From: Crystallibacter permensis
Lineage (GTDB): Bacteria; Actinomycetota; Actinomycetes; Actinomycetales; Micrococcaceae
Length of the DNA stretch: 64,000 nucleotides
NCBI RefSeq assembly: GCF_025960875.1
Contig: NZ_JAODLR010000015.1
Coordinates: 1-64,000, forward strand
Reading direction: 5' to 3'
Made by a program: the position numbers and the translations under genes. The notes under the pieces were generated by a model. It searched no databases. It was given only the letters and a program-made list of their open reading frames with translations, and had not been told where the DNA came from. Shown here in pieces: positions 1 through 64,000 of the stretch; position 1 is the first letter of the stretch; each line of letters starts with the position of its first letter.

Positions 1-1
1 G

Positions 2-1162
2 GCCGAAGACGCCGAGACCGGCAACGCGCACGGGTTCTCCTCCTGCGCCGCAACGGAGATCGCCGCGGCCCTGGCCCAGCCCCGCGGCAGCGCGGAAAAG
101 GATCTGGCCGAGGCCGCGCAACTGTCCCAGCACCTGCCGGCCACGGTGGAGGCGATGACCGCCGGGAACCTGGACCTGCCGCGGGCCACCGCCATCGCCC
201 GCGGCTCCGCCGACCTGCCCGAAAACCTGCTGCCCGCGTTCGAGGCCAAGGTCCTGCCCAAAGCCGGCGAGATCACGGTCGAGAGTGTGCAGGCCCGTGC
301 CCGCAAGGCCCGTGAACGGCTGCACCCGGAAACCCTCACCATCCGCCATGAACGCGCGAACCAGTCCCGGAACGTCGGCCTCGTGCCGCAGGATGACGGG
401 ATGGCCGAAGTCTGGTTCCGCTGCAGCGCGGACAAAGCGGTGATGGTGTTCAACCTGGTCCAGGCCCTCGCGAAGAAGCTGCAAGGCCCCGACGAGGCCC
501 GGACCCTGCCCCAGCTGCGCGCCGACGTCATCACCGACCTGCTCGTCAACAACCCCGGCACCTGCAGCGGCGGCAGCGCAGCCACCGGGACCGGAACTTG
601 TACCGGCACGGGGACGGGAACCGGTGCCGGGGCGGGAGTGACCGCCAGTGTCGCGGTCACGTTGTCGTTGGAGACCGCGGCGGGATTGAGCGAGGAGCCC
701 GGCGAACTCGCCGGATACGGGCCGATCCCGCCGGAAATGGCCCGGAACCTCGCCGGACTGGCGAAGTCGTGGCTGCTGGTGCTCACCGATGAATACGATA
801 AAGCGATCGCCGCCGCGAAAGACCTGCGGCATCCGCCCGAATGGCTGAAACGTCTCGTCCGCTTACGTGACGGGCACTGCAGCGGCCCCGGCTGCCGCGT
901 GGAAGCCCGCTTCTGCGAAGTAGATCACACCATCGCCTGGGAAGACGGCGGTAAAACCGTGCTCGAAAATCTCAAAGCCGCCTGCAAACCCGACCACATT
1001 TCAAAACACGCCGGCGGCTGGAAAGTCACCCAACACCCAGATGGCAGCACCACCTGGAAATCGCGCACCGGCCACGAATGGACCAGCACCCCCGAAAACA
1101 GCTGGTCCATCCGCCCGCCAACCGACCCACCACCGGACCTCTACACCCCACCACCCTTCTAA
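2..1162 (+). CDS. DUF222/HNH endonuclease domain protein (13E12 type), 5' partial
   Basis: The frame is open from the first bases of the window, so the true start lies upstream; about 386 residues are visible. The N-terminal part is the helical DUF222 region. The C-terminal part is an HNH nuclease module: a CSGPGC knuckle, then EVDHTIAW and KAACKPDH carrying the His/Asp/Asn-type metal and catalytic positions. Between the two lies a Gly/Thr/Ala low-complexity stretch (about nt 560-640) that reads as a flexible linker. These proteins occur in many copies in actinobacterial genomes; a second, divergent member sits at about 42.3-44.0 kb. Whether it is a mobile homing-type nuclease or a DNA-damage protein is not settled. 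The family call is firm; the function is not. Confidence 0.88.
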   Translation, partial: AEDAETGNAHGFSSCAATEIAAALAQPRGSAEKDLAEAAQLSQHLPATVEAMTAGNLDLPRATAIARGSADLPENLLPAFEAKVLPKAGEITVESVQARARKARERLHPETLTIRHERANQSRNVGLVPQDDGMAEVWFRCSADKAVMVFNLVQALAKKLQGPDEARTLPQLRADVITDLLVNNPGTCSGGSAATGTGTCTGTGTGTGAGAGVTASVAVTLSLETAAGLSEEPGELAGYGPIPPEMARNLAGLAKSWLLVLTDEYDKAIAAAKDLRHPPEWLKRLVRLRDGHCSGPGCRVEARFCEVDHTIAWEDGGKTVLENLKAACKPDHISKHAGGWKVTQHPDGSTTWKSRTGHEWTSTPENSWSIRPPTDPPPDLYTPPPF

Positions 1163-1269
1163 CGCCGACATACAGCGGCGGCGCCACACACCATGACCCG
1201 ATGTCATGCCTGCAGCAGCTGCGCCACAACGCAAGGTGAGACGCCGCCGTCGTTAGTCGTGGTGGCCGC

Positions 1270-2931
1270 TCAGGGCGCGACGACGACGTGCTCGTTCGGC
1301 ACGCAATGCGTCATGGTGAGCCCTTCAACGTTGCGCGGGCCGTTCTTGCCCAGGTTCTTCATCCGCGACACCTCTGCATCGGTGAGCGTCTGCGTCTGCA
1401 ACGGCCCAAGGTCCTTCACGTCCTCGAGGCTGATACCCAAGCCCTCTCCCACGCGTGAGCCGAGCTCGTCGTCGACCATGTAGAAATGCCAGAGCATGCG
1501 TTCCTGGACCTTCCGGTCCGCCTGCGCAATCAGCGTGGTGAAGTTGGTGACGAGGTCATCCTGCTCCCAGTCTTCGAGGAGTTGGTAGCGCTGGCCTGCC
1601 TGCTCATAATCATTGGTGCGCGGGATGCGGGCACGAGTCAGCCGGCCGGTGAGTTCCGGGCCTTCAATGTCCTCCGTTTGGTAATGCCCCTCGCGCAGGC
1701 CGCCCGTGATGGACGGTTCATAGTTGATGTGCGGGTTCTGTCCTACACCGAGGTCGCGCCCGTAGGACATCTGCCCGCCGGTTTGGTTCGTGGCTACCTG
1801 CACACGTCGTGGCGAATTCACCGGCAGCTGCAAGTAGTTCGGCCCCACACGATATCGCTGGGTGTCGCTGTAGCTGAACGTGCGGCCGACGAGCATTTTG
1901 TCGTCAGAGAAATCCAACCCGTCCACCAGCACGCCCGTACCGAAGGCGATCTGCTCGTTCTCATTGTGATGGTCAGAGACGTTCTCGTTCAGTGTCATGG
2001 TGCCAATGAGTTTGGGCTCGAAGTCCTGTTCCGGCCAGGTCTTCGTGTCATCCAAAGGGTCCCAGTCGAGTTCCGGATGCTCGTCGTCGCTCATCATCTG
2101 CACGTAGAGATCCCATTTCGGGAAGTCGCCGCGTTCGATCGCTTCAAACAGGTCCTTGGAGGCATGCCCGGTGTCGTTGGCCTGGATGTTCGCCGCGTCC
2201 GCTTCCGTCAGGCTCTTCACGCCCTGGTGCGGCTGCCAGGTGTACTTCACCAGGACCGTGTCGCCCGTCTGATTGCACCACTTGTAGGTGTTGACGCCGA
2301 AGCCCTGCATGTGGCGGTAGTCGGCGGGGATGCCGCGGGGGCTGAACAGGTTGACCAGCATGTGCAGGCACTCAGGTGTCTGCGACATGAAGTCGAAAAT
2401 CCGCGCGGGCTCCTGCCGGAAGGTGATGGGGTCCGGCTTGAGCGCGTGGATCACATCCGGGAACTTGATGGCGTCCCGGATGAAGAACACCGCCAGGTTG
2501 TTGCCCACCAGATCCCAGTTGCCGTCCTCCGTGTAGAACTTCACTGCGAAGCCGCGCGGGTCACGGGCTGCTTCCGAGGAGTCGTGGCCGCCGATCACCG
2601 TGGAGAAACGCACTGCCACGTCCGTCTTTTTGCCCGCTTCCTGGAACAGCTTCGCCCGCGTGTACTCGGAGATCGGTTCGTCGCCCCACTTTCCGGTGGC
2701 TTCGAACGTGCCGAAGGAAACGAACCCGCGTGCGTGGACCACCCGTTCCGGAATGCGCTCCCGGTCAAAGTGGCTGATTTTCTCCAGGAACTGGTAGTTC
2801 TCCAGGGTGGCCGGACCGCGTGGGCCAACCGTCCGCTGGTTCTGGTTGTCGTAAACCTGATGCCCTTGCCGGTTGGTCAGGATGGACCGGTCATCGTCTT
2901 CTGCTGGTGGCCGATTGGCTGCATCTGTCAT
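1270..2931 (-). CDS. katA: Monofunctional heme catalase
   Basis: Decomposes hydrogen peroxide to water and oxygen in the cytoplasm. The 553-residue protein has all family landmarks: the distal His in VVHARG (residue 66), the active-site Asn in LVGNN (about 144), and the proximal heme-ligand signature RTFSYSDTQ (350-358, Tyr 354). The start ATG follows AAGGTAAGACC. Length is typical of small-subunit catalases with a modest C-terminal extension. It is transcribed away from the upstream ABC-like operon end with a 190-bp gap that can hold its own promoter. No OxyR or FurA gene lies beside it, so regulation cannot be read from context. The gene symbol follows the general name for this family; orthology to a particular katA was not tested. 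Confidence 0.96.
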
Positions 2932-2996
2932 GGTCTTACCTTCTTAGGGGAAATGGATGCAAGGTGGCCCGGGACAGGCCATCGCCCGTAGTTACC

Positions 2997-3025
2997 ACTC
3001 TGTTACCGGCCGCGGCAGAGGTCAA
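2997..3025 (-). promoter_or_regulatory. Possible catalase promoter
   Basis: On the minus strand TTGACC and CAGAGT are separated by 17 bases, about 65 bases before the catalase ATG. The -35 matches the sigma-70-type consensus well and the -10 only partly. This is by eye and tentative. Confidence 0.3.
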
Positions 3026-3124
3026 TAGGTGCAGACGCCAAGAGACAACAGCGGTGGATGAACGCACTGGCCAACGCCTCGTGGCCACCAGTCGCTGAGG
3101 TCATCAGAGCACCGCTCACCGAGG

Positions 3125-4891
3125 TCAGTAGGCATCATGAACGACGGCGGGGCGCGCGGCTACCCAGGTCAGGTCCAGCCCGGCGTGCGGGCAGTCGACG
3201 GACCATTCCGTGAAACCGGCGGCGAGCGCGTTCGGATCATCCGATGCGAACAGCACTACTCCGGGATAATCGCGCACAACCCGGGCCAGCATCTTTCTGC
3301 CGTCCCGGTCCAGGTCCGCATCCAACCTGTTGATCACCAGCACCGGCGGCTCCCCCAGCATTGCCCGGGCCAGCACCAGCCGCGCCCGCTCGGAGGTGGA
3401 CAGGGGCTCGCCGCCGCGCTTGAGCATGGTTTGCTCGCCCCGTTCCAGCTGGGCAATAGGTCCGGCCAGTCCCACCCGTTCCAAGGCAGCCGATCCTTTC
3501 GCCGCGTCCAAATCAGGCCTGCGGTAGCGCACACTGCGCGCGATCGAACCCCGCTCCAGGAAGGCTCCGACAGCGGCATAGCCGACCAGCCGCCGCCGGT
3601 CCCGGCCGCCACTGTCCAGCAGCAACATGCCGTCGACCTGCGTGAACGCATCGGGATCGCTGCGCACACCGATCAACGTTTCCAGCAATCTGGTCTCCAC
3701 CGCCGGATCGGTGGAGCGGATGAGCACCCGCTGCCCCGGCCAAGCCCGAAGCTCCGGGACGGGGCAGTTCCTGCATTCCGACAAGCCCGCCACCAGGAGC
3801 GAGCCCGCATCCTCACCGTTCGTCGCCTCATCGTTCAGCGTCTCCCCGTTTGGAGCCTCTTCGTTCGCGCCCACCTCATTCACACCCACCACACCGGCGT
3901 GGCCCCCGTAGGCGGCAACCCGCCGTCGTCGTTCGTTTCCTTGCGTTGCCGAAACGGCGAGGGCGGGACCGAGGATCCGGCGTGCGGCCTTGAAGTTCTG
4001 CCGGTATTCGACGGCGCGGCCCATGTCGGTAATGGGGGCCGCAATCATGCCGACGATGGTCAGCGCCGCGGCAACAGTCGCCGTCGGAATTGCCTGCCAA
4101 CTGCCCACGGCGGCGACGGCAGCCGTGCCGAGCGAGGCCGCGGCGGCAGCGGCACCACGGATGGAGCCGGAAGCGGCGGCGCGGTGCACCGCCGCATCGA
4201 CCACGTTGCGGCCGGCCTTGTCCACCTGCTTGACCTCGCGTTCCTCGCCACCCGCGGCGCGGATCGTGCCGGCTGCCATGACCGTATCGGCGAGCCGTGC
4301 CGCGAGCCGCCCGCGTTGGCGCCGCAGGGCACGCGCGCGTTCAAAGGCCGGTCTGGCCAACATCGCCAGGCCTGCGGCCAGGATGGCCAAGGGAACGACG
4401 ACGGCGAGGGCAAGTCCCGGCGTGAGCAGCCACAGCGCCACCGCGGTGCCGAGGATCAGCGGGATGCCCACGGCCAGCGGAGCAATTCCCATCGCGATCC
4501 AGTTGCGCACGCTGGAGAGGTCGTTGGTGCTGCGCGCGATGGTCACGCCAGGGGACGGTCCCCGGTCGGTGGCCAGCGCGGATTTCACCAGGCCCTTGCG
4601 GATCTGATGGATGTAGTCCTGGCCGAGCATCTCGCCCAGCACCCGCTCGAGGGCCCGCAGGCCGCCGATGGCCAGCGCGGCCGCGGCCAGTCCGGCGACG
4701 AGGGGAACGATCTTCCCGCCACCAGTTGCCGGGGCCTGGTCGAGCAGCAACATCATCAGCAGCGCGCTGGCACCGGTCACCGCCGCCATGGCCAGGCCGG
4801 TGCCGACCAGCAGCGCCATCAGCCCACGACGCCGGCCCCTCAGCAGCCTGGGCAGGCCGGACGGAAGATTCTTGCTGGGCATGCTTCGCAC
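3125..4891 (-). CDS. ABC-transporter-like membrane protein with degenerate ATPase domain
   Basis: The 588-residue protein has the architecture of an ABC half-exporter: membrane segments at roughly 24-50, 60-80, 135-178 and 247-290, a cytoplasmic RAGGEE/ERARAL-type coupling region near 185-215, then a nucleotide-binding-like domain from about 365. That domain has lost the Walker A lysine motif: where GxxGxGKST belongs it reads RSTDPAVETR (392-401). The signature is LSTSERARLVLARAM instead of LSGGQRQRxALARA, and the Walker B/D-loop is LVINRLDADLD with no catalytic Glu. An Asn/Glu-rich linker (336-361) joins the halves. The start is GTG; an in-frame ATG three codons in, with AGG about 10 nt upstream, is an alternative. 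It begins 5 nt after the stop of the P-loop gene and is surely co-transcribed. It may act as a non-hydrolysing partner or have lost transport; no substrate can be assigned. Confidence 0.8.
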   Translation of the reverse strand: MRSMPSKNLPSGLPRLLRGRRRGLMALLVGTGLAMAAVTGASALLMMLLLDQAPATGGGKIVPLVAGLAAAALAIGGLRALERVLGEMLGQDYIHQIRKGLVKSALATDRGPSPGVTIARSTNDLSSVRNWIAMGIAPLAVGIPLILGTAVALWLLTPGLALAVVVPLAILAAGLAMLARPAFERARALRRQRGRLAARLADTVMAAGTIRAAGGEEREVKQVDKAGRNVVDAAVHRAAASGSIRGAAAAAASLGTAAVAAVGSWQAIPTATVAAALTIVGMIAAPITDMGRAVEYRQNFKAARRILGPALAVSATQGNERRRRVAAYGGHAGVVGVNEVGANEEAPNGETLNDEATNGEDAGSLLVAGLSECRNCPVPELRAWPGQRVLIRSTDPAVETRLLETLIGVRSDPDAFTQVDGMLLLDSGGRDRRRLVGYAAVGAFLERGSIARSVRYRRPDLDAAKGSAALERVGLAGPIAQLERGEQTMLKRGGEPLSTSERARLVLARAMLGEPPVLVINRLDADLDRDGRKMLARVVRDYPGVVLFASDDPNALAAGFTEWSVDCPHAGLDLTWVAARPAVVHDAY

Positions 4892-4896
4892 CTGCC

Positions 4897-6006
4897 TTAT
4901 TTGCGCGCGGGCAACAGGCCCAGGGCCGTTGCCGGGTTACACAGATCGTAGGTATTGATCACGCGGGTGGTGATCACGCCGGCGGCTTCCCGGGCGGCAA
5001 GCGGCGAGGCGGTGAGCAGGCCCGAGACTGCCGGCACGGAAACGCCGGCTTCCTGCAGGACGCCGATCCCCGCCGTAGCGCCCAGGGCATCCGCGGCGGC
5101 GAACACCACATGGTCGACGGCCGCATGGAAAACCGGGTCATGGAGCAGCCTGCTCGTTTCGCCCTGGTAGACGCCGTCGGCAATTTCCACCACGATCACA
5201 TCGGTCTCGGCCGTGGTCAGGGTGTCGATGAGACTGGTCAGCAGGCCGCGCACGGTTTCGTAGTCCAGCAGATAAGTGGTCGGGAAACCGAAGTCGGTGA
5301 AGTCCAGCACCAGGCGGGCACCGGCGTCGGTGAAGAGGCGCGGATCATTGCCGGAGCCGGTCCCGGTCGCCTTGCCCGCGGAAACCCGCAGGCCTGCTGC
5401 GTCCAACCCGTTGACCAGGCAGCCCAGCGTGGTCGACTTGCCGGAATTCATCGAGGTACCCAGCACCGCAATTACCGGCGGCCGGCCGGGCAGTTCAGTG
5501 GCGTGGTTGACGGCGTGCGGTGCCAGGTCCTGCAGGTTGACCACGGCGCCGTCCTTGGCTAGCAGGCCGATCGGCTGGATGGTGGTGGCCTTGTCGATGT
5601 CCGCGTGCTGTTCAAGGACCCGGGCGGCCAGTCCGCCGCCGGCCACCAAACTGCATTCGCCCAGGTCATCCGGCACGACGGCGAGGAACTGGTCCGGCGC
5701 GTAGCGGTTCCCGAAGGCGACCAGGATTTCGTCGCCGGGGAACATGGCCTGGCGGCGCGACGCCGGACTTTCCAGCTTCGTGTGCTTCCCGAGCTCCACA
5801 ACCCTGGCCAGCACCACGTCGCCGGCGGCGGGGACGGTGTCCAGCAGTTCATACCCTGTCGGATCGAGTGCCAACCGGTCTGCAAGGAACCGGGTGGTGT
5901 AGGCCTTCTTGGCCCGCTGCAGCCGCTGTGGATCCGCGGTTACTGCTGTGCCGGCGGTGCTGGTGGTGAGGGAAAGGGCTTCGCTGGGGTGGGCGACGAG
6001 TGTCAT
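4897..6006 (-). CDS. P-loop NTPase-fold protein of unassigned role (DUF1611-like)
   Basis: The start is the ATG preceded by AAGGAG with 7 nt spacing; a longer frame upstream lacks such a site. The 369-residue protein has an N-terminal domain with RYAPDQF and CSLVAGGG motifs, then a nucleotide-binding domain whose P-loop is GTSMNSGKST (183-192), followed by an IVVEIADGVYQGE stretch that looks like a Walker B region. The arrangement recalls DUF1611 and MobB/dethiobiotin-synthetase-like P-loop proteins, but I cannot place it in a named enzyme family. It is the first gene of a two-gene operon with the degenerate ABC-type membrane protein, suggesting a shared job such as nucleotide-dependent modification or ligation of a small molecule that the membrane protein handles. 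That link is inference from spacing only. Confidence 0.72.
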   Translation of the reverse strand: MTLVAHPSEALSLTTSTAGTAVTADPQRLQRAKKAYTTRFLADRLALDPTGYELLDTVPAAGDVVLARVVELGKHTKLESPASRRQAMFPGDEILVAFGNRYAPDQFLAVVPDDLGECSLVAGGGLAARVLEQHADIDKATTIQPIGLLAKDGAVVNLQDLAPHAVNHATELPGRPPVIAVLGTSMNSGKSTTLGCLVNGLDAAGLRVSAGKATGTGSGNDPRLFTDAGARLVLDFTDFGFPTTYLLDYETVRGLLTSLIDTLTTAETDVIVVEIADGVYQGETSRLLHDPVFHAAVDHVVFAAADALGATAGIGVLQEAGVSVPAVSGLLTASPLAAREAAGVITTRVINTYDLCNPATALGLLPARK

Positions 6007-6081
6007 GGTCTTCTCCTTGGTCCAGGTTTTGCTGTCAGTAATGACTAAACCCAGCCCAGATGAAAGGGACATGATGTACCG

Positions 6082-6120
6082 ATGAGAGTGCTCTCATGAA
6101 CCGTTTACCCTCGGTTCATG
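6082..6120. promoter_or_regulatory. Two abutting inverted repeats in a divergent promoter region
   Basis: The first repeat has perfect arms ATGAGAG and CTCTCAT around TG (6082-6097). The second has perfect arms CATGAACCG and CGGTTCATG around an 8-base loop (6095-6120), sharing three bases with the first. They lie between the divergent P-loop operon and the phosphatase gene. They read as operators or as an overlapping pair of alternative hairpins; no regulator gene is adjacent. Confidence 0.5.
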
Positions 6121-6273
6121 TTGCATGCACCGGTGCTTCAGCCGGCCCTGCCACCTTGGACCGCAATCCCCCGGACCGCCGCACCCATTCGCGCGCCAAG
6201 ACGCGACGTCGTTTCCTATTGGCACCGCAGTGGGGCAGGATTGATGCAGACAACTGGACATGAGGAGGCCTAA

Positions 6274-6816
6274 GTGCTGGCACTGGTGCGACACGGTGAG
6301 ACCGACTGGAATTCGGCTGGACGGCTGCAGGGGCATACGGACATCCCGCTGAACGAGTTGGGCTGCAGCCAGGCTAACGACGCCGGCGCCAAGCTGGCAA
6401 CGGAAGAATGGAACCTTATGGTTTCATCACCGTTGCGCCGCGCCCGCGAGACCGCGGAGATCATCGGCAAGCACGTCGGGCTGTCGATCTCCAGCACCCT
6501 TCCCGGGCTGATGGAACGGGATTTCCGTGACGCCGAAGGCGCCGTCCTCGTAGGCATGGACCGGCCCGAGATCGACAAGTTGCTGCTCGTTTCCGAGCCG
6601 GAAGCCGAAGTGGCGGCACGCAGCATTGCCACCCTGCAGGAGCTGGTCCACGCGAACCCGGGCCAGCGCATCATCGTCGTGGCGCACGGCACGCTCATCA
6701 GGGTGACAATGGGGCTGCTGCGCGGCGAAGCCCATGCCCACGTCATCAACGGTGAAGCCATCGAGCTGGACCCCGACCTGCTGCTCGGGTTCAAGGCGGA
6801 GCAAGTCGCCGGCTAG
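6274..6816 (+). CDS. Histidine phosphatase family protein (phosphoglycerate mutase-like)
   Basis: A 180-residue branch-1 histidine phosphatase. The catalytic RHGET motif is at residues 6-10 with the phospho-accepting His 7, the acid/base MERDF Glu at 81, and the second catalytic His in VVAHGT at 138. Arg in SSPLRRARET completes the phosphate pocket. The start is GTG behind GAGGAGG. At this length it is more likely a small-molecule phosphatase than a glycolytic mutase, and the substrate is not predictable from sequence. It ends one base before the convergent FMN reductase gene, leaving no room for a separate terminator. Confidence 0.9.
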   Translation: MLALVRHGETDWNSAGRLQGHTDIPLNELGCSQANDAGAKLATEEWNLMVSSPLRRARETAEIIGKHVGLSISSTLPGLMERDFRDAEGAVLVGMDRPEIDKLLLVSEPEAEVAARSIATLQELVHANPGQRIIVVAHGTLIRVTMGLLRGEAHAHVINGEAIELDPDLLLGFKAEQVAG

Positions 6817-6817
6817 T

Positions 6818-7306
6818 TCAGAGCAGCGACTGGATCACCAGTGTCCACCGGTCCAGCCATTCGCGCGAGCTTTCCGGGTCTTCCCAGGACTTCTCGTTGA
6901 GGTACAAACCCTGGACCGGAACCGTGGCACCGAGCTCAACGAGTACCGGTTTGAGCAGCAGCTCCGGGGCCAGCGCGTGGACCGGGCCGGCTCCGAGCAT
7001 CAACGGCACCGCGACAACGCCTTTGAGCCCGTCGCCGGTAGCAAACTGATCAAGGAAGAGTTTGAGCACTCCGGTATAAGTGGCCTTGAAGGTCGGCGAC
7101 GCGAAGATCACCAGATCGCTGGACTGGACTGTCTTCACGGCCGCCGCCACGGTGTCGTCGCCCCACCCCAGCAGGCCCGGCCCCAAAGTGATGACGTCGA
7201 TGGCATGGTCCACCGGGGCTCCGGTGATCTGTTCGGCCACGAGCCGGGCCGCGACAAGGGTCCGGGAGGCCGGCTTCGGGTTTCCTGCAACTACGGTAAC
7301 GGTCAT
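6818..7306 (-). CDS. NADPH-dependent FMN reductase family protein (SsuE/MsuE-like)
   Basis: A 162-residue flavodoxin-fold protein. The N-terminal VAGNPKPASRT loop is the FMN-phosphate site, and FASPTFKATYTGVLKLFLDQ is the hallmark FMN_red motif in which the flavin sits. Such enzymes use NAD(P)H to supply reduced FMN to two-component monooxygenases, for instance those releasing sulfite from sulfonates. No monooxygenase is adjacent, so a partner cannot be named. It converges on the phosphatase gene with no space between them. Confidence 0.88.
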   Translation of the reverse strand: MTVTVVAGNPKPASRTLVAARLVAEQITGAPVDHAIDVITLGPGLLGWGDDTVAAAVKTVQSSDLVIFASPTFKATYTGVLKLFLDQFATGDGLKGVVAVPLMLGAGPVHALAPELLLKPVLVELGATVPVQGLYLNEKSWEDPESSREWLDRWTLVIQSLL

Positions 7307-7545
7307 ACAGGGACGCTACCGCTCTGCCCCGGCCGCGGGGAGCCACGTGTCAGGACGTTACAAGCCCGGCTTCGCTGCCACCCGTTCGCATGATGGACGA
7401 ATGCTTTTATTCGGCGTTACACTGAATGACCAAATCAGCACCCTTAGCAACTGAATAACGCATGTCCTCTCTGACCCTGCGTCCGGGCGGACGAATCATC
7501 AGGCCTTCCAATACGCCCATCCCCAGGACCGTTAGGACATCTGCC

Positions 7546-7827
7546 ATGCGTGAGAATAGGTACACGGCCACAGCCAAAGCCAACAGCAAGCATCCGTACG
7601 ACTGGGGCCGCGCCATGGCCCTGGCAGTCTCCAAGCTATTGCACCAGGCAGAGGATGACGGCCTTGCCACCCAGCGCCGGAACCTCTACGACGAGGACCT
7701 GCGCCTGAGGATCAGCGAACTGGCGGACGGCATCCAGATCACACTCTCCTGGTCCCCCGCGGCAGCACCCGCGGCCGACTCCGCAGCCACCTCCCCATTG
7801 ACCGTGGAACGCGTGACCATGGCCTAA
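7546..7827 (+). CDS. Hypothetical protein, 93 aa
   Basis: The chosen ATG (MRENRYTATA) has AGGA about 9 nt upstream; a longer frame from 7462 has no ribosome site. The protein has a basic N-terminus, a central helix-rich part containing WGRAMALAVSKLLHQAE and a C-terminal Ala/Ser/Pro tail. No family was recognised. Good codon usage and a clean hairpin terminator right after the stop argue that it is expressed. Confidence 0.6.
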   Translation: MRENRYTATAKANSKHPYDWGRAMALAVSKLLHQAEDDGLATQRRNLYDEDLRLRISELADGIQITLSWSPAAAPAADSAATSPLTVERVTMA

Positions 7828-7831
7828 GGTC

Positions 7832-7862
7832 AAGAGCCGCACCGAATGCCGGCGCGGCTCTT
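7832..7862. terminator. Bidirectional hairpin terminator
   Basis: Perfect 9-bp arms AAGAGCCGC and GCGGCTCTT enclose a 13-base loop between two convergent genes, 4 nt after the first stop. There is only a short T tract. Confidence 0.65.
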
Positions 7863-7877
7863 AGCATTCCTGCCGGC

Positions 7878-8324
7878 TCAGTTGCCTTCCGAATAGCTGT
7901 CCGCCGGGACCGCAATCTGGAATCCGCAGGCGCAACGGAGCACCAGCGTGTCCAGTTCGACATGCGGCAGCGCGTCCGCCTCGGGATCATGGTTGAGCAC
8001 CGGATCGTAAATGGGACGCTGAGCGGAATCAAATGGCCGCATCGGCTCGCCGCAATGGATGTAGGCGGTATCGATCGCCACCAGCCAGCCTGCCTCATCG
8101 GTCGAGCCCAGCCATGGCTTCCGGGTCTGATGCCCGTAGAAGCTCTCGCACTCGGCACAGGAATAGCTGATGTTCCACAACGGATGCCCGCTGAGATCCT
8201 GCTCCTCCGCGGGCTCGACCTCTTCAACAATCAAATAGTCGTCTGTGGCGCAGACCGAGCACCAAGGATCAGAGACTTCGTCATCCCTGCCGATGGGCCG
8301 GTAGCGCTCTTTGTGATTAGGCAT
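7878..8324 (-). CDS. Hypothetical Cys-rich (zinc-ribbon-like) protein, 148 aa
   Basis: The start ATG (MPNHKERYRP) was preferred to an upstream in-frame start because it follows a GAG-rich site. Cysteines occur as WCSVC, SCAEC and RCACG, a spacing that suggests one or two structural zinc ribbons, with a lone HCGEP between them. No catalytic motif is visible and I do not recognise the family. It may be a small nucleic-acid- or protein-binding protein. A 22-bp palindrome lies about 80 bp upstream of the start and may control it. Confidence 0.62.
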   Translation of the reverse strand: MPNHKERYRPIGRDDEVSDPWCSVCATDDYLIVEEVEPAEEQDLSGHPLWNISYSCAECESFYGHQTRKPWLGSTDEAGWLVAIDTAYIHCGEPMRPFDSAQRPIYDPVLNHDPEADALPHVELDTLVLRCACGFQIAVPADSYSEGN

Positions 8325-8404
8325 TACCACTCTCACTCTCACTCCCTCACAGAAGTTCAATCTGGACTTTGCTACGCCAACCCCCAACTAAATCCGGTCT
8401 AACT

Positions 8405-8426
8405 ACCACTAAGTATACTTAGCGGT
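8405..8426. promoter_or_regulatory. 22-bp palindrome, probable operator
   Basis: A perfect 14-bp core (CTAAGTATACTTAG) is flanked by ACC and GGT, giving a 22-bp palindrome with one mismatched pair. It lies in the divergent region between the Cys-rich gene and marR and is AT-rich against its surroundings. Its sequence differs from the marR-proximal palindrome, implying a different regulator. Confidence 0.5.
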
Positions 8427-8502
8427 TCAACTTACAGTGTAAACCCGAGAGCCGACCACAGAGCGCGAACCGCATGAACTCGCCAACTTTGCCTCCCGAT
8501 TT

Positions 8503-8525
8503 AGTTTGATTGGCACAATCAAACT
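8503..8525. promoter_or_regulatory. Perfect 23-bp inverted repeat, probable MarR operator
   Basis: Arms AGTTTGATTG and CAATCAAACT flank GCA with no mismatch. The size and position, directly before the marR coding region, fit an autoregulatory MarR operator. One possible TTG start lies inside it, so the downstream GTG start is preferred. Confidence 0.7.
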
Positions 8526-8545
8526 TTAGGACGTATCCTCATCAT

Positions 8546-9067
8546 GTGCAAAAGATTCAAGGGGCCGGAAGCCAGGCTGACACCGGCCCAACCGCGGGCG
8601 ATAAAGTGCGGTCCAGCGTCACCCAATTGATCCGTTGGGCTGCGCGTTCGCAGGTCCGTAAAGAACTGTTTGGCCCCGCCGCTTCAGACATGTCCCCCAA
8701 CGATGTGGCGCTGCTGGACTACATCAGCAAAAACGGTCCCGTCCGCGTCTCCGAACTTGCCGTCCAGCACGGCGTCGATAAATCCACCATGACCCCGCAG
8801 GTCCGGCGGCTCGATGACAAGGGGCTCGTGGACCGCCAGTCAGATCCTGGTGACGCCCGGGCAACCCTGGTCAGCACCAGCGAAGAAGGCCGCGAGATGC
8901 AGCGCCAGATCGGTGCGGCCGGAGCCGATCTCTTTGACGAGGTCCTGGCTACCTGGTCCGCGAAGGACCGTGAAACACTTGCGCGTATGCTGGACCGCTT
9001 CGTCCAGGAACTCGCTGACCACCAAGAAACCGGTTTCGAACCAGTCCCCGAAGGAAACACCAAGTGA
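8546..9067 (+). CDS. MarR family transcriptional regulator
   Basis: A winged-helix dimeric repressor. The DNA-binding region is visible as VSELAVQHGVDKSTMTPQVRRLDDKGLVDRQSDPGDARATLVSTSEEG: recognition helix at STMTPQVRRL and wing at SDPGDARA. Flanking helices form the dimer interface. The GTG start gives 173 aa; a TTG 12 codons upstream is inside the palindromic operator and is less likely. The gene overlaps the next gene by four bases (GTGA), so the two are translationally coupled. The likely target is its own promoter through the 23-bp repeat. The inducer is unknown. Confidence 0.9.
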   Translation: MQKIQGAGSQADTGPTAGDKVRSSVTQLIRWAARSQVRKELFGPAASDMSPNDVALLDYISKNGPVRVSELAVQHGVDKSTMTPQVRRLDDKGLVDRQSDPGDARATLVSTSEEGREMQRQIGAAGADLFDEVLATWSAKDRETLARMLDRFVQELADHQETGFEPVPEGNTK

Positions 9068-9819
9068 GCGTCCCCGCCCCCGCCAGGAACATACAGGAGT
9101 TCAAGACCAGCCCTATGACTCGATTGCTCCTTGCTCTGGATATCTGGCGGCGCCGTGCCCGTGAGGCCAGCCTTGGCCTCCCGCTGGGAATCCTGGCTGT
9201 CACGGCCACCTTTTGGCTTGTGGTCTGGCTGGCGGACCATGCCCTGCAGGGCTCGATCTCCCCCGTGGGCGTACTCGTCCGGATCTACGGGACAGGCGCA
9301 TTTGTCACGTTGACGCTGCTCATGGTCGCGATCGCGGTCTGGATGATCGTTCAGAGGTTAGGTTACCGAGAGGTGTTCTTCGACGGGCAGGACGACAGCA
9401 CAGAACAGCCGCTGCCGGCCCCGATGTGGGATTCCTCCATCCCGGACTTCACCGGACAAATCACTAAACTGGTTTCTTCCATGGATGCCCCGGTCTCCCC
9501 GCTGGCTCATACTACCTCGACCGATCCAGCCGTCGAAGCACCGTCAGAGAGCGGCATGCCGACAGACCAGCCCACGACTTCCAGCAAGCAGACCGCGCCC
9601 TCGGCCCCTGCCGCACCTGCCGGGCAAACATGCGAAACTGCGGAGCCAACAACCGCAGCCCCAGCAACCGAAGTTCCCACCACCGCCAAACGGCCAGCGC
9701 CGGCCAAGAGTGGAACGAGCCTCAACGCGAAGGCGCCTGCGGCGAAAGCCGCCACAGCGAAAGCGTCCAAAACGAAGCCGCTGCTGAAACGCAAAGGCCG
9801 GACAAGATCGCGGCCATAG
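9064..9819 (+). CDS. Two-TM membrane protein with Ala/Pro/Lys-rich tail, coupled to marR
   Basis: The GTG start overlaps the marR stop codon. Of 251 residues, the first 100 hold a basic amphipathic segment and two membrane helices (about 38-58 and 77-97). The rest is a low-complexity Pro/Ala/Thr region ending in a strongly basic Lys/Arg tail, which could bind nucleic acid or the membrane surface. No named domain was recognised. Its strict coupling to an apparently autoregulated MarR suggests that it is the regulated output, perhaps an envelope or drug-response protein; this is inference. Confidence 0.72.
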   Translation: MSVPAPARNIQEFKTSPMTRLLLALDIWRRRAREASLGLPLGILAVTATFWLVVWLADHALQGSISPVGVLVRIYGTGAFVTLTLLMVAIAVWMIVQRLGYREVFFDGQDDSTEQPLPAPMWDSSIPDFTGQITKLVSSMDAPVSPLAHTTSTDPAVEAPSESGMPTDQPTTSSKQTAPSAPAAPAGQTCETAEPTTAAPATEVPTTAKRPAPAKSGTSLNAKAPAAKAATAKASKTKPLLKRKGRTRSRP

Positions 9820-10070
9820 CGGACCAGTACACCATTGGGAACGCCACAGGTAGGAACGCCACAGGCCTCTTGACGGCCTACTGAACCTGGAGGATAGTCC
9901 AACTGGTTGGGGTTTGTTTCCAGTAATTGGAAAACCGACTGGTGGACCGGAAGGACGCAGGGCTTGGGGCCGATGTTTCTACCGGCTCATGCGGACGTGG
10001 CATTGAATACCTTCGGATCCGGGCTCACGGTCCCGGGTCATTGGCTGAGCCGGAATGGTTGGAGCTCGTC

Positions 10071-11504
10071 ATGCTATCTCTTGAAGAAATACAAACATTG
10101 GCTGCCTTGGTCGCGGGACCTGTTACGGCACCTGGGGCGCCGGGCTACGCGGAGGATACCGCCGCGTTTAATCTCGCTGCCGTATATCGACCGGACGTGG
10201 CCCTTGGTGCTATGAACGCCGCTGATGTTGTGGCGGGCATACAGTGGGCTGCAGCTCGCAATATACCCATCGCGGTCCAAGCCACCGGTCATGGAGCCAA
10301 CAGTTCCATCGAAGGCGGTCTGCTGATCAATACCAGCCGTATGCAGGACCTGCAGATCGATTCGGTGGAACGGACGGCGCGGATCGGTGCCGGAGTGAAA
10401 TGGCGCAGCTTGCTGGCAGCCAGCGTCCCGCTCGGCCTGGTCGGCCTGCACGGTTCGAGTACCGACGTCGGCGTCGTCGGCTATACGCTCGGCGGAGGGT
10501 TGCCTCTTCTCGGCCGCGCATACGGTTTTGCCGCCGATCATGTACGAAGCTTCGAGATCGTCACACCGGACGGCGTGCTGCGCCACGTGGACGCGGAGCA
10601 TGAGCCGGAATTGTTCCGCCTGCTACGCGGCGGCAAAGGCAACTTCGGTATCGTAACCTCCTTGACCTGCAACCTTCTGCCGGTTGACGAGTTCTACGGC
10701 GGTGGCATCTTTTTCCCCGGGACAGATGCAGCCAACGTACTCTCCACGTTCAACCGTTGGTGGCCGACCCTGCCCACCAAGGCAGCGACCTCTATCGCGC
10801 TGTTGCGGCTCCCGGATCTGGAGTTCGTTCCGCCACCCTTGCGCGCGCAATTCGTCGTTCACCTCCGCTTCGCTTATCCCGGCCCGCAGGAGGAAGCCGA
10901 GGCCCTGTTGGCGCCCCTGCGCATGGTTTCATCACCGGTCATGGATATGGTCGGGCCGATGAGTTATCTGGACGTGGATATGGTGCACTTCGACCCACAG
11001 GAACCGCTGCCATACGAAGAAGCCGGCGCGCTGCTGCACAGTTTCGACGGCGATGCCGAGGCGGCCTTCCTCGCCGCGGCTGGTCCGGACTCGGACTGCC
11101 CCCTCATTCTGATCGAGCTTCGTCCACTCGGGGGCGCGCTCTCCCTGGGTGGCGTCGGAACGGACGCGGTTTCCGGACGAGACGCCGCCTTCTCTCTGCT
11201 TGCCATTGGCTTGACGGCCCCGCCCATAGCAACTGCCACTACCGCGGCCATCCGGTCTCTGTTGCAAGCAATGGCGCCCTATTCCACCGGCCGGACGCTG
11301 GTGAACTTCCATGGAACGCCTGGGGACGCCACGGACCGTGCCCGTGCTTGGTCCCCGCAAGCGTACGAGGAGCTCGCTGCAGCCAAGAGCCGCTGGGATC
11401 CCGCGAACCTGCTGCGCTTCGGCCATACGATCAGGACGGAGGCAGTACAGGGTCCGGAAAGAGCGGATCGTCCAGCTCCCGCTCCACCCGCCGGGCTATC
11501 CTAG
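10071..11504 (+). CDS. FAD-linked oxidase, BBE/PCMH type
   Basis: A 477-residue flavoprotein of the berberine-bridge-enzyme group. The PCMH-type FAD domain is N-terminal; QATGHGANSSIEGGLLIN contains the His expected for covalent flavin attachment. The middle is the substrate domain. The C-terminal BBE motif is ARAWSPQAYEELAAAKSRWDPANLLRF. The ATG is preceded by GGAG at 8 nt; a 49-codon in-frame extension upstream is not family-like. These enzymes oxidise sugars, alkaloids or other secondary alcohols with oxygen; the substrate is unknown. The next gene starts 5 nt after the stop. Confidence 0.9.
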   Translation: MLSLEEIQTLAALVAGPVTAPGAPGYAEDTAAFNLAAVYRPDVALGAMNAADVVAGIQWAAARNIPIAVQATGHGANSSIEGGLLINTSRMQDLQIDSVERTARIGAGVKWRSLLAASVPLGLVGLHGSSTDVGVVGYTLGGGLPLLGRAYGFAADHVRSFEIVTPDGVLRHVDAEHEPELFRLLRGGKGNFGIVTSLTCNLLPVDEFYGGGIFFPGTDAANVLSTFNRWWPTLPTKAATSIALLRLPDLEFVPPPLRAQFVVHLRFAYPGPQEEAEALLAPLRMVSSPVMDMVGPMSYLDVDMVHFDPQEPLPYEEAGALLHSFDGDAEAAFLAAAGPDSDCPLILIELRPLGGALSLGGVGTDAVSGRDAAFSLLAIGLTAPPIATATTAAIRSLLQAMAPYSTGRTLVNFHGTPGDATDRARAWSPQAYEELAAAKSRWDPANLLRFGHTIRTEAVQGPERADRPAPAPPAGLS

Positions 11505-11509
11505 GCAGG

Positions 11510-12343
11510 ATGCAGACCTTCCTGCCCTTTCCTGACTTTGCTGCCAGCGCGGCCGTCCTCGACGGGCCGCGCCTGGGCAAGCAACGGGTGGAGACATTGC
11601 AGATCCTGCGCGCGTTGGTTGTCCCCGACTACGGTTGGCAGCGGCATCCGGCAGTGCGGATGTGGATGGGGTACGTGCCGGCGCTGGTCCGCTACGGTTT
11701 AGCGATGACGGACGAATGGCTGGCACGCGGCCACGCAGACGGCACCCGCGGTTTGATCCTTGAATTCGCACCGGAAGCTGAAAGCGCGGCGCCGGCGGCG
11801 CCGCCGTGGCTGGGCGATGAAGATTTTCACCGCGCCCATCGTTCCAATCTGATCCAGAAGGATCCGGGATTCTACCGCCCCCGCTTCCCGGGCACTGCCG
11901 ATGCCCTCCCCTATATCTGGCCCGAACCGTCCACCGAACTGGTCCCCGCTCAAGTCACCGGTCCGCGCCTGTGGATAGCCCGCACTCACGGCGGGCAAGG
12001 CGCAAAGCCGGGCACCGCCGTCGTTAGTCTTCCTGCCTTGACGCCCGCCGGGGTGCCGGTGCGGGGGAAGAAGGCCAGGCAGTTGGATGCGCTGCTCAAC
12101 GAAGCGAACGACGGCGACCTGGCCGCCTTACCGCTCGACGGCGGCTTGCGCTTCGCTACCGGTACGCTCGGTCCGGTCACCGGGACGGCGGACGCGCTCG
12201 CGCGGACATTGGTGCTCAGCGGGGAAATCAGCCGGACGGATTTTGACTGTCCCGCCTTGCTGCAGGACCCGCGCCTGTTCTTCGCCGTCCCGCTTCCGGC
12301 AGTTCTCCGCGGCGCCCCGGGGCCGTGTCCAACCTACCGTTAG
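11510..12343 (+). CDS. MSMEG_6728 family protein (pyrimidine dimer DNA glycosylase superfamily)
   Basis: The conserved N-terminus MQTFLPFPDFAASAAVLD, then RLGKQRVETLQILRAL and HPAVRMWMGY, identify the actinobacterial MSMEG_6728 family, which is assigned to the T4-endonuclease-V-like Pyr_excise group. The C-terminal part from about residue 130 is extra and contains HRSNLIQKDPGFYRPRFPG. It would be expected to act on UV-damaged DNA, but activity for this family is not something I can assert. The start is tucked beside the oxidase stop (TAGGCAGGATG), so co-transcription is likely. Confidence 0.82.
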   Translation: MQTFLPFPDFAASAAVLDGPRLGKQRVETLQILRALVVPDYGWQRHPAVRMWMGYVPALVRYGLAMTDEWLARGHADGTRGLILEFAPEAESAAPAAPPWLGDEDFHRAHRSNLIQKDPGFYRPRFPGTADALPYIWPEPSTELVPAQVTGPRLWIARTHGGQGAKPGTAVVSLPALTPAGVPVRGKKARQLDALLNEANDGDLAALPLDGGLRFATGTLGPVTGTADALARTLVLSGEISRTDFDCPALLQDPRLFFAVPLPAVLRGAPGPCPTYR

Positions 12344-13242
12344 TCCGCCGGGTTCAACTGCGCGGCAGCCGCCGCCTGATGGTCGGGATTCCCTGTTGTC
12401 ATCGCATACACGCCGTAGCTGATCGGTGCGGCGGCCATTAGCTCCGCGCATTGGTCGGCCAGCCGCGGCGGTACGCGTCCGCCGTCGTCAAGATAGCTGC
12501 GTACGGTGAGGTCAAAAGCCTCCGGGGTGGAAACCATGTGGTGGAACATGAAGTCCAGCGCCGGATCCGCCACCTTGGCAGTGGTCCAGTCGAGGACGGA
12601 ACGGATTTCGGCGTTCTCGTCCAGCAGCAGGTGCGCCGGGTAGAGCTCGCCATGGGTGAAGACCGTGAAGTCCGGCCAATAGCTGTCCTCGGCCAGCCAG
12701 GCGTTCCAACGTTCCAGCAAGTTATCGGCAATCTGGAATTCGGCCTCCACCTTGGCCAGATTGGTGCGCCATTCCTCGCGCACCTCCTCCGGGGTCAGCG
12801 TGGGAATGCCGGCGGCATGGGCCTGCTCTGCGTCGATCCGGTGCAGCTGGGCGATCAGCCGACCCAGCGCGGCACAATAGGTTGACGATTCGCGGTCGAA
12901 ATGCCAGACGGGCTGGCCGTCCTCCACCGTCAGGCCCGGCTCCCCCGGCAGCGCCGGATACGCGACCAGCGAGCGGCTGCGGATCCGCCAGTCCGGCACC
13001 GCGGCGGAAAGTTTACCTTTGACCAGCTTGAGGATTTTCGCTTCGTCGGCGATCTTGGCGGAGACGTCCGGCCGGCGCGGGATCCGCAGGACCCAGTGCT
13101 TGTTGTCCCTGGCGACGGCGAACGCCACCAGGTAATCCAGGCCGGCCTCATTGAACGTGACGCTGGTGGAATCGATATTCAGTCCGTGTTCCTGGGCCAG
13201 TTCCGCGACCGAGGCGGCGGTGAATTCCGGTTCGTCTGACAT
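12340..13242 (-). CDS. Macrolide 2'-phosphotransferase-like kinase
   Basis: An APH-fold small-molecule kinase of 300 aa. The start ATG follows AAGGAGG. WVLRIPRRPDV carries the ATP-binding Arg/Lys strand. The catalytic loop is THGELYPAHLLLD and the metal-binding motif is VLDWTTAKVADPALDF, closest in style to Mph enzymes. The usual catalytic Asp of HGD is Glu (HGE) here. Mph proteins phosphorylate macrolides at the desosamine 2'-OH, but many chromosomal homologues are of unproven specificity. It overlaps the convergent MSMEG_6728 gene by 4 bp at the 3' ends. Confidence 0.82.
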   Translation of the reverse strand: MSDEPEFTAASVAELAQEHGLNIDSTSVTFNEAGLDYLVAFAVARDNKHWVLRIPRRPDVSAKIADEAKILKLVKGKLSAAVPDWRIRSRSLVAYPALPGEPGLTVEDGQPVWHFDRESSTYCAALGRLIAQLHRIDAEQAHAAGIPTLTPEEVREEWRTNLAKVEAEFQIADNLLERWNAWLAEDSYWPDFTVFTHGELYPAHLLLDENAEIRSVLDWTTAKVADPALDFMFHHMVSTPEAFDLTVRSYLDDGGRVPPRLADQCAELMAAAPISYGVYAMTTGNPDHQAAAAAQLNPAD

Positions 13243-13346
13243 GGCGGTCCTCCTTGCGTTGGTGCCACTGTACCGAACGGATGCTGGCGTGGCCTGGCGA
13301 CAAAACGGTTTCGGCCCGCACGATGCCAAAGACGGCAGCCGGCGGG

Positions 13347-13955
13347 TTACCGTTCATGGGCTTGTGCGAGATCCGCTTCTATCCGGTGGGCAGCCTGCAT
13401 AAGAGCGGTGCCGAAGTCCAAGCCGGGCGATTCCTTGATCCGGCTGAGCGGCATGGCGAGACAGATCGTGGCAATCATCTGGGTTCGTGACAGCACCGGC
13501 GCACTCACGGAGCCAAGACCGGGTGTCCTCCTGCCGACAGATTCCACCCAACCGTTCGCCGCCAGTTCCTCCAAGGCTTCTGCCTCTCTTGCCAGGAGAC
13601 GTCCGCTCGACCCTGCGGGTAACGTCAGGCGTGAGCCCTCGGGCAGGGTTGCCTTCAGCTCATGCTCACTGTCAACGCTGAACTGGCAAATGCGTTCATC
13701 CCCGCGGCGGATCCACAGTTGGGCGGTCTCCCCCGTGGTATCGCGCAATTCGGTCAAAACCGGCAGCGCCGCATTCTCCAGCACGGTATGGACAAATCGA
13801 TGGCCTAACTGGAAGCCGCCGCTTTCGTTGCGGCGCAGGAAGCCGTATTCCACCATCGCGCGCCCGCTCAAGTGAGACCGTTGCCAAACCGCTTCGCGGC
13901 TTGAATGCGTTTGGCTGCAACATGTCCTGTTCCGCCGGGCCCCGGAGTGCTTCAC
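13347..13955 (-). pseudogene. IclR-family regulator remnant lacking an intact DNA-binding domain
   Basis: From about YGFLRRNESGGFQLGHRF to the end this is a full IclR effector-binding domain (VLTELRDTTGETAQLWIRRGDE, LPAGSSGRLLA, VSAPVLS). The N-terminal winged helix is missing: the residues before YGFL (SREAVWQRSHLSGRAMVE) only faintly resemble the last HTH helix. A neighbouring frame supplies SLERA immediately before the join, as expected if a small indel shifted the frame. Upstream of that the sequence runs into the divergent DHFR-type gene with no space for a normal IclR N-terminus. The product, if made, would bind ligand but not DNA. Confidence 0.7.
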
Positions 13956-14008
13956 TGGAAGGTACGACGGCGGGCAAGCCTCCTTTCGCTCCCACTGGAG
14001 GTATTCGA

Positions 14009-14605
14009 ACGGGCAAGATCATCCTGATGCAGTCGGTGTCGTTGGACGGGTTTTTCGAGGGGCTGGACCGGGACATCAGCTGGCAGCTGGTGGATGACGA
14101 ACTCCACCGCCACTTGAACGAGCAGTTCCGGACGATGGGAGCCTTCATGTTCGGGCACGTCACCCATGAGCTGTTGGCCGCTTACTGGCCCACAGCCGAC
14201 CAGGATCCGGACCTCTCGGCGGAACTCGTTGAGTTCGCCGGGATCTGGCGCGAGATGCCCAAGTTCGTCTTTTCACGGACCCTCACGCAGGCAAGCTGGA
14301 ACACCACGGTGATTCACGACGTCGTGCCTGAACAAATCTCGGAACTGAAAGTGCAGCTCCGGGGCGACATCGCCCTTAGCGGAGCCAATTTGGCCTCTAC
14401 TTTCATGCGGCACGGCCTGATCGACGAGTTTCAAATTCGTGTCCACCCCGTGGTTCTGGGGCAGGGGCGGCCGCTGTTCGAGTCCCCTGATAGCCGGCTG
14501 AGCCTCAGGCTCGAGGAGACACGAGCGTTCGGCAACGGCGTGGTTTTGCTCCGCTACTCCCGCGACGACGCTCAAACCTCCTTGGGCTATAGCAACACGT
14601 CCTAG
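14009..14605 (+). CDS. Dihydrofolate reductase/RibD C-terminal family protein, ACG-initiated as drawn
   Basis: The 198-residue protein starts TGKIILMQSVSLDGFFEG, the usual opening of this family with Met replaced by Thr. GGAGG lies exactly 7 nt before an ACG codon at the expected start. Typical motifs follow: FGHVTHELLAAYWP, KFVFSRTL, DIALSGANLASTFMRHGLIDEFQIRVHPVVLGQGRPLF. Other codings are an ATG 36 codons upstream, which adds sequence unlike the family, or an ATG 6 codons downstream without a ribosome site. The family binds NADPH; the substrate is usually unknown. The gene is functional only if ACG or the internal ATG is used. Confidence 0.75.
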   Translation, partial: TGKIILMQSVSLDGFFEGLDRDISWQLVDDELHRHLNEQFRTMGAFMFGHVTHELLAAYWPTADQDPDLSAELVEFAGIWREMPKFVFSRTLTQASWNTTVIHDVVPEQISELKVQLRGDIALSGANLASTFMRHGLIDEFQIRVHPVVLGQGRPLFESPDSRLSLRLEETRAFGNGVVLLRYSRDDAQTSLGYSNTS

Positions 14606-14793
14606 CGCTGGTTTGCGCTGACCTTCGGCAGGGAGGGCGCGGCGATGATCCCGGCGATCCAGAGCCGGGCCGACCCCTTCAGATTAACGCTGCCGATCTG
14701 CCTGCCGGTCCTGACGCGGGAGTGCGGGCGGGCCTATGCTGAAGGGCAACCGGCCCTTTGCCACGAGACTGCTGCCAAGAGAAGAGAGAAACC

Positions 14794-15288
14794 ATGGCCT
14801 CCGATCCGCGCACGCCCGATAACGTTCCCGCCCGTGAAGAGTCGGGGCACGAGGAACCCACCAAGCCCGGCGCTTCAGGCACTTCCAGCCGCGGCACCGT
14901 TCCCGGTGCTTCCGGCGGTGCAGTGGTGCCGAAAGGGAAAGCAGGGAAAGAGAAGGGCAGGGCCGGGAAAGAAGAACCCAAGCGGCCCGAGCCGGCGGAC
15001 AGGGACGTTGAGGAGAAGCCGCGGATAACCCGGGCCGGCATGATCTGGACCGCCACGGTAGCGGGCCTGATTCTGCTGGTGCTGCTGATCATCTTCATCG
15101 CCCAGAACCAGGACCAGGTCACACTGCGCTACTTCGCATTGGAGGGCAGAGTCAACCTGGGTCTGGCCCTGTTTATTGCGGCAGTGGGTGGCGGGCTCTT
15201 GACCGCCATTGCCGGTGCTGCCCGGATCATCCAGCTTCGGGCCGTTGCGCACAAGGACCGGAAGCGGAAACGGAATCAGACCCGCTGA
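14794..15288 (+). CDS. LapA/DUF1049-type membrane protein
   Basis: A 164-residue protein with a hydrophilic, charged N-terminal half (Lys/Glu/Pro-rich, about 1-78) and two membrane helices (82-103, 121-143). The IIFIAQNQDQVTLRYF stretch after helix 1 is the LapA signature, and a basic tail ends the chain. The start ATG follows a GAAGAGAG site. Bacterial LapA proteins are inner-membrane proteins linked to lipopolysaccharide assembly in Gram-negatives; the role in Gram-positives is unknown. It converges on the lipid kinase-like gene 17 bp away. Confidence 0.8.
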   Translation: MASDPRTPDNVPAREESGHEEPTKPGASGTSSRGTVPGASGGAVVPKGKAGKEKGRAGKEEPKRPEPADRDVEEKPRITRAGMIWTATVAGLILLVLLIIFIAQNQDQVTLRYFALEGRVNLGLALFIAAVGGGLLTAIAGAARIIQLRAVAHKDRKRKRNQTR

Positions 15289-15305
15289 ACGTCACCCGGT
15301 TAGCC

Positions 15306-16202
15306 TCAGCCGATGACGGTCAAGGCCCTGGGCACCGACTCCACGACCACATCCGTTTCGGCGCTGACGGTCATGACTTCGCCGTCGGTCTGGACGGGGA
15401 TGCTGTCCGTTGTAGTGAAGGCGTAGCTGCTGACGCTGGGCTGTTCGCCCAGGCCTACCGTGACGGCGCGGAGGGTCATGAGCGCAATGCGCCATTTACT
15501 GGCGTGCGGCAGCATCACCACTTCGAACCTTCCGTCCGCTGGATCTCCGGATTCGCTCACCCGGCCGTATTTGGCCATCTCCGGGATGTTGGCCAGCACC
15601 AGGCTGTCCAGCCTGGCCCGGGCGCCATCGGCGCGGGCAATTTCGAAGGGCCGCAGTCCGGCAACCGTGCGCGCTACGGAGATCAGCTCCTTAATGACCC
15701 CCTTCTGGCCCCCTTCGATACCGATCGCCATCAGCGGCGTCAGGCCGAACCCGATATAGGAGTGGGCGTAGCGTGACCATGCCTGCGGCCCATCGCCAAC
15801 GCGCAGCCTGAGCAGATCGATCTGCCGAACCTCGCCGTCCACAATCGCTTCGATCAGGGCCTGCCTGCGGGTGCTGCGGCGGTGGTCGTTGGCATTGCCG
15901 CCGGCCATGACCGCGCAGACGGCCTGCGTCTCAGGAACGTCCATCACGCCGTTCACCACTTCATTGAAGCCGCCGTCGCCGCTGATGGAGACGATCAGCG
16001 GCCAGCCCTCCCCGGCTGCGGCGCGCGCCAGCTCGCGGGCATGGCCGGCCGACTTCGTGTGCCGCAGCTGGACTGGCACAGCGGGCAGCCGAAGGGCCAG
16101 GTCCTCGCGCAGCTGCTCGGCCAGGTAGAACGGGAACTTGACGGCATCCGGGTTGTAGATCAGCACAATCCGTTCGAAACGTCCTGAAGGAGAACTACTC
16201 AT
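15306..16202 (-). CDS. Diacylglycerol kinase-family protein
   Basis: 298 residues with the DAGK catalytic fold. VLIYNPDA is the first strand, SGDGGFNEVVNGVM (74-87) is the nucleotide-binding loop usually written GGDGTxNEV, and VMAGGNANDHRRS occupies the position of PLGTGND. The C-terminal half is the beta-sandwich that ends VQTDGEVM. Homologues phosphorylate diacylglycerol, sphingosine-like lipids or mannosyl lipids. The conserved Thr of GDGT is Gly here, so catalysis should not be taken for granted. Confidence 0.85.
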   Translation of the reverse strand: MSSSPSGRFERIVLIYNPDAVKFPFYLAEQLREDLALRLPAVPVQLRHTKSAGHARELARAAAGEGWPLIVSISGDGGFNEVVNGVMDVPETQAVCAVMAGGNANDHRRSTRRQALIEAIVDGEVRQIDLLRLRVGDGPQAWSRYAHSYIGFGLTPLMAIGIEGGQKGVIKELISVARTVAGLRPFEIARADGARARLDSLVLANIPEMAKYGRVSESGDPADGRFEVVMLPHASKWRIALMTLRAVTVGLGEQPSVSSYAFTTTDSIPVQTDGEVMTVSAETDVVVESVPRALTVIG

Positions 16203-16329
16203 ACGGCCAGCTTAATCACGTCGAACCGATGGCGTGCGCCATTGCGGGAGGACGGGCGGACGTGCGCTGAGCAATCGAGCCCAAGGAGGCACCGCCGTCG
16301 TCGTCTTTGTTTGCGGTTGTCCGGGCGGG

Positions 16330-17859
16330 TCAGGCGTGGACGTCGTCGGCGGCGGTTCCACGGCGCAGAGTCTCTCCCCGGAAGAAGCCCGGGTGCCGCT
16401 TGTACATCACGAACATCAGCACCGCGCCGAGCAGGATCACGCCGCAGCCGAGGATGAAGACCAGCCCGACGCCGCCCACCGATGAGCCGGAGCCGTAGGC
16501 CGGATCCAGCGAGTCCTTGGCGGTCTGGAAGAACATCACCAGCAGGATGATCCCGCCGAGCAGCGGCGAGAGGAAACTGAAGAAAAAGTTCCGGGCGCCG
16601 GCGAATGCTTCGGCGCGGAAGTACCAGACGCAAGCCAGCGCGGTGACGCCGTAGTAGAAGCAGATCATCATGCCCAACGCGGTGATGGTGTCCCAGAGCG
16701 CGTTCTCGGACAGCACCCGCGTGACCGTGTAGAACGCTCCGGAAGCGATGGCCGCGGCCACCGTGGCGTAGCCCGGGGAGCGGAAGCGCGGGCTGATCCG
16801 CCCGTAGCTCGCCGGCAGTGCGCGGTAGTGGCCCATGGCGAGCATGGTCCGCGCCGGGGATACGAACGTCGACTGCAGGGAAGCAGCCGAGCTGCTCAGC
16901 ACGGCCAGCGACATCAGGATGGCAAACGGTCCCATCACCGGTCCGGCCAGGGCGGCGAAGATGCTTTCCTGGTTCTCCGGGTTGCCGGCGCCGAGACCCT
17001 CGGTCCCGATCCCGGCGTAGCTCAGCACGGCCAGCGCCATGAGCATGTAGAGCACCACGATCACGAAAATGGTGGCGGCAGCGGCGCGGCCAGGGGTCTT
17101 CTCCGGGTCCTTGGTCTCCTCGTTCATGGTCAGGGTGACGTCCCAGCCCCAGTAGATGAAGATGGACAGCGAGACGCCGGCGGCGAAGGTCGAGAAGGAG
17201 TCCACCGCGAACGGATTGAACCACTCGGCGCTGATGGCCGATGAGTCGAAGGCCGTCCCGTTGCCCACTTAGACAAAGGCGGCGACGGCGAACCAGGCGA
17301 GCACCAGCAACTGGAAGCCGACCAGGATGTACTGCAGCTTCTTGGTGGTTTCCATGCCGCGGTAGGACACCCAGCACGCCAGCGAGATGAACACCAGGGT
17401 GGTGGCGATGTTCAGCGGAACGTTCCCGGCCAGCGCGGCCAGCGAAGCGTTCCCGGTGACCTGCGCCAGCATCAGGTAGAAGAACTCCACCGCAACGGCG
17501 GCCAGGTTCGAGAGCACGATGATGGTCGCCGCGACCAGTCCCCAGCCGCCCATCCAGCCCACCCACGGACCGAAAGCGCGGGTGGCCCAAGTGAACGAGG
17601 TGCCGGAATCAGGCATCGCGTTGTTCAGCTCGCGGTAGCCCAGCGCCACCAGGAGCATCGGAATGAAGCCGACAAGGAAGATCGCCGGCAGCTGCACCCC
17701 CACCTGGGCAATGGTCGGCCCCAGCGACGCGGTCAGCGTGTAGGCCGGGGCGATGCAGGAAACCCCAATAACGACGGCGCCAAGCAGCCCGACCGTACCG
17801 CCCTTCAGGCCCTTGCGGCTCAGCCCGGACACCCTCCGGGTGCCGATAGATTCACTCAT
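16330..17859 (-). pseudogene. APC-superfamily amino acid/polyamine permease interrupted by an in-frame TAA
   Basis: Read through, the frame encodes 508 residues that align along their length with the intact permease at 28.2-29.8 kb (shared SGTxFTWxTxAFGPxVGWMGGWG, MNEET, PVMGPFAILxSLAVLSS, ICFYYGxTALACVWYFR). A single TAA at 17269-17271 breaks it after AWFAVAAFV, just before the residues corresponding to the paralogue's middle loop. Frame is kept on both sides, so one base change explains the break. The next codon is GTG, but restart there would give only the C-terminal half. It is the third gene of the puo operon; its ATG follows AAGGATGG and lies just after the stress-protein stop. Probable lost substrate: putrescine or a related amine. 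Confidence 0.85.
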
Positions 17860-17861
17860 GG

Positions 17862-18746
17862 CTAGCCATCCTTGTTTGTGTCCGCCGGTGTGGTCCGGTC
17901 GGACCGGTAGTTGCGCGGTACCACGACCATCGGTACGGGCAGCGTCCGGAGCACCTTGTTGGCCGTTGCGCCCAGGAAAAGCCGGTTGTTCCGGGCCAGG
18001 CGGCTGGAGCCGATCATCATTAGCTCCCCCTCGTCCCACTCCAGTCCCTCGATGGCATCCTCAATGGTCCTGCCGTGGGCAACCGTCCTGGTCACTTTGC
18101 CGGGAAGCTGTGCTGCAGCCGCGGCAAAACGCTCGGACATGTTGGCTTCTGCGGCGCGGACGGCTTCGGGATTATCCGGGTCCAGGGCCACCAGGGACAC
18201 CAGCCGCAGTGGCAGCGACCGCCAGGATGCCGCCCCTACCGCTGCCTGCAGAACGTCGTCGGCGCCGGGCCTGGTTCCGATCCCGCAGGTCAGGCGCGTG
18301 ATGGGCTCCTGCCGCCGGTAGCCCTTGGGCGCCAGCGCCACCGGCACGTCGGCGGCGTGCAGCAGCGTCGAGGAAACGCTGCCGACGCTGAACCGGCGCA
18401 GCAGACTGCTGCGGGCAGCGCCCACCACGATGACCGCGGCGGAGAAGTCGCGCGCGGCCTCGATCAGGCCCTCGGCGGTTGACTCGGCCTGGCGTACATG
18501 GGCCTTCGCTGTCACATCATGGGGCACCAGCGCGAGGCCCTCGGCCAGCCACTGATCGAGCTGCTCTGCCAGAATCCGTTCGTAGCCCCGGCCCGACGGC
18601 GGATAGGTTCCGGCATAGGGCGAGTCCGGCGATTGGACCATGACCAGGTCCAGCGAGGCCTGCTGGCTGCGGGCCAGGGCCACGGCCAGATTGACCGCGT
18701 CCCTGCCGTTCTCGGTGGCCGTGTAGCCGACGACGTACCTGCGCAT
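17862..18746 (-). CDS. Universal stress protein, tandem UspA domains
   Basis: 294 residues made of two UspA domains. Domain 1 begins RRYVVGYTATENG and closes with VVGAARSSLLRRFSVGSVSSTLLHAADVPVALAP. Domain 2 ends MMIGSSRLARNNRLFLGATANKVLRTLPVPMVVVP. Both carry the small-residue ATP-loop pattern in degraded form. It starts 5 nt after the putrescine oxidase stop and ends just before the permease start, so it is part of that operon. UspA proteins are nucleotide-binding stress modulators; a function tied to amine use is not established. Confidence 0.87.
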   Translation of the reverse strand: MRRYVVGYTATENGRDAVNLAVALARSQQASLDLVMVQSPDSPYAGTYPPSGRGYERILAEQLDQWLAEGLALVPHDVTAKAHVRQAESTAEGLIEAARDFSAAVIVVGAARSSLLRRFSVGSVSSTLLHAADVPVALAPKGYRRQEPITRLTCGIGTRPGADDVLQAAVGAASWRSLPLRLVSLVALDPDNPEAVRAAEANMSERFAAAAAQLPGKVTRTVAHGRTIEDAIEGLEWDEGELMMIGSSRLARNNRLFLGATANKVLRTLPVPMVVVPRNYRSDRTTPADTNKDG

Positions 18747-18751
18747 GCTGC

Positions 18752-20191
18752 TCACGCCCCGTGGTGCGCGGTCCCGGCACGCTCCCCGGCCGCGGTTTGA
18801 GCTGCGCCAAGAATCCGGGCGGCGGTTTGCTGGCCCATCCGGACGGCTCCGTCCACATGCTGGTATCCCTCGGCCGCCAGGTCCGAGCAGGACCAGTAGA
18901 TCGGGCCGACCGGCGTGAGCTGGTCCTTGCCGTAGCGGTGCAGCCCGCCCAGGTCGTAGCTGGCCGCATAGGCTCCGCGGGTCCATTCCTCCGAACCCCA
19001 GTCGGATTCGTAGTAGACCACCGGCTCCAGCGCCTTCGGACCAAGGTATTCCGCCACTGCACCCAGGACGGCGGCCCTGCGGTCCTCCGCGCTGAGCTCG
19101 AACATGGCATCGGCCTTTTCATCGGAGATGAAGCCGACCAGGGTGCCGCGCGGATCCTGGTAGTTGGTGTTGTCGTAGACTTCCTGCACCACGGAGGCCG
19201 GGCTGAAACAAGTGCCGGATAGGCCCTCTTCGCGCCAGAACGGAGTCTCGTAGACGGTGTGGATCTTGATGACCAGGCCCAGCGACTGGTGCTGGTGCAT
19301 CTGGTGCTGGCGGCGCGGCAGCGGCGGCTCAAAGGAGACCCGCGAGTACAGGTTCGGCGGCACAGCCATGATGGCGTAGCGGGCACGCACGGTAACGGAA
19401 TCCGAAATGGCGGTCACGCCGTCGTGCGTTGAATCCGCGGCAGCAGTGGCGGCATCCGGTGCCTGCCCCGCCCACCGCAGCGTGCGCACCGGGCTGTTGA
19501 GTACGACGTCGTCCCCCAGCTTTGCGGCGAGGCGTTCCGACACCTGCTGCATGCCGCCGATAACGCGCTTGTCCAGGATGAAATTGTCATCGACCAGGTT
19601 GCTGAAGGATCCGGCGGAGGCCGCCATCAGCACGGCCTGCAGCGCGGAGAAGGAGTGCGCGGGCTTGGTCAGCATGCCGCCGGCAATGAAGAGGCCGATG
19701 TTGTTGCAGGCGTCCTCGTCGCTGGACTGCTTGCGGAGCCAGTGGTGGAAGGAAATGGTGTCCAGTTCGCGCGCCATCGGGTGGGTCCACGGCGCGTCGG
19801 GGCCGGCCTCCGCGGCGAGGGTGTCCAGGATGCCGATCAGGCGGTCCATTTCGGCCTGCGTCCGCTCGCTGACCGGGAACAGCTCGCCGGTGTAGCGCTT
19901 CCGCTTTGCGTCCGGACCGATGTAGATGGATTCACCGTGGCGGTAGCGCGGGAACGTTTCCAGGCCCAGTTCGTCCAGCAGCCCGAGCAACGCGGTCTGG
20001 TCCGGCGAGACCCACTGGCCGCCGATTTCGAGCATGGCGCCGTCGATGGTGTCGGTCCAGGTACGGCCGCCAACACGGTCGCGCGCCTCCAGCACGGCGA
20101 CGCTCAGGCCGGCTTTCTTCAGCTCCCAGGCGGCGGTCAGTCCGGAGGGTCCTGCGCCGATAATAACGACGTCGCGTTCCATGGTGCTCAC
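18752..20191 (-). CDS. puo: Putrescine oxidase (flavin monoamine oxidase)
   Basis: Oxidises putrescine with oxygen to 4-aminobutanal, ammonia and hydrogen peroxide. The 479-residue protein has the dinucleotide-binding IIGAGPSG (10-17) with the RDRVGGRTWTD motif, EIGGQWVSPDQ, and a C-terminal FAD region YWSCSDLAAEGYQHVDGAV. Whole-length similarity to actinobacterial putrescine oxidases is visible from recall (RKQSSDEDACNNIGLFIAGGMLTKPAHSF is nearly invariant in parts). It heads an operon with a universal stress protein and a broken APC permease, and is divergent from a TetR gene. A TetR-type operator lies 27 bp upstream. Catalase, 16 kb away, could remove the peroxide but is not linked. Confidence 0.92.
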   Translation of the reverse strand: MSTMERDVVIIGAGPSGLTAAWELKKAGLSVAVLEARDRVGGRTWTDTIDGAMLEIGGQWVSPDQTALLGLLDELGLETFPRYRHGESIYIGPDAKRKRYTGELFPVSERTQAEMDRLIGILDTLAAEAGPDAPWTHPMARELDTISFHHWLRKQSSDEDACNNIGLFIAGGMLTKPAHSFSALQAVLMAASAGSFSNLVDDNFILDKRVIGGMQQVSERLAAKLGDDVVLNSPVRTLRWAGQAPDAATAAADSTHDGVTAISDSVTVRARYAIMAVPPNLYSRVSFEPPLPRRQHQMHQHQSLGLVIKIHTVYETPFWREEGLSGTCFSPASVVQEVYDNTNYQDPRGTLVGFISDEKADAMFELSAEDRRAAVLGAVAEYLGPKALEPVVYYESDWGSEEWTRGAYAASYDLGGLHRYGKDQLTPVGPIYWSCSDLAAEGYQHVDGAVRMGQQTAARILGAAQTAAGERAGTAHHGA

Positions 20192-20217
20192 TTTTTCACT
20201 CCCAGTGTGTTTCGGAA

Positions 20218-20238
20218 TAAATGAATAACGTTCATTTA
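20218..20238. promoter_or_regulatory. TetR operator between puo and tetR (21-bp inverted repeat)
   Basis: Arms TAAATGAA and TTCATTTA are perfect around TAACG. The same arms recur twice in front of the aguB operon, so this is the best candidate for the binding site of the divergent TetR protein, controlling both itself and puo. Confidence 0.75.
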
Positions 20239-20341
20239 CTTTAACTGTAGCCGGTGGCTGGGCGGATGGGAAGCGGAACGTAGGATATTTTTAGCGGCCC
20301 GCACCGGGCCGGTTGATAAACGAGCCACAAGGAGGCCCGCC

Positions 20342-21031
20342 ATCGCGGTTTCAGCATCGGGGACGCACCGCTCTGCCGGACGCCCGGCACAGAAGGTCCT
20401 GTCCAAGGAGCTCATCACGTCGGCGGCCCTGAAGCTGATCGAGGCCAGCGGCTACGACGCCCTGACCATGTCCGCCCTGGCCAAACGCCTGGGCGTCGCG
20501 CCGTCCGCGCTGTACAACCACGTGAAGTCCAAGCACGATGTCCTCCTGCTCCTGCAGGACCACCTGATGAACAGGGTGGACGTCAGCGGCTTTGGCACGC
20601 TGCCCTGGCCGGAGGCCGTTCGCAATTGGGCCTGGTCCTACCGCGACGTGTTCACCCAGCACTCCCCGCTGATTCCCGTCATCGCCGTGCTGCCCGTGAC
20701 CGGTGCACCGCGTACCCTGCAAATGTATGAAGAACTGACCCGCGGCTTTCTCGACGCCGGCTGGCCCGAGCCTTTGGTGGTTCCCGCGATCGTCGCCTTG
20801 GAGTCCTTTATCTTCGGCTCCGCCTTTGACGTGGCTGCTCCCGAGGACATTTTCGAAACCGGCGAACTGGCCGATTCCAGCCCGCACTTCACCGCGGCTG
20901 TCCGGGCCCGCCAATTGCCGGCAGACGGAGCACCGGCGGATGCAGCCTTCCGGTTGGGGCTCAACGGGCTCATCTCCGGACTGGACGCCCAGCGGCAGGC
21001 ATGGGCCGACGCCCCCAGCACCGCCGGGTAA
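20342..21031 (+). CDS. TetR family regulator, apparently ATC-initiated
   Basis: The 229-residue protein has a canonical HTH (SKELITSAALKLIEASGYDALTMSALAKRLGVAPSALYNHVKSKHDVL, written here in parts: SALAKRLGVAPSALYNHVKS is the recognition region). AAGGAGG stands 6 nt before an ATC codon at the expected N-terminus, and no ATG, GTG or TTG exists in frame nearby; the first ATG (20468) would remove helix 1 of the DNA-binding domain. The C-terminal domain is a ligand pocket of unknown specificity. Location, divergent from puo, and the shared operator at the agmatine operon suggest control by a polyamine or aldehyde. Confidence 0.82.
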   Translation: MAVSASGTHRSAGRPAQKVLSKELITSAALKLIEASGYDALTMSALAKRLGVAPSALYNHVKSKHDVLLLLQDHLMNRVDVSGFGTLPWPEAVRNWAWSYRDVFTQHSPLIPVIAVLPVTGAPRTLQMYEELTRGFLDAGWPEPLVVPAIVALESFIFGSAFDVAAPEDIFETGELADSSPHFTAAVRARQLPADGAPADAAFRLGLNGLISGLDAQRQAWADAPSTAG

Positions 21032-21153
21032 CTGAGTGAATCCATTGTGCAGATGAGGCGGTATGGACCATGGGCAAAAGTCGCCTGACCTGCACGATAA
21101 ACGGCAAAGCATGATCTGCCATCGACCAGGGCCAGCCCTCGTCGTTGTCCGAG

Positions 21154-21954
21154 TCAGTCGGAGGTGGTCGCTTCCGGGCGGTCCAGGCCCTCGAACGGTT
21201 CCAGCGCCGCCAGGAACTGTTCGCGGTCTTCATTCCGGACAGTGGTAGCGCCGTAGGAGATGGTGATGGAACGCGGATTCCAGCCGTACTCGATGCTGCC
21301 CTTCATCTCCTCGACGGCCTCGCCGGTCGGGTCCCGCTCCACATCGGTCAGCGTGAGGCTCACCCACTGGGACTGGCCGTAGGCGTCGCCGAACCACTGC
21401 CACTGGTGTTGCAGCTCAGTTGAGCCGAGGCGTTCGGCGGTCTCTTCGGCAAGGGCCGGTTCAAGGTTCCCCAGCTCAAGCTTGCCGAGGCCGTAGGACT
21501 CGGTCACCTCGGACACGATGTCCACGGCGCGCTGCCAGTCCTGGGGATCTTCGGGAACGGCCAGGCTTTCGCGCGGCACCGAGTTGAAGGAGACGTAGAG
21601 CGAGTCGCCGCCGTAGCCGTTGCCCTCCTGGGGAAAGAAACTTTCGCCGTCGTCGGGCCCGTCTTCCCAGGCGTGCCCGAACTCGTCCGTCAGCCGCGCC
21701 TCGATCTCACCGAGCAGCTTCCCTGAAACGGCCTCCAGTTCTTCGGCCGGCGGAGCCTGCAGCACGTCTTCCGCTGCGGTGTACGCATGGCCCGGGTACT
21801 CTGCCCAGTCAACGGTGATCTCCTGGCCGCCTGCCTGATAGGTGGTTGTCGGCGAGGATGCGCAGCCTGCGAGCAGGACGGCGAGCGCGGCTGTGCCTGC
21901 CACCCGGGCTGCGTGATCAGAGCGGACCCTCGTCCCCTCCCGGTTCTCCGTCAT
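21154..21954 (-). CDS. Predicted lipoprotein, 266 aa
   Basis: A lipobox LLAGC follows a short hydrophobic signal (about 19-31), so the mature protein is anchored outside the membrane by Cys 31. The rest is acidic with a beta-rich pattern (SLYVSFNSVP, WVSLTLTDVE, SITISYGATT). No named domain was recognised. The start overlaps the stop of the upstream AAA ATPase by 4 bp, indicating translational coupling. Pairing of a cytoplasmic AAA ATPase with a surface lipoprotein is unexplained. Confidence 0.75.
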   Translation of the reverse strand: MTENREGTRVRSDHAARVAGTAALAVLLAGCASSPTTTYQAGGQEITVDWAEYPGHAYTAAEDVLQAPPAEELEAVSGKLLGEIEARLTDEFGHAWEDGPDDGESFFPQEGNGYGGDSLYVSFNSVPRESLAVPEDPQDWQRAVDIVSEVTESYGLGKLELGNLEPALAEETAERLGSTELQHQWQWFGDAYGQSQWVSLTLTDVERDPTGEAVEEMKGSIEYGWNPRSITISYGATTVRNEDREQFLAALEPFEGLDRPEATTSD

Positions 21955-23354
21955 TCCGCTATGTCCGCACTGTGCCGCTCTCCGCCGCTGCCGAGCAGGC
22001 TGCGGGTCAGCGCCGCGCTGTCCGCCATCAGCTCCTCGACGGCGGAGAGCAGGTGCTCGTCGGCCACGTCGGCTCCCGCGAGCGCCGCTGCGACAACGGC
22101 GCGGCGGACCAGCTCCTTGGCCAACGAGGCGGTTGTCCCCGCGGTCCGTTCCGCTGTCACGCTGATGGCCTCCGCGCTGAACGCGATTTCGCGTGCATAA
22201 AGTTCCAGCAGCGCAGCGCGTTCATGTACTTCCGGCAGGGGAATCTCCACGGCCAGGTCCACCCTGCCCGGCCGCTGCGCCAGAGCACGCTCGAGCATGT
22301 CCACCCGGTTGGTGGTGAGGATAAAGGCCACGTCCGCATCGTCGTCGAGACCGTCCATGGCGTCCAGCACTTCGAAGAGTAGCGGCTGCGGGCCATGGCC
22401 AAAACTGCGGTCTTCGGCGATGAGGTCGCAGTCCTCCAGAATGACCATCGACGGTTGCAGTGCCCGTGCCATTCTGGCCGCCTCGGCGATATAAGCCAGC
22501 GAGCCGCCGGAGAGGATGATCGCCGTCGTTCCTTTGCTGCGGCCCAGCAGATAGCGCACCGTGTGGGTCTTGCCGGTACCGGGTGGCCCGTAGAGCAGGA
22601 TGCCGCGTTTGAGGTGCTGGCCGAGCGCCTCGAGCTGCTCCCGGTGCTCGGCCATACCGACGGCGTGGTCTGATACTTTCTCGAGCAGGCCCTCGGGCAG
22701 GATGACGTCCGCGGCCGTGAGGGAAGGCCGTTCGTGGAAGGTCACGCCGGCGCCGCTGGAGCCGTACTCATCCATGGTCAGCGAGACCACCTGGCCCTTA
22801 AGGACGCTGCGCGTCTGCAGCTGGGTGCGCAACACGGACAGGAATTCCGCGGCGGCGCTCGGCTCGGGCGAAAGGACCTCCAACAGCGCTGTTGGCCGGC
22901 CGAAGCGGGGGCTTGCTTCCCGCTGCAGCACGGCGAGCGGCACGCCGGAGCGGGTGATCAGGCGGATCCCCAGGGCCACCACCTGACGCTGCTCGCTGGG
23001 GCCGATGGCAAGGTTGGTGTAGTCCGGCTGGGCGAGCGGAAATTGCGGGAACATTTGGGCCTGCTGCAGCATGTCGCTCAGGGAAGAGTGGTGGCGCTGG
23101 TCCCCGCCGCCGATGCCGACCAGCCGCTGCTCCGGATCCTCCGCTGCCAACTCGGCGAGCAGGATGTCCACGTCCGCAAAGCGGTGTGCGGAGATTTCCT
23201 CCACGACCACCGGGACTTCATTTGCAGGCAGCCCGAGGTGCTCCGACAGCGTGTTCAGCAGCTGCTCGCCGCGGGGAAACCGCTGCTGCCGCGCCTGCGC
23301 CAACTGCACCAGCGCGGCGAAATCGTCCATGAACTTCCCCAGGCCCTCGGTCAT
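21951..23354 (-). CDS. AAA family ATPase
   Basis: 467 residues. The N-terminal 240 are family-specific without recognised motifs. The AAA module has Walker A GPPGTGKT (256-263), Walker B MVILED (303-308), sensor-1 TTNRVD (around 349) and an arginine finger in QRPGRVD (361-364), so it should be a competent oligomeric ATPase, similar to FtsH/Cdc48-type modules but without a protease domain. It is followed immediately by a coupled lipoprotein gene. Possible roles are protein remodelling or secretion; the substrate is unknown. Confidence 0.88.
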   Translation of the reverse strand: MTEGLGKFMDDFAALVQLAQARQQRFPRGEQLLNTLSEHLGLPANEVPVVVEEISAHRFADVDILLAELAAEDPEQRLVGIGGGDQRHHSSLSDMLQQAQMFPQFPLAQPDYTNLAIGPSEQRQVVALGIRLITRSGVPLAVLQREASPRFGRPTALLEVLSPEPSAAAEFLSVLRTQLQTRSVLKGQVVSLTMDEYGSSGAGVTFHERPSLTAADVILPEGLLEKVSDHAVGMAEHREQLEALGQHLKRGILLYGPPGTGKTHTVRYLLGRSKGTTAIILSGGSLAYIAEAARMARALQPSMVILEDCDLIAEDRSFGHGPQPLLFEVLDAMDGLDDDADVAFILTTNRVDMLERALAQRPGRVDLAVEIPLPEVHERAALLELYAREIAFSAEAISVTAERTAGTTASLAKELVRRAVVAAALAGADVADEHLLSAVEELMADSAALTRSLLGSGGERHSADIAE

Positions 23355-23543
23355 GGCTTGACCCTACCAGCGGGACTCGCCGCGGCGGAGAGCCGATGCC
23401 GTGGACGAAGGCAACGAAGGCAAAGTACGAGCGGAGCTTCCTTCTAACGTTCGTAAGATTGACTCATGGCCGCTCCGGATTAGCGCTGTCGGCTGCGCAG
23501 GACGCCTCGTAGATACAAAACAGCACTTCGGAAAGCAGGCATT

Positions 23544-25235
23544 GTGAGCGCAGACTGGATCTTCCACTCCGGTCGGATTTTCGACGGGCAGCAGATCCAT
23601 CCGACGGCGACGGCGGTAGCGGTCAAGGACGGCCGGATCACCGCCGTGGGCACCGAAGCGCAGGTGCGCGAAGCTGCCGGAACCGCCGCGGAAACAGTGG
23701 ACCTGGCCGGACGCTTCCTCACTCCCGGCTTCACGGACGCACATGTCCATGCCGTCTATGGCGGCGTGGAGCGGCGCGGCTGCGATCTGTCCGAGGTCTC
23801 CGGGCTGGACGCCATCTTGGCCCGCCTCGACGCCTACGCTGCCTCCACCGAAAAGAACTGGATCACCGGCGGAGGCTGGCACAAGGCGGACTTCCTCAAT
23901 GGCTACCCCACGCGTGACCTGCTCGACGCGATCGTGCCGGACCGCCCGGTCTACCTCATCAACGCGGACCATCACAGCGCCTGGGTCAATACCCGTGCGC
24001 TGGAACTCGCCGGGGTGGATGCGGCAACGCCAAACCCCGCGGACGGCTGGATCGAGCGCGGTCCGGACGGTTTTCCCACCGGTACGCTGCACGAGGGCGC
24101 GATGGACCTGGTCAACAGGCTCCTGCCGCCACTGACCGACGAGGATCTCTGCGGCGGACTGCTCGAGGCCCAGCGCTACCTGCATTCGGTCGGCGTTACC
24201 GGCTGGCAGGAAGCGATCCTCGGCAGCTACGCGGGCTACCCGGACGCCAGCAGCGCCTACCGCACTCTGGCCGGCCGCGGCCTGCTGACCGGCAGGGCAA
24301 CCGGCGCACTCTGGGTGCCGCGCACTACTACCGCGGACAACATCGCCGAACTGGTTGCCGATTTCGAAGAACGACGCCGGGCCAACGGTGCCGCCGGATT
24401 CGTCACCACGAGCGCCAAGATCATGGTGGACGGCGTGCCGGAGAACCGCACGGCCGCGATGCTGGATCCTTACCTCCGTCCGTGCCGTTGCGGGACCTCG
24501 GACGGCACGGGACACTATGCCGTGCCCGCCCAGGACGCGGACGGGGAGGACAACGGGTTGCTGTACCTGCCCAAGGAGGTGCTGACCGATGTCGCCACCG
24601 CTCTGGATGCGGCCGGATTCGACCTGCACCTGCACGTGATCGGCGACCGCGCCGTACGGGACGGGCTGGACGCCGTCGAGCACGCCCGCCGCAGCAACCC
24701 CCAAACCCGCGGACGCCATCACATGGCGCACCTGCAGATCATCCATCCGGAGGACATCGCCCGTTTCGCCGCCCTCGACGTGACGGTCAACGCCCAGGCG
24801 CTCTGGGCCTGCAATGACGACCAGATGCTGCAACTGACGGTGCCGCTCATCGGTGAGGAACGCGCCGCCTGGCAGTATCCCTTCGGCTCGCTGCTGGCGG
24901 CCGGCGCCACCATGGCGATGGGCTCGGACTGGCCCGTGTCCACACCCGATCCCTGGCAAGCCATCCACGTGGCGGTCAACCGCGCCTACCCCGCCTACCC
25001 CGACGCGCCGCCCCTGCTGCCGGAGCAGGCTATCTCGCTGCAGACCGCTCTTTCGTCCTACACAGCGCGCTCGGCTTGGCTGAACCGCAACGACGACGGC
25101 GGCGCCATCGCGGTGGGCAAGGCCGCCGATCTGGTCGTACTGAATGCGGATCCCTTCCGGCTCGACCCGGCCGAGCTGCATACGGTCAGCACCGACTTCA
25201 CCATGGTGGCGGGGGCCGCGGTCTATACCGGATAG
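23544..25235 (+). CDS. YtcJ-type amidohydrolase (metal-dependent hydrolase)
   Basis: 563 residues starting at GTG. The amidohydrolase_3 landmarks are present: FTDAHVH (metal-binding HxH), INADHHSAWVNTRALE, HLHVIGDRAVRDGLDAVE, MAHLQIIHPEDI, and MGSDWPVSTPDPW carrying the catalytic Asp. Members hydrolyse N-substituted formamides, carbamates or related C-N bonds; the exact substrate is unknown. It lies between the puo and agu loci but carries no shared operator in its upstream region, so membership in the polyamine pathway is not supported. It is divergent from the AAA ATPase. Confidence 0.88.
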   Translation: MSADWIFHSGRIFDGQQIHPTATAVAVKDGRITAVGTEAQVREAAGTAAETVDLAGRFLTPGFTDAHVHAVYGGVERRGCDLSEVSGLDAILARLDAYAASTEKNWITGGGWHKADFLNGYPTRDLLDAIVPDRPVYLINADHHSAWVNTRALELAGVDAATPNPADGWIERGPDGFPTGTLHEGAMDLVNRLLPPLTDEDLCGGLLEAQRYLHSVGVTGWQEAILGSYAGYPDASSAYRTLAGRGLLTGRATGALWVPRTTTADNIAELVADFEERRRANGAAGFVTTSAKIMVDGVPENRTAAMLDPYLRPCRCGTSDGTGHYAVPAQDADGEDNGLLYLPKEVLTDVATALDAAGFDLHLHVIGDRAVRDGLDAVEHARRSNPQTRGRHHMAHLQIIHPEDIARFAALDVTVNAQALWACNDDQMLQLTVPLIGEERAAWQYPFGSLLAAGATMAMGSDWPVSTPDPWQAIHVAVNRAYPAYPDAPPLLPEQAISLQTALSSYTARSAWLNRNDDGGAIAVGKAADLVVLNADPFRLDPAELHTVSTDFTMVAGAAVYTG

Positions 25236-25434
25236 CCAAGGAAGCGAAGTCATGAGCCGGCCCACATCTACGACGACGCCAAACGCCATTTTCCACAGGA
25301 ACGGATCGCCGCAGCGCGGGCAAGGCTCGTCGTCACGATTACTACCGAACACTCCAACGAACTATGCCTGAAACTGACGCTTGATTGCGCTGACGGCCCT
25401 GTGCAGGATCTTCGCTGAGTGGGAACATAGGAGC

Positions 25435-25680
25435 ATGAGTGGGACATTTCAGGTAGTCATGGGAGAACGCGGCCGGCTGGTCGTGCCAGCTGAGCTGCGC
25501 GAGCGCCTCCATCTTGAGGCTGGAACGGTGCTGATTCTGCTCGAAACTCCGCAAGGGGTGGTTTTAGCAACGCGTGAACAGATCAAGCAGCTCGTGCGCG
25601 GCCAACTTGAGGGCACGAATATCGTAGCCGAGCTACTCGCCGATCGGCGCCGACAGGCGGCCGCCGAAGATGCTGCATGA
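25435..25680 (+). CDS. AbrB/MazE-type antitoxin (VapB)
   Basis: 81 residues. The swapped-hairpin DNA-binding motif is visible as GERGRLVVPAELRERLHLEAGTVL, and the C-terminal part is charged and helical, the usual toxin-binding tail. The ATG has an AGGAG only 1 nt away, so initiation may be leaderless, or an internal ATG 8 codons later could be used. It overlaps the PIN-domain gene by 4 bp. It should neutralise the toxin and repress the operon. Confidence 0.82.
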   Translation: MSGTFQVVMGERGRLVVPAELRERLHLEAGTVLILLETPQGVVLATREQIKQLVRGQLEGTNIVAELLADRRRQAAAEDAA

Positions 25681-26042
25681 ATCTCTTTGACGCCTCCGCC
25701 TTACTGAGTTTTCTCGCCGCGGAAGACGGCGCCGACATTGTCGAGGAGCAATTGGTCAAAGGCGGAGCCTGCAGCGCCGCCAATTGGTCGGAAACCGCGC
25801 AAAAACTGCTGTCCAAAGGCAAGGACTGGGAGCTGTCGCGTCGCTTGCTTTTGAGCTACGGCCTCGTGATTGAGCCGGTCCACGCATCCGACGCCGAGCA
25901 AGCCGCCCATCTTTGGCGCCGGGGCAGCGGCCTGTCTCTTGCGGATCGTCTCTGTCTCGCTACGGCCGAACGACTTGATGCCCTCGTCTGGACCGCCGAT
26001 ACGGCGTGGGGCGCGGAGGGAAGAATCAGACAAATCAGATAG
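25677..26042 (+). CDS. PIN-domain toxin (VapC-like ribonuclease)
   Basis: 121 residues. PIN-domain acidic residues are in place: Asp 5 (FDASA), Glu 39 (WSET), Asp 90 (LADRLCLA) and Asp 108 (TADTAW). These bind Mg2+ for RNA cleavage, usually of a tRNA or rRNA loop. The start overlaps the antitoxin stop (ATGA), the classical vapBC arrangement. The pair separates the amidohydrolase from the agmatine operon and is probably independent of both. Confidence 0.88.
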   Translation: MNLFDASALLSFLAAEDGADIVEEQLVKGGACSAANWSETAQKLLSKGKDWELSRRLLLSYGLVIEPVHASDAEQAAHLWRRGSGLSLADRLCLATAERLDALVWTADTAWGAEGRIRQIR

Positions 26043-26076
26043 GACCGCCTCAACTGAACTCGCGGCATCCGCAGTT

Positions 26077-26095
26077 TAACGAACGAGATTCATTT
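26077..26095. promoter_or_regulatory. Upstream TetR-like operator site (imperfect)
   Basis: Right arm TTCATTT is perfect and the left arm TAACGAA matches AAATGAA at five of seven positions, with the same 5-bp spacer. Its centre is 53 bp, about five helical turns, from the perfect aguB operator, suitable for cooperative binding or looping. Confidence 0.5.
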
Positions 26096-26100
26096 CCCCC

Positions 26101-26129
26101 TTGTGTTGCACGGCTCACACCTGCATAAT
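26101..26129 (+). promoter_or_regulatory. Probable promoter of the agmatine operon
   Basis: TTGTGT and CATAAT are spaced by 17 bp. The predicted start site falls inside the operator that begins at the next base, so bound repressor would block transcription. Confidence 0.5.
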
Positions 26130-26148
26130 AAATGAATCAAATTCATTT
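26130..26148. promoter_or_regulatory. TetR operator of the agmatine operon
   Basis: Perfect arms AAATGAA and TTCATTT around TCAAA, with the same arms and spacer length as the site between puo and tetR six kilobases away. Confidence 0.72.
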
Positions 26149-26183
26149 GATGTGACCCGCATCCCACGGAAGTGTTTCTCCCA

Positions 26184-27209
26184 ATGATTGAACTGACTCA
26201 ACTGGATCCGCCTGTCTCGTTTGCCCGTACTGAGCGGAGCGACCGCGCACCGCTGCGCGTCGGCTTGGTCCAGCACCGCTGGCATGCCGATACAGCGGAG
26301 ACCAAAGCCGAACTCGCCGAAGGGATCGCACGTGCGGCAGCCCTCAGCGCCGACGTCGTTTTCCTGCCGGAACTCACGCTGTCCAAATACCCGGCCGACA
26401 AGCTGCCCGAAGGCCGCGCCGCGGACCTGGCCGAAGACCTCCTGACCGGCCCCACCTTCACCTTCGCCGCCGAGGCCGCCCGTGCCAACAACGTGTGCGT
26501 GCACGCCTCGCTTTACCAGCGCGCCGATGACCCGGCCGACGAGCTCGGCCTGAACACCGCCATCCTGGTGTCGCCGCAGGGCGAACTGCTGGCCACCACC
26601 CACAAACTCCACATTCCGGTCACCGCCGGCTACTACGAAGACAAGTATTTCCGCCAGGGGCCCGCCGGCGAGGACGCCTACCAGGTGCACGAGCCGGCGG
26701 AACTGGGCGGTCTCCGGCTTGGCATGCCGACCTGCTGGGACGAGTGGTTCCCCGAACTCGCGCGGATGTATTCCCTCGGCGGCGCGGAACTCTTGGTCTA
26801 CCCGACGGCCATCGGTTCCGAGCCGGACCACCCGGACTTCGACACCCAGCCGCTCTGGCAGCAGGTCATCGTGGGCAACGGCATTGCCAACGGCCTGTTC
26901 ATGGTCGCCCCGAACCGCTGGGGCAACGAGGGCACCAATACCTTCTACGGCTCCTCCTTCATCTCCGATCCCTACGGCCGCATCCTGGTGCAGGCTCCGC
27001 GGGACGAGTCGGCGGTACTGGTTGCGGACCTCGATCTGGACCAGCGCAAGGACTGGCTGACGCTCTTCCCGTTCCTGACCACCCGCCGCCCGGACACCTA
27101 CGCCCGGCTGACCGAACCGGTCCGCGCGGACCAGCCCTTCGGCACGCCTGGCTCGGCGCAGCCGGCAGCAGGATCCGTGGCAGCAGCCACCGCAGGAACG
27201 GTGGCCTGA
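26184..27209 (+). CDS. aguB: N-carbamoylputrescine amidase
   Basis: Hydrolyses N-carbamoylputrescine to putrescine, ammonia and carbon dioxide. The 341-residue nitrilase-fold protein has the catalytic triad Glu 63 (PELTLSKY), Lys 141 (THKLHIP) and Cys 184 (TCWDEWFPE). Family-specific GYYEDKYFRQG, LLVYPTAIGSEP and FYGSSFISDPYG identify the AguB group rather than other nitrilases. The ATG at this position was preferred to a GTG four codons earlier because a GGAAG lies about 12 nt upstream. It is followed 2 nt later by agmatine deiminase, so the two sequential enzymes are co-transcribed. Confidence 0.93.
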   Translation: MIELTQLDPPVSFARTERSDRAPLRVGLVQHRWHADTAETKAELAEGIARAAALSADVVFLPELTLSKYPADKLPEGRAADLAEDLLTGPTFTFAAEAARANNVCVHASLYQRADDPADELGLNTAILVSPQGELLATTHKLHIPVTAGYYEDKYFRQGPAGEDAYQVHEPAELGGLRLGMPTCWDEWFPELARMYSLGGAELLVYPTAIGSEPDHPDFDTQPLWQQVIVGNGIANGLFMVAPNRWGNEGTNTFYGSSFISDPYGRILVQAPRDESAVLVADLDLDQRKDWLTLFPFLTTRRPDTYARLTEPVRADQPFGTPGSAQPAAGSVAAATAGTVA

Positions 27210-27211
27210 CC

Positions 27212-28249
27212 ATGGTCTGGAAGATGCCCGCCGAAACGGCCGAGCAGTCCCGCATCTGGATGGCTTTCCCGCCCGGCGGCTACACACTGGGCGACACCGA
27301 GGAGCAGGCCCACGCCGCCCGCTCCACCTGGGCGGCCGTGGCCAACGCCGTCGCCGAATTCGAACCGGTCACCATGGTGGTGGATCCGGCCGACGTCGCC
27401 ACCGCGCGGGACTACCTCTCCCCCGCCGTCGAAACGGTCACGGCTCCGCTGAACGATGCGTGGATGCGGGACATCGGCCCCACCTTCGTCACGAACGACG
27501 ACGGCGGGCTGGCTGCGGTCGATTGGGTGTTCAACGGCTGGGGCCAGCAGGACTGGGCGAGCTGGGACAAGGACGAAAAGATCGCCGCGCACGTGGCCGA
27601 TATGGCCGGCGTCGAACGCATTGCATCCGAGCTGGTCAACGAGGGCGGCGGCATCCAGGTGGACGGCGAAGGCACCGTCCTGGTCACCGAGACCGTCCAG
27701 CTGGACCCGGGCCGGAATCCCGGGGCCACCAAGGCGCAGATCGAGGCCGAGCTCGCGCGCACCATCGGCGCCGCCAAGGTCATCTGGCTGCCGCGCGGCC
27801 TGACCCGCGATTCCCAGCGCTACGGCACGCGCGGGCACGTGGACATTGTGGCCGCAATCCCCTCCCCCGGGACGCTGCTGGTCCACGCCCAGAACAACCC
27901 GGACCATCCGGACTATGAGGTCAGCCGCGAGATCATCGCGTTCCTTCACGGCACCACGGACGCCGCCGGCCGCAGCTGGAACATCGTCGAAGTACCCGCG
28001 CCGGAAACGCTGCGGGACGACGAGGACTTCGTGGACTACAGCTACATCAACCATCTGGTGGTCAACGGCGGCGTCATCGCCTGCACCTTCGCGGACCCGT
28101 CGGATGAAAAGGCGCTGGCCATTCTCGCCGACGTCTATCCCGGCCGCCGCGTTGTCGGCGTGGACGCCCGCGAACTCTTCGCCCGCGGCGGCGGCATCCA
28201 CTGCATCACCCAGCAGCAGCCCCGCTCTTCCCGAAAGGCCATGACATGA
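27212..28249 (+). CDS. aguA: Agmatine deiminase
   Basis: Converts agmatine to N-carbamoylputrescine and ammonia. The 345-residue pentein-fold protein shows NDAWMRDIGPTFV, NEGGGIQVDGEG, the catalytic His in GHVDIV (209) and the nucleophile Cys in GGIHCITQQQP (331). The reading frame extends upstream without a start, and the ATG just after the aguB stop is the natural choice. It overlaps the permease by 4 bp. With aguB and puo, it completes a route from agmatine to 4-aminobutanal; arginine decarboxylase is not in the window, so agmatine may come from outside. Confidence 0.94.
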   Translation: MVWKMPAETAEQSRIWMAFPPGGYTLGDTEEQAHAARSTWAAVANAVAEFEPVTMVVDPADVATARDYLSPAVETVTAPLNDAWMRDIGPTFVTNDDGGLAAVDWVFNGWGQQDWASWDKDEKIAAHVADMAGVERIASELVNEGGGIQVDGEGTVLVTETVQLDPGRNPGATKAQIEAELARTIGAAKVIWLPRGLTRDSQRYGTRGHVDIVAAIPSPGTLLVHAQNNPDHPDYEVSREIIAFLHGTTDAAGRSWNIVEVPAPETLRDDEDFVDYSYINHLVVNGGVIACTFADPSDEKALAILADVYPGRRVVGVDARELFARGGGIHCITQQQPRSSRKAMT

Positions 28250-29775
28250 GCCAGACAACACGCACCGCCCCGGCGGCGGCCCGGACCGGCAAGGGGCTCG
28301 CCAGCGGACAGCTCGGCCTGCTCGCCGTCGTCGTTATTGGTATTTCCACCATCGCCCCGGCCTACGTGCTGACCTCCACGCTGGGTCCCACCGTGCAGGC
28401 CATCGGCACCTATTTGCCGGCGATCTTCATTGTCGGCTTCGTGCCGATGTTCCTGGTGGCGCTGGGCTACCGCGAGTTGAACGCGGACTCGCCGGACAGC
28501 GGCACCACGTTCACCTGGGTGACCAAGGCGTTCGGACCGTTTGTGGGCTGGATGGGCGGTTGGGGGCTGCTGGCCGCCAACATCATCGTGCTTTCCAACC
28601 TGGCTGGCGTGGCGGTGGACTTCTTCTATCTCTTCCTCTCCCAGCTCACCGGTTCCCAGGCCATTGCGGATTTGGCCGCGAACAAGGTGGTCAATGTGCT
28701 GACCTGCCTGGTCTTTGTGGCGCTGGCGGTCTGGGTTTCGTGCCGCGGCATGAAGACCACCAAGACCGTGCAGTACGTGCTGGTGATTTTCCAGCTGGGC
28801 GTGCTGGCCTGGTTTGTGCTCGGCGCGCTGGCCAAGCTCGGCACTGTCCCGGAGGCGCAGCCGCTGGCATTCGACTGGGAGTGGTTCAACCCGTTCGGCA
28901 TTGAGAGCTTCTCCGCCTTCGCCGCCGGCCTGTCGCTGTCCATCTTCGCCTTCTGGGGCTGGGACGTCTGCCTGACGATGAATGAGGAAACCACCAACGG
29001 CAAGCGGACCTCCGGCATCGCCGCCGCGGTTACCGCCATCGCCGTTCTGGTCATCTATCTGCTGGGCTCGGTTGCGACGATCATGTTCGCCGGCATCGGG
29101 GACACCGGGCTGGGACTGAACAATCCGGACATCTCCGAGAACGTCTTCACCGCTATCGCCGGCCCCGTCATGGGCCCCTTCGCCATCCTCCTTTCGCTGG
29201 CGGTACTTTCCAGCTGCGCGTCCTCGCTGCAGTCCACCATGATCTCCCCCGCCCGCAGCCTGCTCGCCATGGGTTACTACAAGGCGCTGCCGGAGCGCTT
29301 CGCGAGAATCAACCCGCGCTTCCAGTCGCCGGTCTATGCCACGGTGGTGGCCGGTGCGGTCTCGGCAGGCTTCTACACGCTGATGCGCTTTGTCAGCGAC
29401 AACGTCCTCAACGACACGATCATGGCGCTGGGCCTGATGATCTGCTTCTACTACGGACTGACCGCGCTGGCCTGCGTCTGGTATTTCCGCCGGACCGCGT
29501 TCGTGAATGCACGCAGCTTCCTGTTCCGGTTCCTGTTCCCGCTGCTCGGCGGCCTGGCCCTGGTGGTCGTCTTCCTCCAGACCGCGGTGGACAGCTGGGA
29601 TCCGGCGTTCGGCAGCGGCTCTGAGGTCTTCGGGGTCGGGCTGGTCTTCATCATCGGCGTGGGCATCATCGCGCTGGGACTGGTGGCGATGCTGCTGTTC
29701 TACCGGCGGAACCCGGCGTTCTTCCGCGGCCAAACGCTCGAGCAGGATTCGCCAGCCCTGGTGGTGCCGGAGTAG
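28246..29775 (+). CDS. APC-superfamily amine/amino acid permease (intact)
   Basis: 509 residues with about 12 membrane helices typical of the APC fold; the opening GxxSxxxP-like region is GISTIAPAYVLTSTLGP, and the central helix carries WGWDVCLTMNEET. It overlaps aguA by ATGA, so it very probably imports agmatine, putrescine or a related amine. It is a close paralogue of the broken permease beside puo; it may cover for it. Substrate is inferred from the operon only. Confidence 0.9.
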   Translation: MSQTTRTAPAAARTGKGLASGQLGLLAVVVIGISTIAPAYVLTSTLGPTVQAIGTYLPAIFIVGFVPMFLVALGYRELNADSPDSGTTFTWVTKAFGPFVGWMGGWGLLAANIIVLSNLAGVAVDFFYLFLSQLTGSQAIADLAANKVVNVLTCLVFVALAVWVSCRGMKTTKTVQYVLVIFQLGVLAWFVLGALAKLGTVPEAQPLAFDWEWFNPFGIESFSAFAAGLSLSIFAFWGWDVCLTMNEETTNGKRTSGIAAAVTAIAVLVIYLLGSVATIMFAGIGDTGLGLNNPDISENVFTAIAGPVMGPFAILLSLAVLSSCASSLQSTMISPARSLLAMGYYKALPERFARINPRFQSPVYATVVAGAVSAGFYTLMRFVSDNVLNDTIMALGLMICFYYGLTALACVWYFRRTAFVNARSFLFRFLFPLLGGLALVVVFLQTAVDSWDPAFGSGSEVFGVGLVFIIGVGIIALGLVAMLLFYRRNPAFFRGQTLEQDSPALVVPE

Positions 29776-29794
29776 TTCCACATTCACCAAGCTC

Positions 29795-29829
29795 AAAGGG
29801 TGCTGCCGCAATCTGCGGCAGCACCCTTT
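29795..29829. terminator. Bidirectional hairpin terminator
   Basis: A perfect 16-bp stem (AAAGGGTGCTGCCGCA and its complement) with a 3-base loop ATC, just after the permease stop and 30 bp from the convergent dehydrogenase. It is the strongest hairpin in the region. Confidence 0.9.
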
Positions 29830-29860
29830 GCTGTTTCTTACCTGCGGTCAGGCTCCGGGC

Positions 29861-31171
29861 TTAGGGGTAGAGGCCGCGGGTGAGATGGGCTTCCGCCACG
29901 CGCTCAACCGCCGTCACGGTTGCTGCCTCGCGCAGGCTCAGGCCGCGCCGGGCAGCTACTGCCAGCACGTTCTCCCAAGCGGCGAGCATGCGCTGCTCCA
30001 GCCGCTCCTCGACCTCGGCCGCAGTCCACCAGTAAGCCTGGTTGCCCTGCACCCACTCGAAGTAGGACACGATCACGCCGCCGGCATTCGCGAGGATATC
30101 GGGCACTACCAGCACGTCGTTCTCGCGGAAAACAGCATCGGCAGCCGCCGTGGTCGGCCCGTTGGCGCCTTCCACGATGACCTTTGCCCGCACCCGTCCG
30201 GCATTCCCGCCATGCAGGACACCTTCGACGGCGGCCGGCACCAGCAGGTCGACCTCGAGTTCGAGCAGCTCCTCGGAACCGATGGCTTCAGAGCCTTTGA
30301 ACCCGACTACGCTGCCCGTTTCACGGACATGTTCCGTAAGTGCCTTGATCTCCAGTCCGGCTGCGTTGTAGATCGCGCCGTACTGGTCTCCAACAGCGAC
30401 GACGGCGACGCCGGCTTCGGCGAGGAATTCCGCGGCACCGGCACCAACCTTGCCGAAGCCCTGCACGGCGGCGGTGCTCCCGGCAGGGGTGATCCCAGCC
30501 TGCCGGAGGGCGGCCAAGGCAACATGGACCACACCGCGGGAGGTCGCGCTGGCCCGGCCAAGGGAACCGCCCACGCTGACCGGCTTGCCGGTCACCACGC
30601 CGGGCACGGTGTAGCCGACGTTGACGGAGTAGGTGTCCATCATCCACGCCATGGTCTGTTCGTCGGTTCCGATGTCCGGAGCCGGAATGTCCTTTTCGGG
30701 GCCGATCACCGGCAGGATTTCGCTGGTGTACCGGCGCGTCACGCGCTCAAGTTCCTGCTGCGAGTAGTTGCGCGGATCAATGGTGATCCCGCCCTTGGCC
30801 CCGCCATAAGGCACATCAAGAAGGGCGCACTTCCAAGTCATCCACATCGCCAGGGCGCGCACCTCGTCAAGCGAAACCTCCGGGCTGTAGCGCAGCCCGC
30901 CCTTGGCCGGCCCGCGCGAGAAGTTGTGCTGGACGCGGTAACCGGTGAGGATTTCCACGCTGCCATCGTCCCTGCGCAGCGGGATGCTGACGGAGAGCTC
31001 GCGGCGTGGCCGGGCCAGCATCTGGTGCAGCCCGGAGCTGTAGCCGAGGGTGCGGACGGCCGAGGCCAGCTGGCTTTGTGCGCTCTCCCAAGGACCCGCA
31101 TCTGTGCTAGGGGCCACTGGGGCCTGGACGGAATCGCTGGAGTCGTGCGGAGATAAAACAGTTGTCGTCAT
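29861..31171 (-). CDS. Glu/Leu/Phe/Val dehydrogenase family protein (glutamate dehydrogenase-like)
   Basis: 436 residues. The substrate domain has SRGPAKGGLRY and GGAKGGITIDP containing the catalytic Lys, followed by DIPAPDIGT; the Rossmann domain has AVQGFGKVG. Residue pattern and length match bacterial hexameric glutamate dehydrogenases. It interconverts glutamate and 2-oxoglutarate using NAD(P)H. It is convergent with the agmatine operon and may recycle nitrogen released there, but there is no shared operator. The ATG follows AAGGA about 10 nt upstream. Confidence 0.9.
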   Translation of the reverse strand: MTTTVLSPHDSSDSVQAPVAPSTDAGPWESAQSQLASAVRTLGYSSGLHQMLARPRRELSVSIPLRRDDGSVEILTGYRVQHNFSRGPAKGGLRYSPEVSLDEVRALAMWMTWKCALLDVPYGGAKGGITIDPRNYSQQELERVTRRYTSEILPVIGPEKDIPAPDIGTDEQTMAWMMDTYSVNVGYTVPGVVTGKPVSVGGSLGRASATSRGVVHVALAALRQAGITPAGSTAAVQGFGKVGAGAAEFLAEAGVAVVAVGDQYGAIYNAAGLEIKALTEHVRETGSVVGFKGSEAIGSEELLELEVDLLVPAAVEGVLHGGNAGRVRAKVIVEGANGPTTAAADAVFRENDVLVVPDILANAGGVIVSYFEWVQGNQAYWWTAAEVEERLEQRMLAAWENVLAVAARRGLSLREAATVTAVERVAEAHLTRGLYP

Positions 31172-31417
31172 TGACGTTCGATCCTTATTTATCTGGATGG
31201 CGGATAGCTGCCTTCCTGAGGCTATAAGGACGAAAGGGGAACGTCAGTGGGCGAGTGCACAGCGGGCCGCCGCGTTGTTGTGGCCATCTACAGCGGCCGG
31301 CGCGCAAGCCACGGTGGGCGTGCACGCTGTGCCGTGGGCGTGCGGATCTGCACGGGCCCATTGCAGCGGGCCGGTAGGGCTCCTAGGGTGGAAAGACCCC
31401 CAAGCGAAGGAGCGACC

Positions 31418-31702
31418 ATGTCTACCCCACGCGAAGAAAACTCCCCCAACCTCGACGACGTCATCGACCCGCAGGAGGACGCATTGCCCCAGTCGACGCG
31501 GACCGGCCACGGCAAAATGCCTGAGACCGTGGACGACGACGATCTGCAGGCCGCCGCTGAACAGGAGCGCGTGGCCGCGGGGCTTCAGGACTACGCGCCG
31601 GACCAGGTGCCGCCGGCAGCAGATCCGCTGCCTGAGGAAGCCTCCGATGAGGCCGACCGTGCCCAGCGCGGGCTGAGGGACGATCCCGGCACCGACGTCT
31701 AA
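31418..31702 (+). CDS. Hypothetical small acidic protein, 94 aa
   Basis: The ATG (MSTPREENSP) follows AAGGAG with 6 nt spacing. The protein is Asp/Glu-rich and Pro-containing, without a hydrophobic core or Cys, and is predicted to be largely disordered (DDDDLQAAAEQE is the main helical part). No family was recognised. A terminator hairpin follows it. Confidence 0.65.
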   Translation: MSTPREENSPNLDDVIDPQEDALPQSTRTGHGKMPETVDDDDLQAAAEQERVAAGLQDYAPDQVPPAADPLPEEASDEADRAQRGLRDDPGTDV

Positions 31703-31717
31703 CAAGCACAGGCTTGG

Positions 31718-31735
31718 CGGCGGTCTTTACCGCCG
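31718..31735. terminator. Hairpin terminator between convergent genes
   Basis: Arms CGGCGGT and ACCGCCG around CTTT, overlapping the end of the convergent DksA-like coding sequence. Confidence 0.6.
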
Positions 31736-32119
31736 TCGGGCGCTGGCGCACTGCACGCAGAACCGCGCTTCCGGCCGGACTTCGAGCCGCTCGCGCGGTA
31801 TTTCGCGCCCGCAGTTCTGGCACGTGCCGTAGCTGCCGTTCTCGAGGCGGTCCTCGGCTTCCAGCAGTTCGGCGAGCGACTTCTCGGTGGCGTCGAGCAG
31901 AGCGACCTCGCGCGCGCGCTCAAGCGTGAGCGTTGAACCCTCCGGGTCGTGCTCGTCGTCGGCCGGGATATCGTGCGCAGCTATTGTCGCCTCTTGAATG
32001 TCCGCCGTCAGCCGTTCGATCTGCAGGCGGGCCTCGGCGATCTTCTCCTCCAGCAACTGCCGGTACATTCCTTTATCCGCCGTGGCTGCCGTGGACCCTA
32101 CATCCAGCGCATCGCTCAT
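31727..32119 (-). CDS. TraR/DksA-type C4 zinc finger protein
   Basis: 130 residues: a long N-terminal coiled coil (about 18-90) and a C-terminal zinc finger formed by Cys 100, 103, 121 and 124 (TCQNCGREIP and FCVQC). Proteins of this shape enter the RNA polymerase secondary channel in proteobacteria; the actinobacterial versions are often annotated as DksA-like but their effect on transcription is not proven. Acidic residues at the coil tip are present (DDEHDPE). Confidence 0.87.
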   Translation of the reverse strand: MSDALDVGSTAATADKGMYRQLLEEKIAEARLQIERLTADIQEATIAAHDIPADDEHDPEGSTLTLERAREVALLDATEKSLAELLEAEDRLENGSYGTCQNCGREIPRERLEVRPEARFCVQCASARRR

Positions 32120-32331
32120 GACGCCACCATCCTCTCGGAGTTATGAGAGCATCATAGTCCTCTCCGGCGTCGTTATATCCGACTTGCGGCCCCTCTGTTA
32201 TGCGATCGTTCCGCAACCGCCACCTGCCTTTCCCCCTTGACCGTTTCCGGCTCGGTAACGCACGCTGAGGTGTAGGCCCGGCTGCGCTGGTGGCCGGGTA
32301 AAAATCGCTCGATGACGGGGTGCGGACTGAC

Positions 32332-33855
32332 ATGGCAGAGCGCGAGATCCAGACCGATGTCCTGGTGGTCGGCGCGGGACCGACCGGACTGATGCTGGCC
32401 AACTGGCTGGCCAAGCTGGGTGTGCCCATGCTGGTGGCCGACGGCAAATCCGAGCCGACGCGGGAGTCCCGCGCCTTAGGCCTGCAGGCCAGAAGCATGG
32501 AGATCTACGACCAACTCGGCGTGATCGAGAGGGTACTCACCGAGAGCACTGTCGCGCAAAAACTGGTCTTCGGCTACGAATCGCGCGAGCTGGGACGGGT
32601 TCCCATCGGGCGGCTGGGGCGCGATGTGACCCCGTATCCCGGCATCACCTTCCTGGAGCAAAGCAGAAACGAGCAACTCCTGGTGGACAACCTCACGGCG
32701 CTCGGCTCCGACGTGCTCTGGCAGCACCGGCTGACTGCCTTGGACGTGGACCTGACCGATCCGCTGCCGGTGACGGCCACGCTGGCGGCCGACGACGGCG
32801 GGGTGCGGGTCCGCGCACGGTACTGCGTGGGTGCCGACGGCGGTTCCTCCACCGTGCGTTCGGCGCGCGGCATCGCGTTTGAAGGAATCACCAACGCCCA
32901 CACTTTCTACGTCTCGGATGCGACCGAGGTGCGGGGTCTGGCCCATGACGCCGTCAACATCCGGCCGGGCACCGAGGATTTCCTGCTCGGATTTCCAATG
33001 GGCGGCAACTCAGACCTGCGGCTGATCGGCACAGTGCGGAACTCCGACATTGGCGGTGACGAGCTGTCCGAGGACACGGTGCGCCGGCGCCTGCAGCGGA
33101 TCTACTCCGTCAGTTACGGACCGTCGCGCTGGTATTCCACCTACAAAGTGCACCACCGCACCGCGGCGGCCTTCCGCGACGGTCCGGTGTTCCTGGCTGG
33201 CGACGCCGCCCATGTGCACTCCCCTGTTGGGGCCCAGGGCATGAACACCGGATTGCAGGATGCGCACAACCTTGCCTTCAAACTCGCAGACGTATTACAG
33301 GGCCGGGCGTCGGAACGCTATCTCGACCGCTACGAGGCCGAACGGCGTCCCGTTGCGCGCCGGCTGATCTCGACCACGGACAGACTCTTCGGCATCATCA
33401 CTTCGGCGCGTCCGGTGGCCCGGACCCTCCGCAAGCTGATCCTTCCCGTGCTCGCACCGGTGGCAACGAACATCCTGCCCCGGCTCAAGGGAGCTCCGCG
33501 CCTGTTCGAGTACGTGTCCCAGGTGCGGATCCACTACTGGATGAGCGACGAAGCCAAGGAAGCTGCCAACGGCCGCCGTGGCAAAGTGGTCGGGCGCAGG
33601 CTGCCGTACACCGGTTCAAACTTCGAGACGCTCCGCTCGCTCACCTGGCAGGTCCACGCCTACGGCGGGATTGACGACGTCGCCGTCCATCACGTCCGTT
33701 CCGCGCTGGGTCTGGACGTCCATGACCTGCCGCTGAACGGCAACAAGAAGCTGCAGCCGGGGTACTTCTATCTGGTCCGGCCGGACGGTTTTGTCGCGGC
33801 GGAGTCCCTGCCGGTCAACGCCGTCTCAACGTTCACGGCCGCGATGGCACGGTAA
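32332..33855 (+). CDS. Class A FAD-dependent aromatic monooxygenase-like protein
   Basis: 507 residues of the PHBH type. VVGAGPTGL (about 10-18) binds the ADP of FAD, CVGADGGSSTVR is the second ring motif, and FLAGDAAHVHSPVGAQGMNTGLQDAHNLAF is the third FAD/NADPH motif. A C-terminal thioredoxin-like extension of about 120 residues follows, as in phenol hydroxylase-like enzymes. It is expected to hydroxylate an aromatic or polyketide substrate with NAD(P)H and oxygen. The ATG was preferred to a GTG four codons upstream. No ring-cleavage gene is adjacent. Confidence 0.87.
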   Translation: MAEREIQTDVLVVGAGPTGLMLANWLAKLGVPMLVADGKSEPTRESRALGLQARSMEIYDQLGVIERVLTESTVAQKLVFGYESRELGRVPIGRLGRDVTPYPGITFLEQSRNEQLLVDNLTALGSDVLWQHRLTALDVDLTDPLPVTATLAADDGGVRVRARYCVGADGGSSTVRSARGIAFEGITNAHTFYVSDATEVRGLAHDAVNIRPGTEDFLLGFPMGGNSDLRLIGTVRNSDIGGDELSEDTVRRRLQRIYSVSYGPSRWYSTYKVHHRTAAAFRDGPVFLAGDAAHVHSPVGAQGMNTGLQDAHNLAFKLADVLQGRASERYLDRYEAERRPVARRLISTTDRLFGIITSARPVARTLRKLILPVLAPVATNILPRLKGAPRLFEYVSQVRIHYWMSDEAKEAANGRRGKVVGRRLPYTGSNFETLRSLTWQVHAYGGIDDVAVHHVRSALGLDVHDLPLNGNKKLQPGYFYLVRPDGFVAAESLPVNAVSTFTAAMAR

Positions 33856-33883
33856 GCCCGAGGTGGCCAGTGCCGGCGGTTGC

Positions 33884-34357
33884 TCAGGCCTTGGCAGCTC
33901 GCACCGGATGCTCACTGATGATGGAGAGCCGGTTGAAGGCATTCATGGTCAAGGTGATCCAGCTGACTGCTGAGAGCTGGTCCTCCGTGAGGCATTTGCG
34001 GGCAAAGGCGTAAGCCCGGTCCTGGCTCTCATGGTCCGGCAACTCGGTCAGAGATTCGGCGAGGGCCAAGGCGCCCTGCTCCTGAGCGGTGAAGAGCTGG
34101 GTATCCCGCCATGCCGGCAGGACCACGATCCGCTGGATGGTTTCCCCATTGGCCAGGGCATCCGTGACGTGCATGTCCAGGCAGTATGCGCAGCCGTTGA
34201 TCTGGGAGACCCGGATGTTGATCAGTTCGGTGACCATGCGGTCGATGCCGGCGGCATCCGCGGCTTCGCGAACCTTGAGGCCCAGACCGTTCAGCGCCCG
34301 GTAGACGGCCGGGTGCTGCTTGTCGATAAAGATCCGCTCCCGCGTCACTTGCTCCAC
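33884..34357 (-). CDS. Carboxymuconolactone decarboxylase/AhpD-like protein
   Basis: 157 residues. NGCAYCLDMH (Cys 56, Cys 59, His 63) is the peroxidatic-type CxxC-x3-H motif of the AhpD-like branch, so it is more likely a peroxidase or disulfide partner than a lactone decarboxylase. Its start overlaps the upstream GNAT gene by 13 bp, so both are coupled and share a transcript with pirin. Confidence 0.87.
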   Translation of the reverse strand: MEQVTRERIFIDKQHPAVYRALNGLGLKVREAADAAGIDRMVTELINIRVSQINGCAYCLDMHVTDALANGETIQRIVVLPAWRDTQLFTAQEQGALALAESLTELPDHESQDRAYAFARKCLTEDQLSAVSWITLTMNAFNRLSIISEHPVRAAKA

Positions 34358-34707
34358 CGGGCCTCCTCGGTCTCGGCCTCGCCCTGCGCGGGGACGTCCA
34401 GAACGTCGTCGTACTCGTGGTGTTTACGTACGAACGCAGCGATGTAGGGGCACAGCGGGAGGATGCGCCGGCCGCTGGCCTTCACGTCGTCGAGGGCGAA
34501 GCGTGCCAGCTTCGAGGCCAGCCCCTGACCGGCGTACGCATCATCCACTTCTGTGTGGACGAACACGACTTGGTCCTGTCCGGGCTGCAGCCGCCGGTAG
34601 ATGGTGAAGCCGATGGTTGCATCGCCGTCGTGCAATTCGTAGCGGTGGCGCTCGGGCGCGTGGACCAGAGTGATTTCCCGGGCCTCGGCGGCAGTTTCGT
34701 TGGACAT
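34345..34707 (-). CDS. GNAT-family N-acetyltransferase-like protein
   Basis: 120 residues, the small YjdJ/NATD1-type fold. The acetyl-CoA loop is DAYAGQGLASKLARFALDD and is followed by ILPLCPYIAAFVRKH, which is characteristic of that subgroup. The ATG follows GAGAGGAACACC. Substrate unknown. It sits between a pirin gene and an AhpD-like gene, a grouping often seen in actinobacterial oxidative-stress neighbourhoods. Confidence 0.87.
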   Translation of the reverse strand: MSNETAAEAREITLVHAPERHRYELHDGDATIGFTIYRRLQPGQDQVVFVHTEVDDAYAGQGLASKLARFALDDVKASGRRILPLCPYIAAFVRKHHEYDDVLDVPAQGEAETEEARWSK

Positions 34708-34771
34708 GGTGTTCCTCTCCTCGATGGATAAGTCGGTGCACCCGGCCCGGAGGACGGGGCAGGCGTTGCTG

Positions 34772-35776
34772 TTAGCGGCGCGGGCGGATGCGCGCATTGG
34801 GCAGCGTCGGGGCAGGCAGCGGAGCCAAGGTGTTGCCCACCACCGTGCCGAACTGGTTGGTCGCCGCGGCTCCGGCTGGATGCGGTTCGGCACCGATCTC
34901 GGCCTGCCAGTTGGCGCGGAATTCAACGATCTCGTCGTGGTCGCGCCCGACGAAGTTCCACCACATGACGATCGCTTCGCCCATCGGCTCGCCGCCGATC
35001 AGCAGCAGCCGGACGGGCTCGTCCGACTCCGAGGTCAGCTCGATTTCCCGGTGCCCGGTGGGCAGGTAGGCCAGCTGATCGGCGGTGGCCGTGGCCCCGT
35101 TGAAGCGGACGGTACCGCTGTCCACCAGGACGCCGTATTCGAAGGCCTCCTCGACGTCAAAGACGGCACTCTGCCCCGGTTTCAGCAGGAGTTCCGCGCC
35201 GAGCAGCGGCGAATGGAGTGCCACCGGGGATACGCTGCCGGCCAGCGATCCCATAAAGACGCGCAGCTCGTAGGCATCGGTGATGACCGGCTCCGGCGCA
35301 TAGTGGTCGAACCCGGGATCGGCGAAACGGGCATGATCCGGCAGCGCCACCCACAGCTGGGCGCCGTGCAGGACCGTTGTTTCGGCGGTGGAAACCTCTG
35401 AGTGGCAGATACCCCGGCCCGCCGTCATCAGGTTCAGTTCGCCGGGGCGGACAAACGCGTGGAATCCAGCGCTGTCGCGGTGTTCAATCTCGCCGGTGAA
35501 GAGCCAGCTCACTGTCTGCAGTCCGGTGTGCGGGTGCGGCGGAACCCGCATGCCGCCGGTTTCGGACACCTCGTCCGGACCGTAGTGGTCCACAAAGCAC
35601 CAGGCTCCGATCAGGGAGCGCTGCCGCTGCGGCAAAGTGCGCCGGACGTTCATGGCCCGCGGGCCGCCGAGCGGCACCTCGCGCGGCTCCAGCAGTTCCA
35701 CCCGCGATTGGGCTAAGCCCACTTCCGCTTCGTTCCCGCAGAGCATTTCCTGCGGATGCGGCTCAAGGTTACTCAT
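34772..35776 (-). CDS. Pirin family protein
   Basis: 334 residues with two cupin domains. The N-terminal cupin has VPPHPHTGLQTVSWLFTGEIEHRDS, where the His residues and Glu bind iron, and RGICHSEVS. The C-terminal cupin holds GEPMGEAIVMWWNFVG. Pirins are iron proteins, some with quercetinase activity, some regulatory. It starts a three-gene group with GNAT and AhpD-like proteins; a 64-bp gap separates it from the GNAT gene. Confidence 0.9.
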   Translation of the reverse strand: MSNLEPHPQEMLCGNEAEVGLAQSRVELLEPREVPLGGPRAMNVRRTLPQRQRSLIGAWCFVDHYGPDEVSETGGMRVPPHPHTGLQTVSWLFTGEIEHRDSAGFHAFVRPGELNLMTAGRGICHSEVSTAETTVLHGAQLWVALPDHARFADPGFDHYAPEPVITDAYELRVFMGSLAGSVSPVALHSPLLGAELLLKPGQSAVFDVEEAFEYGVLVDSGTVRFNGATATADQLAYLPTGHREIELTSESDEPVRLLLIGGEPMGEAIVMWWNFVGRDHDEIVEFRANWQAEIGAEPHPAGAAATNQFGTVVGNTLAPLPAPTLPNARIRPRR

Positions 35777-35851
35777 TGCCCAACGCCCTTTCCTGCCAAG
35801 GCTTACATGCAAACACATGTATAGCCTACACGCTACGCACTCAGAGTATGG

Positions 35852-36883
35852 CTAATGCTGTTCCTGCTGCTGTCTCGACCTGGGGACAACCATCATGGGC
35901 GAAACGCCGTGCTGCAGGACGGCCTGGCTGACGGATCCCAGCAGCAGCCCGGGAAAGCCGCCGTGTCCGCGGGTTCCGAGCACCAGCAGATCCGCGGTCT
36001 GCGTGGCCTCGACCAGGATCTCCGCCGGCTTGGCAATGTAGAACTGCCAGCTGGCCTTGACGTCGGGATACCGGGAGCGGACCTCCGCCAGGACCGTGTC
36101 CAGGTCATGGGCGACTTCCTGCCGGAACCGGCTGGCGCCTTCGGCGTGGTCCAGCCAGACCGAGTCCCTGTAGTAGGGAGCGCGGGTGGAAACCAGGGTC
36201 AGCGGCTTGGCCTGGAACTGCGCCGCTTCCGCTGCAGCCCAGAGGGCCGGATTCTTCGATCCGAGGGCGTCCATGGCCATGACAATCTGGCCTGCATAGC
36301 TCCAGGACTGGCTCTCGTCGTCGGGGTGCACGCCCTCGGCACTCATGCCCTCCGGGGCCGAAACCAGCCAAGGAACCGGTGCCGTCTCCGTCCTGCGGGC
36401 AGGCACTTCGGCGTGCTCCGCCTCAGTGCCCCTGGCGTTCCGGCCGGCGTTCCGGGCCGGAGCGGCAGCTTCGGGAATCACCACGGTGGGGCACTTCGAG
36501 TGTGCCGCCAGCCCCGAGGAGACACTGCCCATCAGCCGGCCGGCGAACCCGCCGCGGCCCCGTTTGCCGACCACCGCCAGCGCGGCGGACTTCGAGAGGT
36601 CTACGAGCACGCCGCCAGGATTCCCCGCCACCACGCGGGACTCCACCGTTACGCCTTGGTTCCTGGCACGCTCGAGGGCTTCCTGCAGCATGGACTCGCC
36701 CCGGCGGGTCTCAAGTTCGACGTATTTGCCCTCCACCATAGGATCGGCAATGTTCTGGGCCGGCGAGAACGCCGTCACCAGCCGCAGCGGCCAGCCGCGG
36801 AGCCGGGCCTCGCCGATGGCCCAGTCCAAGGCGCCGCTGCTGGCCGGCGATCCGTCAAAGCCCACAAGTACAACGTCTTCCAT
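35852..36883 (-). CDS. Universal stress protein, tandem UspA domains
   Basis: 343 residues. Domain 1: VLVGFDGSPAS at the N-terminus and GKRGRGGFAGRLMGSVSSGLA at the end. Domain 2 ends LGTRGHGGFPGLLLGSVSQAVL. Both have the intact G-x2-G-x9-G-S ATP-binding pattern, unlike the degraded pattern in the puo-operon member, so this protein should bind ATP. No operon partner is evident. Confidence 0.9.
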   Translation of the reverse strand: MEDVVLVGFDGSPASSGALDWAIGEARLRGWPLRLVTAFSPAQNIADPMVEGKYVELETRRGESMLQEALERARNQGVTVESRVVAGNPGGVLVDLSKSAALAVVGKRGRGGFAGRLMGSVSSGLAAHSKCPTVVIPEAAAPARNAGRNARGTEAEHAEVPARRTETAPVPWLVSAPEGMSAEGVHPDDESQSWSYAGQIVMAMDALGSKNPALWAAAEAAQFQAKPLTLVSTRAPYYRDSVWLDHAEGASRFRQEVAHDLDTVLAEVRSRYPDVKASWQFYIAKPAEILVEATQTADLLVLGTRGHGGFPGLLLGSVSQAVLQHGVSPMMVVPRSRQQQEQH

Positions 36884-36941
36884 GACTCAACCCTAGGCGT
36901 CCTCACGCTGGCTGAGTAGAGGGCAGGCGGCAGGAGACGCG

Positions 36942-38333
36942 CTAGTGGCCGGCGATCTCCATGCCGTTCCAGCCGGTTCCCACCGTGACCCGGCCCGCCC
37001 AGCGGGAGTCATTCGCCTGGTAGTAATACAGGACGCCGGCGGCGGAGCGGGCCAGCAGCCCCTGGCTTCCCGCCCCGTTGTAGCCGCGGATCGAGGTCAG
37101 CGCGGTCATCGAGTTCCACCCGCTGTTGCCGATGATCCTGCGGCTCTCCGGAACAAACTTCCCGTTGCCGTTGGTGCGGTAGAGCTTCAGCTGGCCGGCC
37201 GACGTGCGGGCGACGATGTCGGTGTTTCCGTCCTTGTCCCAGTCAAGCTGGTTGATCGTCAGGGATTTCCAGCCGGTGTCCACCTGGGTCCGCGCGGAGG
37301 GCTTGCCGCCGGAGAGGTTCGGGTAGTGGTACAGGGTGCCCGACCCGCTCTTCGCGACTACGGAGGGGTAGCGGTCCGTTTTCTTCCATTTACCAACCGT
37401 GACCTCGTAGCCGGCCCAGCCGCTGGCGCCGATGGTGATGGCACTGGCGAAACCGCCGCCGGGTTTGCCCGGGTAGACGCTGAGCTTGCCGCTCTCCCAC
37501 TGGGCCACGATGTCCATCGTCTTATCCGCGTTCCAGTCCGCGACGTGGACTTCCTTCGCGTTGCCGAAACCGGAGCCGACCTTCCACGCGGATGAATTCG
37601 CGTTGTTCTTGCCGGTCCCGTAGTTCCACAGCACACCGGCCTGGTCCACGGCCACGATGTCCCCGGCGGACTGGATGGACGGACCCGCAGGAGCAGAAAC
37701 AGCGGCAGGAGCCGGGGCCGCAGCGGGCGAGGGCGCCGTGGAGCCGAAGAACGCTGATGCCGTGTTGTACTGGCCGGCCGGAGGTGTGCGGAACTTGAAG
37801 AAGTTCACGGTGCCGTACATCTTCACGCGCCCGTTCGCGTCCTTCTTGATGGAAATGCCGACGCCGATCGTGTCGTACGCCGGGTCGCTCATGATCCGGT
37901 TGTGACCGGGCGAGCCGATCCACTGGTCCACCAGCCCTTGGCCTCTGGTATCCGTCCGGTAGGCGATGATTTCGCCGGCATTGGACCAACGGTCGGCAAC
38001 GCGCGGATCCTGGGTGTAGCCGGGGTTGTGCTTGAAGTCGCCGGTACTGGCCATCTTGTCCGACCAGTCCTCGGATAGCTCCGATACGGTGGCGTTGAAC
38101 TTCACCGGCTTGAGGCCCTTGCTCGCCCGGAACTTGTTGATCCCGTTGAACACGTCGATGATCTGCTGCTTGTTCGCCGTGTTGAGTCTGTCGCCCGCGG
38201 CCTGCGGAACAACGACGCCGGCACCTTGGTTCGGCTGCACAGCGGCCAGGGCGGCGGGGGCGGGTCCCACAACGGCTGCGGCGGCCACGGAGGCACCGAG
38301 AGCGAGGGACATTAATGCTTTAAGTTTCGACAC
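36942..38333 (-). CDS. Secreted CAP/SCP domain protein with C-terminal VCBS/FG-GAP-type repeats
   Basis: 463 residues. A Sec signal peptide ends near ALAAVQP (30). The CAP domain spans about 55-185, with the SPGHNRIMSDPAYDTIGVG motif. A Pro/Ala linker follows, then a beta-propeller-like repeat region of FG-GAP type (VADWNADKTMDIVAQW, LDWDKDGNTDIVAR). Start is GTG behind AGGAAAAAGACA. The combination suggests an extracellular or wall-attached protein that binds a polymer; the function of bacterial CAP domains is uncertain. Confidence 0.88.
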   Translation of the reverse strand: MSKLKALMSLALGASVAAAAVVGPAPAALAAVQPNQGAGVVVPQAAGDRLNTANKQQIIDVFNGINKFRASKGLKPVKFNATVSELSEDWSDKMASTGDFKHNPGYTQDPRVADRWSNAGEIIAYRTDTRGQGLVDQWIGSPGHNRIMSDPAYDTIGVGISIKKDANGRVKMYGTVNFFKFRTPPAGQYNTASAFFGSTAPSPAAAPAPAAVSAPAGPSIQSAGDIVAVDQAGVLWNYGTGKNNANSSAWKVGSGFGNAKEVHVADWNADKTMDIVAQWESGKLSVYPGKPGGGFASAITIGASGWAGYEVTVGKWKKTDRYPSVVAKSGSGTLYHYPNLSGGKPSARTQVDTGWKSLTINQLDWDKDGNTDIVARTSAGQLKLYRTNGNGKFVPESRRIIGNSGWNSMTALTSIRGYNGAGSQGLLARSAAGVLYYYQANDSRWAGRVTVGTGWNGMEIAGH

Positions 38334-38367
38334 TGTCTTTTTCCTGTTTTTCCTTGGGGAGGGTCAC

Positions 38368-38410
38368 AACGACGGCGGCGTTCCACCTCAGGTGGGGCGC
38401 CGCCGTCGTT
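38368..38410. terminator. Large hairpin between the LGFP gene and the CAP gene
   Basis: Outer arms AACGACGGCGGCG and its complement (13 bp) enclose a second perfect stem CCACCT/AGGTGG. Read on the minus strand it follows the L,D-transpeptidase-like gene by about 100 bp and precedes the CAP gene start by about 35 bp. It can act as terminator, or as a leader element for the CAP gene. Confidence 0.75.
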
Positions 38411-38511
38411 AGCTCACAAAACCATAACGAATGCGCACACAATGGCCCAAAGACCCTTGTCAGTGCCCGTCATCTACTAGTAGTCGAGCCGGCGGGAAAC
38501 TGCTTGCGGAG

Positions 38512-40842
38512 CTACTTGAAGATGTCTGCCCGGACTCCCATCACAATCCGATCGCCTTTATCCGCCGTCTTCAGGTACCTGGTCACGTTGGGCAGATCCA
38601 GCGCGATGCAGCCGTAAGTGGGAACCGCATTCGCGTGCAGGAAGATGGCGAAACCCGCGCCCTGCTTGATCTTCTGTCCCGGCCCGCGGTTGTAGTCGAT
38701 CACCGCGCCCTGGCGGTAGTCACCGGTGGGGGCGCGCATGATCTGCCACATCTGCTCGTCCGGCCAGCGGTTGAAGGAGGACTCGAAGTACTTGTTGTAC
38801 CCGCTGCCCGGCGTGCCCGACCACTGCGACCGCGGATTCAGCTTCCGGTAGTTGAGCCCGGTCCCCGGGTTACCTTCGCCGAAGGCATCGGTGACGGTGA
38901 AGCTGCCCTGCGGCGACCAGCGGTACATCGTGTGGCCCGACGCGACGCCGGGCTTCTTGAACCCCTTGAGCCCCACCGTGGCCCTGGACGTTTTCCATTC
39001 CTGCTTATAGACGGAGCCGATCCGAACGCAGTTGATGAAGCTGGCCTTGTACGTGCCGTATTTCTCCGAGATGGTGAACGAGACCCGATTGGCCCAGCCG
39101 TGGTAGTAGCGAGTCTTGTGCGCGCCGATGGCCCAGCACTCGTTCTTCGGCAGGTAGCTGGCGCCGACCTTCGCAGCGATCAGCGAGCCGCCCTGGAAGA
39201 CCTGGGTGGTTTTGCCGCTGCGCGTCACCGCGTCCTGCAGCGGGTAGCCAAGCGTCCCGTTCTGGCTGCTGCGAACCTTCCAGCTGTAGTTGATCTGGGC
39301 GGTCAGCGTCCGGGCTCCGGTGGCCGGCGAGTAGGCGATCTGCCCCTTCTGGAACACCTGCACGCAGCCCCTGGACTTGAGCCCGCACTTCATGTCCCCG
39401 GTGGGGTAGCCGAGGAGCCCGCGCTCGTATTTGGCCGCCGCGAATTTCCTACCGACGGCGTGGGTCAGTTCCACGGTGCGGGCACCGGTTTTGGCGGTCC
39501 AGTATATGGCCATGCGCCGCTTGCTCGAGAGCGAGGGCTTGTAGGTGCGCACGCAACCGTCGCCGGGCAGGCGGCAGTTGTAGTCGTTGACCGCCGTGTA
39601 CTTCAGCTGCTTGGCCCGGGAATCCAGGGCCTTCCGGCCGGCCGTCACGTGCGGCGGCGTGTGCACGATCTTGCCCTTCTGGAAGCTCTGCGTTGCGACC
39701 AGGGTCTTCGAATCCACGCTCATATCCGACGTCGGGTAGCCGTACTTGCCCTTCTCATAGCCGGACGCCTTGTACGCTTTTCCGACGGCGTGGGTAAGTT
39801 CCACCGTCCGCGCACCTGTGGCCTGGGTCCAGTAGATTGCGATCCGCTTGCTGCTGCCAGCGGGCTTGTACGTGCGCACGCAGCCGTAGCCGCGCAGCTC
39901 GCAGGCGTAGCCGTTGACCGCGGTGAGTTTCAGTTTCGAGGCCCGGTCCGCCAGCGCCTTCCGGCCCGCCGCATAGTGGGCGGACGTGTCCACGATCTTG
40001 CCGTGCTCGAAGGACTGCACCGAAACCTTGGTGTTCGGCACGCCGGACATGTCCGACGTCGGGTAGCCGTACTTGCCCTCTTCCCACCCGGCTTTGCGGT
40101 AGGCCTTGCCGACGGCGTGGGTCAGGTCCACGGTGTGTGCGCCGGTAGCGGCGGTCCAGTAGATGGCGATGCGCTCCGTGGGACGATCGGCCGACGTGTA
40201 GGTCTGCACGCAGCCCTCGCCGACCAGAGTGCAATTAAGATCGTTGTGCGGCACGAGTTTCAGCTCATCGGCCTTCGCCGCGATAGCCTCCCCGGCCGTC
40301 GCTTCGGCCTCGGCTGCCTCCTCGGCTGGCGGTTCGGCTTCGGCTGCTTCCTCCGTAGAGTCCGTCTGGTCTGTTTCGCCGGGACCGGGAGTCAACTGCC
40401 CATCCGGCGTCTGTGTTTCTTCCGGGGTGAAAGTTTCCGCTGGCGTGGAAGTTTCCGCTGGCGTAGACGGCTCGACCGGGACCGCGGCTTCCGTTGGCGC
40501 CGCAGTTTCGGCAGGCGCAGTCGATCCCGCAGGCGCTTCAGTCCCGCCCGTCATCCCTGCATCCGTCGTTCCAGGAACGGGATCAGCCGAGCCATCCGAT
40601 GGCATCCTGGAAGAAGCTCCATCCGGTTCCGATATTGACGACGACGTCGGCGCCGTCGACCGCACAGCGGTGTCCGTTGCCCTCACTTCACCGGCTGGCG
40701 GCTGCGTCGCGGACGCGCCGGACACTTCCGGCAGGTCCGCGGCTTGCGCCGGCAAGCCGGAGGCCAGCAGCGCCAATGATGCAAGTGCTGCTATGGCAAC
40801 TCGTCCCGCCAGACGTGGCCGGAAAAGGCTGAGACCCTTAAT
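38512..40842 (-). CDS. Secreted LGFP-repeat protein with L,D-transpeptidase-like catalytic domain
   Basis: The frame encodes about 776 residues. The N-terminal KGLSLFRPRLAGRVAIAALA... region forms an ideal Sec signal peptide ending near PAQAA, but no ATG/GTG/TTG precedes it; the start drawn is an ATT preceded by an ATC, behind GGGGG. The only standard start (a TTG 22 codons downstream) would lose the basic part of the signal. The next region is a long Thr/Pro/Glu-rich stretch, then LGFP-type repeats (KYGYPTSDM, GLLGYPTGDM) that bind the cell wall. The C-terminal domain has FLHANAVPTYGCIALD, the His and Cys of an L,D-transpeptidase (YkuD-like). It is expected to modify peptidoglycan. A Zur-like box is just upstream, nearer the divergent AztD gene. 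Confidence 0.85.
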   Translation of the reverse strand: MKGLSLFRPRLAGRVAIAALASLALLASGLPAQAADLPEVSGASATQPPAGEVRATDTAVRSTAPTSSSISEPDGASSRMPSDGSADPVPGTTDAGMTGGTEAPAGSTAPAETAAPTEAAVPVEPSTPAETSTPAETFTPEETQTPDGQLTPGPGETDQTDSTEEAAEAEPPAEEAAEAEATAGEAIAAKADELKLVPHNDLNCTLVGEGCVQTYTSADRPTERIAIYWTAATGAHTVDLTHAVGKAYRKAGWEEGKYGYPTSDMSGVPNTKVSVQSFEHGKIVDTSAHYAAGRKALADRASKLKLTAVNGYACELRGYGCVRTYKPAGSSKRIAIYWTQATGARTVELTHAVGKAYKASGYEKGKYGYPTSDMSVDSKTLVATQSFQKGKIVHTPPHVTAGRKALDSRAKQLKYTAVNDYNCRLPGDGCVRTYKPSLSSKRRMAIYWTAKTGARTVELTHAVGRKFAAAKYERGLLGYPTGDMKCGLKSRGCVQVFQKGQIAYSPATGARTLTAQINYSWKVRSSQNGTLGYPLQDAVTRSGKTTQVFQGGSLIAAKVGASYLPKNECWAIGAHKTRYYHGWANRVSFTISEKYGTYKASFINCVRIGSVYKQEWKTSRATVGLKGFKKPGVASGHTMYRWSPQGSFTVTDAFGEGNPGTGLNYRKLNPRSQWSGTPGSGYNKYFESSFNRWPDEQMWQIMRAPTGDYRQGAVIDYNRGPGQKIKQGAGFAIFLHANAVPTYGCIALDLPNVTRYLKTADKGDRIVMGVRADIFK

Positions 40843-40990
40843 GATGTACCCCCAAGATTCGTTCCGGATGGGGGCCCACGATGTCGCCGCCGCTCCCCCA
40901 ACGACATTATGCGGCCAAAACTGCTGAAACGTTAGACCTCATGCATCACTTTCTATCCGCAATCCCAAAATAATCCTTCTCATCTCTTTA

Positions 40991-41007
40991 ATGAAAATGA
41001 TTCTCAT
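40991..41007. promoter_or_regulatory. Zur-like box
   Basis: ATGAAAATGATTCTCAT is a 17-bp palindrome with two mismatched pairs of the ATGAnAATnATTnTCAT type typical of zinc-uptake repressor sites. It ends 19 bp before the AztD-like start. Confidence 0.65.
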
Positions 41008-41026
41008 TTAATGCTAACTTCAATGC

Positions 41027-42280
41027 ATGCATTCACTGATAGCACCTTGCCGCAGGCACACCTGGCTCGCCGCACCTCTTGCCCTCGCGCTCCTGACCTC
41101 CTGTGGAGCAGCCGCCGCGGGGCCGGATCCGGCTGGCTCTTCTGCTGCCGGCCCCATTCCGAAGTCCGATGTCGTCGAACTGGGTGAGGCCGCACCCCGG
41201 TTGACCCTGACGTACGACGGCGGCGTCATGGTTCTCGACGGCGCAAGCCTTGAACTGGTGGAAACCGTGGAGTTGGACGGCTTCAACCGGCTCAACCCAG
41301 CTGGCAACGGCCGACACGTCATCGTCTCGACCGGCAGCGCCTTCAAAGTCCTGGACACGGGCAGCTGGAGCGAGGCCCATGGAGACCATGCGCATCATTA
41401 CGCCACTGCCCCATCACTGACGGGCGTCGAGTTCGTAGCGGACCAACCGGGCCACGTGGTTAGCCATGCCGGACGGACGGTCCTATTCAGCGACGGCACG
41501 GGGGTCATCGAATCTTTCGACCCCGCCCAGCTTGCCAACGGCCAGCCGGATACCGACACCTACACCGCCGCCGAAGCCCACCACGGCGTCGCCGTCGAAC
41601 TAAAAAACGGCAACATGCTGCTGACTATCGGCAACAGCACTTCCCGCTCGGGCCTTGCGTTGCTGGATCAGGACCGCCGCGAGATTATGCGCAACGAGCA
41701 ATGCCCAGGCGTGCACGGCGAGGCCACGGCGGCAGACGAAGCGGTCACCGTTGGGTGCGAAAACGGAGCCTTGGTCTACCGGGACGGCAAGATCACCAAG
41801 GTGGACAGTCCGGACGACTATGGCCGGATGGGAAACCAGAAGGGCTCGGAGGAGTCCTCGGTTGTGCTTGCGGATTACAAAACGGATCCGAACGCTGAAC
41901 TGGAACGGCCGGAGCGGATCGCCCTGATAGATACCAACAACCGCAGCGTGGACCTGGTCGAACTGGGCACGAGCTACTCCTTCAGATCGCTTGGTCGAGG
42001 TCCGCATGGTCAAGCTTTGGTACTGGGCACGGATGGATCACTCCACGTTATCGATCCTGCCAGCGGAGCCGCGACCGCCCGCATCCCTGTGATCGGCGAA
42101 TGGGAGGAGCCGGTGGAATGGCAGCAGCCGCGGCCTGCTTTGGCAGTCCAGGGCCATACCGCGTACGTGACGGATCCAGACAACTCGTCCATCCACGCAG
42201 TCGATCTGGAATCCGGCGACGTGATTGAGAGCGCAAAGCTACCGCATGTTCCGAATGAGCTGACTGGCGCCGGCAACTGA
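41027..42280 (+). CDS. aztD: Zinc metallochaperone-like lipoprotein (AztD family)
   Basis: 417 residues. A lipobox LLTSCG (near residues 22-26) anchors it outside the membrane. A HGDHAHHYA cluster around residue 120 provides His ligands for zinc, and the remainder forms beta-propeller blades (TLTYDGGVMVLD, RIALIDTNN, LHVIDPASGAATARI). AztD hands zinc to the AztC binding protein of the AztABC importer in other bacteria. No aztABC genes follow, so the importer must be elsewhere. No ribosome site is visible; translation may be leaderless. The Zur-like box ahead of it supports expression in zinc shortage. Confidence 0.8.
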   Translation: MHSLIAPCRRHTWLAAPLALALLTSCGAAAAGPDPAGSSAAGPIPKSDVVELGEAAPRLTLTYDGGVMVLDGASLELVETVELDGFNRLNPAGNGRHVIVSTGSAFKVLDTGSWSEAHGDHAHHYATAPSLTGVEFVADQPGHVVSHAGRTVLFSDGTGVIESFDPAQLANGQPDTDTYTAAEAHHGVAVELKNGNMLLTIGNSTSRSGLALLDQDRREIMRNEQCPGVHGEATAADEAVTVGCENGALVYRDGKITKVDSPDDYGRMGNQKGSEESSVVLADYKTDPNAELERPERIALIDTNNRSVDLVELGTSYSFRSLGRGPHGQALVLGTDGSLHVIDPASGAATARIPVIGEWEEPVEWQQPRPALAVQGHTAYVTDPDNSSIHAVDLESGDVIESAKLPHVPNELTGAGN

Positions 42281-42348
42281 TGCCCTGCCTTATCCGGCAC
42301 ACATCAGGCTGAATGCCTTTACCTTGGTAGCTTCGTACGTCACCACTA

Positions 42349-43977
42349 TCAGGCGGCGGGTCGGTAGAGGAAGTCGATGCGGCCGAGCGCCCGTTCGAAG
42401 ACCGACACCGGCTCGGGCAGCTCATCCGGTTGCTCCGTAACCGGTGAGGTGCCGGGCAGTGCTGGTGCGGTGGATAAGTAGGTGTGCCCAGTCGGCGTGG
42501 TGGTTTCGACAGTATGCCGCGGTCCGGGGACCGTTTGTGCGTCCCAGCCTTCAGATTCCTTCGCCAGGTTACACGCTTCACATAGCCCTTGCCCGTTGAC
42601 CTCGGTGGTCTCCCCGGCGTCGCGCCAGGGCACAACGTGGTCGTGGTGGCGGATCGGCGCGTCACACCACGGGGTACGGCAGAGCTGGTCCCGCGCCTGG
42701 ATCACCCGCTGCATCCCGGCCGGCATCAACCGCGCCCGCGAATCCATCCCAAGTAACTGCCCGGTGCCCGGCGCCGTGTAGAGGCGGCGCACCCACACTT
42801 CCACATCTTCCGAATTGCCGGAGGCTTTTCGCTTGAAGCCAGGGGGCCCGGTCGCCGTGCCGGCTTCTCCTGTCTTGCCGGCGTCGCTGTCTCCCGCATT
42901 TCCAGTGTCTCCGGTGCCTGCACCGGCATCATCGGCCGGTACAGGTCCGTCGGTCACTTTGAGCTTCTTTGCGGTGCCGTTATTGGGGCCGCCACCGATG
43001 CCGGGATCGTCCGCGTTACCGGCCGTTCCCTCAACCCCGTCGTCGGTGTCGCCGGTGCGGATCAGATCGCGGGCCCATTGCGCGGGGACGATGCCGTACC
43101 CGGTCAGGTGTGCCGGTTCGGAGTCGCCTTGGAACAGGGTGCGGTCGGTCATGACCAGCTGGACTTCAATTTTTGCGGGATTCTCCGCGGGCTGGCCGGT
43201 GACGCGTTCGACGAAAATGTCGGCCATCAGTTGGCCCCGGGAGCGTTCGTCGCCCTGTGCCTTCAACCGGTCGGCTTCCTTGGTCAGGGCGGCGAGGACG
43301 GCCACGCCCCGCACCACCGGCACCAGGCAGGACACCTGGGCCATGGTGTCCGGCGCCGGACGGCAGGAGACATGGCGTTCGGTTTCGGCTTTCGCGGCCC
43401 GGCGGACCACCGACAGGGGGTCCAGCCGCAGCGCGGCCTGCTTCGCCAACGCCCCGATCCGCTTGTCCCCGCAGCCGCGCAACGTCTTCGGATCAGCACA
43501 CAATTCCTGGTCAACCTTGGCGCGGTCTTCCATGCTCAGGCACGCGGTCTCGCGGACCAGGATGGCCGCCCGCCACTCATTCAGCCGGCCCTCGGCCAGC
43601 GCCTTATACGTGTGCGGCATTTCCCTGATCAGCGTGGTCGCGATACCCAGGTGCTTGCCGCCCCGGTTGGGCGAGTCCTTGCGTGCCAGGCCGATCTCCT
43701 TGGCCAGGCCCCGGCTCCGCTTCTCCGCCGCGACCCCGGCCGCCGCGCGGGTTTCCCGCCGGGAGGCAACAAACACCTCCGTTTCCCGGGCCTGCGCGGC
43801 AGCGAGGGCTGCCTTGAGTTCCTCCATCGCCGTGATCCGGTCGATCCGCACCCCTTCGGAGACGTCCTGGTCCATATCTGCCAGTTCCACAATCGCGGCA
43901 CGGACCAGTGCTGCACCCGGATCACCGGGGACCGGTTTCACCGGATCCATCTCTGCTGGAACGATTGACTCGAACAT
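42349..43977 (-). CDS. DUF222/HNH endonuclease domain protein (13E12 type)
   Basis: 542 residues. N-terminal DUF222 region (ELADMDQDVSEGVRIDRITAMEELKAALAAAQAR onward, given in part: AALAAAQARETEVF), then a Gly/Asp/Thr-rich linker, and a C-terminal HNH module CRTPWCDAPIRHHDHVVPWRDAGETTEVNGQGLC with His-His-Asp and the final NLAKE. The ATG (MFESIVPAEM) has no ribosome site and lies within a LexA-type box. A longer start 12 codons upstream is possible. It is a paralogue of the partial gene at the window's left edge but with a different linker. Confidence 0.87.
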   Translation of the reverse strand: MFESIVPAEMDPVKPVPGDPGAALVRAAIVELADMDQDVSEGVRIDRITAMEELKAALAAAQARETEVFVASRRETRAAAGVAAEKRSRGLAKEIGLARKDSPNRGGKHLGIATTLIREMPHTYKALAEGRLNEWRAAILVRETACLSMEDRAKVDQELCADPKTLRGCGDKRIGALAKQAALRLDPLSVVRRAAKAETERHVSCRPAPDTMAQVSCLVPVVRGVAVLAALTKEADRLKAQGDERSRGQLMADIFVERVTGQPAENPAKIEVQLVMTDRTLFQGDSEPAHLTGYGIVPAQWARDLIRTGDTDDGVEGTAGNADDPGIGGGPNNGTAKKLKVTDGPVPADDAGAGTGDTGNAGDSDAGKTGEAGTATGPPGFKRKASGNSEDVEVWVRRLYTAPGTGQLLGMDSRARLMPAGMQRVIQARDQLCRTPWCDAPIRHHDHVVPWRDAGETTEVNGQGLCEACNLAKESEGWDAQTVPGPRHTVETTTPTGHTYLSTAPALPGTSPVTEQPDELPEPVSVFERALGRIDFLYRPAA

Positions 43978-43985
43978 ACATTCGA
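43970..43985. promoter_or_regulatory. LexA/SOS-type box overlapping the HNH start codon
   Basis: TCGAACATACATTCGA matches the actinobacterial SOS palindrome TCGAAC-N4-GTTCGA with a single mismatch. The start codon of the HNH gene lies inside it, so LexA would block initiation of the transcript or of translation-coupled expression. Confidence 0.6.
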
Positions 43986-44103
43986 TTCTATCGTTGAGTG
44001 ATGGACGACACAAGCATTAAACCCGGCGGTGGATATCTTTCCGCCGCACGATCAACACAGGAAACGGCCGCCCGCAGGAGTTCGGGATCTATGGGTTCAG
44101 AGA

Positions 44104-45453
44104 CTATGACGCATCCTGGTCCTGTTGGTAGACATCAGGAACGCCGTCGTGGTCGGCGTCGATCTTTTCTTCTGCTTCGATCCTGCGGTAGTGCCGGTTG
44201 CGTGCACGCAGGACAACTGTCGCCAAAAGCGCCGCAAGCAGCGAGGCGACAAGAATGGCGACCTTGGCATGGTCGTTCGCCGCAGAGCCGAGCCCGAAAC
44301 TAAGTTCGGCAACCAGCAGCGAGACGGTAAACCCGATGCCGGCCAGCAGGCTGATGCCAAGCAGGTCGATCCACCTCAGTGACGGATCAAGCTCGGCGCG
44401 AGTGAACTTACTCATCAACCACGTAGTCGCCACGATGCCGATCGGTTTACCTAGGACCAGGCCAGCGATGATGCCGATGGCCACTGTGTCGGCGAGCGAG
44501 GCGGCCAAGCCATCGAAGCCGCCGATCTCCACTCCGGCCGAGAAGAACGCGAAGACGGGAACGGCGAAGCCGGCAGAGACGGGACGGAAACGGTGTTCGA
44601 AAATCTCCGAGAGCCCCGGCCCCGCCGTCGGTCCGCCGCTGGCCTTGCCGCGCAGCACCGGGATGGCGAAACCGAGCAGTACACCTGCAACTGTCGCATG
44701 GATACCTGAGGCATGCAGCAACGCCCAAGCGACAATGCCAATCGGCAGCAGGATCAGCCACGCGGCCGCTGGTTTGAGACCGAAGAACCGCCGGTATTTC
44801 TGCGCCAGAAGAGCGTAAATGGCAAGCGGGATAAGTGTCAGCAGTAGCGGGGCAACGTGGATATCGCTGGTGTAGAAGAACGCGATGATGGCGATGGCAA
44901 TCAGATCATCGACTACCGCCAGTGTCAGCAGGAATATCCGCAAGGCCGTAGGCAGATGGGAACCAATGACGGCAAGAACTGCGACGGCGAAGGCAATGTC
45001 CGTGGCTGTCGGAATGGCCCATCCGCGGATGGTATCCGGGCTGCCCCAGTTCACAGCTGCATAGATTACCGCCGGCACAACGACGCCGCCGACAGCCGCA
45101 GCCACCGGCACTGCCGCCTTCCGGGCGTCGCGCAAATCCCCGGCAACAAACTCACGCTTTAGTTCCAGACCTACCAGGAAGAAGAAAACCGCGAGCAGAC
45201 CATCGGCCGCCCAAGCACCGAGACTTAGATTCAGGTGCCACGGCTCGTAGCCGATCTTGAAGTCGCGTAGGGCGAAGTAGCTGCCCGACGCCGGCGAGTT
45301 GGCCCATATCAGGGCGATCAGGGCCGTCGCGACGAGCAATGCACCGCCGACGGTCTCTTTCCGGAGGATTTCGCCGATCCGCAGGGCTTCGGCGTAACTG
45401 CCCCTGCCGAGAACGCGGGCCTTTCGGGGACGGTCGGGGGAACTTTGGGCCAT
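44104..45453 (-). CDS. nhaA: Na+/H+ antiporter NhaA
   Basis: 449 residues with about 12 membrane helices. Hallmarks: [34 protein letters not shown], and [17 protein letters not shown] with the paired Asp residues that bind Na+/H+. It exports sodium in exchange for protons at alkaline pH. A C-terminal hydrophilic tail ([20 protein letters not shown]) is longer than in E. coli and contains an EF-hand-like DADHDGVPD. No operon partner is seen. Confidence 0.93.
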
Positions 45454-45653
45454 GTGGGGCTCCTAGGGAAAGGGTCGACGAATTCTCATGCCGACCAGAC
45501 TTCCCGGCTCACCAGAATCCACCCTATCGCCTCAAACTGTCGTAGCGGAACAACACTGCCTGTCAGCGGCCATAAAAACTGTCCGTGGGCAGATGCCGGT
45601 TGGGATAAGTCGCCCCCTGAAGAGGCGGATCACAATGCACCCTTTGCCGCTGC

Positions 45654-46061
45654 TTAGCCGAGCGCTCCCAGCAGTTCAGCACAGGCTTGCTCGCATCGCC
45701 GGCAGGCCTCTGCGCAGACGCGGCAGTGCTCGTGCATCTGCGCATGGCTTTCGCATTCGTCGGCACAGGCCTTGCATACCACCCGGCAGGCCTCCAGCAC
45801 AGCGCGGGTTACGTTCGCGTCATACCCCGTGTGCCGAGAGAGGATCTTGCCGGTCGTGGCACAGATATCCGCACAGTCGAGATTTGTCCGGATGCACTTC
45901 GTCAGCTCAGCCACCATATCCTCGCTGAGGCACGCATCCCCGCAGGCCGTACAGGTCTGCGCACATTCAAAACATGCCGCGATACAGTCCGTCAGTTTCT
46001 GCTTGTCGATCCCGCCCAGATCCTTCGGGTAGGTCTCAAGCATGGACTTGATGTGGCTCAT
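45654..46061 (-). CDS. Four-helix-bundle copper-binding protein (Csp/DUF326-like)
   Basis: 135 residues with 18 Cys, spaced as CxxxCxxC runs along helices (TDCIAACFECAQTC, EACRVVCKACADEC, EHCRVCAEACRRC). This is the layout of cytosolic copper-storage proteins, where Cys line the core of a four-helix bundle and hold many Cu(I) ions. The ATG follows AGGAGG-type sequence and no export signal is present. It is divergent from the copper chaperone/ATPase operon and shares its intergenic region. Confidence 0.88.
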   Translation of the reverse strand: MSHIKSMLETYPKDLGGIDKQKLTDCIAACFECAQTCTACGDACLSEDMVAELTKCIRTNLDCADICATTGKILSRHTGYDANVTRAVLEACRVVCKACADECESHAQMHEHCRVCAEACRRCEQACAELLGALG

Positions 46062-46398
46062 TGTTCTGCTCCTCCTGCAATTGGCCAGGGAACGGACCGG
46101 CAGTCCGACCACCTCACAAAACCACAGTAGCCTTACTATTCGGATGCGGAAACCTTACTGCCCGCCCACACAGGGCAACTTCTGGCGAGCGGGGGCAGCT
46201 GCGCTACCTGGCTAGGACCCGGTCACAAACAGCCCTTGACTTATACCCCCGGGGGGTATAAGTTCGTGATTACCGGAAACAGCGTCGGATCCTCGCGGTC
46301 CCTACGCCCCCAACGGTCCACACAGGGCTCAAGCGCATGCCTTCCCGATGGAAGGTTCTGGCGAAGGCCAATCCCGATACCTCACTGAGGAGATCATT
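46062..46398. other. 337-bp divergent intergenic region of the copper island
   Basis: Contains the promoter and CsoR-type operator of the copZ operon in the middle and about 135 bp of leader after it. The leader has a small hairpin (CCTTCC/GGAAGG around CGAT, near 46340-46355) before the GAGGAG ribosome site. The part nearest the Csp-like gene shows no clear operator. No coding sequence was recognised. Confidence 0.6.
46236..46262 (+). promoter_or_regulatory. Promoter with CsoR-type operator of the copper operon
   Basis: TTGACT at 46236 and TATAAG at 46257 bracket the inverted repeat with arms TATACCCC and GGGGTATA (46242-46260). The operator fills the spacer, so bound repressor would occlude RNA polymerase until Cu(I) displaces it. 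No csoR gene is in the window. Confidence 0.8.
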
Positions 46399-46743
46399 AT
46401 GAGTGGCACATCCAGCCATAACCTGCCGCTTATTCAGGCTTCATCAGGCTGCGCCTGCTGTTCCCCGCAGGGAAACCGCGCAGTAGAACCGGCGGTTGCG
46501 GTAGACACAGCCGACATCCGCCACCGGTCGGCGCAGTTCAAAGTCACCGGCATGACGTGCGGACATTGCGTTGCCGGCGTCTCCGAAAAGCTGGGCCGGC
46601 TCGAGGGCGTTACCGACGTCGAAGTGGGCCTCATCCCGGACGGCGTTTCCACCGTCACGGTTTACGGCACCGAAAACATCAGCCCTGACGCTGTGCGCGC
46701 TGCCGTCTCTGAAGCAGGGTACGAATTCGCCGGCACGGTTTGA
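46399..46743 (+). CDS. Heavy-metal-associated domain protein (CopZ-like copper chaperone)
   Basis: 114 residues. An N-terminal extension holds CACCSPQG (three Cys). The HMA domain follows with GMTCGHCVAGVSEKL (Cys 54, Cys 57), the Cu(I) site. The ATG is preceded by GAGGAG. It directly precedes the P-type ATPase by about 28 bp and should donate Cu(I) to it. The extra Cys triad is unusual for a plain CopZ and may add a second metal site. Confidence 0.87.
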   Translation: MSGTSSHNLPLIQASSGCACCSPQGNRAVEPAVAVDTADIRHRSAQFKVTGMTCGHCVAGVSEKLGRLEGVTDVEVGLIPDGVSTVTVYGTENISPDAVRAAVSEAGYEFAGTV

Positions 46744-46771
46744 TCGGCCGGATCTGGAGGGGAGCAAGACC

Positions 46772-48916
46772 ATGAACCACGAGGACCACGGACGGCGCAC
46801 ATCCGGAGACCAATCCGCCCGTACGACAGTTTCCGAAGCTGAGCATATGGACCACAACACGCACGGCCAGGCCATGCCTGAAGACCATGCCCATTCCGCC
46901 GTGGACGAGGAACACACCGTCCACGAGCACGGCCAGCATGCCGGACACAGCACGGCCATGTTCAAGAACAAGTTCTGGCTCAGCCTGGCACTGTCCATTC
47001 CGGTGGTCTATTTCAGCCCGATGTTTGCCCACCTGCTCGGCTACCACATTCCGGAATTCCCGGGCTCCCTCTGGATCCCGCCGGTCCTGGGATCGCTGAT
47101 CTTCTTCTACGGAGGTTTGCCGTTCCTCAAGGGCGGCTGGACAGAGCTGCGCAGCCGGCAGCCGGGCATGATGCTGCTCATCGCGATGGCCATCACCGTC
47201 GCCTTCGTCGCATCCTGGATCACCACGCTGGGCATCGGCAACTTCAATCTGGACTTCTGGTGGGAGCTGGCCCTGCTCGTAGTCATCATGCTGCTGGGCC
47301 ACTGGATCGAAATGCGGGCCCTCGGTTCGGCACGCGGTGCCCTGGATGCACTCGCCGAATTGCTGCCCGATGAAGCCGAACGCATCACCGAACACGGCAC
47401 GGAAACAGTCAGCATCAGCGAGCTCTCCGTCAACGACGTCGTCCTGGTCCGCTCCGGTGCGCGGCTGCCCGCCGACGGCGAAATCATCGAAGGCCGGGCC
47501 GAACTCGACGAATCAATGATCACGGGTGAGTCCAAGACCGTACCGCGTGGCCCCGGCGATACCGTGGTGGCCGGAACGGTGGCAACCGACAGTGCAGTGC
47601 GCATCAGAGTGGGCGCGGTCGGCACCGACACCGCGCTGGCCGGCATCCAACGGCTTGTCGCCGAAGCACAAGCGTCCTCCTCCAAAGCGCAGGCGCTGGC
47701 GGATAAGGCTGCGGCGTTCCTGTTCTACTTCGCCCTCGGCGCCGGCATCATCACCTTCATCGCCTGGGTACTCCTGGGCAGCCCCGACGAGGCCGTGATC
47801 CGGACGGTCACCGTCCTGGTCATCGCCTGCCCGCACGCCCTCGGCCTGGCCATCCCGTTGGTCATCGCGATCTCTACGGAACAAGCTGCCCGTGCCGGAG
47901 TCCTGATCAAGAACCGCATCGCGCTCGAGCGCATGCGCACTATCGACGTCGTACTCTTCGATAAGACGGGAACCCTGACCAAGGGACAGCCCGGCCTGAC
48001 AGGCATTGCGGCAATCGAGGAAATGAACGACGACGACGTTCTGGCGCTGGCCGCGGCCGTGGAAGCGGACAGCGAGCATCCCTCCGCCCGCGCAATCGTC
48101 ACCGCAGCCCGGGAGCGCGGGCTCCGTGTACCGAGGGCCAGCGGGTTCGCCTCGCTGACCGGCCGCGGGGTCAAGGCCGACGTCGGCGCCTCCACCGTCA
48201 TGGTCGGTGGACCGAACCTGATCGCGGCCGAAGGCCTGCAGGTCCCACCGGAATTGCGGGACCAGACCCGTCCCTGGGTCGAACGCGGTGCTTCCGTGCT
48301 TCATGTAATCCGCGGCGGAGAGGTCATCGGGGCCGTCAGCCTGGAGGACGAGGTCCGCGAGGAATCCCGTCAGGCGATCGCTGCCCTGCAGAAGCGGGGC
48401 ATCAGGGTCGCCATGATCACCGGGGACGCGCAGCAGGTCGCCGATGCCGTGGCAGCTGAACTGAACATCGACGAAGTCTTCGCCCAGGTCCTGCCCCAGG
48501 ACAAGGACAAGAAAGTCGGCGAACTGCAGTCCCGCGGCCTGAAGGTGGCCATGGTCGGCGATGGCGTAAACGACTCCCCTGCCCTTGCCAGGGCGGAGGT
48601 CGGCATCGCCATTGGAGCGGGAACGGACGTGGCGATGGAATCGGCCGGCGTGGTCCTGGCCGGCAACGATCCGCGGGCAGTATTGTCCATGGTGGATCTG
48701 TCCCGGGCCAGCTACCGCAAGATGGTCCAGAACCTCATCTGGGCCACCGGCTACAATGTCATCGCAGTCCCGCTGGCCGCCGGTGTACTGGCCTTTGCCG
48801 GCGTCGCAATCTCCCCGGCGGTAGCTGCGGTATTGATGTCGGTGTCCACCATCGTTGTGGCCTTGAACGCCCAACTGTTGCGCCGTATCAAGCTGGACCC
48901 GGCCGCGGTTCAATGA
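46772..48916 (+). CDS. copB: Copper-exporting P1B-type ATPase, CopB type (CPH)
   Basis: 714 residues. The transmembrane metal site is VIACPHALGL (CPH at 353-355), which marks the CopB branch rather than CopA (CPC). TGES (251-254), DKTGTLT (397-403) and GDGVND (596-601) are intact, so catalysis is expected. A His/Met-rich N-terminus (about residues 1-60: HEDHG, DHNTHGQ, HEHGQHAGH) replaces CxxC domains. The ATG follows GGAGGGGAG. The next gene overlaps or follows the stop directly. It exports copper, probably Cu(II)/Cu(I), from the cytoplasm. Confidence 0.93.
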   Translation: MNHEDHGRRTSGDQSARTTVSEAEHMDHNTHGQAMPEDHAHSAVDEEHTVHEHGQHAGHSTAMFKNKFWLSLALSIPVVYFSPMFAHLLGYHIPEFPGSLWIPPVLGSLIFFYGGLPFLKGGWTELRSRQPGMMLLIAMAITVAFVASWITTLGIGNFNLDFWWELALLVVIMLLGHWIEMRALGSARGALDALAELLPDEAERITEHGTETVSISELSVNDVVLVRSGARLPADGEIIEGRAELDESMITGESKTVPRGPGDTVVAGTVATDSAVRIRVGAVGTDTALAGIQRLVAEAQASSSKAQALADKAAAFLFYFALGAGIITFIAWVLLGSPDEAVIRTVTVLVIACPHALGLAIPLVIAISTEQAARAGVLIKNRIALERMRTIDVVLFDKTGTLTKGQPGLTGIAAIEEMNDDDVLALAAAVEADSEHPSARAIVTAARERGLRVPRASGFASLTGRGVKADVGASTVMVGGPNLIAAEGLQVPPELRDQTRPWVERGASVLHVIRGGEVIGAVSLEDEVREESRQAIAALQKRGIRVAMITGDAQQVADAVAAELNIDEVFAQVLPQDKDKKVGELQSRGLKVAMVGDGVNDSPALARAEVGIAIGAGTDVAMESAGVVLAGNDPRAVLSMVDLSRASYRKMVQNLIWATGYNVIAVPLAAGVLAFAGVAISPAVAAVLMSVSTIVVALNAQLLRRIKLDPAAVQ

Positions 48917-49002
48917 CCGGTCGGCAGGTTCGCCCGGGCCCCCACCCTTCGATACCGTTGGTGGCGGCCAGCAGATGCGGCCCGAGGGAAAGGCAGGGAA
49001 CG

Positions 49003-49473
49003 ATGAGCTACGGCGCGGCACCCCGCCTCGGTCTGCACCTACGTCCCACCCTGGCATTGTTCCTGGGACTGGCCGCGATCATCTTCGGCATCATTGGGAT
49101 GCACATCCTGAATGTCTCGCACCAGGCTTCCGTACCGGCCATGTCCGGTCACTCCACGTCGGCTCCGGCGGCTGTTGCCCATGCCACGCATCATGCGCCC
49201 GACGCGGACACGGCCATCCCTTCGGCTGACGCTGCCAATGACATACTTCCCGCTGATGGTTGCGCCGGCGGCCCTTGCGCCGGAGACCACCATCTGATGG
49301 CTGCTGTTTGCGTGCTGATGACGATCGTAGCCGGATTCGTCCTGCTCTTCGTCCCCAAATGGATCCGCATCAGAAGCGGGGCTGGCCTCCGTGCGCCGCC
49401 CAAAGCGGTTGGCCCCGGCGTCCCCGCGCTTCGTCCTCCTTCACTCGTCCAGCTCTCTATCAGCCGCACCTAG
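49003..49473 (+). CDS. DUF6153-like membrane protein
   Basis: 156 residues from the ATG behind GCAGGGAACG; an upstream ATG overlapping the ATPase stop is also in frame. Two membrane helices (about 13-35 and 100-122) surround a His/Met-rich extracellular loop (MSGHSTSA, ATHHAPDAD, CAGGPCAGDHH), a composition expected for a copper-exposed protein. It is the last membrane gene of the copper operon. Function unknown. Confidence 0.75.
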   Translation: MSYGAAPRLGLHLRPTLALFLGLAAIIFGIIGMHILNVSHQASVPAMSGHSTSAPAAVAHATHHAPDADTAIPSADAANDILPADGCAGGPCAGDHHLMAAVCVLMTIVAGFVLLFVPKWIRIRSGAGLRAPPKAVGPGVPALRPPSLVQLSISRT

Positions 49474-49590
49474 AATCCCGGCGCCTTCTCCCGTACCTGG
49501 AAGGCATGTTTCCGCATGTCCTGCAGCATGTGCGGGGCACTGCGCCTCTGATAGCCACGCAAATTTTTTGAGCATACAAAGGAATCCGCC

Positions 49591-50208
49591 ATGAAGCGCT
49601 TTACCGCCATTTCAGCAACCGCCGTCGCCACCGCCCTTTTCCTGGCCGGCTGCGGTTCGGACACAGGATCGGACACCACCGAAGGGACCATTCCGGGCAT
49701 GGACCACGGCAGTATGTCTGCGTCCCCCTCGGCTGCCTCTTCCGGCGTTGCCGCGGACCATAACAGCGCGGACGCCATGTTCGCGCAGATGATGATTCCG
49801 CACCATGAGCAGGCCGTGGAAATGAGCGACATTATCCTCACCAAGGACGGACTGGATCCGCAGATCGTCCGATTGGCCGAGGGCATCAAGGCCGCCCAGG
49901 GTCCGGAAATCGAGAAAATGACCGGCTGGCTGCAGGCTTGGGGCGAGCCGATGGAAATGTCCGGTGATCATGCCATGGAAGGCATGATGAGTCCGGACGA
50001 CCTCGCCGCGCTTGAGACGGCCCAGGGTGACGAAGCAGCCCGGATGTTCCTCACCCAGATGATCGCCCACCACGAGGGCGCCATCGTCATGGCTGAAGAG
50101 GAAGTCGACAACGGGAAGAACGCTGACGCCGTAGCTCTCGCCGAGGCGGTCGTGGCTGACCAAAGTGCGGAGATCGAGAAGATGAAGGATCTCCTCGCCG
50201 GTCTCTGA
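49591..50208 (+). CDS. DUF305-family lipoprotein
   Basis: 205 residues. The lipobox LAGC (Cys 21) follows a short signal. DUF305 motifs MMIPHHEQAVEMS and MIAHHEGAIVMAEEE carry paired His and Met residues likely to bind copper. A Met/His-rich linker (PGMDHGSMSA) precedes the domain. Ribosome site AAAGGAAT is 7-8 nt from the ATG. Adjacent to the copper ATPase and on the same strand, it is probably the extracytoplasmic copper binder of the island. Confidence 0.88.
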   Translation: MKRFTAISATAVATALFLAGCGSDTGSDTTEGTIPGMDHGSMSASPSAASSGVAADHNSADAMFAQMMIPHHEQAVEMSDIILTKDGLDPQIVRLAEGIKAAQGPEIEKMTGWLQAWGEPMEMSGDHAMEGMMSPDDLAALETAQGDEAARMFLTQMIAHHEGAIVMAEEEVDNGKNADAVALAEAVVADQSAEIEKMKDLLAGL

Positions 50209-50224
50209 CCCTTCCTGGCCACGT

Positions 50225-50260
50225 TGCCGGGGCACTCGGCTTGATCCTGGTGCCCCGGCA
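50225..50260. terminator. Bidirectional hairpin at the end of the copper island
   Basis: Arms TGCCGGGGCAC and GTGCCCCGGCA (11 bp, extendable by three more pairs through one G-U pair) after the DUF305 gene and before the convergent membrane protein. Confidence 0.75.
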
Positions 50261-50422
50261 GCGTGCTGTTCCCTCCCCGGCCTCGCGCGTACCCGCAGAC
50301 GCCTTCCCCTTACTCGGAGACTTTTCCCTGATGAACACCGCACGGTTGACCCCAAATATGTCCTGAACTGATGTTGTCGGCCCCAGGCCTCAACGGCTCG
50401 GGTCCGAACAGCCCCGGACAAG

Positions 50423-50824
50423 TCAGAGCATCAGCATGACGATGAGCCCGGCAACGAAGGCCGCGACGCCGACAGCGGTGAGGATCTTGCCCAACAGCAG
50501 CAGTATCGTGCCGCGCTCCGGCGGCGGCGTGGTCCGATAGGTCATCGGCCGGTGGGCGTCGTAATAGATCAGCACGTCGGACCCGGGCACCACGCTGCGC
50601 TCCTGTTCGACGGGCAGCCTGGCCTGCAGGAAGCCATGCTGCTTGTCGAACCAGCGGAAACCGCTCCCCTCGCCGTCCATGAAGACCACGCCGTCCGCGC
50701 TGCGCCACTTCACGCCAGAGTGCCGGACAATCCAGCCGGCCAGCAGGAGCAGCAGCCCGGGCACCAGCCCCACCCAGGTCAAAATTTCGGTGATCAGGCC
50801 GATGGATTCCAAAGCGCTGGGCAT
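50423..50824 (-). CDS. DUF3592-like two-TM membrane protein
   Basis: 133 residues with a membrane helix at each end (about 8-33 and 105-132) and a soluble segment between, with GFRWFDKQHGF and VLIYYDAHRPMTYRT, similar in plan to DUF3592 proteins. No enzymatic motif. It is the upstream neighbour on the minus strand of a second membrane protein, but with a 74-bp gap. Confidence 0.7.
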   Translation of the reverse strand: MPSALESIGLITEILTWVGLVPGLLLLLAGWIVRHSGVKWRSADGVVFMDGEGSGFRWFDKQHGFLQARLPVEQERSVVPGSDVLIYYDAHRPMTYRTTPPPERGTILLLLGKILTAVGVAAFVAGLIVMLML

Positions 50825-50898
50825 ACTTCCGATGTTATTCCAAAGTACGACGGCGGGAGGCCGGCTCCGTCACAAATCTCCCCGTCGCAGCGGGCTAC

Positions 50899-51624
50899 TC
50901 AGAGTGCCGGTCCCTGGTCCATCCGGTCCAGCTGGCCAGCGACGAAGCTCAGGTGCTTCCAGCCACGAGCGGCGGCAGCAGCGGTTTGGCGGTCCACGGC
51001 AGCCCGCTTGTTTTGCAGGACGGCCAGCAGGGTGGCATCAACCACGTCCCGCCGCAGTTCCTTGACCCAGCCTGCACGGACGGGAGGATGGACCGGCAGC
51101 CGCAGCCACTCCGTCACCACGCCGCCGAGGTACATCGCCGCCAGGATCGAGGCCACGCCGATAAGCACCAGGACCAGCAGCGGAACGTTGACGCTGACGG
51201 CCAGCACGGCCGGGCCGATCAGCAGCACAATCAGGAACAGCCGCAGGAACAACGCTTTGGCCAGCATCCCGGCGGTCTGCCGGCGGGCGGCCGCCGGGGC
51301 CAGGCGCCGGCTATATACAGTGCGGGCCTTGTGCAGCCACTGCTTCGTGCTGCCCAGCTTTTCGTTGACGATCTTCTCGGCCACGGCGAGTTCCAGCGGA
51401 TTTTCGTTCCGAAGCGACACCAGCAGCGCATCATCCTCGTCCGCCCAGGACTGGGTCAACCGGTGCTCCGCGCCCGCCGCCAAATGGTGCAGCCCCAGTT
51501 GCGAGGCCTCACGGGCGATCGTTTCCGGGCTGCCGCCCCGCGGGAGCGTGTCCTGCTGCAGTGCCTGGTCATGATGTTCAGTGCGGATGCCATAACGCGG
51601 CGATCCGTCCTTGAGCTGGTACAC
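50899..51624 (-). CDS. Hypothetical membrane protein, 241 aa
   Basis: A soluble N-terminal region of about 115 residues (charged, helical, KIVNEKLGSTKQWLHKARTVYSRR), then two adjacent membrane helices near 119-170, then an amphipathic C-terminal part. No family recognised. The start ATG (MYQLKDGSP) has no strong ribosome site. Confidence 0.66.
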   Translation of the reverse strand: MYQLKDGSPRYGIRTEHHDQALQQDTLPRGGSPETIAREASQLGLHHLAAGAEHRLTQSWADEDDALLVSLRNENPLELAVAEKIVNEKLGSTKQWLHKARTVYSRRLAPAAARRQTAGMLAKALFLRLFLIVLLIGPAVLAVSVNVPLLVLVLIGVASILAAMYLGGVVTEWLRLPVHPPVRAGWVKELRRDVVDATLLAVLQNKRAAVDRQTAAAAARGWKHLSFVAGQLDRMDQGPAL

Positions 51625-51841
51625 AGCCGTACCTCGATCCGGTAAGTTTTGGGGCAGGTCCTGAGGGCGCGGCGCCGACCGGCGGGCCCCTACTGCTGTG
51701 GATGGACTACCTAGGATACTCTCCGAAACTGGGTGGTTGAAGGTTGATCGATCAAACCCTCTACCACTATTACCCGCGATGGCACGGCAGGCTTGCCGCT
51801 AGACTCGGTCACATCCGCGCAGGATCGACCAGGAGGAGACC

Positions 51842-52552
51842 ATGCAGCAGGCCAACCGCAAGCTCGGCGTACTGTTCGACGTGGACGGCACCCTGGTTGA
51901 TTCGAACTATCTGCACACCATCTCGTGGTGGCACGCCTTCCGCCAGTTGGGCCGGAACGTTCCCATGGCCACCATCCACCGCGCGGTGGGCATGGGCGCG
52001 GATAAGCTGATCGCGCACCTGCTGGGCGAGGACCGGGACAAGGACCAGGACAGCCAGGCCGAAGCCGCCCACGGCGCTGTTTTCTCCACCTATTGGCCGG
52101 CGCTGCAGGCGTTCGACGGCGCCAAGGACCTGCTGCAGCACTGCTCCGGAGCGGGCCTCACCGTAGTGCTGGCGTCCTCGTCGAAACGGCGCGAACTGGA
52201 CGTCCTCACCGCCGCCATCGACGCCGACGACGCGGTGGCCGGCACCACGAGTTCTTCGGACGCGGAGGAGAGCAAGCCGGCGCCGGACATCCTCGCCGCG
52301 GCCCTCGACGCGGGCGGACTCCAGGCGGCGGACGCGCTCTTCGTCGGCGACGCCGTCTGGGATGTCCTGGCCGCCAGCGAACTGGGCATCCCCACCATCG
52401 GCCTGACCTGCGGCGGCACCGGCGAGGCCGAGCTGCGGGACGCAGGCGCCATCGAAATCCACACGGATCCGGCGGCCTTGCTCGCGGACTTCGAAGCCAG
52501 CGCCCTGGGAAGGCTGGCCGCGGGCGCTGCGGATGCAGGCCAAAACCGGTAA
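51842..52552 (+). CDS. HAD-superfamily phosphatase (phosphoglycolate phosphatase-like)
   Basis: 236 residues. Motif I is FDVDGTLVD (Asp 13 nucleophile, Asp 15), motif II is the ASSSK strand, motif III Lys lies in SKPAPD, and motif IV is GDAVWDV. An inserted helical cap lies after motif I. The ATG follows AGGAGGAGACC. Substrate unknown; sugar phosphates and phosphoglycolate are common. It converges on the TetR gene with a 40-bp gap. Confidence 0.88.
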   Translation: MQQANRKLGVLFDVDGTLVDSNYLHTISWWHAFRQLGRNVPMATIHRAVGMGADKLIAHLLGEDRDKDQDSQAEAAHGAVFSTYWPALQAFDGAKDLLQHCSGAGLTVVLASSSKRRELDVLTAAIDADDAVAGTTSSSDAEESKPAPDILAAALDAGGLQAADALFVGDAVWDVLAASELGIPTIGLTCGGTGEAELRDAGAIEIHTDPAALLADFEASALGRLAAGAADAGQNR

Positions 52553-52592
52553 ACCAGACCACAACCCGTAAAACAACGACGGCGGCGCCCGG

Positions 52593-53294
52593 CTACTCGA
52601 GTCCCAGTAACCTTACGTGGAACTCCAGATGCTGTTCGAACAGTCCGGCCGGGTCGGTGAAAGTGTTCTCCCCGTACTGCCCGAAGACCTCGAAGCTGAC
52701 AGCGCCGAAGAGCGCGGACCAGACCATCACGCCGCGAACGACCACCGGCTCCGGAGCAGACAAATCCAGCTCGGCGCGGATCCGGGCCAGATCATCGGCG
52801 AGAACCGGCTGCAGCGCACCCTGCTCCCTCTGCTCCCCTGGCACGATTTTCCCTGCACGATAGGCCGCTTCGACGATGTCCACCAGTGCCCGGATCACCC
52901 GCGTTCCGGGGCCGGTGGTCCGCTCGGCAGGTGCACGGTAGCCCGGAACAGGGCTGCCGAACAGCAGCGCGTAGCGGGACGGTTCGCAGATACCCCATCC
53001 GCGGACCGCCCGGGCCAGCGCCTTGTACTGCCCGATGAAATCCGCACCGGCGGACACGACGGCCTCATCCACCTCGTCGCCCAGATCGTTATAGGCATCC
53101 ACGACCAGCAGGGTCAACAGGTCGTCGCGGTTCTTGACATACCGGTACACGGCGCTGGAAACCACACCAAGATCGCGCGCCACGGCCCGCAGGGACAGCG
53201 CTGCTGCGCCCTCGGCGGCTAAATGTTCACGGCCGATCCGGATAATTTCAGTGATGGTTTGTTCTCGTGCACGCTCCCGTGGGGTACCAGTCAT
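52593..53294 (-). CDS. TetR family regulator
   Basis: 233 residues from MTGTPRERAREQ; an in-frame start seven codons upstream is also possible. HTH: LSLRAVARDLGVVSSAVYRYVKNRDDLL. The C-terminal domain is the actinobacterial WHG type. Repeated GAGAGC-N3-GCTCTC sites cover the space to the divergent reductase, so it probably represses that gene and itself. Confidence 0.9.
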   Translation of the reverse strand: MTGTPRERAREQTITEIIRIGREHLAAEGAAALSLRAVARDLGVVSSAVYRYVKNRDDLLTLLVVDAYNDLGDEVDEAVVSAGADFIGQYKALARAVRGWGICEPSRYALLFGSPVPGYRAPAERTTGPGTRVIRALVDIVEAAYRAGKIVPGEQREQGALQPVLADDLARIRAELDLSAPEPVVVRGVMVWSALFGAVSFEVFGQYGENTFTDPAGLFEQHLEFHVRLLGLE

Positions 53295-53317
53295 GCCCTC
53301 TACCCTGCCGCCCATAA

Positions 53318-53399
53318 GAGAGCACTGTCAACTTTAGAGAGCAGCGCTCTTGACAGGGCTGGAACGACGGCGCACCCTTATTGAGAGAGCACCGCTCTC
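53318..53399. promoter_or_regulatory. Repeated TetR operator sites (GAGAGC-N3-GCTCTC)
   Basis: One perfect 15-bp site at 53385-53399, one with a single mismatch at 53337-53351 and a half-site at 53318-53323. TTGACA hexamers occur on both strands in the same stretch. Confidence 0.75.
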
Positions 53400-53420
53400 G
53401 GATTCTAGGAGGCTCCAGAG

Positions 53421-54377
53421 ATGGGACAAGCAATGTCAGATCTGCACATCGTCACCGGCGCCGGGCCGGTCGGCTCGACCGTGGCCGAGCAACTCGCCGG
53501 GCAGGGCCACCCGGTCCGGCTGCTGACGCGCTCGGGAAGCGGACCCGAGCACCCTCTGGTGGAACGACGGAAGGTCGACGTCTCGCAGCCGGCCGGATTC
53601 GAAGCCGCCCTCGAAGGCGCCGTCGCGGTCTTCCATTGCATCCATCCCAGCGCCTACAGCGCCAAGGCGTGGGCCCATGAGCTCCCGGCCGCCGAACAAA
53701 CGGTACTCGATGCAGCCGGGCGGGCCGGCGCCGTCGTTGTTTTCCCGGAAAGCCTGTACGCGCATGACCGGCCGCAGGACGTAATGACCGAGCGCAGTTC
53801 ACGGGAGGCAGCGTCCGGCAAGCGCGGCATTCGCGCGCAGTTGCTTCGGGCACGGGCGGCTTCGGCGACGCCCACCGTGAGCATGGTGGCCTCGGATTAC
53901 TTTGGTCCGCGGGCGCTCAATGCCCACGCCGGCGAGCGCATGGTGCCGGCAGTCCTGGCGGGCAGGACTATCCGGGTGATGGGAAATCCGGACACGCCGC
54001 ATTCCTTCACCTACGTGCCCGACCTCGCCGCGGCTATGATTACGGCCGCACACAACCCGGCGGCCTGGAACTCGGTGCTGCATGCTCCCACCGGACCGGC
54101 GGTGACGCAGCGGACCATGGCGGCGGCCTTTGCCCGTGCCGCAGGAGCAGAACCCCCGAAGGTAGGTTCGATTCCGGGGTGGGTGGTGCGCGCCGCGGGT
54201 CTGCTGTCGGCCGACGCCCGCGAACTGGCTGAGATGCTCTATCAGTTCGAGGAGCCGTTCGTCATGGACTCGTCCTACACGCAGGCGCTGCTGGGGCTGG
54301 CTCCGACCCCGGTCGCGGCGGCAGCGGAAGAGACGGTGCACTGGTGGCAGGGCGAACATGCTCCTGCCCGGCGGTAA
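53421..54377 (+). CDS. NAD(P)-binding reductase/epimerase (NmrA/SDR-like)
   Basis: 318 residues. The Rossmann loop is VTGAGPVGSTVAEQLA (variant of GxxGxxG). The rest follows extended SDR/NmrA order (VFHCIHPSAYSAKAW; SHSFTYVPDLAAAMI style segment PHSFTYVPDLAAAMI). The catalytic YxxxK is not evident, so it may be a redox sensor or an atypical epimerase. The ATG follows GGAGG. It is controlled by the divergent TetR to judge from the operator array. Confidence 0.85.
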   Translation: MGQAMSDLHIVTGAGPVGSTVAEQLAGQGHPVRLLTRSGSGPEHPLVERRKVDVSQPAGFEAALEGAVAVFHCIHPSAYSAKAWAHELPAAEQTVLDAAGRAGAVVVFPESLYAHDRPQDVMTERSSREAASGKRGIRAQLLRARAASATPTVSMVASDYFGPRALNAHAGERMVPAVLAGRTIRVMGNPDTPHSFTYVPDLAAAMITAAHNPAAWNSVLHAPTGPAVTQRTMAAAFARAAGAEPPKVGSIPGWVVRAAGLLSADARELAEMLYQFEEPFVMDSSYTQALLGLAPTPVAAAAEETVHWWQGEHAPARR

Positions 54378-54483
54378 ATCCGGCCGCACCTGCCGCTAAA
54401 CGGCAACCGGTACGTATACTGATGGTCCGCCGCCGAAGAGCGGAGGCCGTCCCGCTGACATCATCCAGTTTGAGGAGCCGTCC

Positions 54484-54756
54484 ATGCCCCTGTCCGACGA
54501 GGAGAGAAAGCGGCTGGCCGAACTGGAACAGCAGCTGGAATCGGAAGACCCCAGGCTCGCGGCTTCGCTCTCGGGCAAGGGCCGCCAGCCAGGAGCCAGA
54601 TGGAAACTAAGCTTCGGCGCCAAGCTTATGCTGGTCGGTGCCCTGCTCCTGCTGTTCAGCATTTCGACGAACATCTCGGTGCTGTCCGTGATCGGCCTGG
54701 TCACCCTGCTTGCGGGGATGTTCCGGATGGCCACGGACTGGATCCGTCAAAACTGA
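54484..54756 (+). CDS. DUF3040 domain protein
   Basis: 90 residues: the opening PLSDEERKRLAELEQQLESEDPRLA is the family signature, followed by two membrane helices (about 45-63, 66-82). Found across actinobacteria, function unknown. A second copy lies at 58.8 kb. Ribosome site GAGGAG precedes the ATG. Confidence 0.88.
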   Translation: MPLSDEERKRLAELEQQLESEDPRLAASLSGKGRQPGARWKLSFGAKLMLVGALLLLFSISTNISVLSVIGLVTLLAGMFRMATDWIRQN

Positions 54757-54800
54757 CCAGCCATGTGCCTGTCCGGTAGGACCTGTACCTGCGCGAGACC

Positions 54801-54831
54801 GCGGTGCGTTTCAGGGACTGAAACACACCGC
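54801..54831. terminator. Hairpin terminator between convergent genes
   Basis: GCGGTG-C-GTTTCAG and its complement CTGAAAC-A-CACCGC form a 13-bp stem with one mismatch and a 3-base loop. Confidence 0.75.
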
Positions 54832-54886
54832 AGTCCCAGCGGAGGGCAATGGAGTTGGACCCGATGTCCCGCCGGGCCTGATACCG

Positions 54887-55786
54887 CTAGACGCGGCTGA
54901 CGTCCCTGGTCTTGTGGTCGTAGTGGAAGGTCAGGGCGCCGCCGTCGTGGTGGAACTCGTGGTTAGCCCCGTCGCGGACGCCGAACGCGCCGTAGTTCTC
55001 TTCCCAGGACCGGTCCAGCGCGACCTTGTAGGTGTAGAAGCCCGCGGGCAGTTCGGCGGTCAGCTTCCAGAGCCGGTCCGACGGATCCAGTTCCATCTGG
55101 ACCTCGTCGAAGTGCGGCTGCCAGTTTTCCGGCGCACCGAGCTTGGTGCTGAAGTCACCGGCGAGCGCTACGGCCTCCGGCTGCCCGGCGGTATCCACGG
55201 CAGCGGCAGGCGCTGCGGGTTGGGCTGGAGCTGCGGGTTCGGCTGGAGCTGCAGGCTCGGTTGCGGTCGGTGCTGCGGACTCCGCGGCTGCCGGAGCTGT
55301 GGTTTCGGCTGCTGTAACTGCTTGCGCTGCGGCAGCAGTCTTCTTGGCGCGCGGCTTGCGGCCCCCGGCCTGCTTGGATTCCTCAACCGGTGCCACCGCG
55401 GACTTCGATCCGGAGGTCTTCGCGGCCGCGGCTGCGACAGCCGGAACCGGTGAACCGTTCTGCAGTGCGTCGGTCAGGGATTCAGCATCCGGGAAAGCGG
55501 CCGCGGCGCGCAGCCCCTCGTCCGTCAGCACCCAGCCGCCGCGCTTCTTGACCAGCCAGCCGGCCTTGACCAGCTTGCTGGTGGCGGTGGTCAGGGACTT
55601 GTGGCCCCGCGGGACTCCCCCGGCAAGCAGCTCGCTTTCAGCATCGCTCAAGGGCAACTGTGTGATGGCCTGCGCCAGGACTGCGCTGCCGCCCATGGCA
55701 GCCTCGCCGGAGGCAGCCGCCTCCGCCAGCGTGTCCAGGACAATTTTCAGCCGCAGGTTAGTACGGTCGGCAGGATTTGTGCTCAT
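54887..55786 (-). CDS. Winged-helix / pullulanase X25-like fusion protein
   Basis: 299 residues in three parts. Residues 1-100 resemble a small winged-helix or iteration domain (LTTATSKLVKAGWLVKKRGGWVLTDEGLR). A long Ala/Pro-rich linker with an RKPRAKK basic patch follows. The C-terminal 90 residues resemble the X25/starch-binding-like module of pullulanases (FSTKLGAPENWQPHFDEVQMEL..., WKLTAELPAGFYTYKVALD, WEENYGAFGVRDGANHEF, given in part). The ATG has a GGGGA site 9 nt away. Whether the C-terminus binds glucan or only shares the fold is unknown. The role may be to link transcription or DNA binding to storage polysaccharide; this is inference. Confidence 0.78.
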   Translation of the reverse strand: MSTNPADRTNLRLKIVLDTLAEAAASGEAAMGGSAVLAQAITQLPLSDAESELLAGGVPRGHKSLTTATSKLVKAGWLVKKRGGWVLTDEGLRAAAAFPDAESLTDALQNGSPVPAVAAAAAKTSGSKSAVAPVEESKQAGGRKPRAKKTAAAAQAVTAAETTAPAAAESAAPTATEPAAPAEPAAPAQPAAPAAAVDTAGQPEAVALAGDFSTKLGAPENWQPHFDEVQMELDPSDRLWKLTAELPAGFYTYKVALDRSWEENYGAFGVRDGANHEFHHDGGALTFHYDHKTRDVSRV

Positions 55787-55956
55787 TATGGTTTTCCCCA
55801 TCGTCGATCGCTTACTTGCAGTGTGGCATGACGGTGATGCCCGAAGGATAAGTTAAAGGTTAATTCCTCATGACTTAACGGTTTGTGACACCGCTCTCCC
55901 CAATCGGCAATGATGTTACAGGTGTCCTGCCCGGATTCGGAACACGGCGCGCCGGT

Positions 55957-57075
55957 TCAGCTTTCGTCGCGGAAGTGCAGGACGGGTTTGAGGACCGAGC
56001 CTTCCTTGGCCGTCTGCGCAGCGGTATTGATGTCCGCGAACGCGTACGGCGTCACCAGCTTGTCCAGCGGCATTCTGCCCTGCTGCACCAGCTCCACCAG
56101 CGCCGGCAGGAACAGCTGCGGCATCGAGTCGCCTTCGGTGATCCCGGTGATCCGCCGGCCGTTGAGCATGTAGTTGATATCGACGTCGACGGTCGTTCCC
56201 GCGGCGGGCGCGCCGATCAGTCCCAGCTCGCCCAGCGGGGCCAGCGCATGGAGCGCCGTGCCGAGCACGCCGGCGTTCCCGGTGGCGTCGATCGCATGGG
56301 TGACGCCTGCCCCGCCAGTCAGCTCCGCGAGTGCCTCCCCCGCGTCGGTTTCCTTGCTGTTGACCACGTCGGTGGCGCCGAGTTCCTTTGCCAGCTGCAG
56401 GCGGGAATCCACCAGGTCCATCACGATGATCCGCACCGATCCGGTCAACGCCGCAGCCATCACGGCGGCAAGGCCCACGGCCCCGGCGCCGAAGATCGCC
56501 AGAGTGCTGCCCGGTGCCGGCCGCAGCACGTTCAGCACGGCGCCTGCCCCGGTCTGGATGCCGCAGCCCAGCGGGGCCAGCACGGAAAGGTCGGCGTCCG
56601 GGTCCACTTTGCTCAGCCCGCGCTCGTCGGCCAGCACCAGGGTGGAGAACGAGGACTGGGCGAAAAAGTGCCCGTGCAGCACTTCATCGCCCTGGCGGAT
56701 GGTCGCGCTGCCGTCGGCCCGTTCGCCGCCGAGCAGGTTGCGGGACAGGAACTCCACGCAGTACGCCGGATGCCCGGAGCGGCAGTTCCGGCACACACCG
56801 CAGCTGGTGAAGGTCATCAGCACCTTGTCGCCCGGCTTGACGGATGTGACGGCGCTGCCCGTGGCCTCCACGATGCCCGCCCCTTCATGCCCCAGCACGC
56901 CGGGCAGCGGAAACGGGATATGGCCCGCCTGCACGCCCAGATCGGTGCCGCAGACCCCGCTGGCCACCACGCGTACCACCACCTCGTCCGGCCGCGGATT
57001 GTCCAGAGTGATATCTTCGAGCGCGAAGTCCTCGTGCGTTCCGCGCAGGACGGCGGCCCGGGCTGATGTCGTCAT
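55957..57075 (-). CDS. Zinc-dependent alcohol dehydrogenase (aryl-alcohol type)
   Basis: 372 residues. Catalytic zinc: Cys 42 (GVCGTD), His 63 (GHEGAG), and a Cys in PLGCGIQTGAG; structural zinc: Cys 92, 95, 98, 106 (CGVCRNCRSGHPAYC). The Rossmann loop is GAGAVGL. INYMLNGRRITGITEGDS recalls benzyl- and aryl-alcohol dehydrogenases. It oxidises primary alcohols with NAD+. A GTG start three codons upstream is possible; the ATG has a better ribosome site (GAGGTG). Confidence 0.9.
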   Translation of the reverse strand: MTTSARAAVLRGTHEDFALEDITLDNPRPDEVVVRVVASGVCGTDLGVQAGHIPFPLPGVLGHEGAGIVEATGSAVTSVKPGDKVLMTFTSCGVCRNCRSGHPAYCVEFLSRNLLGGERADGSATIRQGDEVLHGHFFAQSSFSTLVLADERGLSKVDPDADLSVLAPLGCGIQTGAGAVLNVLRPAPGSTLAIFGAGAVGLAAVMAAALTGSVRIIVMDLVDSRLQLAKELGATDVVNSKETDAGEALAELTGGAGVTHAIDATGNAGVLGTALHALAPLGELGLIGAPAAGTTVDVDINYMLNGRRITGITEGDSMPQLFLPALVELVQQGRMPLDKLVTPYAFADINTAAQTAKEGSVLKPVLHFRDES

Positions 57076-57277
57076 CGTTTCCACCTCAGGTAAGCGTGCC
57101 GGCGATTCGCCCCGGCGTGGATCGTGCTGAGGCCAGCCTAGGTGCGGAAGGAGGACCCGGCTAGGGCCATCCGGCCAAGCCCTGGCGGCACTCCCGCACG
57201 GTCATGGCGGTCAACGCCGAGTTCACCGTCAGTGAATCCTGCGGCGCACCGCGGCGATCAAAGGTTGCATAAAAGCT

Positions 57278-58270
57278 ATGAGGATCCTGGTGCTCGGCGG
57301 TACGGCATGGCTCGGCGGAAAAATTACGACGGCGGCGCTGCGGCTCGGTCACGACGTGACCGCTTTGGCTCGGGGCGAGTCGGGGCCGGTGCCGGACGGT
57401 GCGGCCTTCTTCCGTGCCGACCGGGACTCGCCGGACGCCTATGCTGCCGTCGGGCGGCAGTCTTGGGACGCCGTCGTCGACGTCTCGAGTCAGCCCGGTC
57501 AAGTGCGGCGGGCTGCGGAGGCCCTCGCCGGCTGCGCGCGCCGGTACATCTTCGTCTCCTCCTGCAGCGTCGCGGACCACGATATCCCGGGCGCCGATGA
57601 GTCCGCCCCGCTGCTTCCGGCTCTGGAAGCTGACGTCATGGCATCGATGGAGACCTATGGGGAAGCCAAGGCCGCCTGCGAGCAGCACGTGCTGGACGCG
57701 TTCGGTCCCGGCCGGGCGTTCATCGCACGGCCCGGTCTGATCGCCGGCCCCGGTGATGTCTCCGACCGGACCGGCTACTGGCCGCTACGCTTTGCCCGCC
57801 CGGCGTCCCCTGACGGCAGTGTGCTGGTGCCCGATGCGCCGGAGCTGGCTACGCAGGTGATCGATGTCCGGGACCTGGCGGCCTGGCTCGTCGGAGCAGC
57901 GGAGCGCAAGGTCAGCGGCACGTTCAACGCCGTCGGCGAGCCGATGATGCTGCCGGCGCATCTGGAGCGTGCCCGCCAGGCCGCGGGCCACACCGGACCG
58001 CTGGTTTCCGTCGAGCCGCAGCGGCTGGCGGACGCGGGCGTCAACTACTGGTCCGGCGAGCGCTCCTTGCCGTTGTGGTTGCCGCTGCCCGAGTACGCCT
58101 GTTTCGCGTCCCGGGACAACGGCGCCGCCGTGGCAGCGGGGCTGAAGCTGCGGCCGCTCGCCGAGACGCTGGCCGACGTGCTGGCCTGGGAGCAGACGGC
58201 CGGACCGGACCGCGAGCGCAAGGCCGGACTGACCGCCCAGGAAGAGCGCGAGCTCCTCGCCGCGATCTAA
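57278..58270 (+). CDS. NAD-dependent epimerase/dehydratase family protein
   Basis: 330 residues. The dinucleotide loop is VLGGTAWLGG (5-14), and YGEAKAACE supplies the YxxxK catalytic pair. It resembles the extended SDR group used for nucleotide sugars or reductase reactions. No sugar genes adjoin it. The ATG is preceded by a weak site; a leaderless start is possible. Confidence 0.85.
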   Translation: MRILVLGGTAWLGGKITTAALRLGHDVTALARGESGPVPDGAAFFRADRDSPDAYAAVGRQSWDAVVDVSSQPGQVRRAAEALAGCARRYIFVSSCSVADHDIPGADESAPLLPALEADVMASMETYGEAKAACEQHVLDAFGPGRAFIARPGLIAGPGDVSDRTGYWPLRFARPASPDGSVLVPDAPELATQVIDVRDLAAWLVGAAERKVSGTFNAVGEPMMLPAHLERARQAAGHTGPLVSVEPQRLADAGVNYWSGERSLPLWLPLPEYACFASRDNGAAVAAGLKLRPLAETLADVLAWEQTAGPDRERKAGLTAQEERELLAAI

Positions 58271-58385
58271 CGGTCCGCTGCCTGGCGGGAGGCCAGCGTC
58301 AGGCAAGGCCGCTGGGGGCAGGCCCATTGTGGCCTTCGGATCGCGGTTGTACGCTGGCAGCACGCCGCGCAGAAGGGGCACCGTC

Positions 58386-58616
58386 ATGACTATTCCACAG
58401 CCGCCGCCGGAACCGGATCCGGATCCTACCTCGCCGCACCCGTCAGAGCCAGGCAGGCCGAATGAGCCCGGTGAGCCTGATCCGATGACGCCTGATCCGT
58501 TCCCGAACCCATTGCCCGGCCCCGAGCCGGACAACCCGCCGGAACCGCCGCCGCCCGCCCCCGGTCCATTGCCGATCCCGGAACCCGGACCGGTCATCCC
58601 GCCGCGCGAACCTTAA
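58386..58616 (+). CDS. Small Pro-rich protein, 76 aa
   Basis: The ATG follows AGAAGGGGCACC. The composition is about one-third Pro with Glu/Asp and Gly (PDPTSPHPSEPGRPNEPGE is representative), so the protein is disordered and acidic. No family recognised. Weak evidence: a good ribosome site and an intact frame. Confidence 0.45.
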   Translation: MTIPQPPPEPDPDPTSPHPSEPGRPNEPGEPDPMTPDPFPNPLPGPEPDNPPEPPPPAPGPLPIPEPGPVIPPREP

Positions 58617-58843
58617 GCCGGGCTAACTGCTGTCAGGGGAACGACGTTCCAGTCGTGCCCCACGCGTATTGAAGTAGGCCGACCTGTCACGGTTCGGCAA
58701 CGTCCCGCCGTCGTTATCCTCGCCCGGCTCCGGCGCGATAACGATTGCGTTCGATCCGGATCCTCGGGGCACAAGGTCCTGCCCGTTTCCGGCCAACAGC
58801 GGTAAATTTGTAGTACGTCGGCACGGTCTCGAGGAGGCGCGAA

Positions 58844-59134
58844 ATGTCATTATCCGATGAGGAACGACAACGGCTGGACAAGCTTGGGCACCAGCTGGAA
58901 GAAGATGATCCACGCTTGGCCAAATCCCTCTCCGGCAAGGGTGTCCTCGTCTTCGGGCACCGAATCGGCAACGGGGCATTAATGGCGCTGGCCGGGGCGT
59001 TCCTGCTGCTGGCCGGCATCGCCGGCAACTCGCTACTGCTGGCCATGGTGGGCGTCATCGCGTTCGCGGGCGGGCTGCTGGTCTCCGGCACGGACTGGTT
59101 CCGGGGGCACGTGCATCACGGCCCCCAGCACTAG
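58844..59134 (+). CDS. DUF3040 domain protein, second copy
   Basis: 96 residues with SLSDEERQRLDKLGHQLEEDDPRLA and two membrane helices (about 46-64, 66-83), ending HVHHGPQH. It is a diverged paralogue of the gene at 54.5 kb, and both have GAGGAG-type sites. Function unknown. Confidence 0.88.
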   Translation: MSLSDEERQRLDKLGHQLEEDDPRLAKSLSGKGVLVFGHRIGNGALMALAGAFLLLAGIAGNSLLLAMVGVIAFAGGLLVSGTDWFRGHVHHGPQH

Positions 59135-59435
59135 CTCAATCCAGCAGTGAGTTGAACTTTTCCACGGCGGCGTCCTGACCGGCGGGTGCTGGCGCGCCCG
59201 GGCTTCGACCAACGGGTTGTTCCACGCACTCCCCCGGTCTGCCTCGCCTGAATCATTCGTTCCGCCGAAGCGGAAATCTCCTGCAACCCCGAGCAAACAC
59301 GCAGCGGTTAACGCAGCGGTGAACAGGTGGAGTCCGGCAAGCCCACGAAGTTCCCCCGCCCCCGCCCCGGCACCGGCAACTCGGCTATATTGGCCGGAAC
59401 AGGTAACTTCCTCCAACCACCGGGAGCGTTCCGTC
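59135..59435. other. 301-bp intergenic region before poxB
   Basis: No gene or strong hairpin was seen. It holds a direct repeat of ACGCAGCGGT about 15 bp apart, a short 6-bp hairpin TTCCGC/GCGGAA, and TATATT about 45 bp before the poxB ATG as a possible -10 element. Confidence 0.4.
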
Positions 59436-61184
59436 ATGGCCCAAGAAGTCGCAGCCCAGCTCATCGACCAGCTCCGTGCGGCGGGAGTCCGCCGGATCTA
59501 CGGGATCGTGGGCGACAGCCTCAACCCGATTGTGGACGCGGTCAGGCAGACCGGCGGGGCGGCCAAGGGCGGCATCGACTGGATCCATGTCCGCCATGAG
59601 GAAGCCGCAGCCTTCGCCGCAGCGGCCGAAGCCCAGTTGACCGGTCAGCTGGCGGTCTGCGCCGGATCCTGCGGGCCGGGCAATCTCCACCTCATCAACG
59701 GGCTCTACGACGCCAACCGCTCCGGCGCCCCGGTGCTCGCGATCGCCTCGCACATTCCCAGCAAGCAGATCGGCACCGGCTACTTCCAGGAAACCCATCC
59801 GGACCGGCTGTTCAACGAATGTTCGGTCTACTCGGAAATGGTCAGCACCGCCGAGCAGGCCCCGCGGGTCACGCAGAGCGCCATCCGGTATGCCCTCGGC
59901 AAGCGGGGCGTCGCCGTCGTTACCTTGCCCGGCGACATCGCCAGCCTGGAGGCGGTGGCCCCGACGCCGCTGTGCACCCCGTTCCTGCCCGCCACTGTGG
60001 TGCCGGCCGCCGAAAGCGTCAAACAGCTCGCGGACGCGATTAACGACGCCGGCAAGGTCGCCATTTTCGCCGGTGCCGGCGTGGAGGGTGCGCATGATGA
60101 AGTGGTGGCCCTGGCCGAGCTGATCGGCGCGCCAATCGGGCATTCGCTGCGCGGCAAGGACTTCATTCAGTACGACAATCCGTACGACATCGGCATGACC
60201 GGGCTGCTGGGCTACGGTGCCGCAGCCGAGGGCATTGAGGACGCGGACCTGCTGATCCTGCTGGGCACCGACTTCCCGTACGACCAGTTCCTGCCGGACA
60301 CCCGCACCGCCCAGGTGGACCGGGCGCCGGAGCACCTGGGCCGCCGGACCGACGTGGACATCGCGATCCACGGCGACGTGCTGCCCACGCTGGCCGCCCT
60401 GATGCCGCTGCTCAAACGCAAGAAGAGCCGCCGCTTCCTGGACCAGATGCTCAAGAAGCACGACAAACTGATGAACAAGGCTGTCGGTGCCTACACCCGG
60501 CGTGCCGACAAGATCAAACCCATTCACCCCGAGTATGCCGCCTCCCTGCTGGACCAGGTCGCTGCCGAGGACGCCATCTTTACCGCGGACACCGGCATGT
60601 GCAACGTCTGGACCGCCCGATATATCACCCCGCGCGGCACCCGGCGGCTGATCGGCTCCTACCTGCACGGCTCCATGGCTAACGCCCTCCCCCACGCCAT
60701 CGGCGCGCAACTGGCCTACCCCGAACGCCAGGTCATCTCCGTGTCCGGCGACGGCGGCCTGTCCATGCTGCTGGGCGAACTGGTCACCGCGGCGGCTTAC
60801 CGGCTGCCGCTGAACGTCGTCGTCTTCAACAATTCCAGCCTCGGCATGGTGAAGCTGGAGATGCTGGTGGACGGGCTTCCGGACTTCGGTGTCGACGTCC
60901 CCGACACCAACTACGCCGCCATCGCCCAGGCGATGGGCTTCCATGCCGTCCGCGTCGCCGATCCGGCCGGCATCGAGAAGGCCTACCGGGACGCCTTCGC
61001 CCACCCGGGCCCGTCGCTGGTGGAACTCATCACCGATCCGAAGGCGCTGTCCCTGCCGCCGAAGATCACCGGGACCCAAGTCTTCGGCTTCGCCACCGCA
61101 ATGTCCAAGATCGTGCTAAACAGGGGAGCCGGCGAAGCTGTCAGCATGGCACGGAGCAACCTGCGCAACATCCCCCGCGGCTAA
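59436..61184 (+). CDS. poxB: Pyruvate dehydrogenase (quinone)/pyruvate oxidase, PoxB type
   Basis: Decarboxylates pyruvate to acetate and passes electrons to the membrane quinone pool. 582 residues with thiamine-diphosphate-enzyme order: pyrimidine-binding domain with catalytic Glu in HEEAAAF (about 55), FAD-type middle domain, and PP-binding motif GDGGLSMLLGELVTAAAYRLPLNVVVFNN (438 on). The C-terminal lipid-binding tail ends SMARSNLRNIPRG. The ATG follows GGGAG. Confidence 0.93.
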   Translation: MAQEVAAQLIDQLRAAGVRRIYGIVGDSLNPIVDAVRQTGGAAKGGIDWIHVRHEEAAAFAAAAEAQLTGQLAVCAGSCGPGNLHLINGLYDANRSGAPVLAIASHIPSKQIGTGYFQETHPDRLFNECSVYSEMVSTAEQAPRVTQSAIRYALGKRGVAVVTLPGDIASLEAVAPTPLCTPFLPATVVPAAESVKQLADAINDAGKVAIFAGAGVEGAHDEVVALAELIGAPIGHSLRGKDFIQYDNPYDIGMTGLLGYGAAAEGIEDADLLILLGTDFPYDQFLPDTRTAQVDRAPEHLGRRTDVDIAIHGDVLPTLAALMPLLKRKKSRRFLDQMLKKHDKLMNKAVGAYTRRADKIKPIHPEYAASLLDQVAAEDAIFTADTGMCNVWTARYITPRGTRRLIGSYLHGSMANALPHAIGAQLAYPERQVISVSGDGGLSMLLGELVTAAAYRLPLNVVVFNNSSLGMVKLEMLVDGLPDFGVDVPDTNYAAIAQAMGFHAVRVADPAGIEKAYRDAFAHPGPSLVELITDPKALSLPPKITGTQVFGFATAMSKIVLNRGAGEAVSMARSNLRNIPRG

Positions 61185-61204
61185 CTGCGGCGTACGGTGG
61201 GTGC

Positions 61205-61444
61205 ATGGAGGACATCGTCGAATTCCTGCTGGCGAGGATCGCCGAGGACGAGTCCAACCTGCACTCCTGGTGGCACACCGCGTCCGTCCCCGTGCTGGAC
61301 CGGGCCCTGGCCGAGTGCGAGGCGAAGCGCCGGATGATCGAGCAACTGCAGCGCCTCGACGCCGTCCACCGCAGACCGATGCTGCTGATCATGGCCGTGC
61401 CCTACGCCGGGCATCCCGCCTACCGGGACGAGTGGCGGCTTTAG
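61205..61444 (+). CDS. DUF6221-like protein
   Basis: 79 residues, opening DIVEFLLARIAEDE, a helical motif typical of this actinobacterial family, and ending in a MAVPYAGHPAYRDEWRL tail typical of it. No function is known. It starts about 20 bp after poxB and could be co-transcribed. Confidence 0.75.
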   Translation: MEDIVEFLLARIAEDESNLHSWWHTASVPVLDRALAECEAKRRMIEQLQRLDAVHRRPMLLIMAVPYAGHPAYRDEWRL

Positions 61445-61461
61445 GTCCGGTAACCAACGCC

Positions 61462-61500
61462 CGACGGCGGCCGGTCACGAATGGTGACCGACCGCCGTCG
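61462..61500. terminator. Bidirectional hairpin terminator
   Basis: A 17-bp stem with one mismatched pair and loop GAATG; the arms contain CGACGGCGG and CCGCCGTCG. It sits between DUF6221 and the convergent hydroxylase. Confidence 0.85.
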
Positions 61501-61534
61501 TTGTCGGCGCTGCAGGGGTGAGGCAGGACTGCGG

Positions 61535-63151
61535 CTAGTTCTTTTTGAGGAAGATGCTGACGTCGTCGTTGTTGATCAGGTCGGGTACGGTCCAGCCGTC
61601 CAGGTCGTACTCAGACATGCATTGGTCGGCGAAGCCGGTCATCATGTCGGTGTGGCCTTGGGCCTGGGCGGCGAAGAGGATTTCAGCCTTCACGTTTTCG
61701 TGGTTGCCGGAGTAGTTGCGTTCGTAGAGTTCGTGCCGGCCGCCGAATTCGGTGCCGATCGCGTCCCAGAGCAGCTTCATCAGCTTCACCCGGTCCACGG
61801 CCTGGATGCCATCCGAGCCTCGGACGTACTTGTCCAGGTAAGGGCGGATCTCCGGGGTCTTGAAGTCCAGAGCGGAGGAATTCAGGTAGATCAGGCCGGA
61901 GGCGACGTCCTGTTCGATGATTTCCTTGATCCGCGGGTAGCCGGTGGACATGAACATCCGGTACGCCAGACCGTAGTCGAGCTTCGGCAGCACGGTCCCG
62001 TCGGGTCCGGCATCCGGGTTCAGCGCCATCGCGTCCGCGAGGGCGTAGAACATGTTGCGCCAGCCGATGACTTCTCCGGCGCGGGCCTGGACGCCGCGAA
62101 AGTCCTTGGTGCCGGCGATTTCCAGGGCCTTGAGCAGCAGGCCGGCGATGAAGTCCAGTTTCACGGCCAGGCGGATTACGCCCTGGAACGTGAACCGGTT
62201 CAGGAACCCGGTCTGCGGGAAGAAGTTGTTGATCTTTTCAATGTCCCCGTACGCGAACACGTTCTCCCACGGGATGAGGACCTTGTCGAAGACGAACACC
62301 GAATCGTTCTCATCCAGTCGGGAGGAGAGCGGGTAATCGAACGGAGTGCCCATCACAGCCGCCTGGTGCGAGTAAGAGGCACGGGAGATCAGCTTTACCC
62401 CGGGTGCATCCATGGGAACCGTGCAGATCAGCGCGAATTCCTTCTTCTTGATCGGCAGCCCGTAGTGCGCGATGAAGTTGTACTGGGTGATGGCCGAGCC
62501 GGTGGCAACGACCTTCGCCCCGGAGACAACGAGCCCGGCGTCGGTCTCCTTTTCGACCTTCATGAACACGTCGCCGACTTGGTCCGGCGGCAGGTGCCGG
62601 TCCACCGGCGGGTTGATGATGGCGTGGTTCCAATACAGGACCTTCTCCTGGGACTCGGCATACCAGCGCTTGGCGTTGTCCTGGAACGGCTCATAGAAGT
62701 CCGGCATCCCGCCAAGGGTGCCCAGGAAAGCGCCCTTGTAATCCGGGGACCGGCCCATCCAGCCGTAGGACATCCGCGCCCAGGTTTCGATCGCGGTTCG
62801 CGAGGCCTTCAGGTCGTCAATGGAACGCGCGGCCTTGAAGAAGGGGTGCGTCAGGCCGCCGGACCCGGTGTCCGTAGGGACCAGGAGCTTGCCTGCTGTT
62901 TCCGGTTTGTGGAAGCCGTCGTAGAGGCGGGCGGCCATGCGCACGGAGTTGCGGAACGCCGGGTGGGTGGTGACGTCCTTGACCCTTTCGCCGTAGATCC
63001 AGACCTCGCGGTCGTCCCGGAGCGACTCGATATATTCATCGCCGGTCTGGGGCTTGAGCTGATCCGCCTGCGTGGTCCGGGCGCTCATGTCGGGTGCGTC
63101 GGTGCCGGTACCGGTGCTGGGCGTGGTGGTGGGGTCGATAGTTTCAGTCAT
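61535..63151 (-). CDS. hpaB: 4-hydroxyphenylacetate 3-monooxygenase-type oxygenase (HpaB family)
   Basis: 538 residues. The large oxygenase component that hydroxylates a phenolic ring with reduced flavin. Family motifs: [51 protein letters not shown] and [12 protein letters not shown]. The next gene on the operon is a flavin reductase and the last visible is an intradiol dioxygenase. With them the likely substrate is a phenol or resorcinol-type ring rather than the 4-hydroxyphenylacetate of E. coli; this is inference. The ATG follows AAGGACAAGACG. Confidence 0.92.
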
Positions 63152-63179
63152 CGTCTTGTCCTTATCAGTTCAGTGGCCG

Positions 63180-63770
63180 TCAGGCCTGGATGAGGGGTTT
63201 GAAGGAATCGGCGCCGGAAAACCAGCCGGCCTCCAGCGAGTCTCCGCAGTGGTGCCAGTGGCTGGAGCCGGACATGGGGCCGATCTCGCGGAACTTGCCG
63301 CCGAAGAAGAGCAGTGGCTCCCGGCCGGTGGTCTCGAGTTTGTGGACTTCGCCGATCACGATCACGTGGTCGCCGCCGTCGTACACCTGCCAGGGCCGGC
63401 ATTCCAGGGTTGCCTTGTTCTCCAGCAGGACCGGGACGTCGCCGTCCACGGTCCAGGCCGGTTCTTCCGGTAGCGGCTTACCGGCGAAATGCCATGCGAC
63501 GTCCAGTTGGTCCTGGGAGAGGATGTTGATCGCGAACGGCGCGCCCTCCAGGTACTGGGCCGCCTTGGAACTGCGGGTCAGGGTGACCTGGGCCAGCGGC
63601 GGATCCAGCGACACCGCGGTAAACGCGTTCACCGTCGCACCGTGCGGGGTGCCGTCCGCGGAGCGGCAGGTCACCACGGTCACGCCGGTCGCGAACTGGC
63701 CGAACGTGTTCCGCAGCTCGCGCGGATCGATGGCCGTTGCGGCAGCGGCAACGGGGGTTGTTTCAGACAT
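63180..63770 (-). CDS. hpaC: Flavin reductase (HpaC-type partner)
   Basis: 196 residues. FGQFATGVTVVTCRSADGTPHGATVNAFTAVSLDPPL is the flavin_reduct signature (given in part), with SSKAAQYL for flavin binding and CGDSLEAGWFSGAD at the end. It reduces FMN or FAD with NAD(P)H for the HpaB oxygenase. The second of two adjacent ATG codons has the better distance from GGAGG. It lies between the dioxygenase and oxygenase genes, 28 bp from the latter. Confidence 0.92.
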   Translation of the reverse strand: MSETTPVAAAATAIDPRELRNTFGQFATGVTVVTCRSADGTPHGATVNAFTAVSLDPPLAQVTLTRSSKAAQYLEGAPFAINILSQDQLDVAWHFAGKPLPEEPAWTVDGDVPVLLENKATLECRPWQVYDGGDHVIVIGEVHKLETTGREPLLFFGGKFREIGPMSGSSHWHHCGDSLEAGWFSGADSFKPLIQA

Positions 63771-63837
63771 CATGTCCTCCTGCTGTTGGGGCACGGCCGG
63801 CGGGGGTGGGGTCGCCCGCCGGCCGCGCAGCTTGCGG

Positions 63838-64000
<163 letters not shown>

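Follow-up and report, generated by a model that had tools for sequence, protein, structure and literature searches.

The window, a 64,000-nucleotide stretch of Crystallibacter permensis (contig NZ_JAODLR010000015.1, positions 1 to 64,000), contains a putrescine oxidase operon, a divergent tetR gene and an agmatine operon, with copies of one inverted repeat at both operons:

15306..16202, minus strand: diacylglycerol-kinase-domain protein (DAGK_cat), possibly the last gene of the puo operon
16330..17859, minus strand: amino-acid/polyamine permease of the puo operon, its frame interrupted by an in-frame TAA (17269-17271)
17862..18746, minus strand: universal-stress-protein-like gene of the puo operon, named by appearance
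18752..20191, minus strand: puo, putrescine oxidase (Amino_oxidase Pfam)
20219..20237, no strand: operator O1 (AAATGAATAACGTTCATTT), a perfect copy lying between puo and tetR, shortly after the likely -10 of puo
20244..20272, minus strand: likely puo promoter, predicted from sequence, with -10 TACAGT (20244-20249), a 17 bp spacer and a weak -35 TTCCCA (20267-20272)
20342..21031, plus strand: tetR (PuoR, a name coined in this analysis; TetR_N, TetR_C_1), its start codon apparently ATC, 6 bp after AAGGAGG
26077..26095, no strand: distal agu operator O3 (TAACGAACGAGATTCATTT), with 2 mismatches, 5 bp upstream of the -35
26101..26129, plus strand: predicted agu promoter, with -35 TTGTGT (26101-26106), a 17 bp spacer and -10 CATAAT (26124-26129)
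26130..26148, no strand: proximal agu operator O2 (AAATGAATCAAATTCATTT), a perfect copy that abuts the -10 and covers the presumed transcription start
26172..27209, plus strand: aguB, N-carbamoylputrescine amidase (CN_hydrolase), start GTG 26172 or ATG 26184
27212..28249, plus strand: aguA, agmatine deiminase (PAD_porph)
28246..29775, plus strand: permease of the agu operon (AA_permease_2)

The enzymes encoded at the two loci belong to one catabolic route. The closest solved matches of the puo product are putrescine oxidases (3rha, E 1.9e-240; 2yg3, E 1.4e-225), in line with the identity originally predicted for it. Its operon neighbors recur elsewhere: the universal-stress-protein-like gene adjoins puo in many relatives, the diacylglycerol-kinase-domain gene also lies downstream of puo in locus L035 (genome G122), and the puo-operon permease, which resembles the agu permease, has an uninterrupted frame there. 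AguA matches PAD_porph (3e-111; 372.1 bits, cut-off 25) and scores 306.9 bits against TIGR03380, below the equivalog cut-off of 381.8; its best solved match is a putative agmatine deiminase and the next ones are agmatine deiminases. We keep the name agmatine deiminase because of the best model, the operon partner and these solved relatives. For AguB, the best NCBIfam model is TIGR03381 (193 bits, below the equivalog cut-off of 410.25) and the best solved match is an N-carbamoylputrescine amidohydrolase.

PuoR is a TetR-family regulator, with a TetR_N helix-turn-helix domain (PF00440, 46.0 bits, cut-off 24), a TetR_C_1 ligand domain (PF02909, 37.9 bits, cut-off 21) and, as is typical of the family, a conserved palindromic operator-like site, O1, at a divergent target promoter. 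It reaches 56.1 bits against the tetracycline repressor model NF010319, below the equivalog score of 265. The ATC start codon is also present in L035 and L036, and ATG stands at the same place in L038-L040. O1 sits 104 bp from the tetR start, which makes autoregulation uncertain.

Perfect copies of the repeat AAATGAA-N5-TTCATTT are present at both loci as originally predicted, except that O1 begins one base later than given, at 20219. O1 and O2 lie 5911 bp apart, centre to centre, close to the predicted 5.9 kb, and 23 bp separate the end of O2 from the aguB reading frame (26172). A first-order Markov model fitted to the window predicts 1.8e-5 perfect copies in 64 kb and 0.0014 in the whole genome. 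Allowing up to 3 mismatches, the window has 3 copies versus 0.34 expected from shuffled windows, and at least 3 copies occurred in 2/100 shuffles. We then scanned the 4.95 Mb genome with AAATGAAYNNNRTTCATTT at up to 3 mismatches. O1, O2 and O3 were the only sites with 2 or fewer; ten further matches had exactly 3, and a reversed-pattern control gave 4 matches in all at up to 3. One site, C2:190911, which has 3 mismatches to the longer pattern and 1 to its 12-base core, was rejected as a regulon member: it is at chance level and overlaps what looks like the start codon of a gene for a secreted lysozyme-like protein, so called by appearance only.

O3 is a second putative operator, its position is kept in the genus, and with O2 it would bracket the agu promoter. 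It had been predicted as an imperfect copy five helical turns upstream of O2, and the 2-mismatch copy does lie 53 bp away centre to centre (about 5 turns). Equivalents with 1-2 mismatches to AAAYGAAYNNNRTTCRTTT are found 50-53 bp upstream in 6/6 aguB loci of the genus. Because the spacing ranges from 50 to 57 bp across genomes, helical phasing is not kept exactly, and five-turn looping is unsupported as the reason for O3. The promoter arrangement recurs in other genera, where CTTG...CATAAT or CATACT directly abuts the operator.

Occurrence of the motif follows that of the regulator across the family. Among 149 family genomes, AAYGAAYNNNRTTCRTT is present in 81/102 genomes with a PuoR-type TetR versus 0/47 without (Fisher P = 1e-22, kinship not corrected for), and one-strand counts are 153 for the motif and 7 for the reversed pattern. 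The 21/102 TetR-bearing genomes lacking an exact pattern match include several with 1-2-mismatch or degenerate sites and others in which no site was found. Scattering of copies over unrelated promoters, named in the original prediction as grounds against it, was not observed: 134/146 listed copies, with gene classes labeled by hand, lie upstream of puo, agu, permease or related amine genes. By reading, six copies lack an amine-related neighbor (G009:C11, G099:2988220, G127:2599422 at an FAD oxidoreductase, G126:1447474, G021:C76 and G142:3059211). Other genes of amine catabolism are reached by motif-only matches as well: at L188 the gene is for a primary-amine oxidase, at L192 for an aminobutyraldehyde dehydrogenase, and each exceeds an NCBIfam subfamily cut-off. 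A site with at most 1 mismatch to AAAYGAAYNNNRTTCRTTT lies upstream of 70/88 filtered puo genes, with zero mismatches in 53. Five genomes, all from one genus (G006, G084, G104, G121, G135), have a single tetR that is flanked by puo and agu, each side carrying a site. The two-locus polyamine regulon originally proposed for this TetR thus gains support from the genome scan, from TetR co-occurrence in related genomes and from tetR genes flanked by both loci.

In other genera, agu has its own TetR paralogue, which we call AguR, and agu operators differ accordingly. We define T-type operators as AAATGAA...TTCATTT, C-type as AAACGAA...TTCGTTT and hybrids as one half of each. In 19 genomes with an agu-linked AguR, the agu operator is C-type or hybrid and never T-type (0/19). 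In 7/19 the proximal operator of an agu locus is a hybrid, and the separation of the two classes is therefore incomplete. The 24 genomes without agu-linked AguR comprise 14 T-type, 6 hybrid, 1 C-type and 3 with no site; a search before aguB in G117, G032 and G045 found no operator. G035 is an exception, combining a C-type agu operator with an Ala-type PuoR and no AguR at E ≤ 1e-20. AguR was not found at agu in the genus of the window, and a search for AguR remnants upstream of agu at 11 loci and in the window gave no convincing match (best E 0.016).

The two operator types are also associated with the recognition helix. PuoR proteins whose sites are AAATGAA carry Ala at residue 56 of this helix; AguR has Ser there, as do four puo-adjacent regulators of group g3, whose sites are AAACGAA. 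This association is complete in 81 rows, and one change on the unrooted tree suffices. At L181 and L252, AAATGAA-type sites lie beside Ser-type TetR paralogues. The g3 regulators form a supported branch of their own, for which the tree program warned of long branches. Because of the single change and this warning, the pattern is no independent evidence for residue 56, and we do not claim it as a proven specificity determinant.

The whole is very probably best explained by PuoR repressing both the puo and agu operons through a shared operator, with agu probably formerly under AguR. PuoR would bind AAATGAAY-N3-RTTCATTT; at O1, right after the puo -10, it would block transcription of the putrescine oxidase operon, and at O2 and O3, flanking the agu promoter, that of aguB-aguA-permease. 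Putrescine, agmatine or N-carbamoylputrescine would release it, and release would jointly induce agmatine-to-putrescine conversion, uptake and putrescine oxidation. It is very improbable that another regulator (e.g., nitrogen or global) binds these sites while the puo-adjacent TetR controls only itself or puo. O1 is indeed closer to puo than to tetR, but none of the 47 TetR-less genomes has the motif, the T-type and C-type groups differ in recognition helix, agu operators are C-type or hybrid where AguR is agu-linked, and three sites in the genome are fewer than a global regulator should have. We give scarcely any credence to PuoR controlling puo while agu in this genus answers to a further, unlinked TetR paralogue of overlapping specificity. 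Unlinked AguR-like paralogues do exist in G062 (40% identical) and in G137, G123 and G063 (45-49%), but the genome of the window and G122, G105, G085 and G136 match AguR at E ≤ 1e-20 only by PuoR itself. Moreover, an amidohydrolase homologue lies within 4 kb of all four named paralogues (4/4), and in the stretches fetched three have no site with 2 or fewer mismatches and the other (L246) has one, with 2 mismatches.

Within the PuoR regulon, agu probably once answered to AguR, which, judged by its sites, would bind AAACGAAY-N3-RTTCGTTT. Since operator type follows AguR presence and the agu promoter layout is common to AguR-bearing and AguR-less classes, PuoR probably took over agu in the genus of the window; the direction, from AguR to PuoR, is one that we infer. 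We lean toward a change of masters in place, in which the promoter was kept, point changes turned AAACGAA/TTCGTTT into AAATGAA/TTCATTT via hybrids, more than once, and AguR was lost. Hybrid operators still exist, with opposite halves converted in G028 versus g7. The opposite direction, with agu first under PuoR and AAATGAA and with AguR and the AAACGAA type gained later in some genera, is possible though rather unlikely. The unrooted tree, with its one change, would accommodate it, but the g3 PuoR-like regulators, on their separate (if long) supported branch, use AAACGAA sites at puo itself, and one C-type half is retained in O3 and in the hybrids of G028 and g7.

For the breakdown of agmatine and putrescine in the Arthrobacter family, PuoR and its sites supply a regulator, an operator and a list of targets. 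They also form a compact example in which a regulatory hand-over from one paralogue to another may have taken place, and species alive today still carry hybrid operators. If true, the hand-over offers a natural series of intermediate operators showing how a regulon absorbs an operon. The operator-PuoR pair might also serve as a polyamine biosensor.

In Micrococcaceae, puo reportedly clusters with regulatory, stress and transport genes (work of Foster et al. in 2013 on the putrescine-oxidase cluster of Actinobacteria), and the puo cluster of the window resembles that arrangement. We know of no operator or agu link in that work. The excerpts covered by our literature search name no regulator or operator of puo in the Arthrobacter family. 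Arthrobacter sp. Rue61a grows on agmatine and putrescine, with a predicted AguA-AguB-putrescine oxidase pathway; this is the pathway of the window, and the available excerpt gives no regulator or operator (PMC3534580). Among solved structures, PuoR is nearest in sequence to Rha04620 (PDB 2g7g, E 1.7e-30), which has a Ser-type recognition helix, SSIYHH, and whose entry names only a putative transcriptional regulator. Streptomyces coelicolor EpuRII, as excerpted, is an actinobacterial regulator with several polyamine genes under its control; its likeness to PuoR as proposed here is one of target genes, and those of EpuRII belong to the gamma-glutamylation route (PMC9397018). In Pseudomonas aeruginosa, agmatine relieves the repression of aguBA by AguR, a TetR-family protein whose binding site is described, in the portion available, as lying between -35 and -10 (PMC4287709). 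The likeness, compared at the level of the TetR family, is that of a TetR-family regulator for agu genes. That account concerns a regulator of aguBA; in the window, a single TetR seems to act on both puo and agu, and its operators are placed downstream of the -10 and upstream of the -35. Systems of this kind are already known, as comparison with Pseudomonas AguR makes clear, and the interesting part is the hand-over.

The original prediction placed one inverted repeat both between puo, the putrescine oxidase gene, and the divergent tetR (product PuoR), and before aguB-aguA-permease (the agu operon). A motif scan of the window bears this out, with perfect AAATGAA-N5-TTCATTT copies at 20219-20237 (O1) and 26130-26148 (O2), two where a Markov model of the window gives 0.0014 expected per genome. 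The imperfect copy O3 (26077-26095, TAACGAACGAGATTCATTT) lies 53 bp from O2, centre to centre. Nor is the motif scattered: a whole-genome scan (4,947,726 bases) yields no site with up to two mismatches beyond these three, and ten with exactly three mismatches (four in all for the reversed-pattern control). We consider it very probable that O1, O2, and O3 form one regulon of this TetR; the two-locus polyamine regulon was predicted correctly, and a firmer claim is justified than was made. The genes of the loci are as follows.

Genes of the two loci and the interval between them
puo: putrescine oxidase (from solved relatives)
Downstream of puo, same strand: universal-stress-like gene (by appearance)
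Downstream of puo, same strand: permease gene with an in-frame TAA
Downstream of puo, same strand: diacylglycerol-kinase-domain gene
Between the loci: lipoprotein-like gene and AAA-ATPase-like gene (by appearance)
23544-25235, + strand, between the loci: amidohydrolase
25435-26042, + strand, between the loci, directly upstream of the agu promoter: MazE-like/PIN-domain pair (domain search)

A domain search finds both TetR domains in the tetR product. N-carbamoylputrescine amidase and agmatine deiminase are the best reading of the aguB and aguA products, with AguB and AguA each scoring under the strict NCBIfam cut-off. A puo cluster is reportedly the subject of Foster et al. 2013. The tetR start appears to be ATC (20342-20344, + strand), 6 bp after a perfect AAGGAGG, a rare start codon conserved in this regulator gene at loci L035 (Arthrobacter sp. 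SF27, G122) and L036; L038-L040 have ATG at that place. The TAA in the puo-operon permease (17269-17271, − strand), where L035 has an open frame, means either that this permease was lost, in which case the agu permease could stand in for it, or that the stop is a sequencing error. Aldehyde dehydrogenase-like and flavin oxidoreductase-like genes (by appearance) replace the MazE/PIN pair in L197, also from SF27. The amidohydrolase in L197, L198, and L201 adjoins an extra TetR, 30-32% identical to PuoR and not seen at that place in the window's ORF list, and in L200 and L201 two-mismatch motif copies lie upstream of it.

The predicted agu promoter (TTGTGT-17 bp-CATAAT) abuts the start of O2 exactly, and O3 ends 5 bp before its −35 element; many agu loci of other genera have a similar layout, CTTG...CATAAT or CATACT with the operator at once after. 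On the puo side, TACAGT lies 6 bp before O1. Protein bound at O1 or O2 would cover the presumed transcription start. O3 had been described as five helical turns from O2; the 53 bp spacing stands, but one phase is not kept across the 50-57 bp found among genomes. The distal site is 50-53 bp upstream in 6/6 aguB loci of the window's genus and at 53 (genus g9), 54-55 (g5), 55 (g22), and 56-57 bp (g17, g23) in others, so it brackets the promoter without being fixed to one helical phase.

We surveyed 149 genomes of the family, which we take to be Micrococcaceae, Paeniglutamicibacter terrestris (G074, L261) included. TetR homologues (E ≤ 1e-20) occur in 102, a count that includes paralogues ~35% identical; the one in SF27 is 98% identical to the window's. 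The motif AAYGAAYNNNRTTCRTT occurs in 81 genomes (153 copies on one strand; reversed pattern, 7), all among these 102, and in 0/47 without a TetR match, a co-occurrence whose p value, the genomes being related, serves only as a guide. Hand labels were given to 146 copies, leaving out seven in G093, G109, G112, and G140. Of these, 72 lie in the puo-tetR gap (three of them assigned solely from their position beside tetR), 51 ahead of aguB/aguA or an aguA-like gene (some assigned from coordinates alone), seven before permeases, two before aldehyde dehydrogenases, and one each before a second puo and a copper amine oxidase. The motif is thus confined to TetR-bearing genomes, with 134/146 labelled copies before amine genes, in keeping with the regulon proposed; one copy precedes an amidohydrolase, five stand beside a TetR paralogue, and six have no recognised amine-related gene. 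Among 88 puo genes kept by a filter of ≥58% identity and an alignment beginning within the first 12 residues, 70 carry a site with no more than one mismatch within 260 bp; of the other 18, two lie inside agu operons and nine outside the family.

In other genera the motif precedes a copper amine oxidase (L188:3053-5053), an aminobutyraldehyde dehydrogenase (L192:3589-5043), and, scoring under the model's cut-off, a succinate-semialdehyde-dehydrogenase-like gene (L241:3576-4970); the motif alone picked these out as likely members of the regulon. Other TetR paralogues (L181:5137, L184:4988, L080:10876) also have copies of the motif, next to genes for an MFS transporter or an amidohydrolase. One outside genus (family f14, g45) carries a degenerate site, AAAGTGATYNGGCTTCATTA or near, at the same puo-tetR place; its loci L224, L226, L228-L230, L232, and L235 have a one-sided form close to it, and an Ala-type helix too.

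Many agu operons have beside or near them a TetR paralogue, AguR, ~35% identical to PuoR. We counted agu operators in 43 genomes: 32 with aguB, and 11 lacking it whose aguA shares 66% identity or more with that of the window. Agu-linked AguR is present in 19, where the operator is AAACGAA/TTCGTTT (C type) in 12, a hybrid of one half of each type in six, and one locus of each in G111; AAATGAA/TTCATTT (T type) occurs in 0/19. The 24 genomes without agu-linked AguR have the T type in 14 (g1, g9, g18, g19), hybrids in six (g7, G028), the C type in one (G035), and no site in three. Genus g28 shows both states (G098, AguR and C type; G028, hybrid without agu-linked AguR), and the converted hybrid halves are opposite in G028 and g7. 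An exception is G035, where aguB-aguA-permease-puo forms one cluster (L202) with a C-type operator, AguR is undetected genome-wide, and PuoR, of the Ala type, is encoded at another locus (L043). The count excludes genomes that have only less similar aguA genes, among them G118 (60%), which lacks AguR and whose aguA carries a C-type site and whose puo a Ser-type regulator, and G039 and G116 (56%), which have T-type sites.

The recognition helix reads APSALYNHV in most PuoR and xxSSLYNHV in AguR. An upstream site with at most one mismatch accompanies 82/130 TetR rows (among the other 48, L208 lacks one only since its matched stretch overran the site). Within these 82, Ala rows have the T type (65) or a hybrid (5), never the C type, and Ser rows the C type (10) or both a hybrid and a C site (2); no Ser row has the T type. 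Genus g3 has four regulators next to puo that carry Ser, with C-type sites at puo. In two paralogues of the Ser type (L181, L252), a T-type site lies past the 3′ end of the gene. The pairing of Ala or Ser with operator type is consistent with, rather than proof of, residue 56 reading the T/C base, because on the ligand-domain tree one change suffices for both helix residue and operator type. That agu was handed over from AguR to PuoR we hold at little better than even, since the direction is not rooted. Glu154 and Asp163 of the ligand domain show no variation, to two decimals, across the 87 PuoR-type rows compared and would suit a cationic ligand; AguR has Asp154 in the eight compared and Asp163 in 88%.

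PuoR probably represses both operons, with agmatine or its products predicted to lift repression; the agu enzymes would make putrescine for Puo to oxidise. Among the titles and abstract openings listed in open-licence literature searches, none reports a regulator or operator of puo from the family, and excerpts on puo in A. arilaitensis (PMC2991359) and Glutamicibacter endophyticus (PMC11767460) name no regulator. Other excerpts describe growth of Arthrobacter Rue61a on agmatine and putrescine (PMC3534580), EpuRII serving the glutamylation route in Streptomyces (PMC9397018), and repression of aguBA in P. aeruginosa by the TetR protein AguR, which agmatine releases (PMC4287709). This kind of regulon is already known; the member is new, and its operator series is material for the specialist in regulon evolution.
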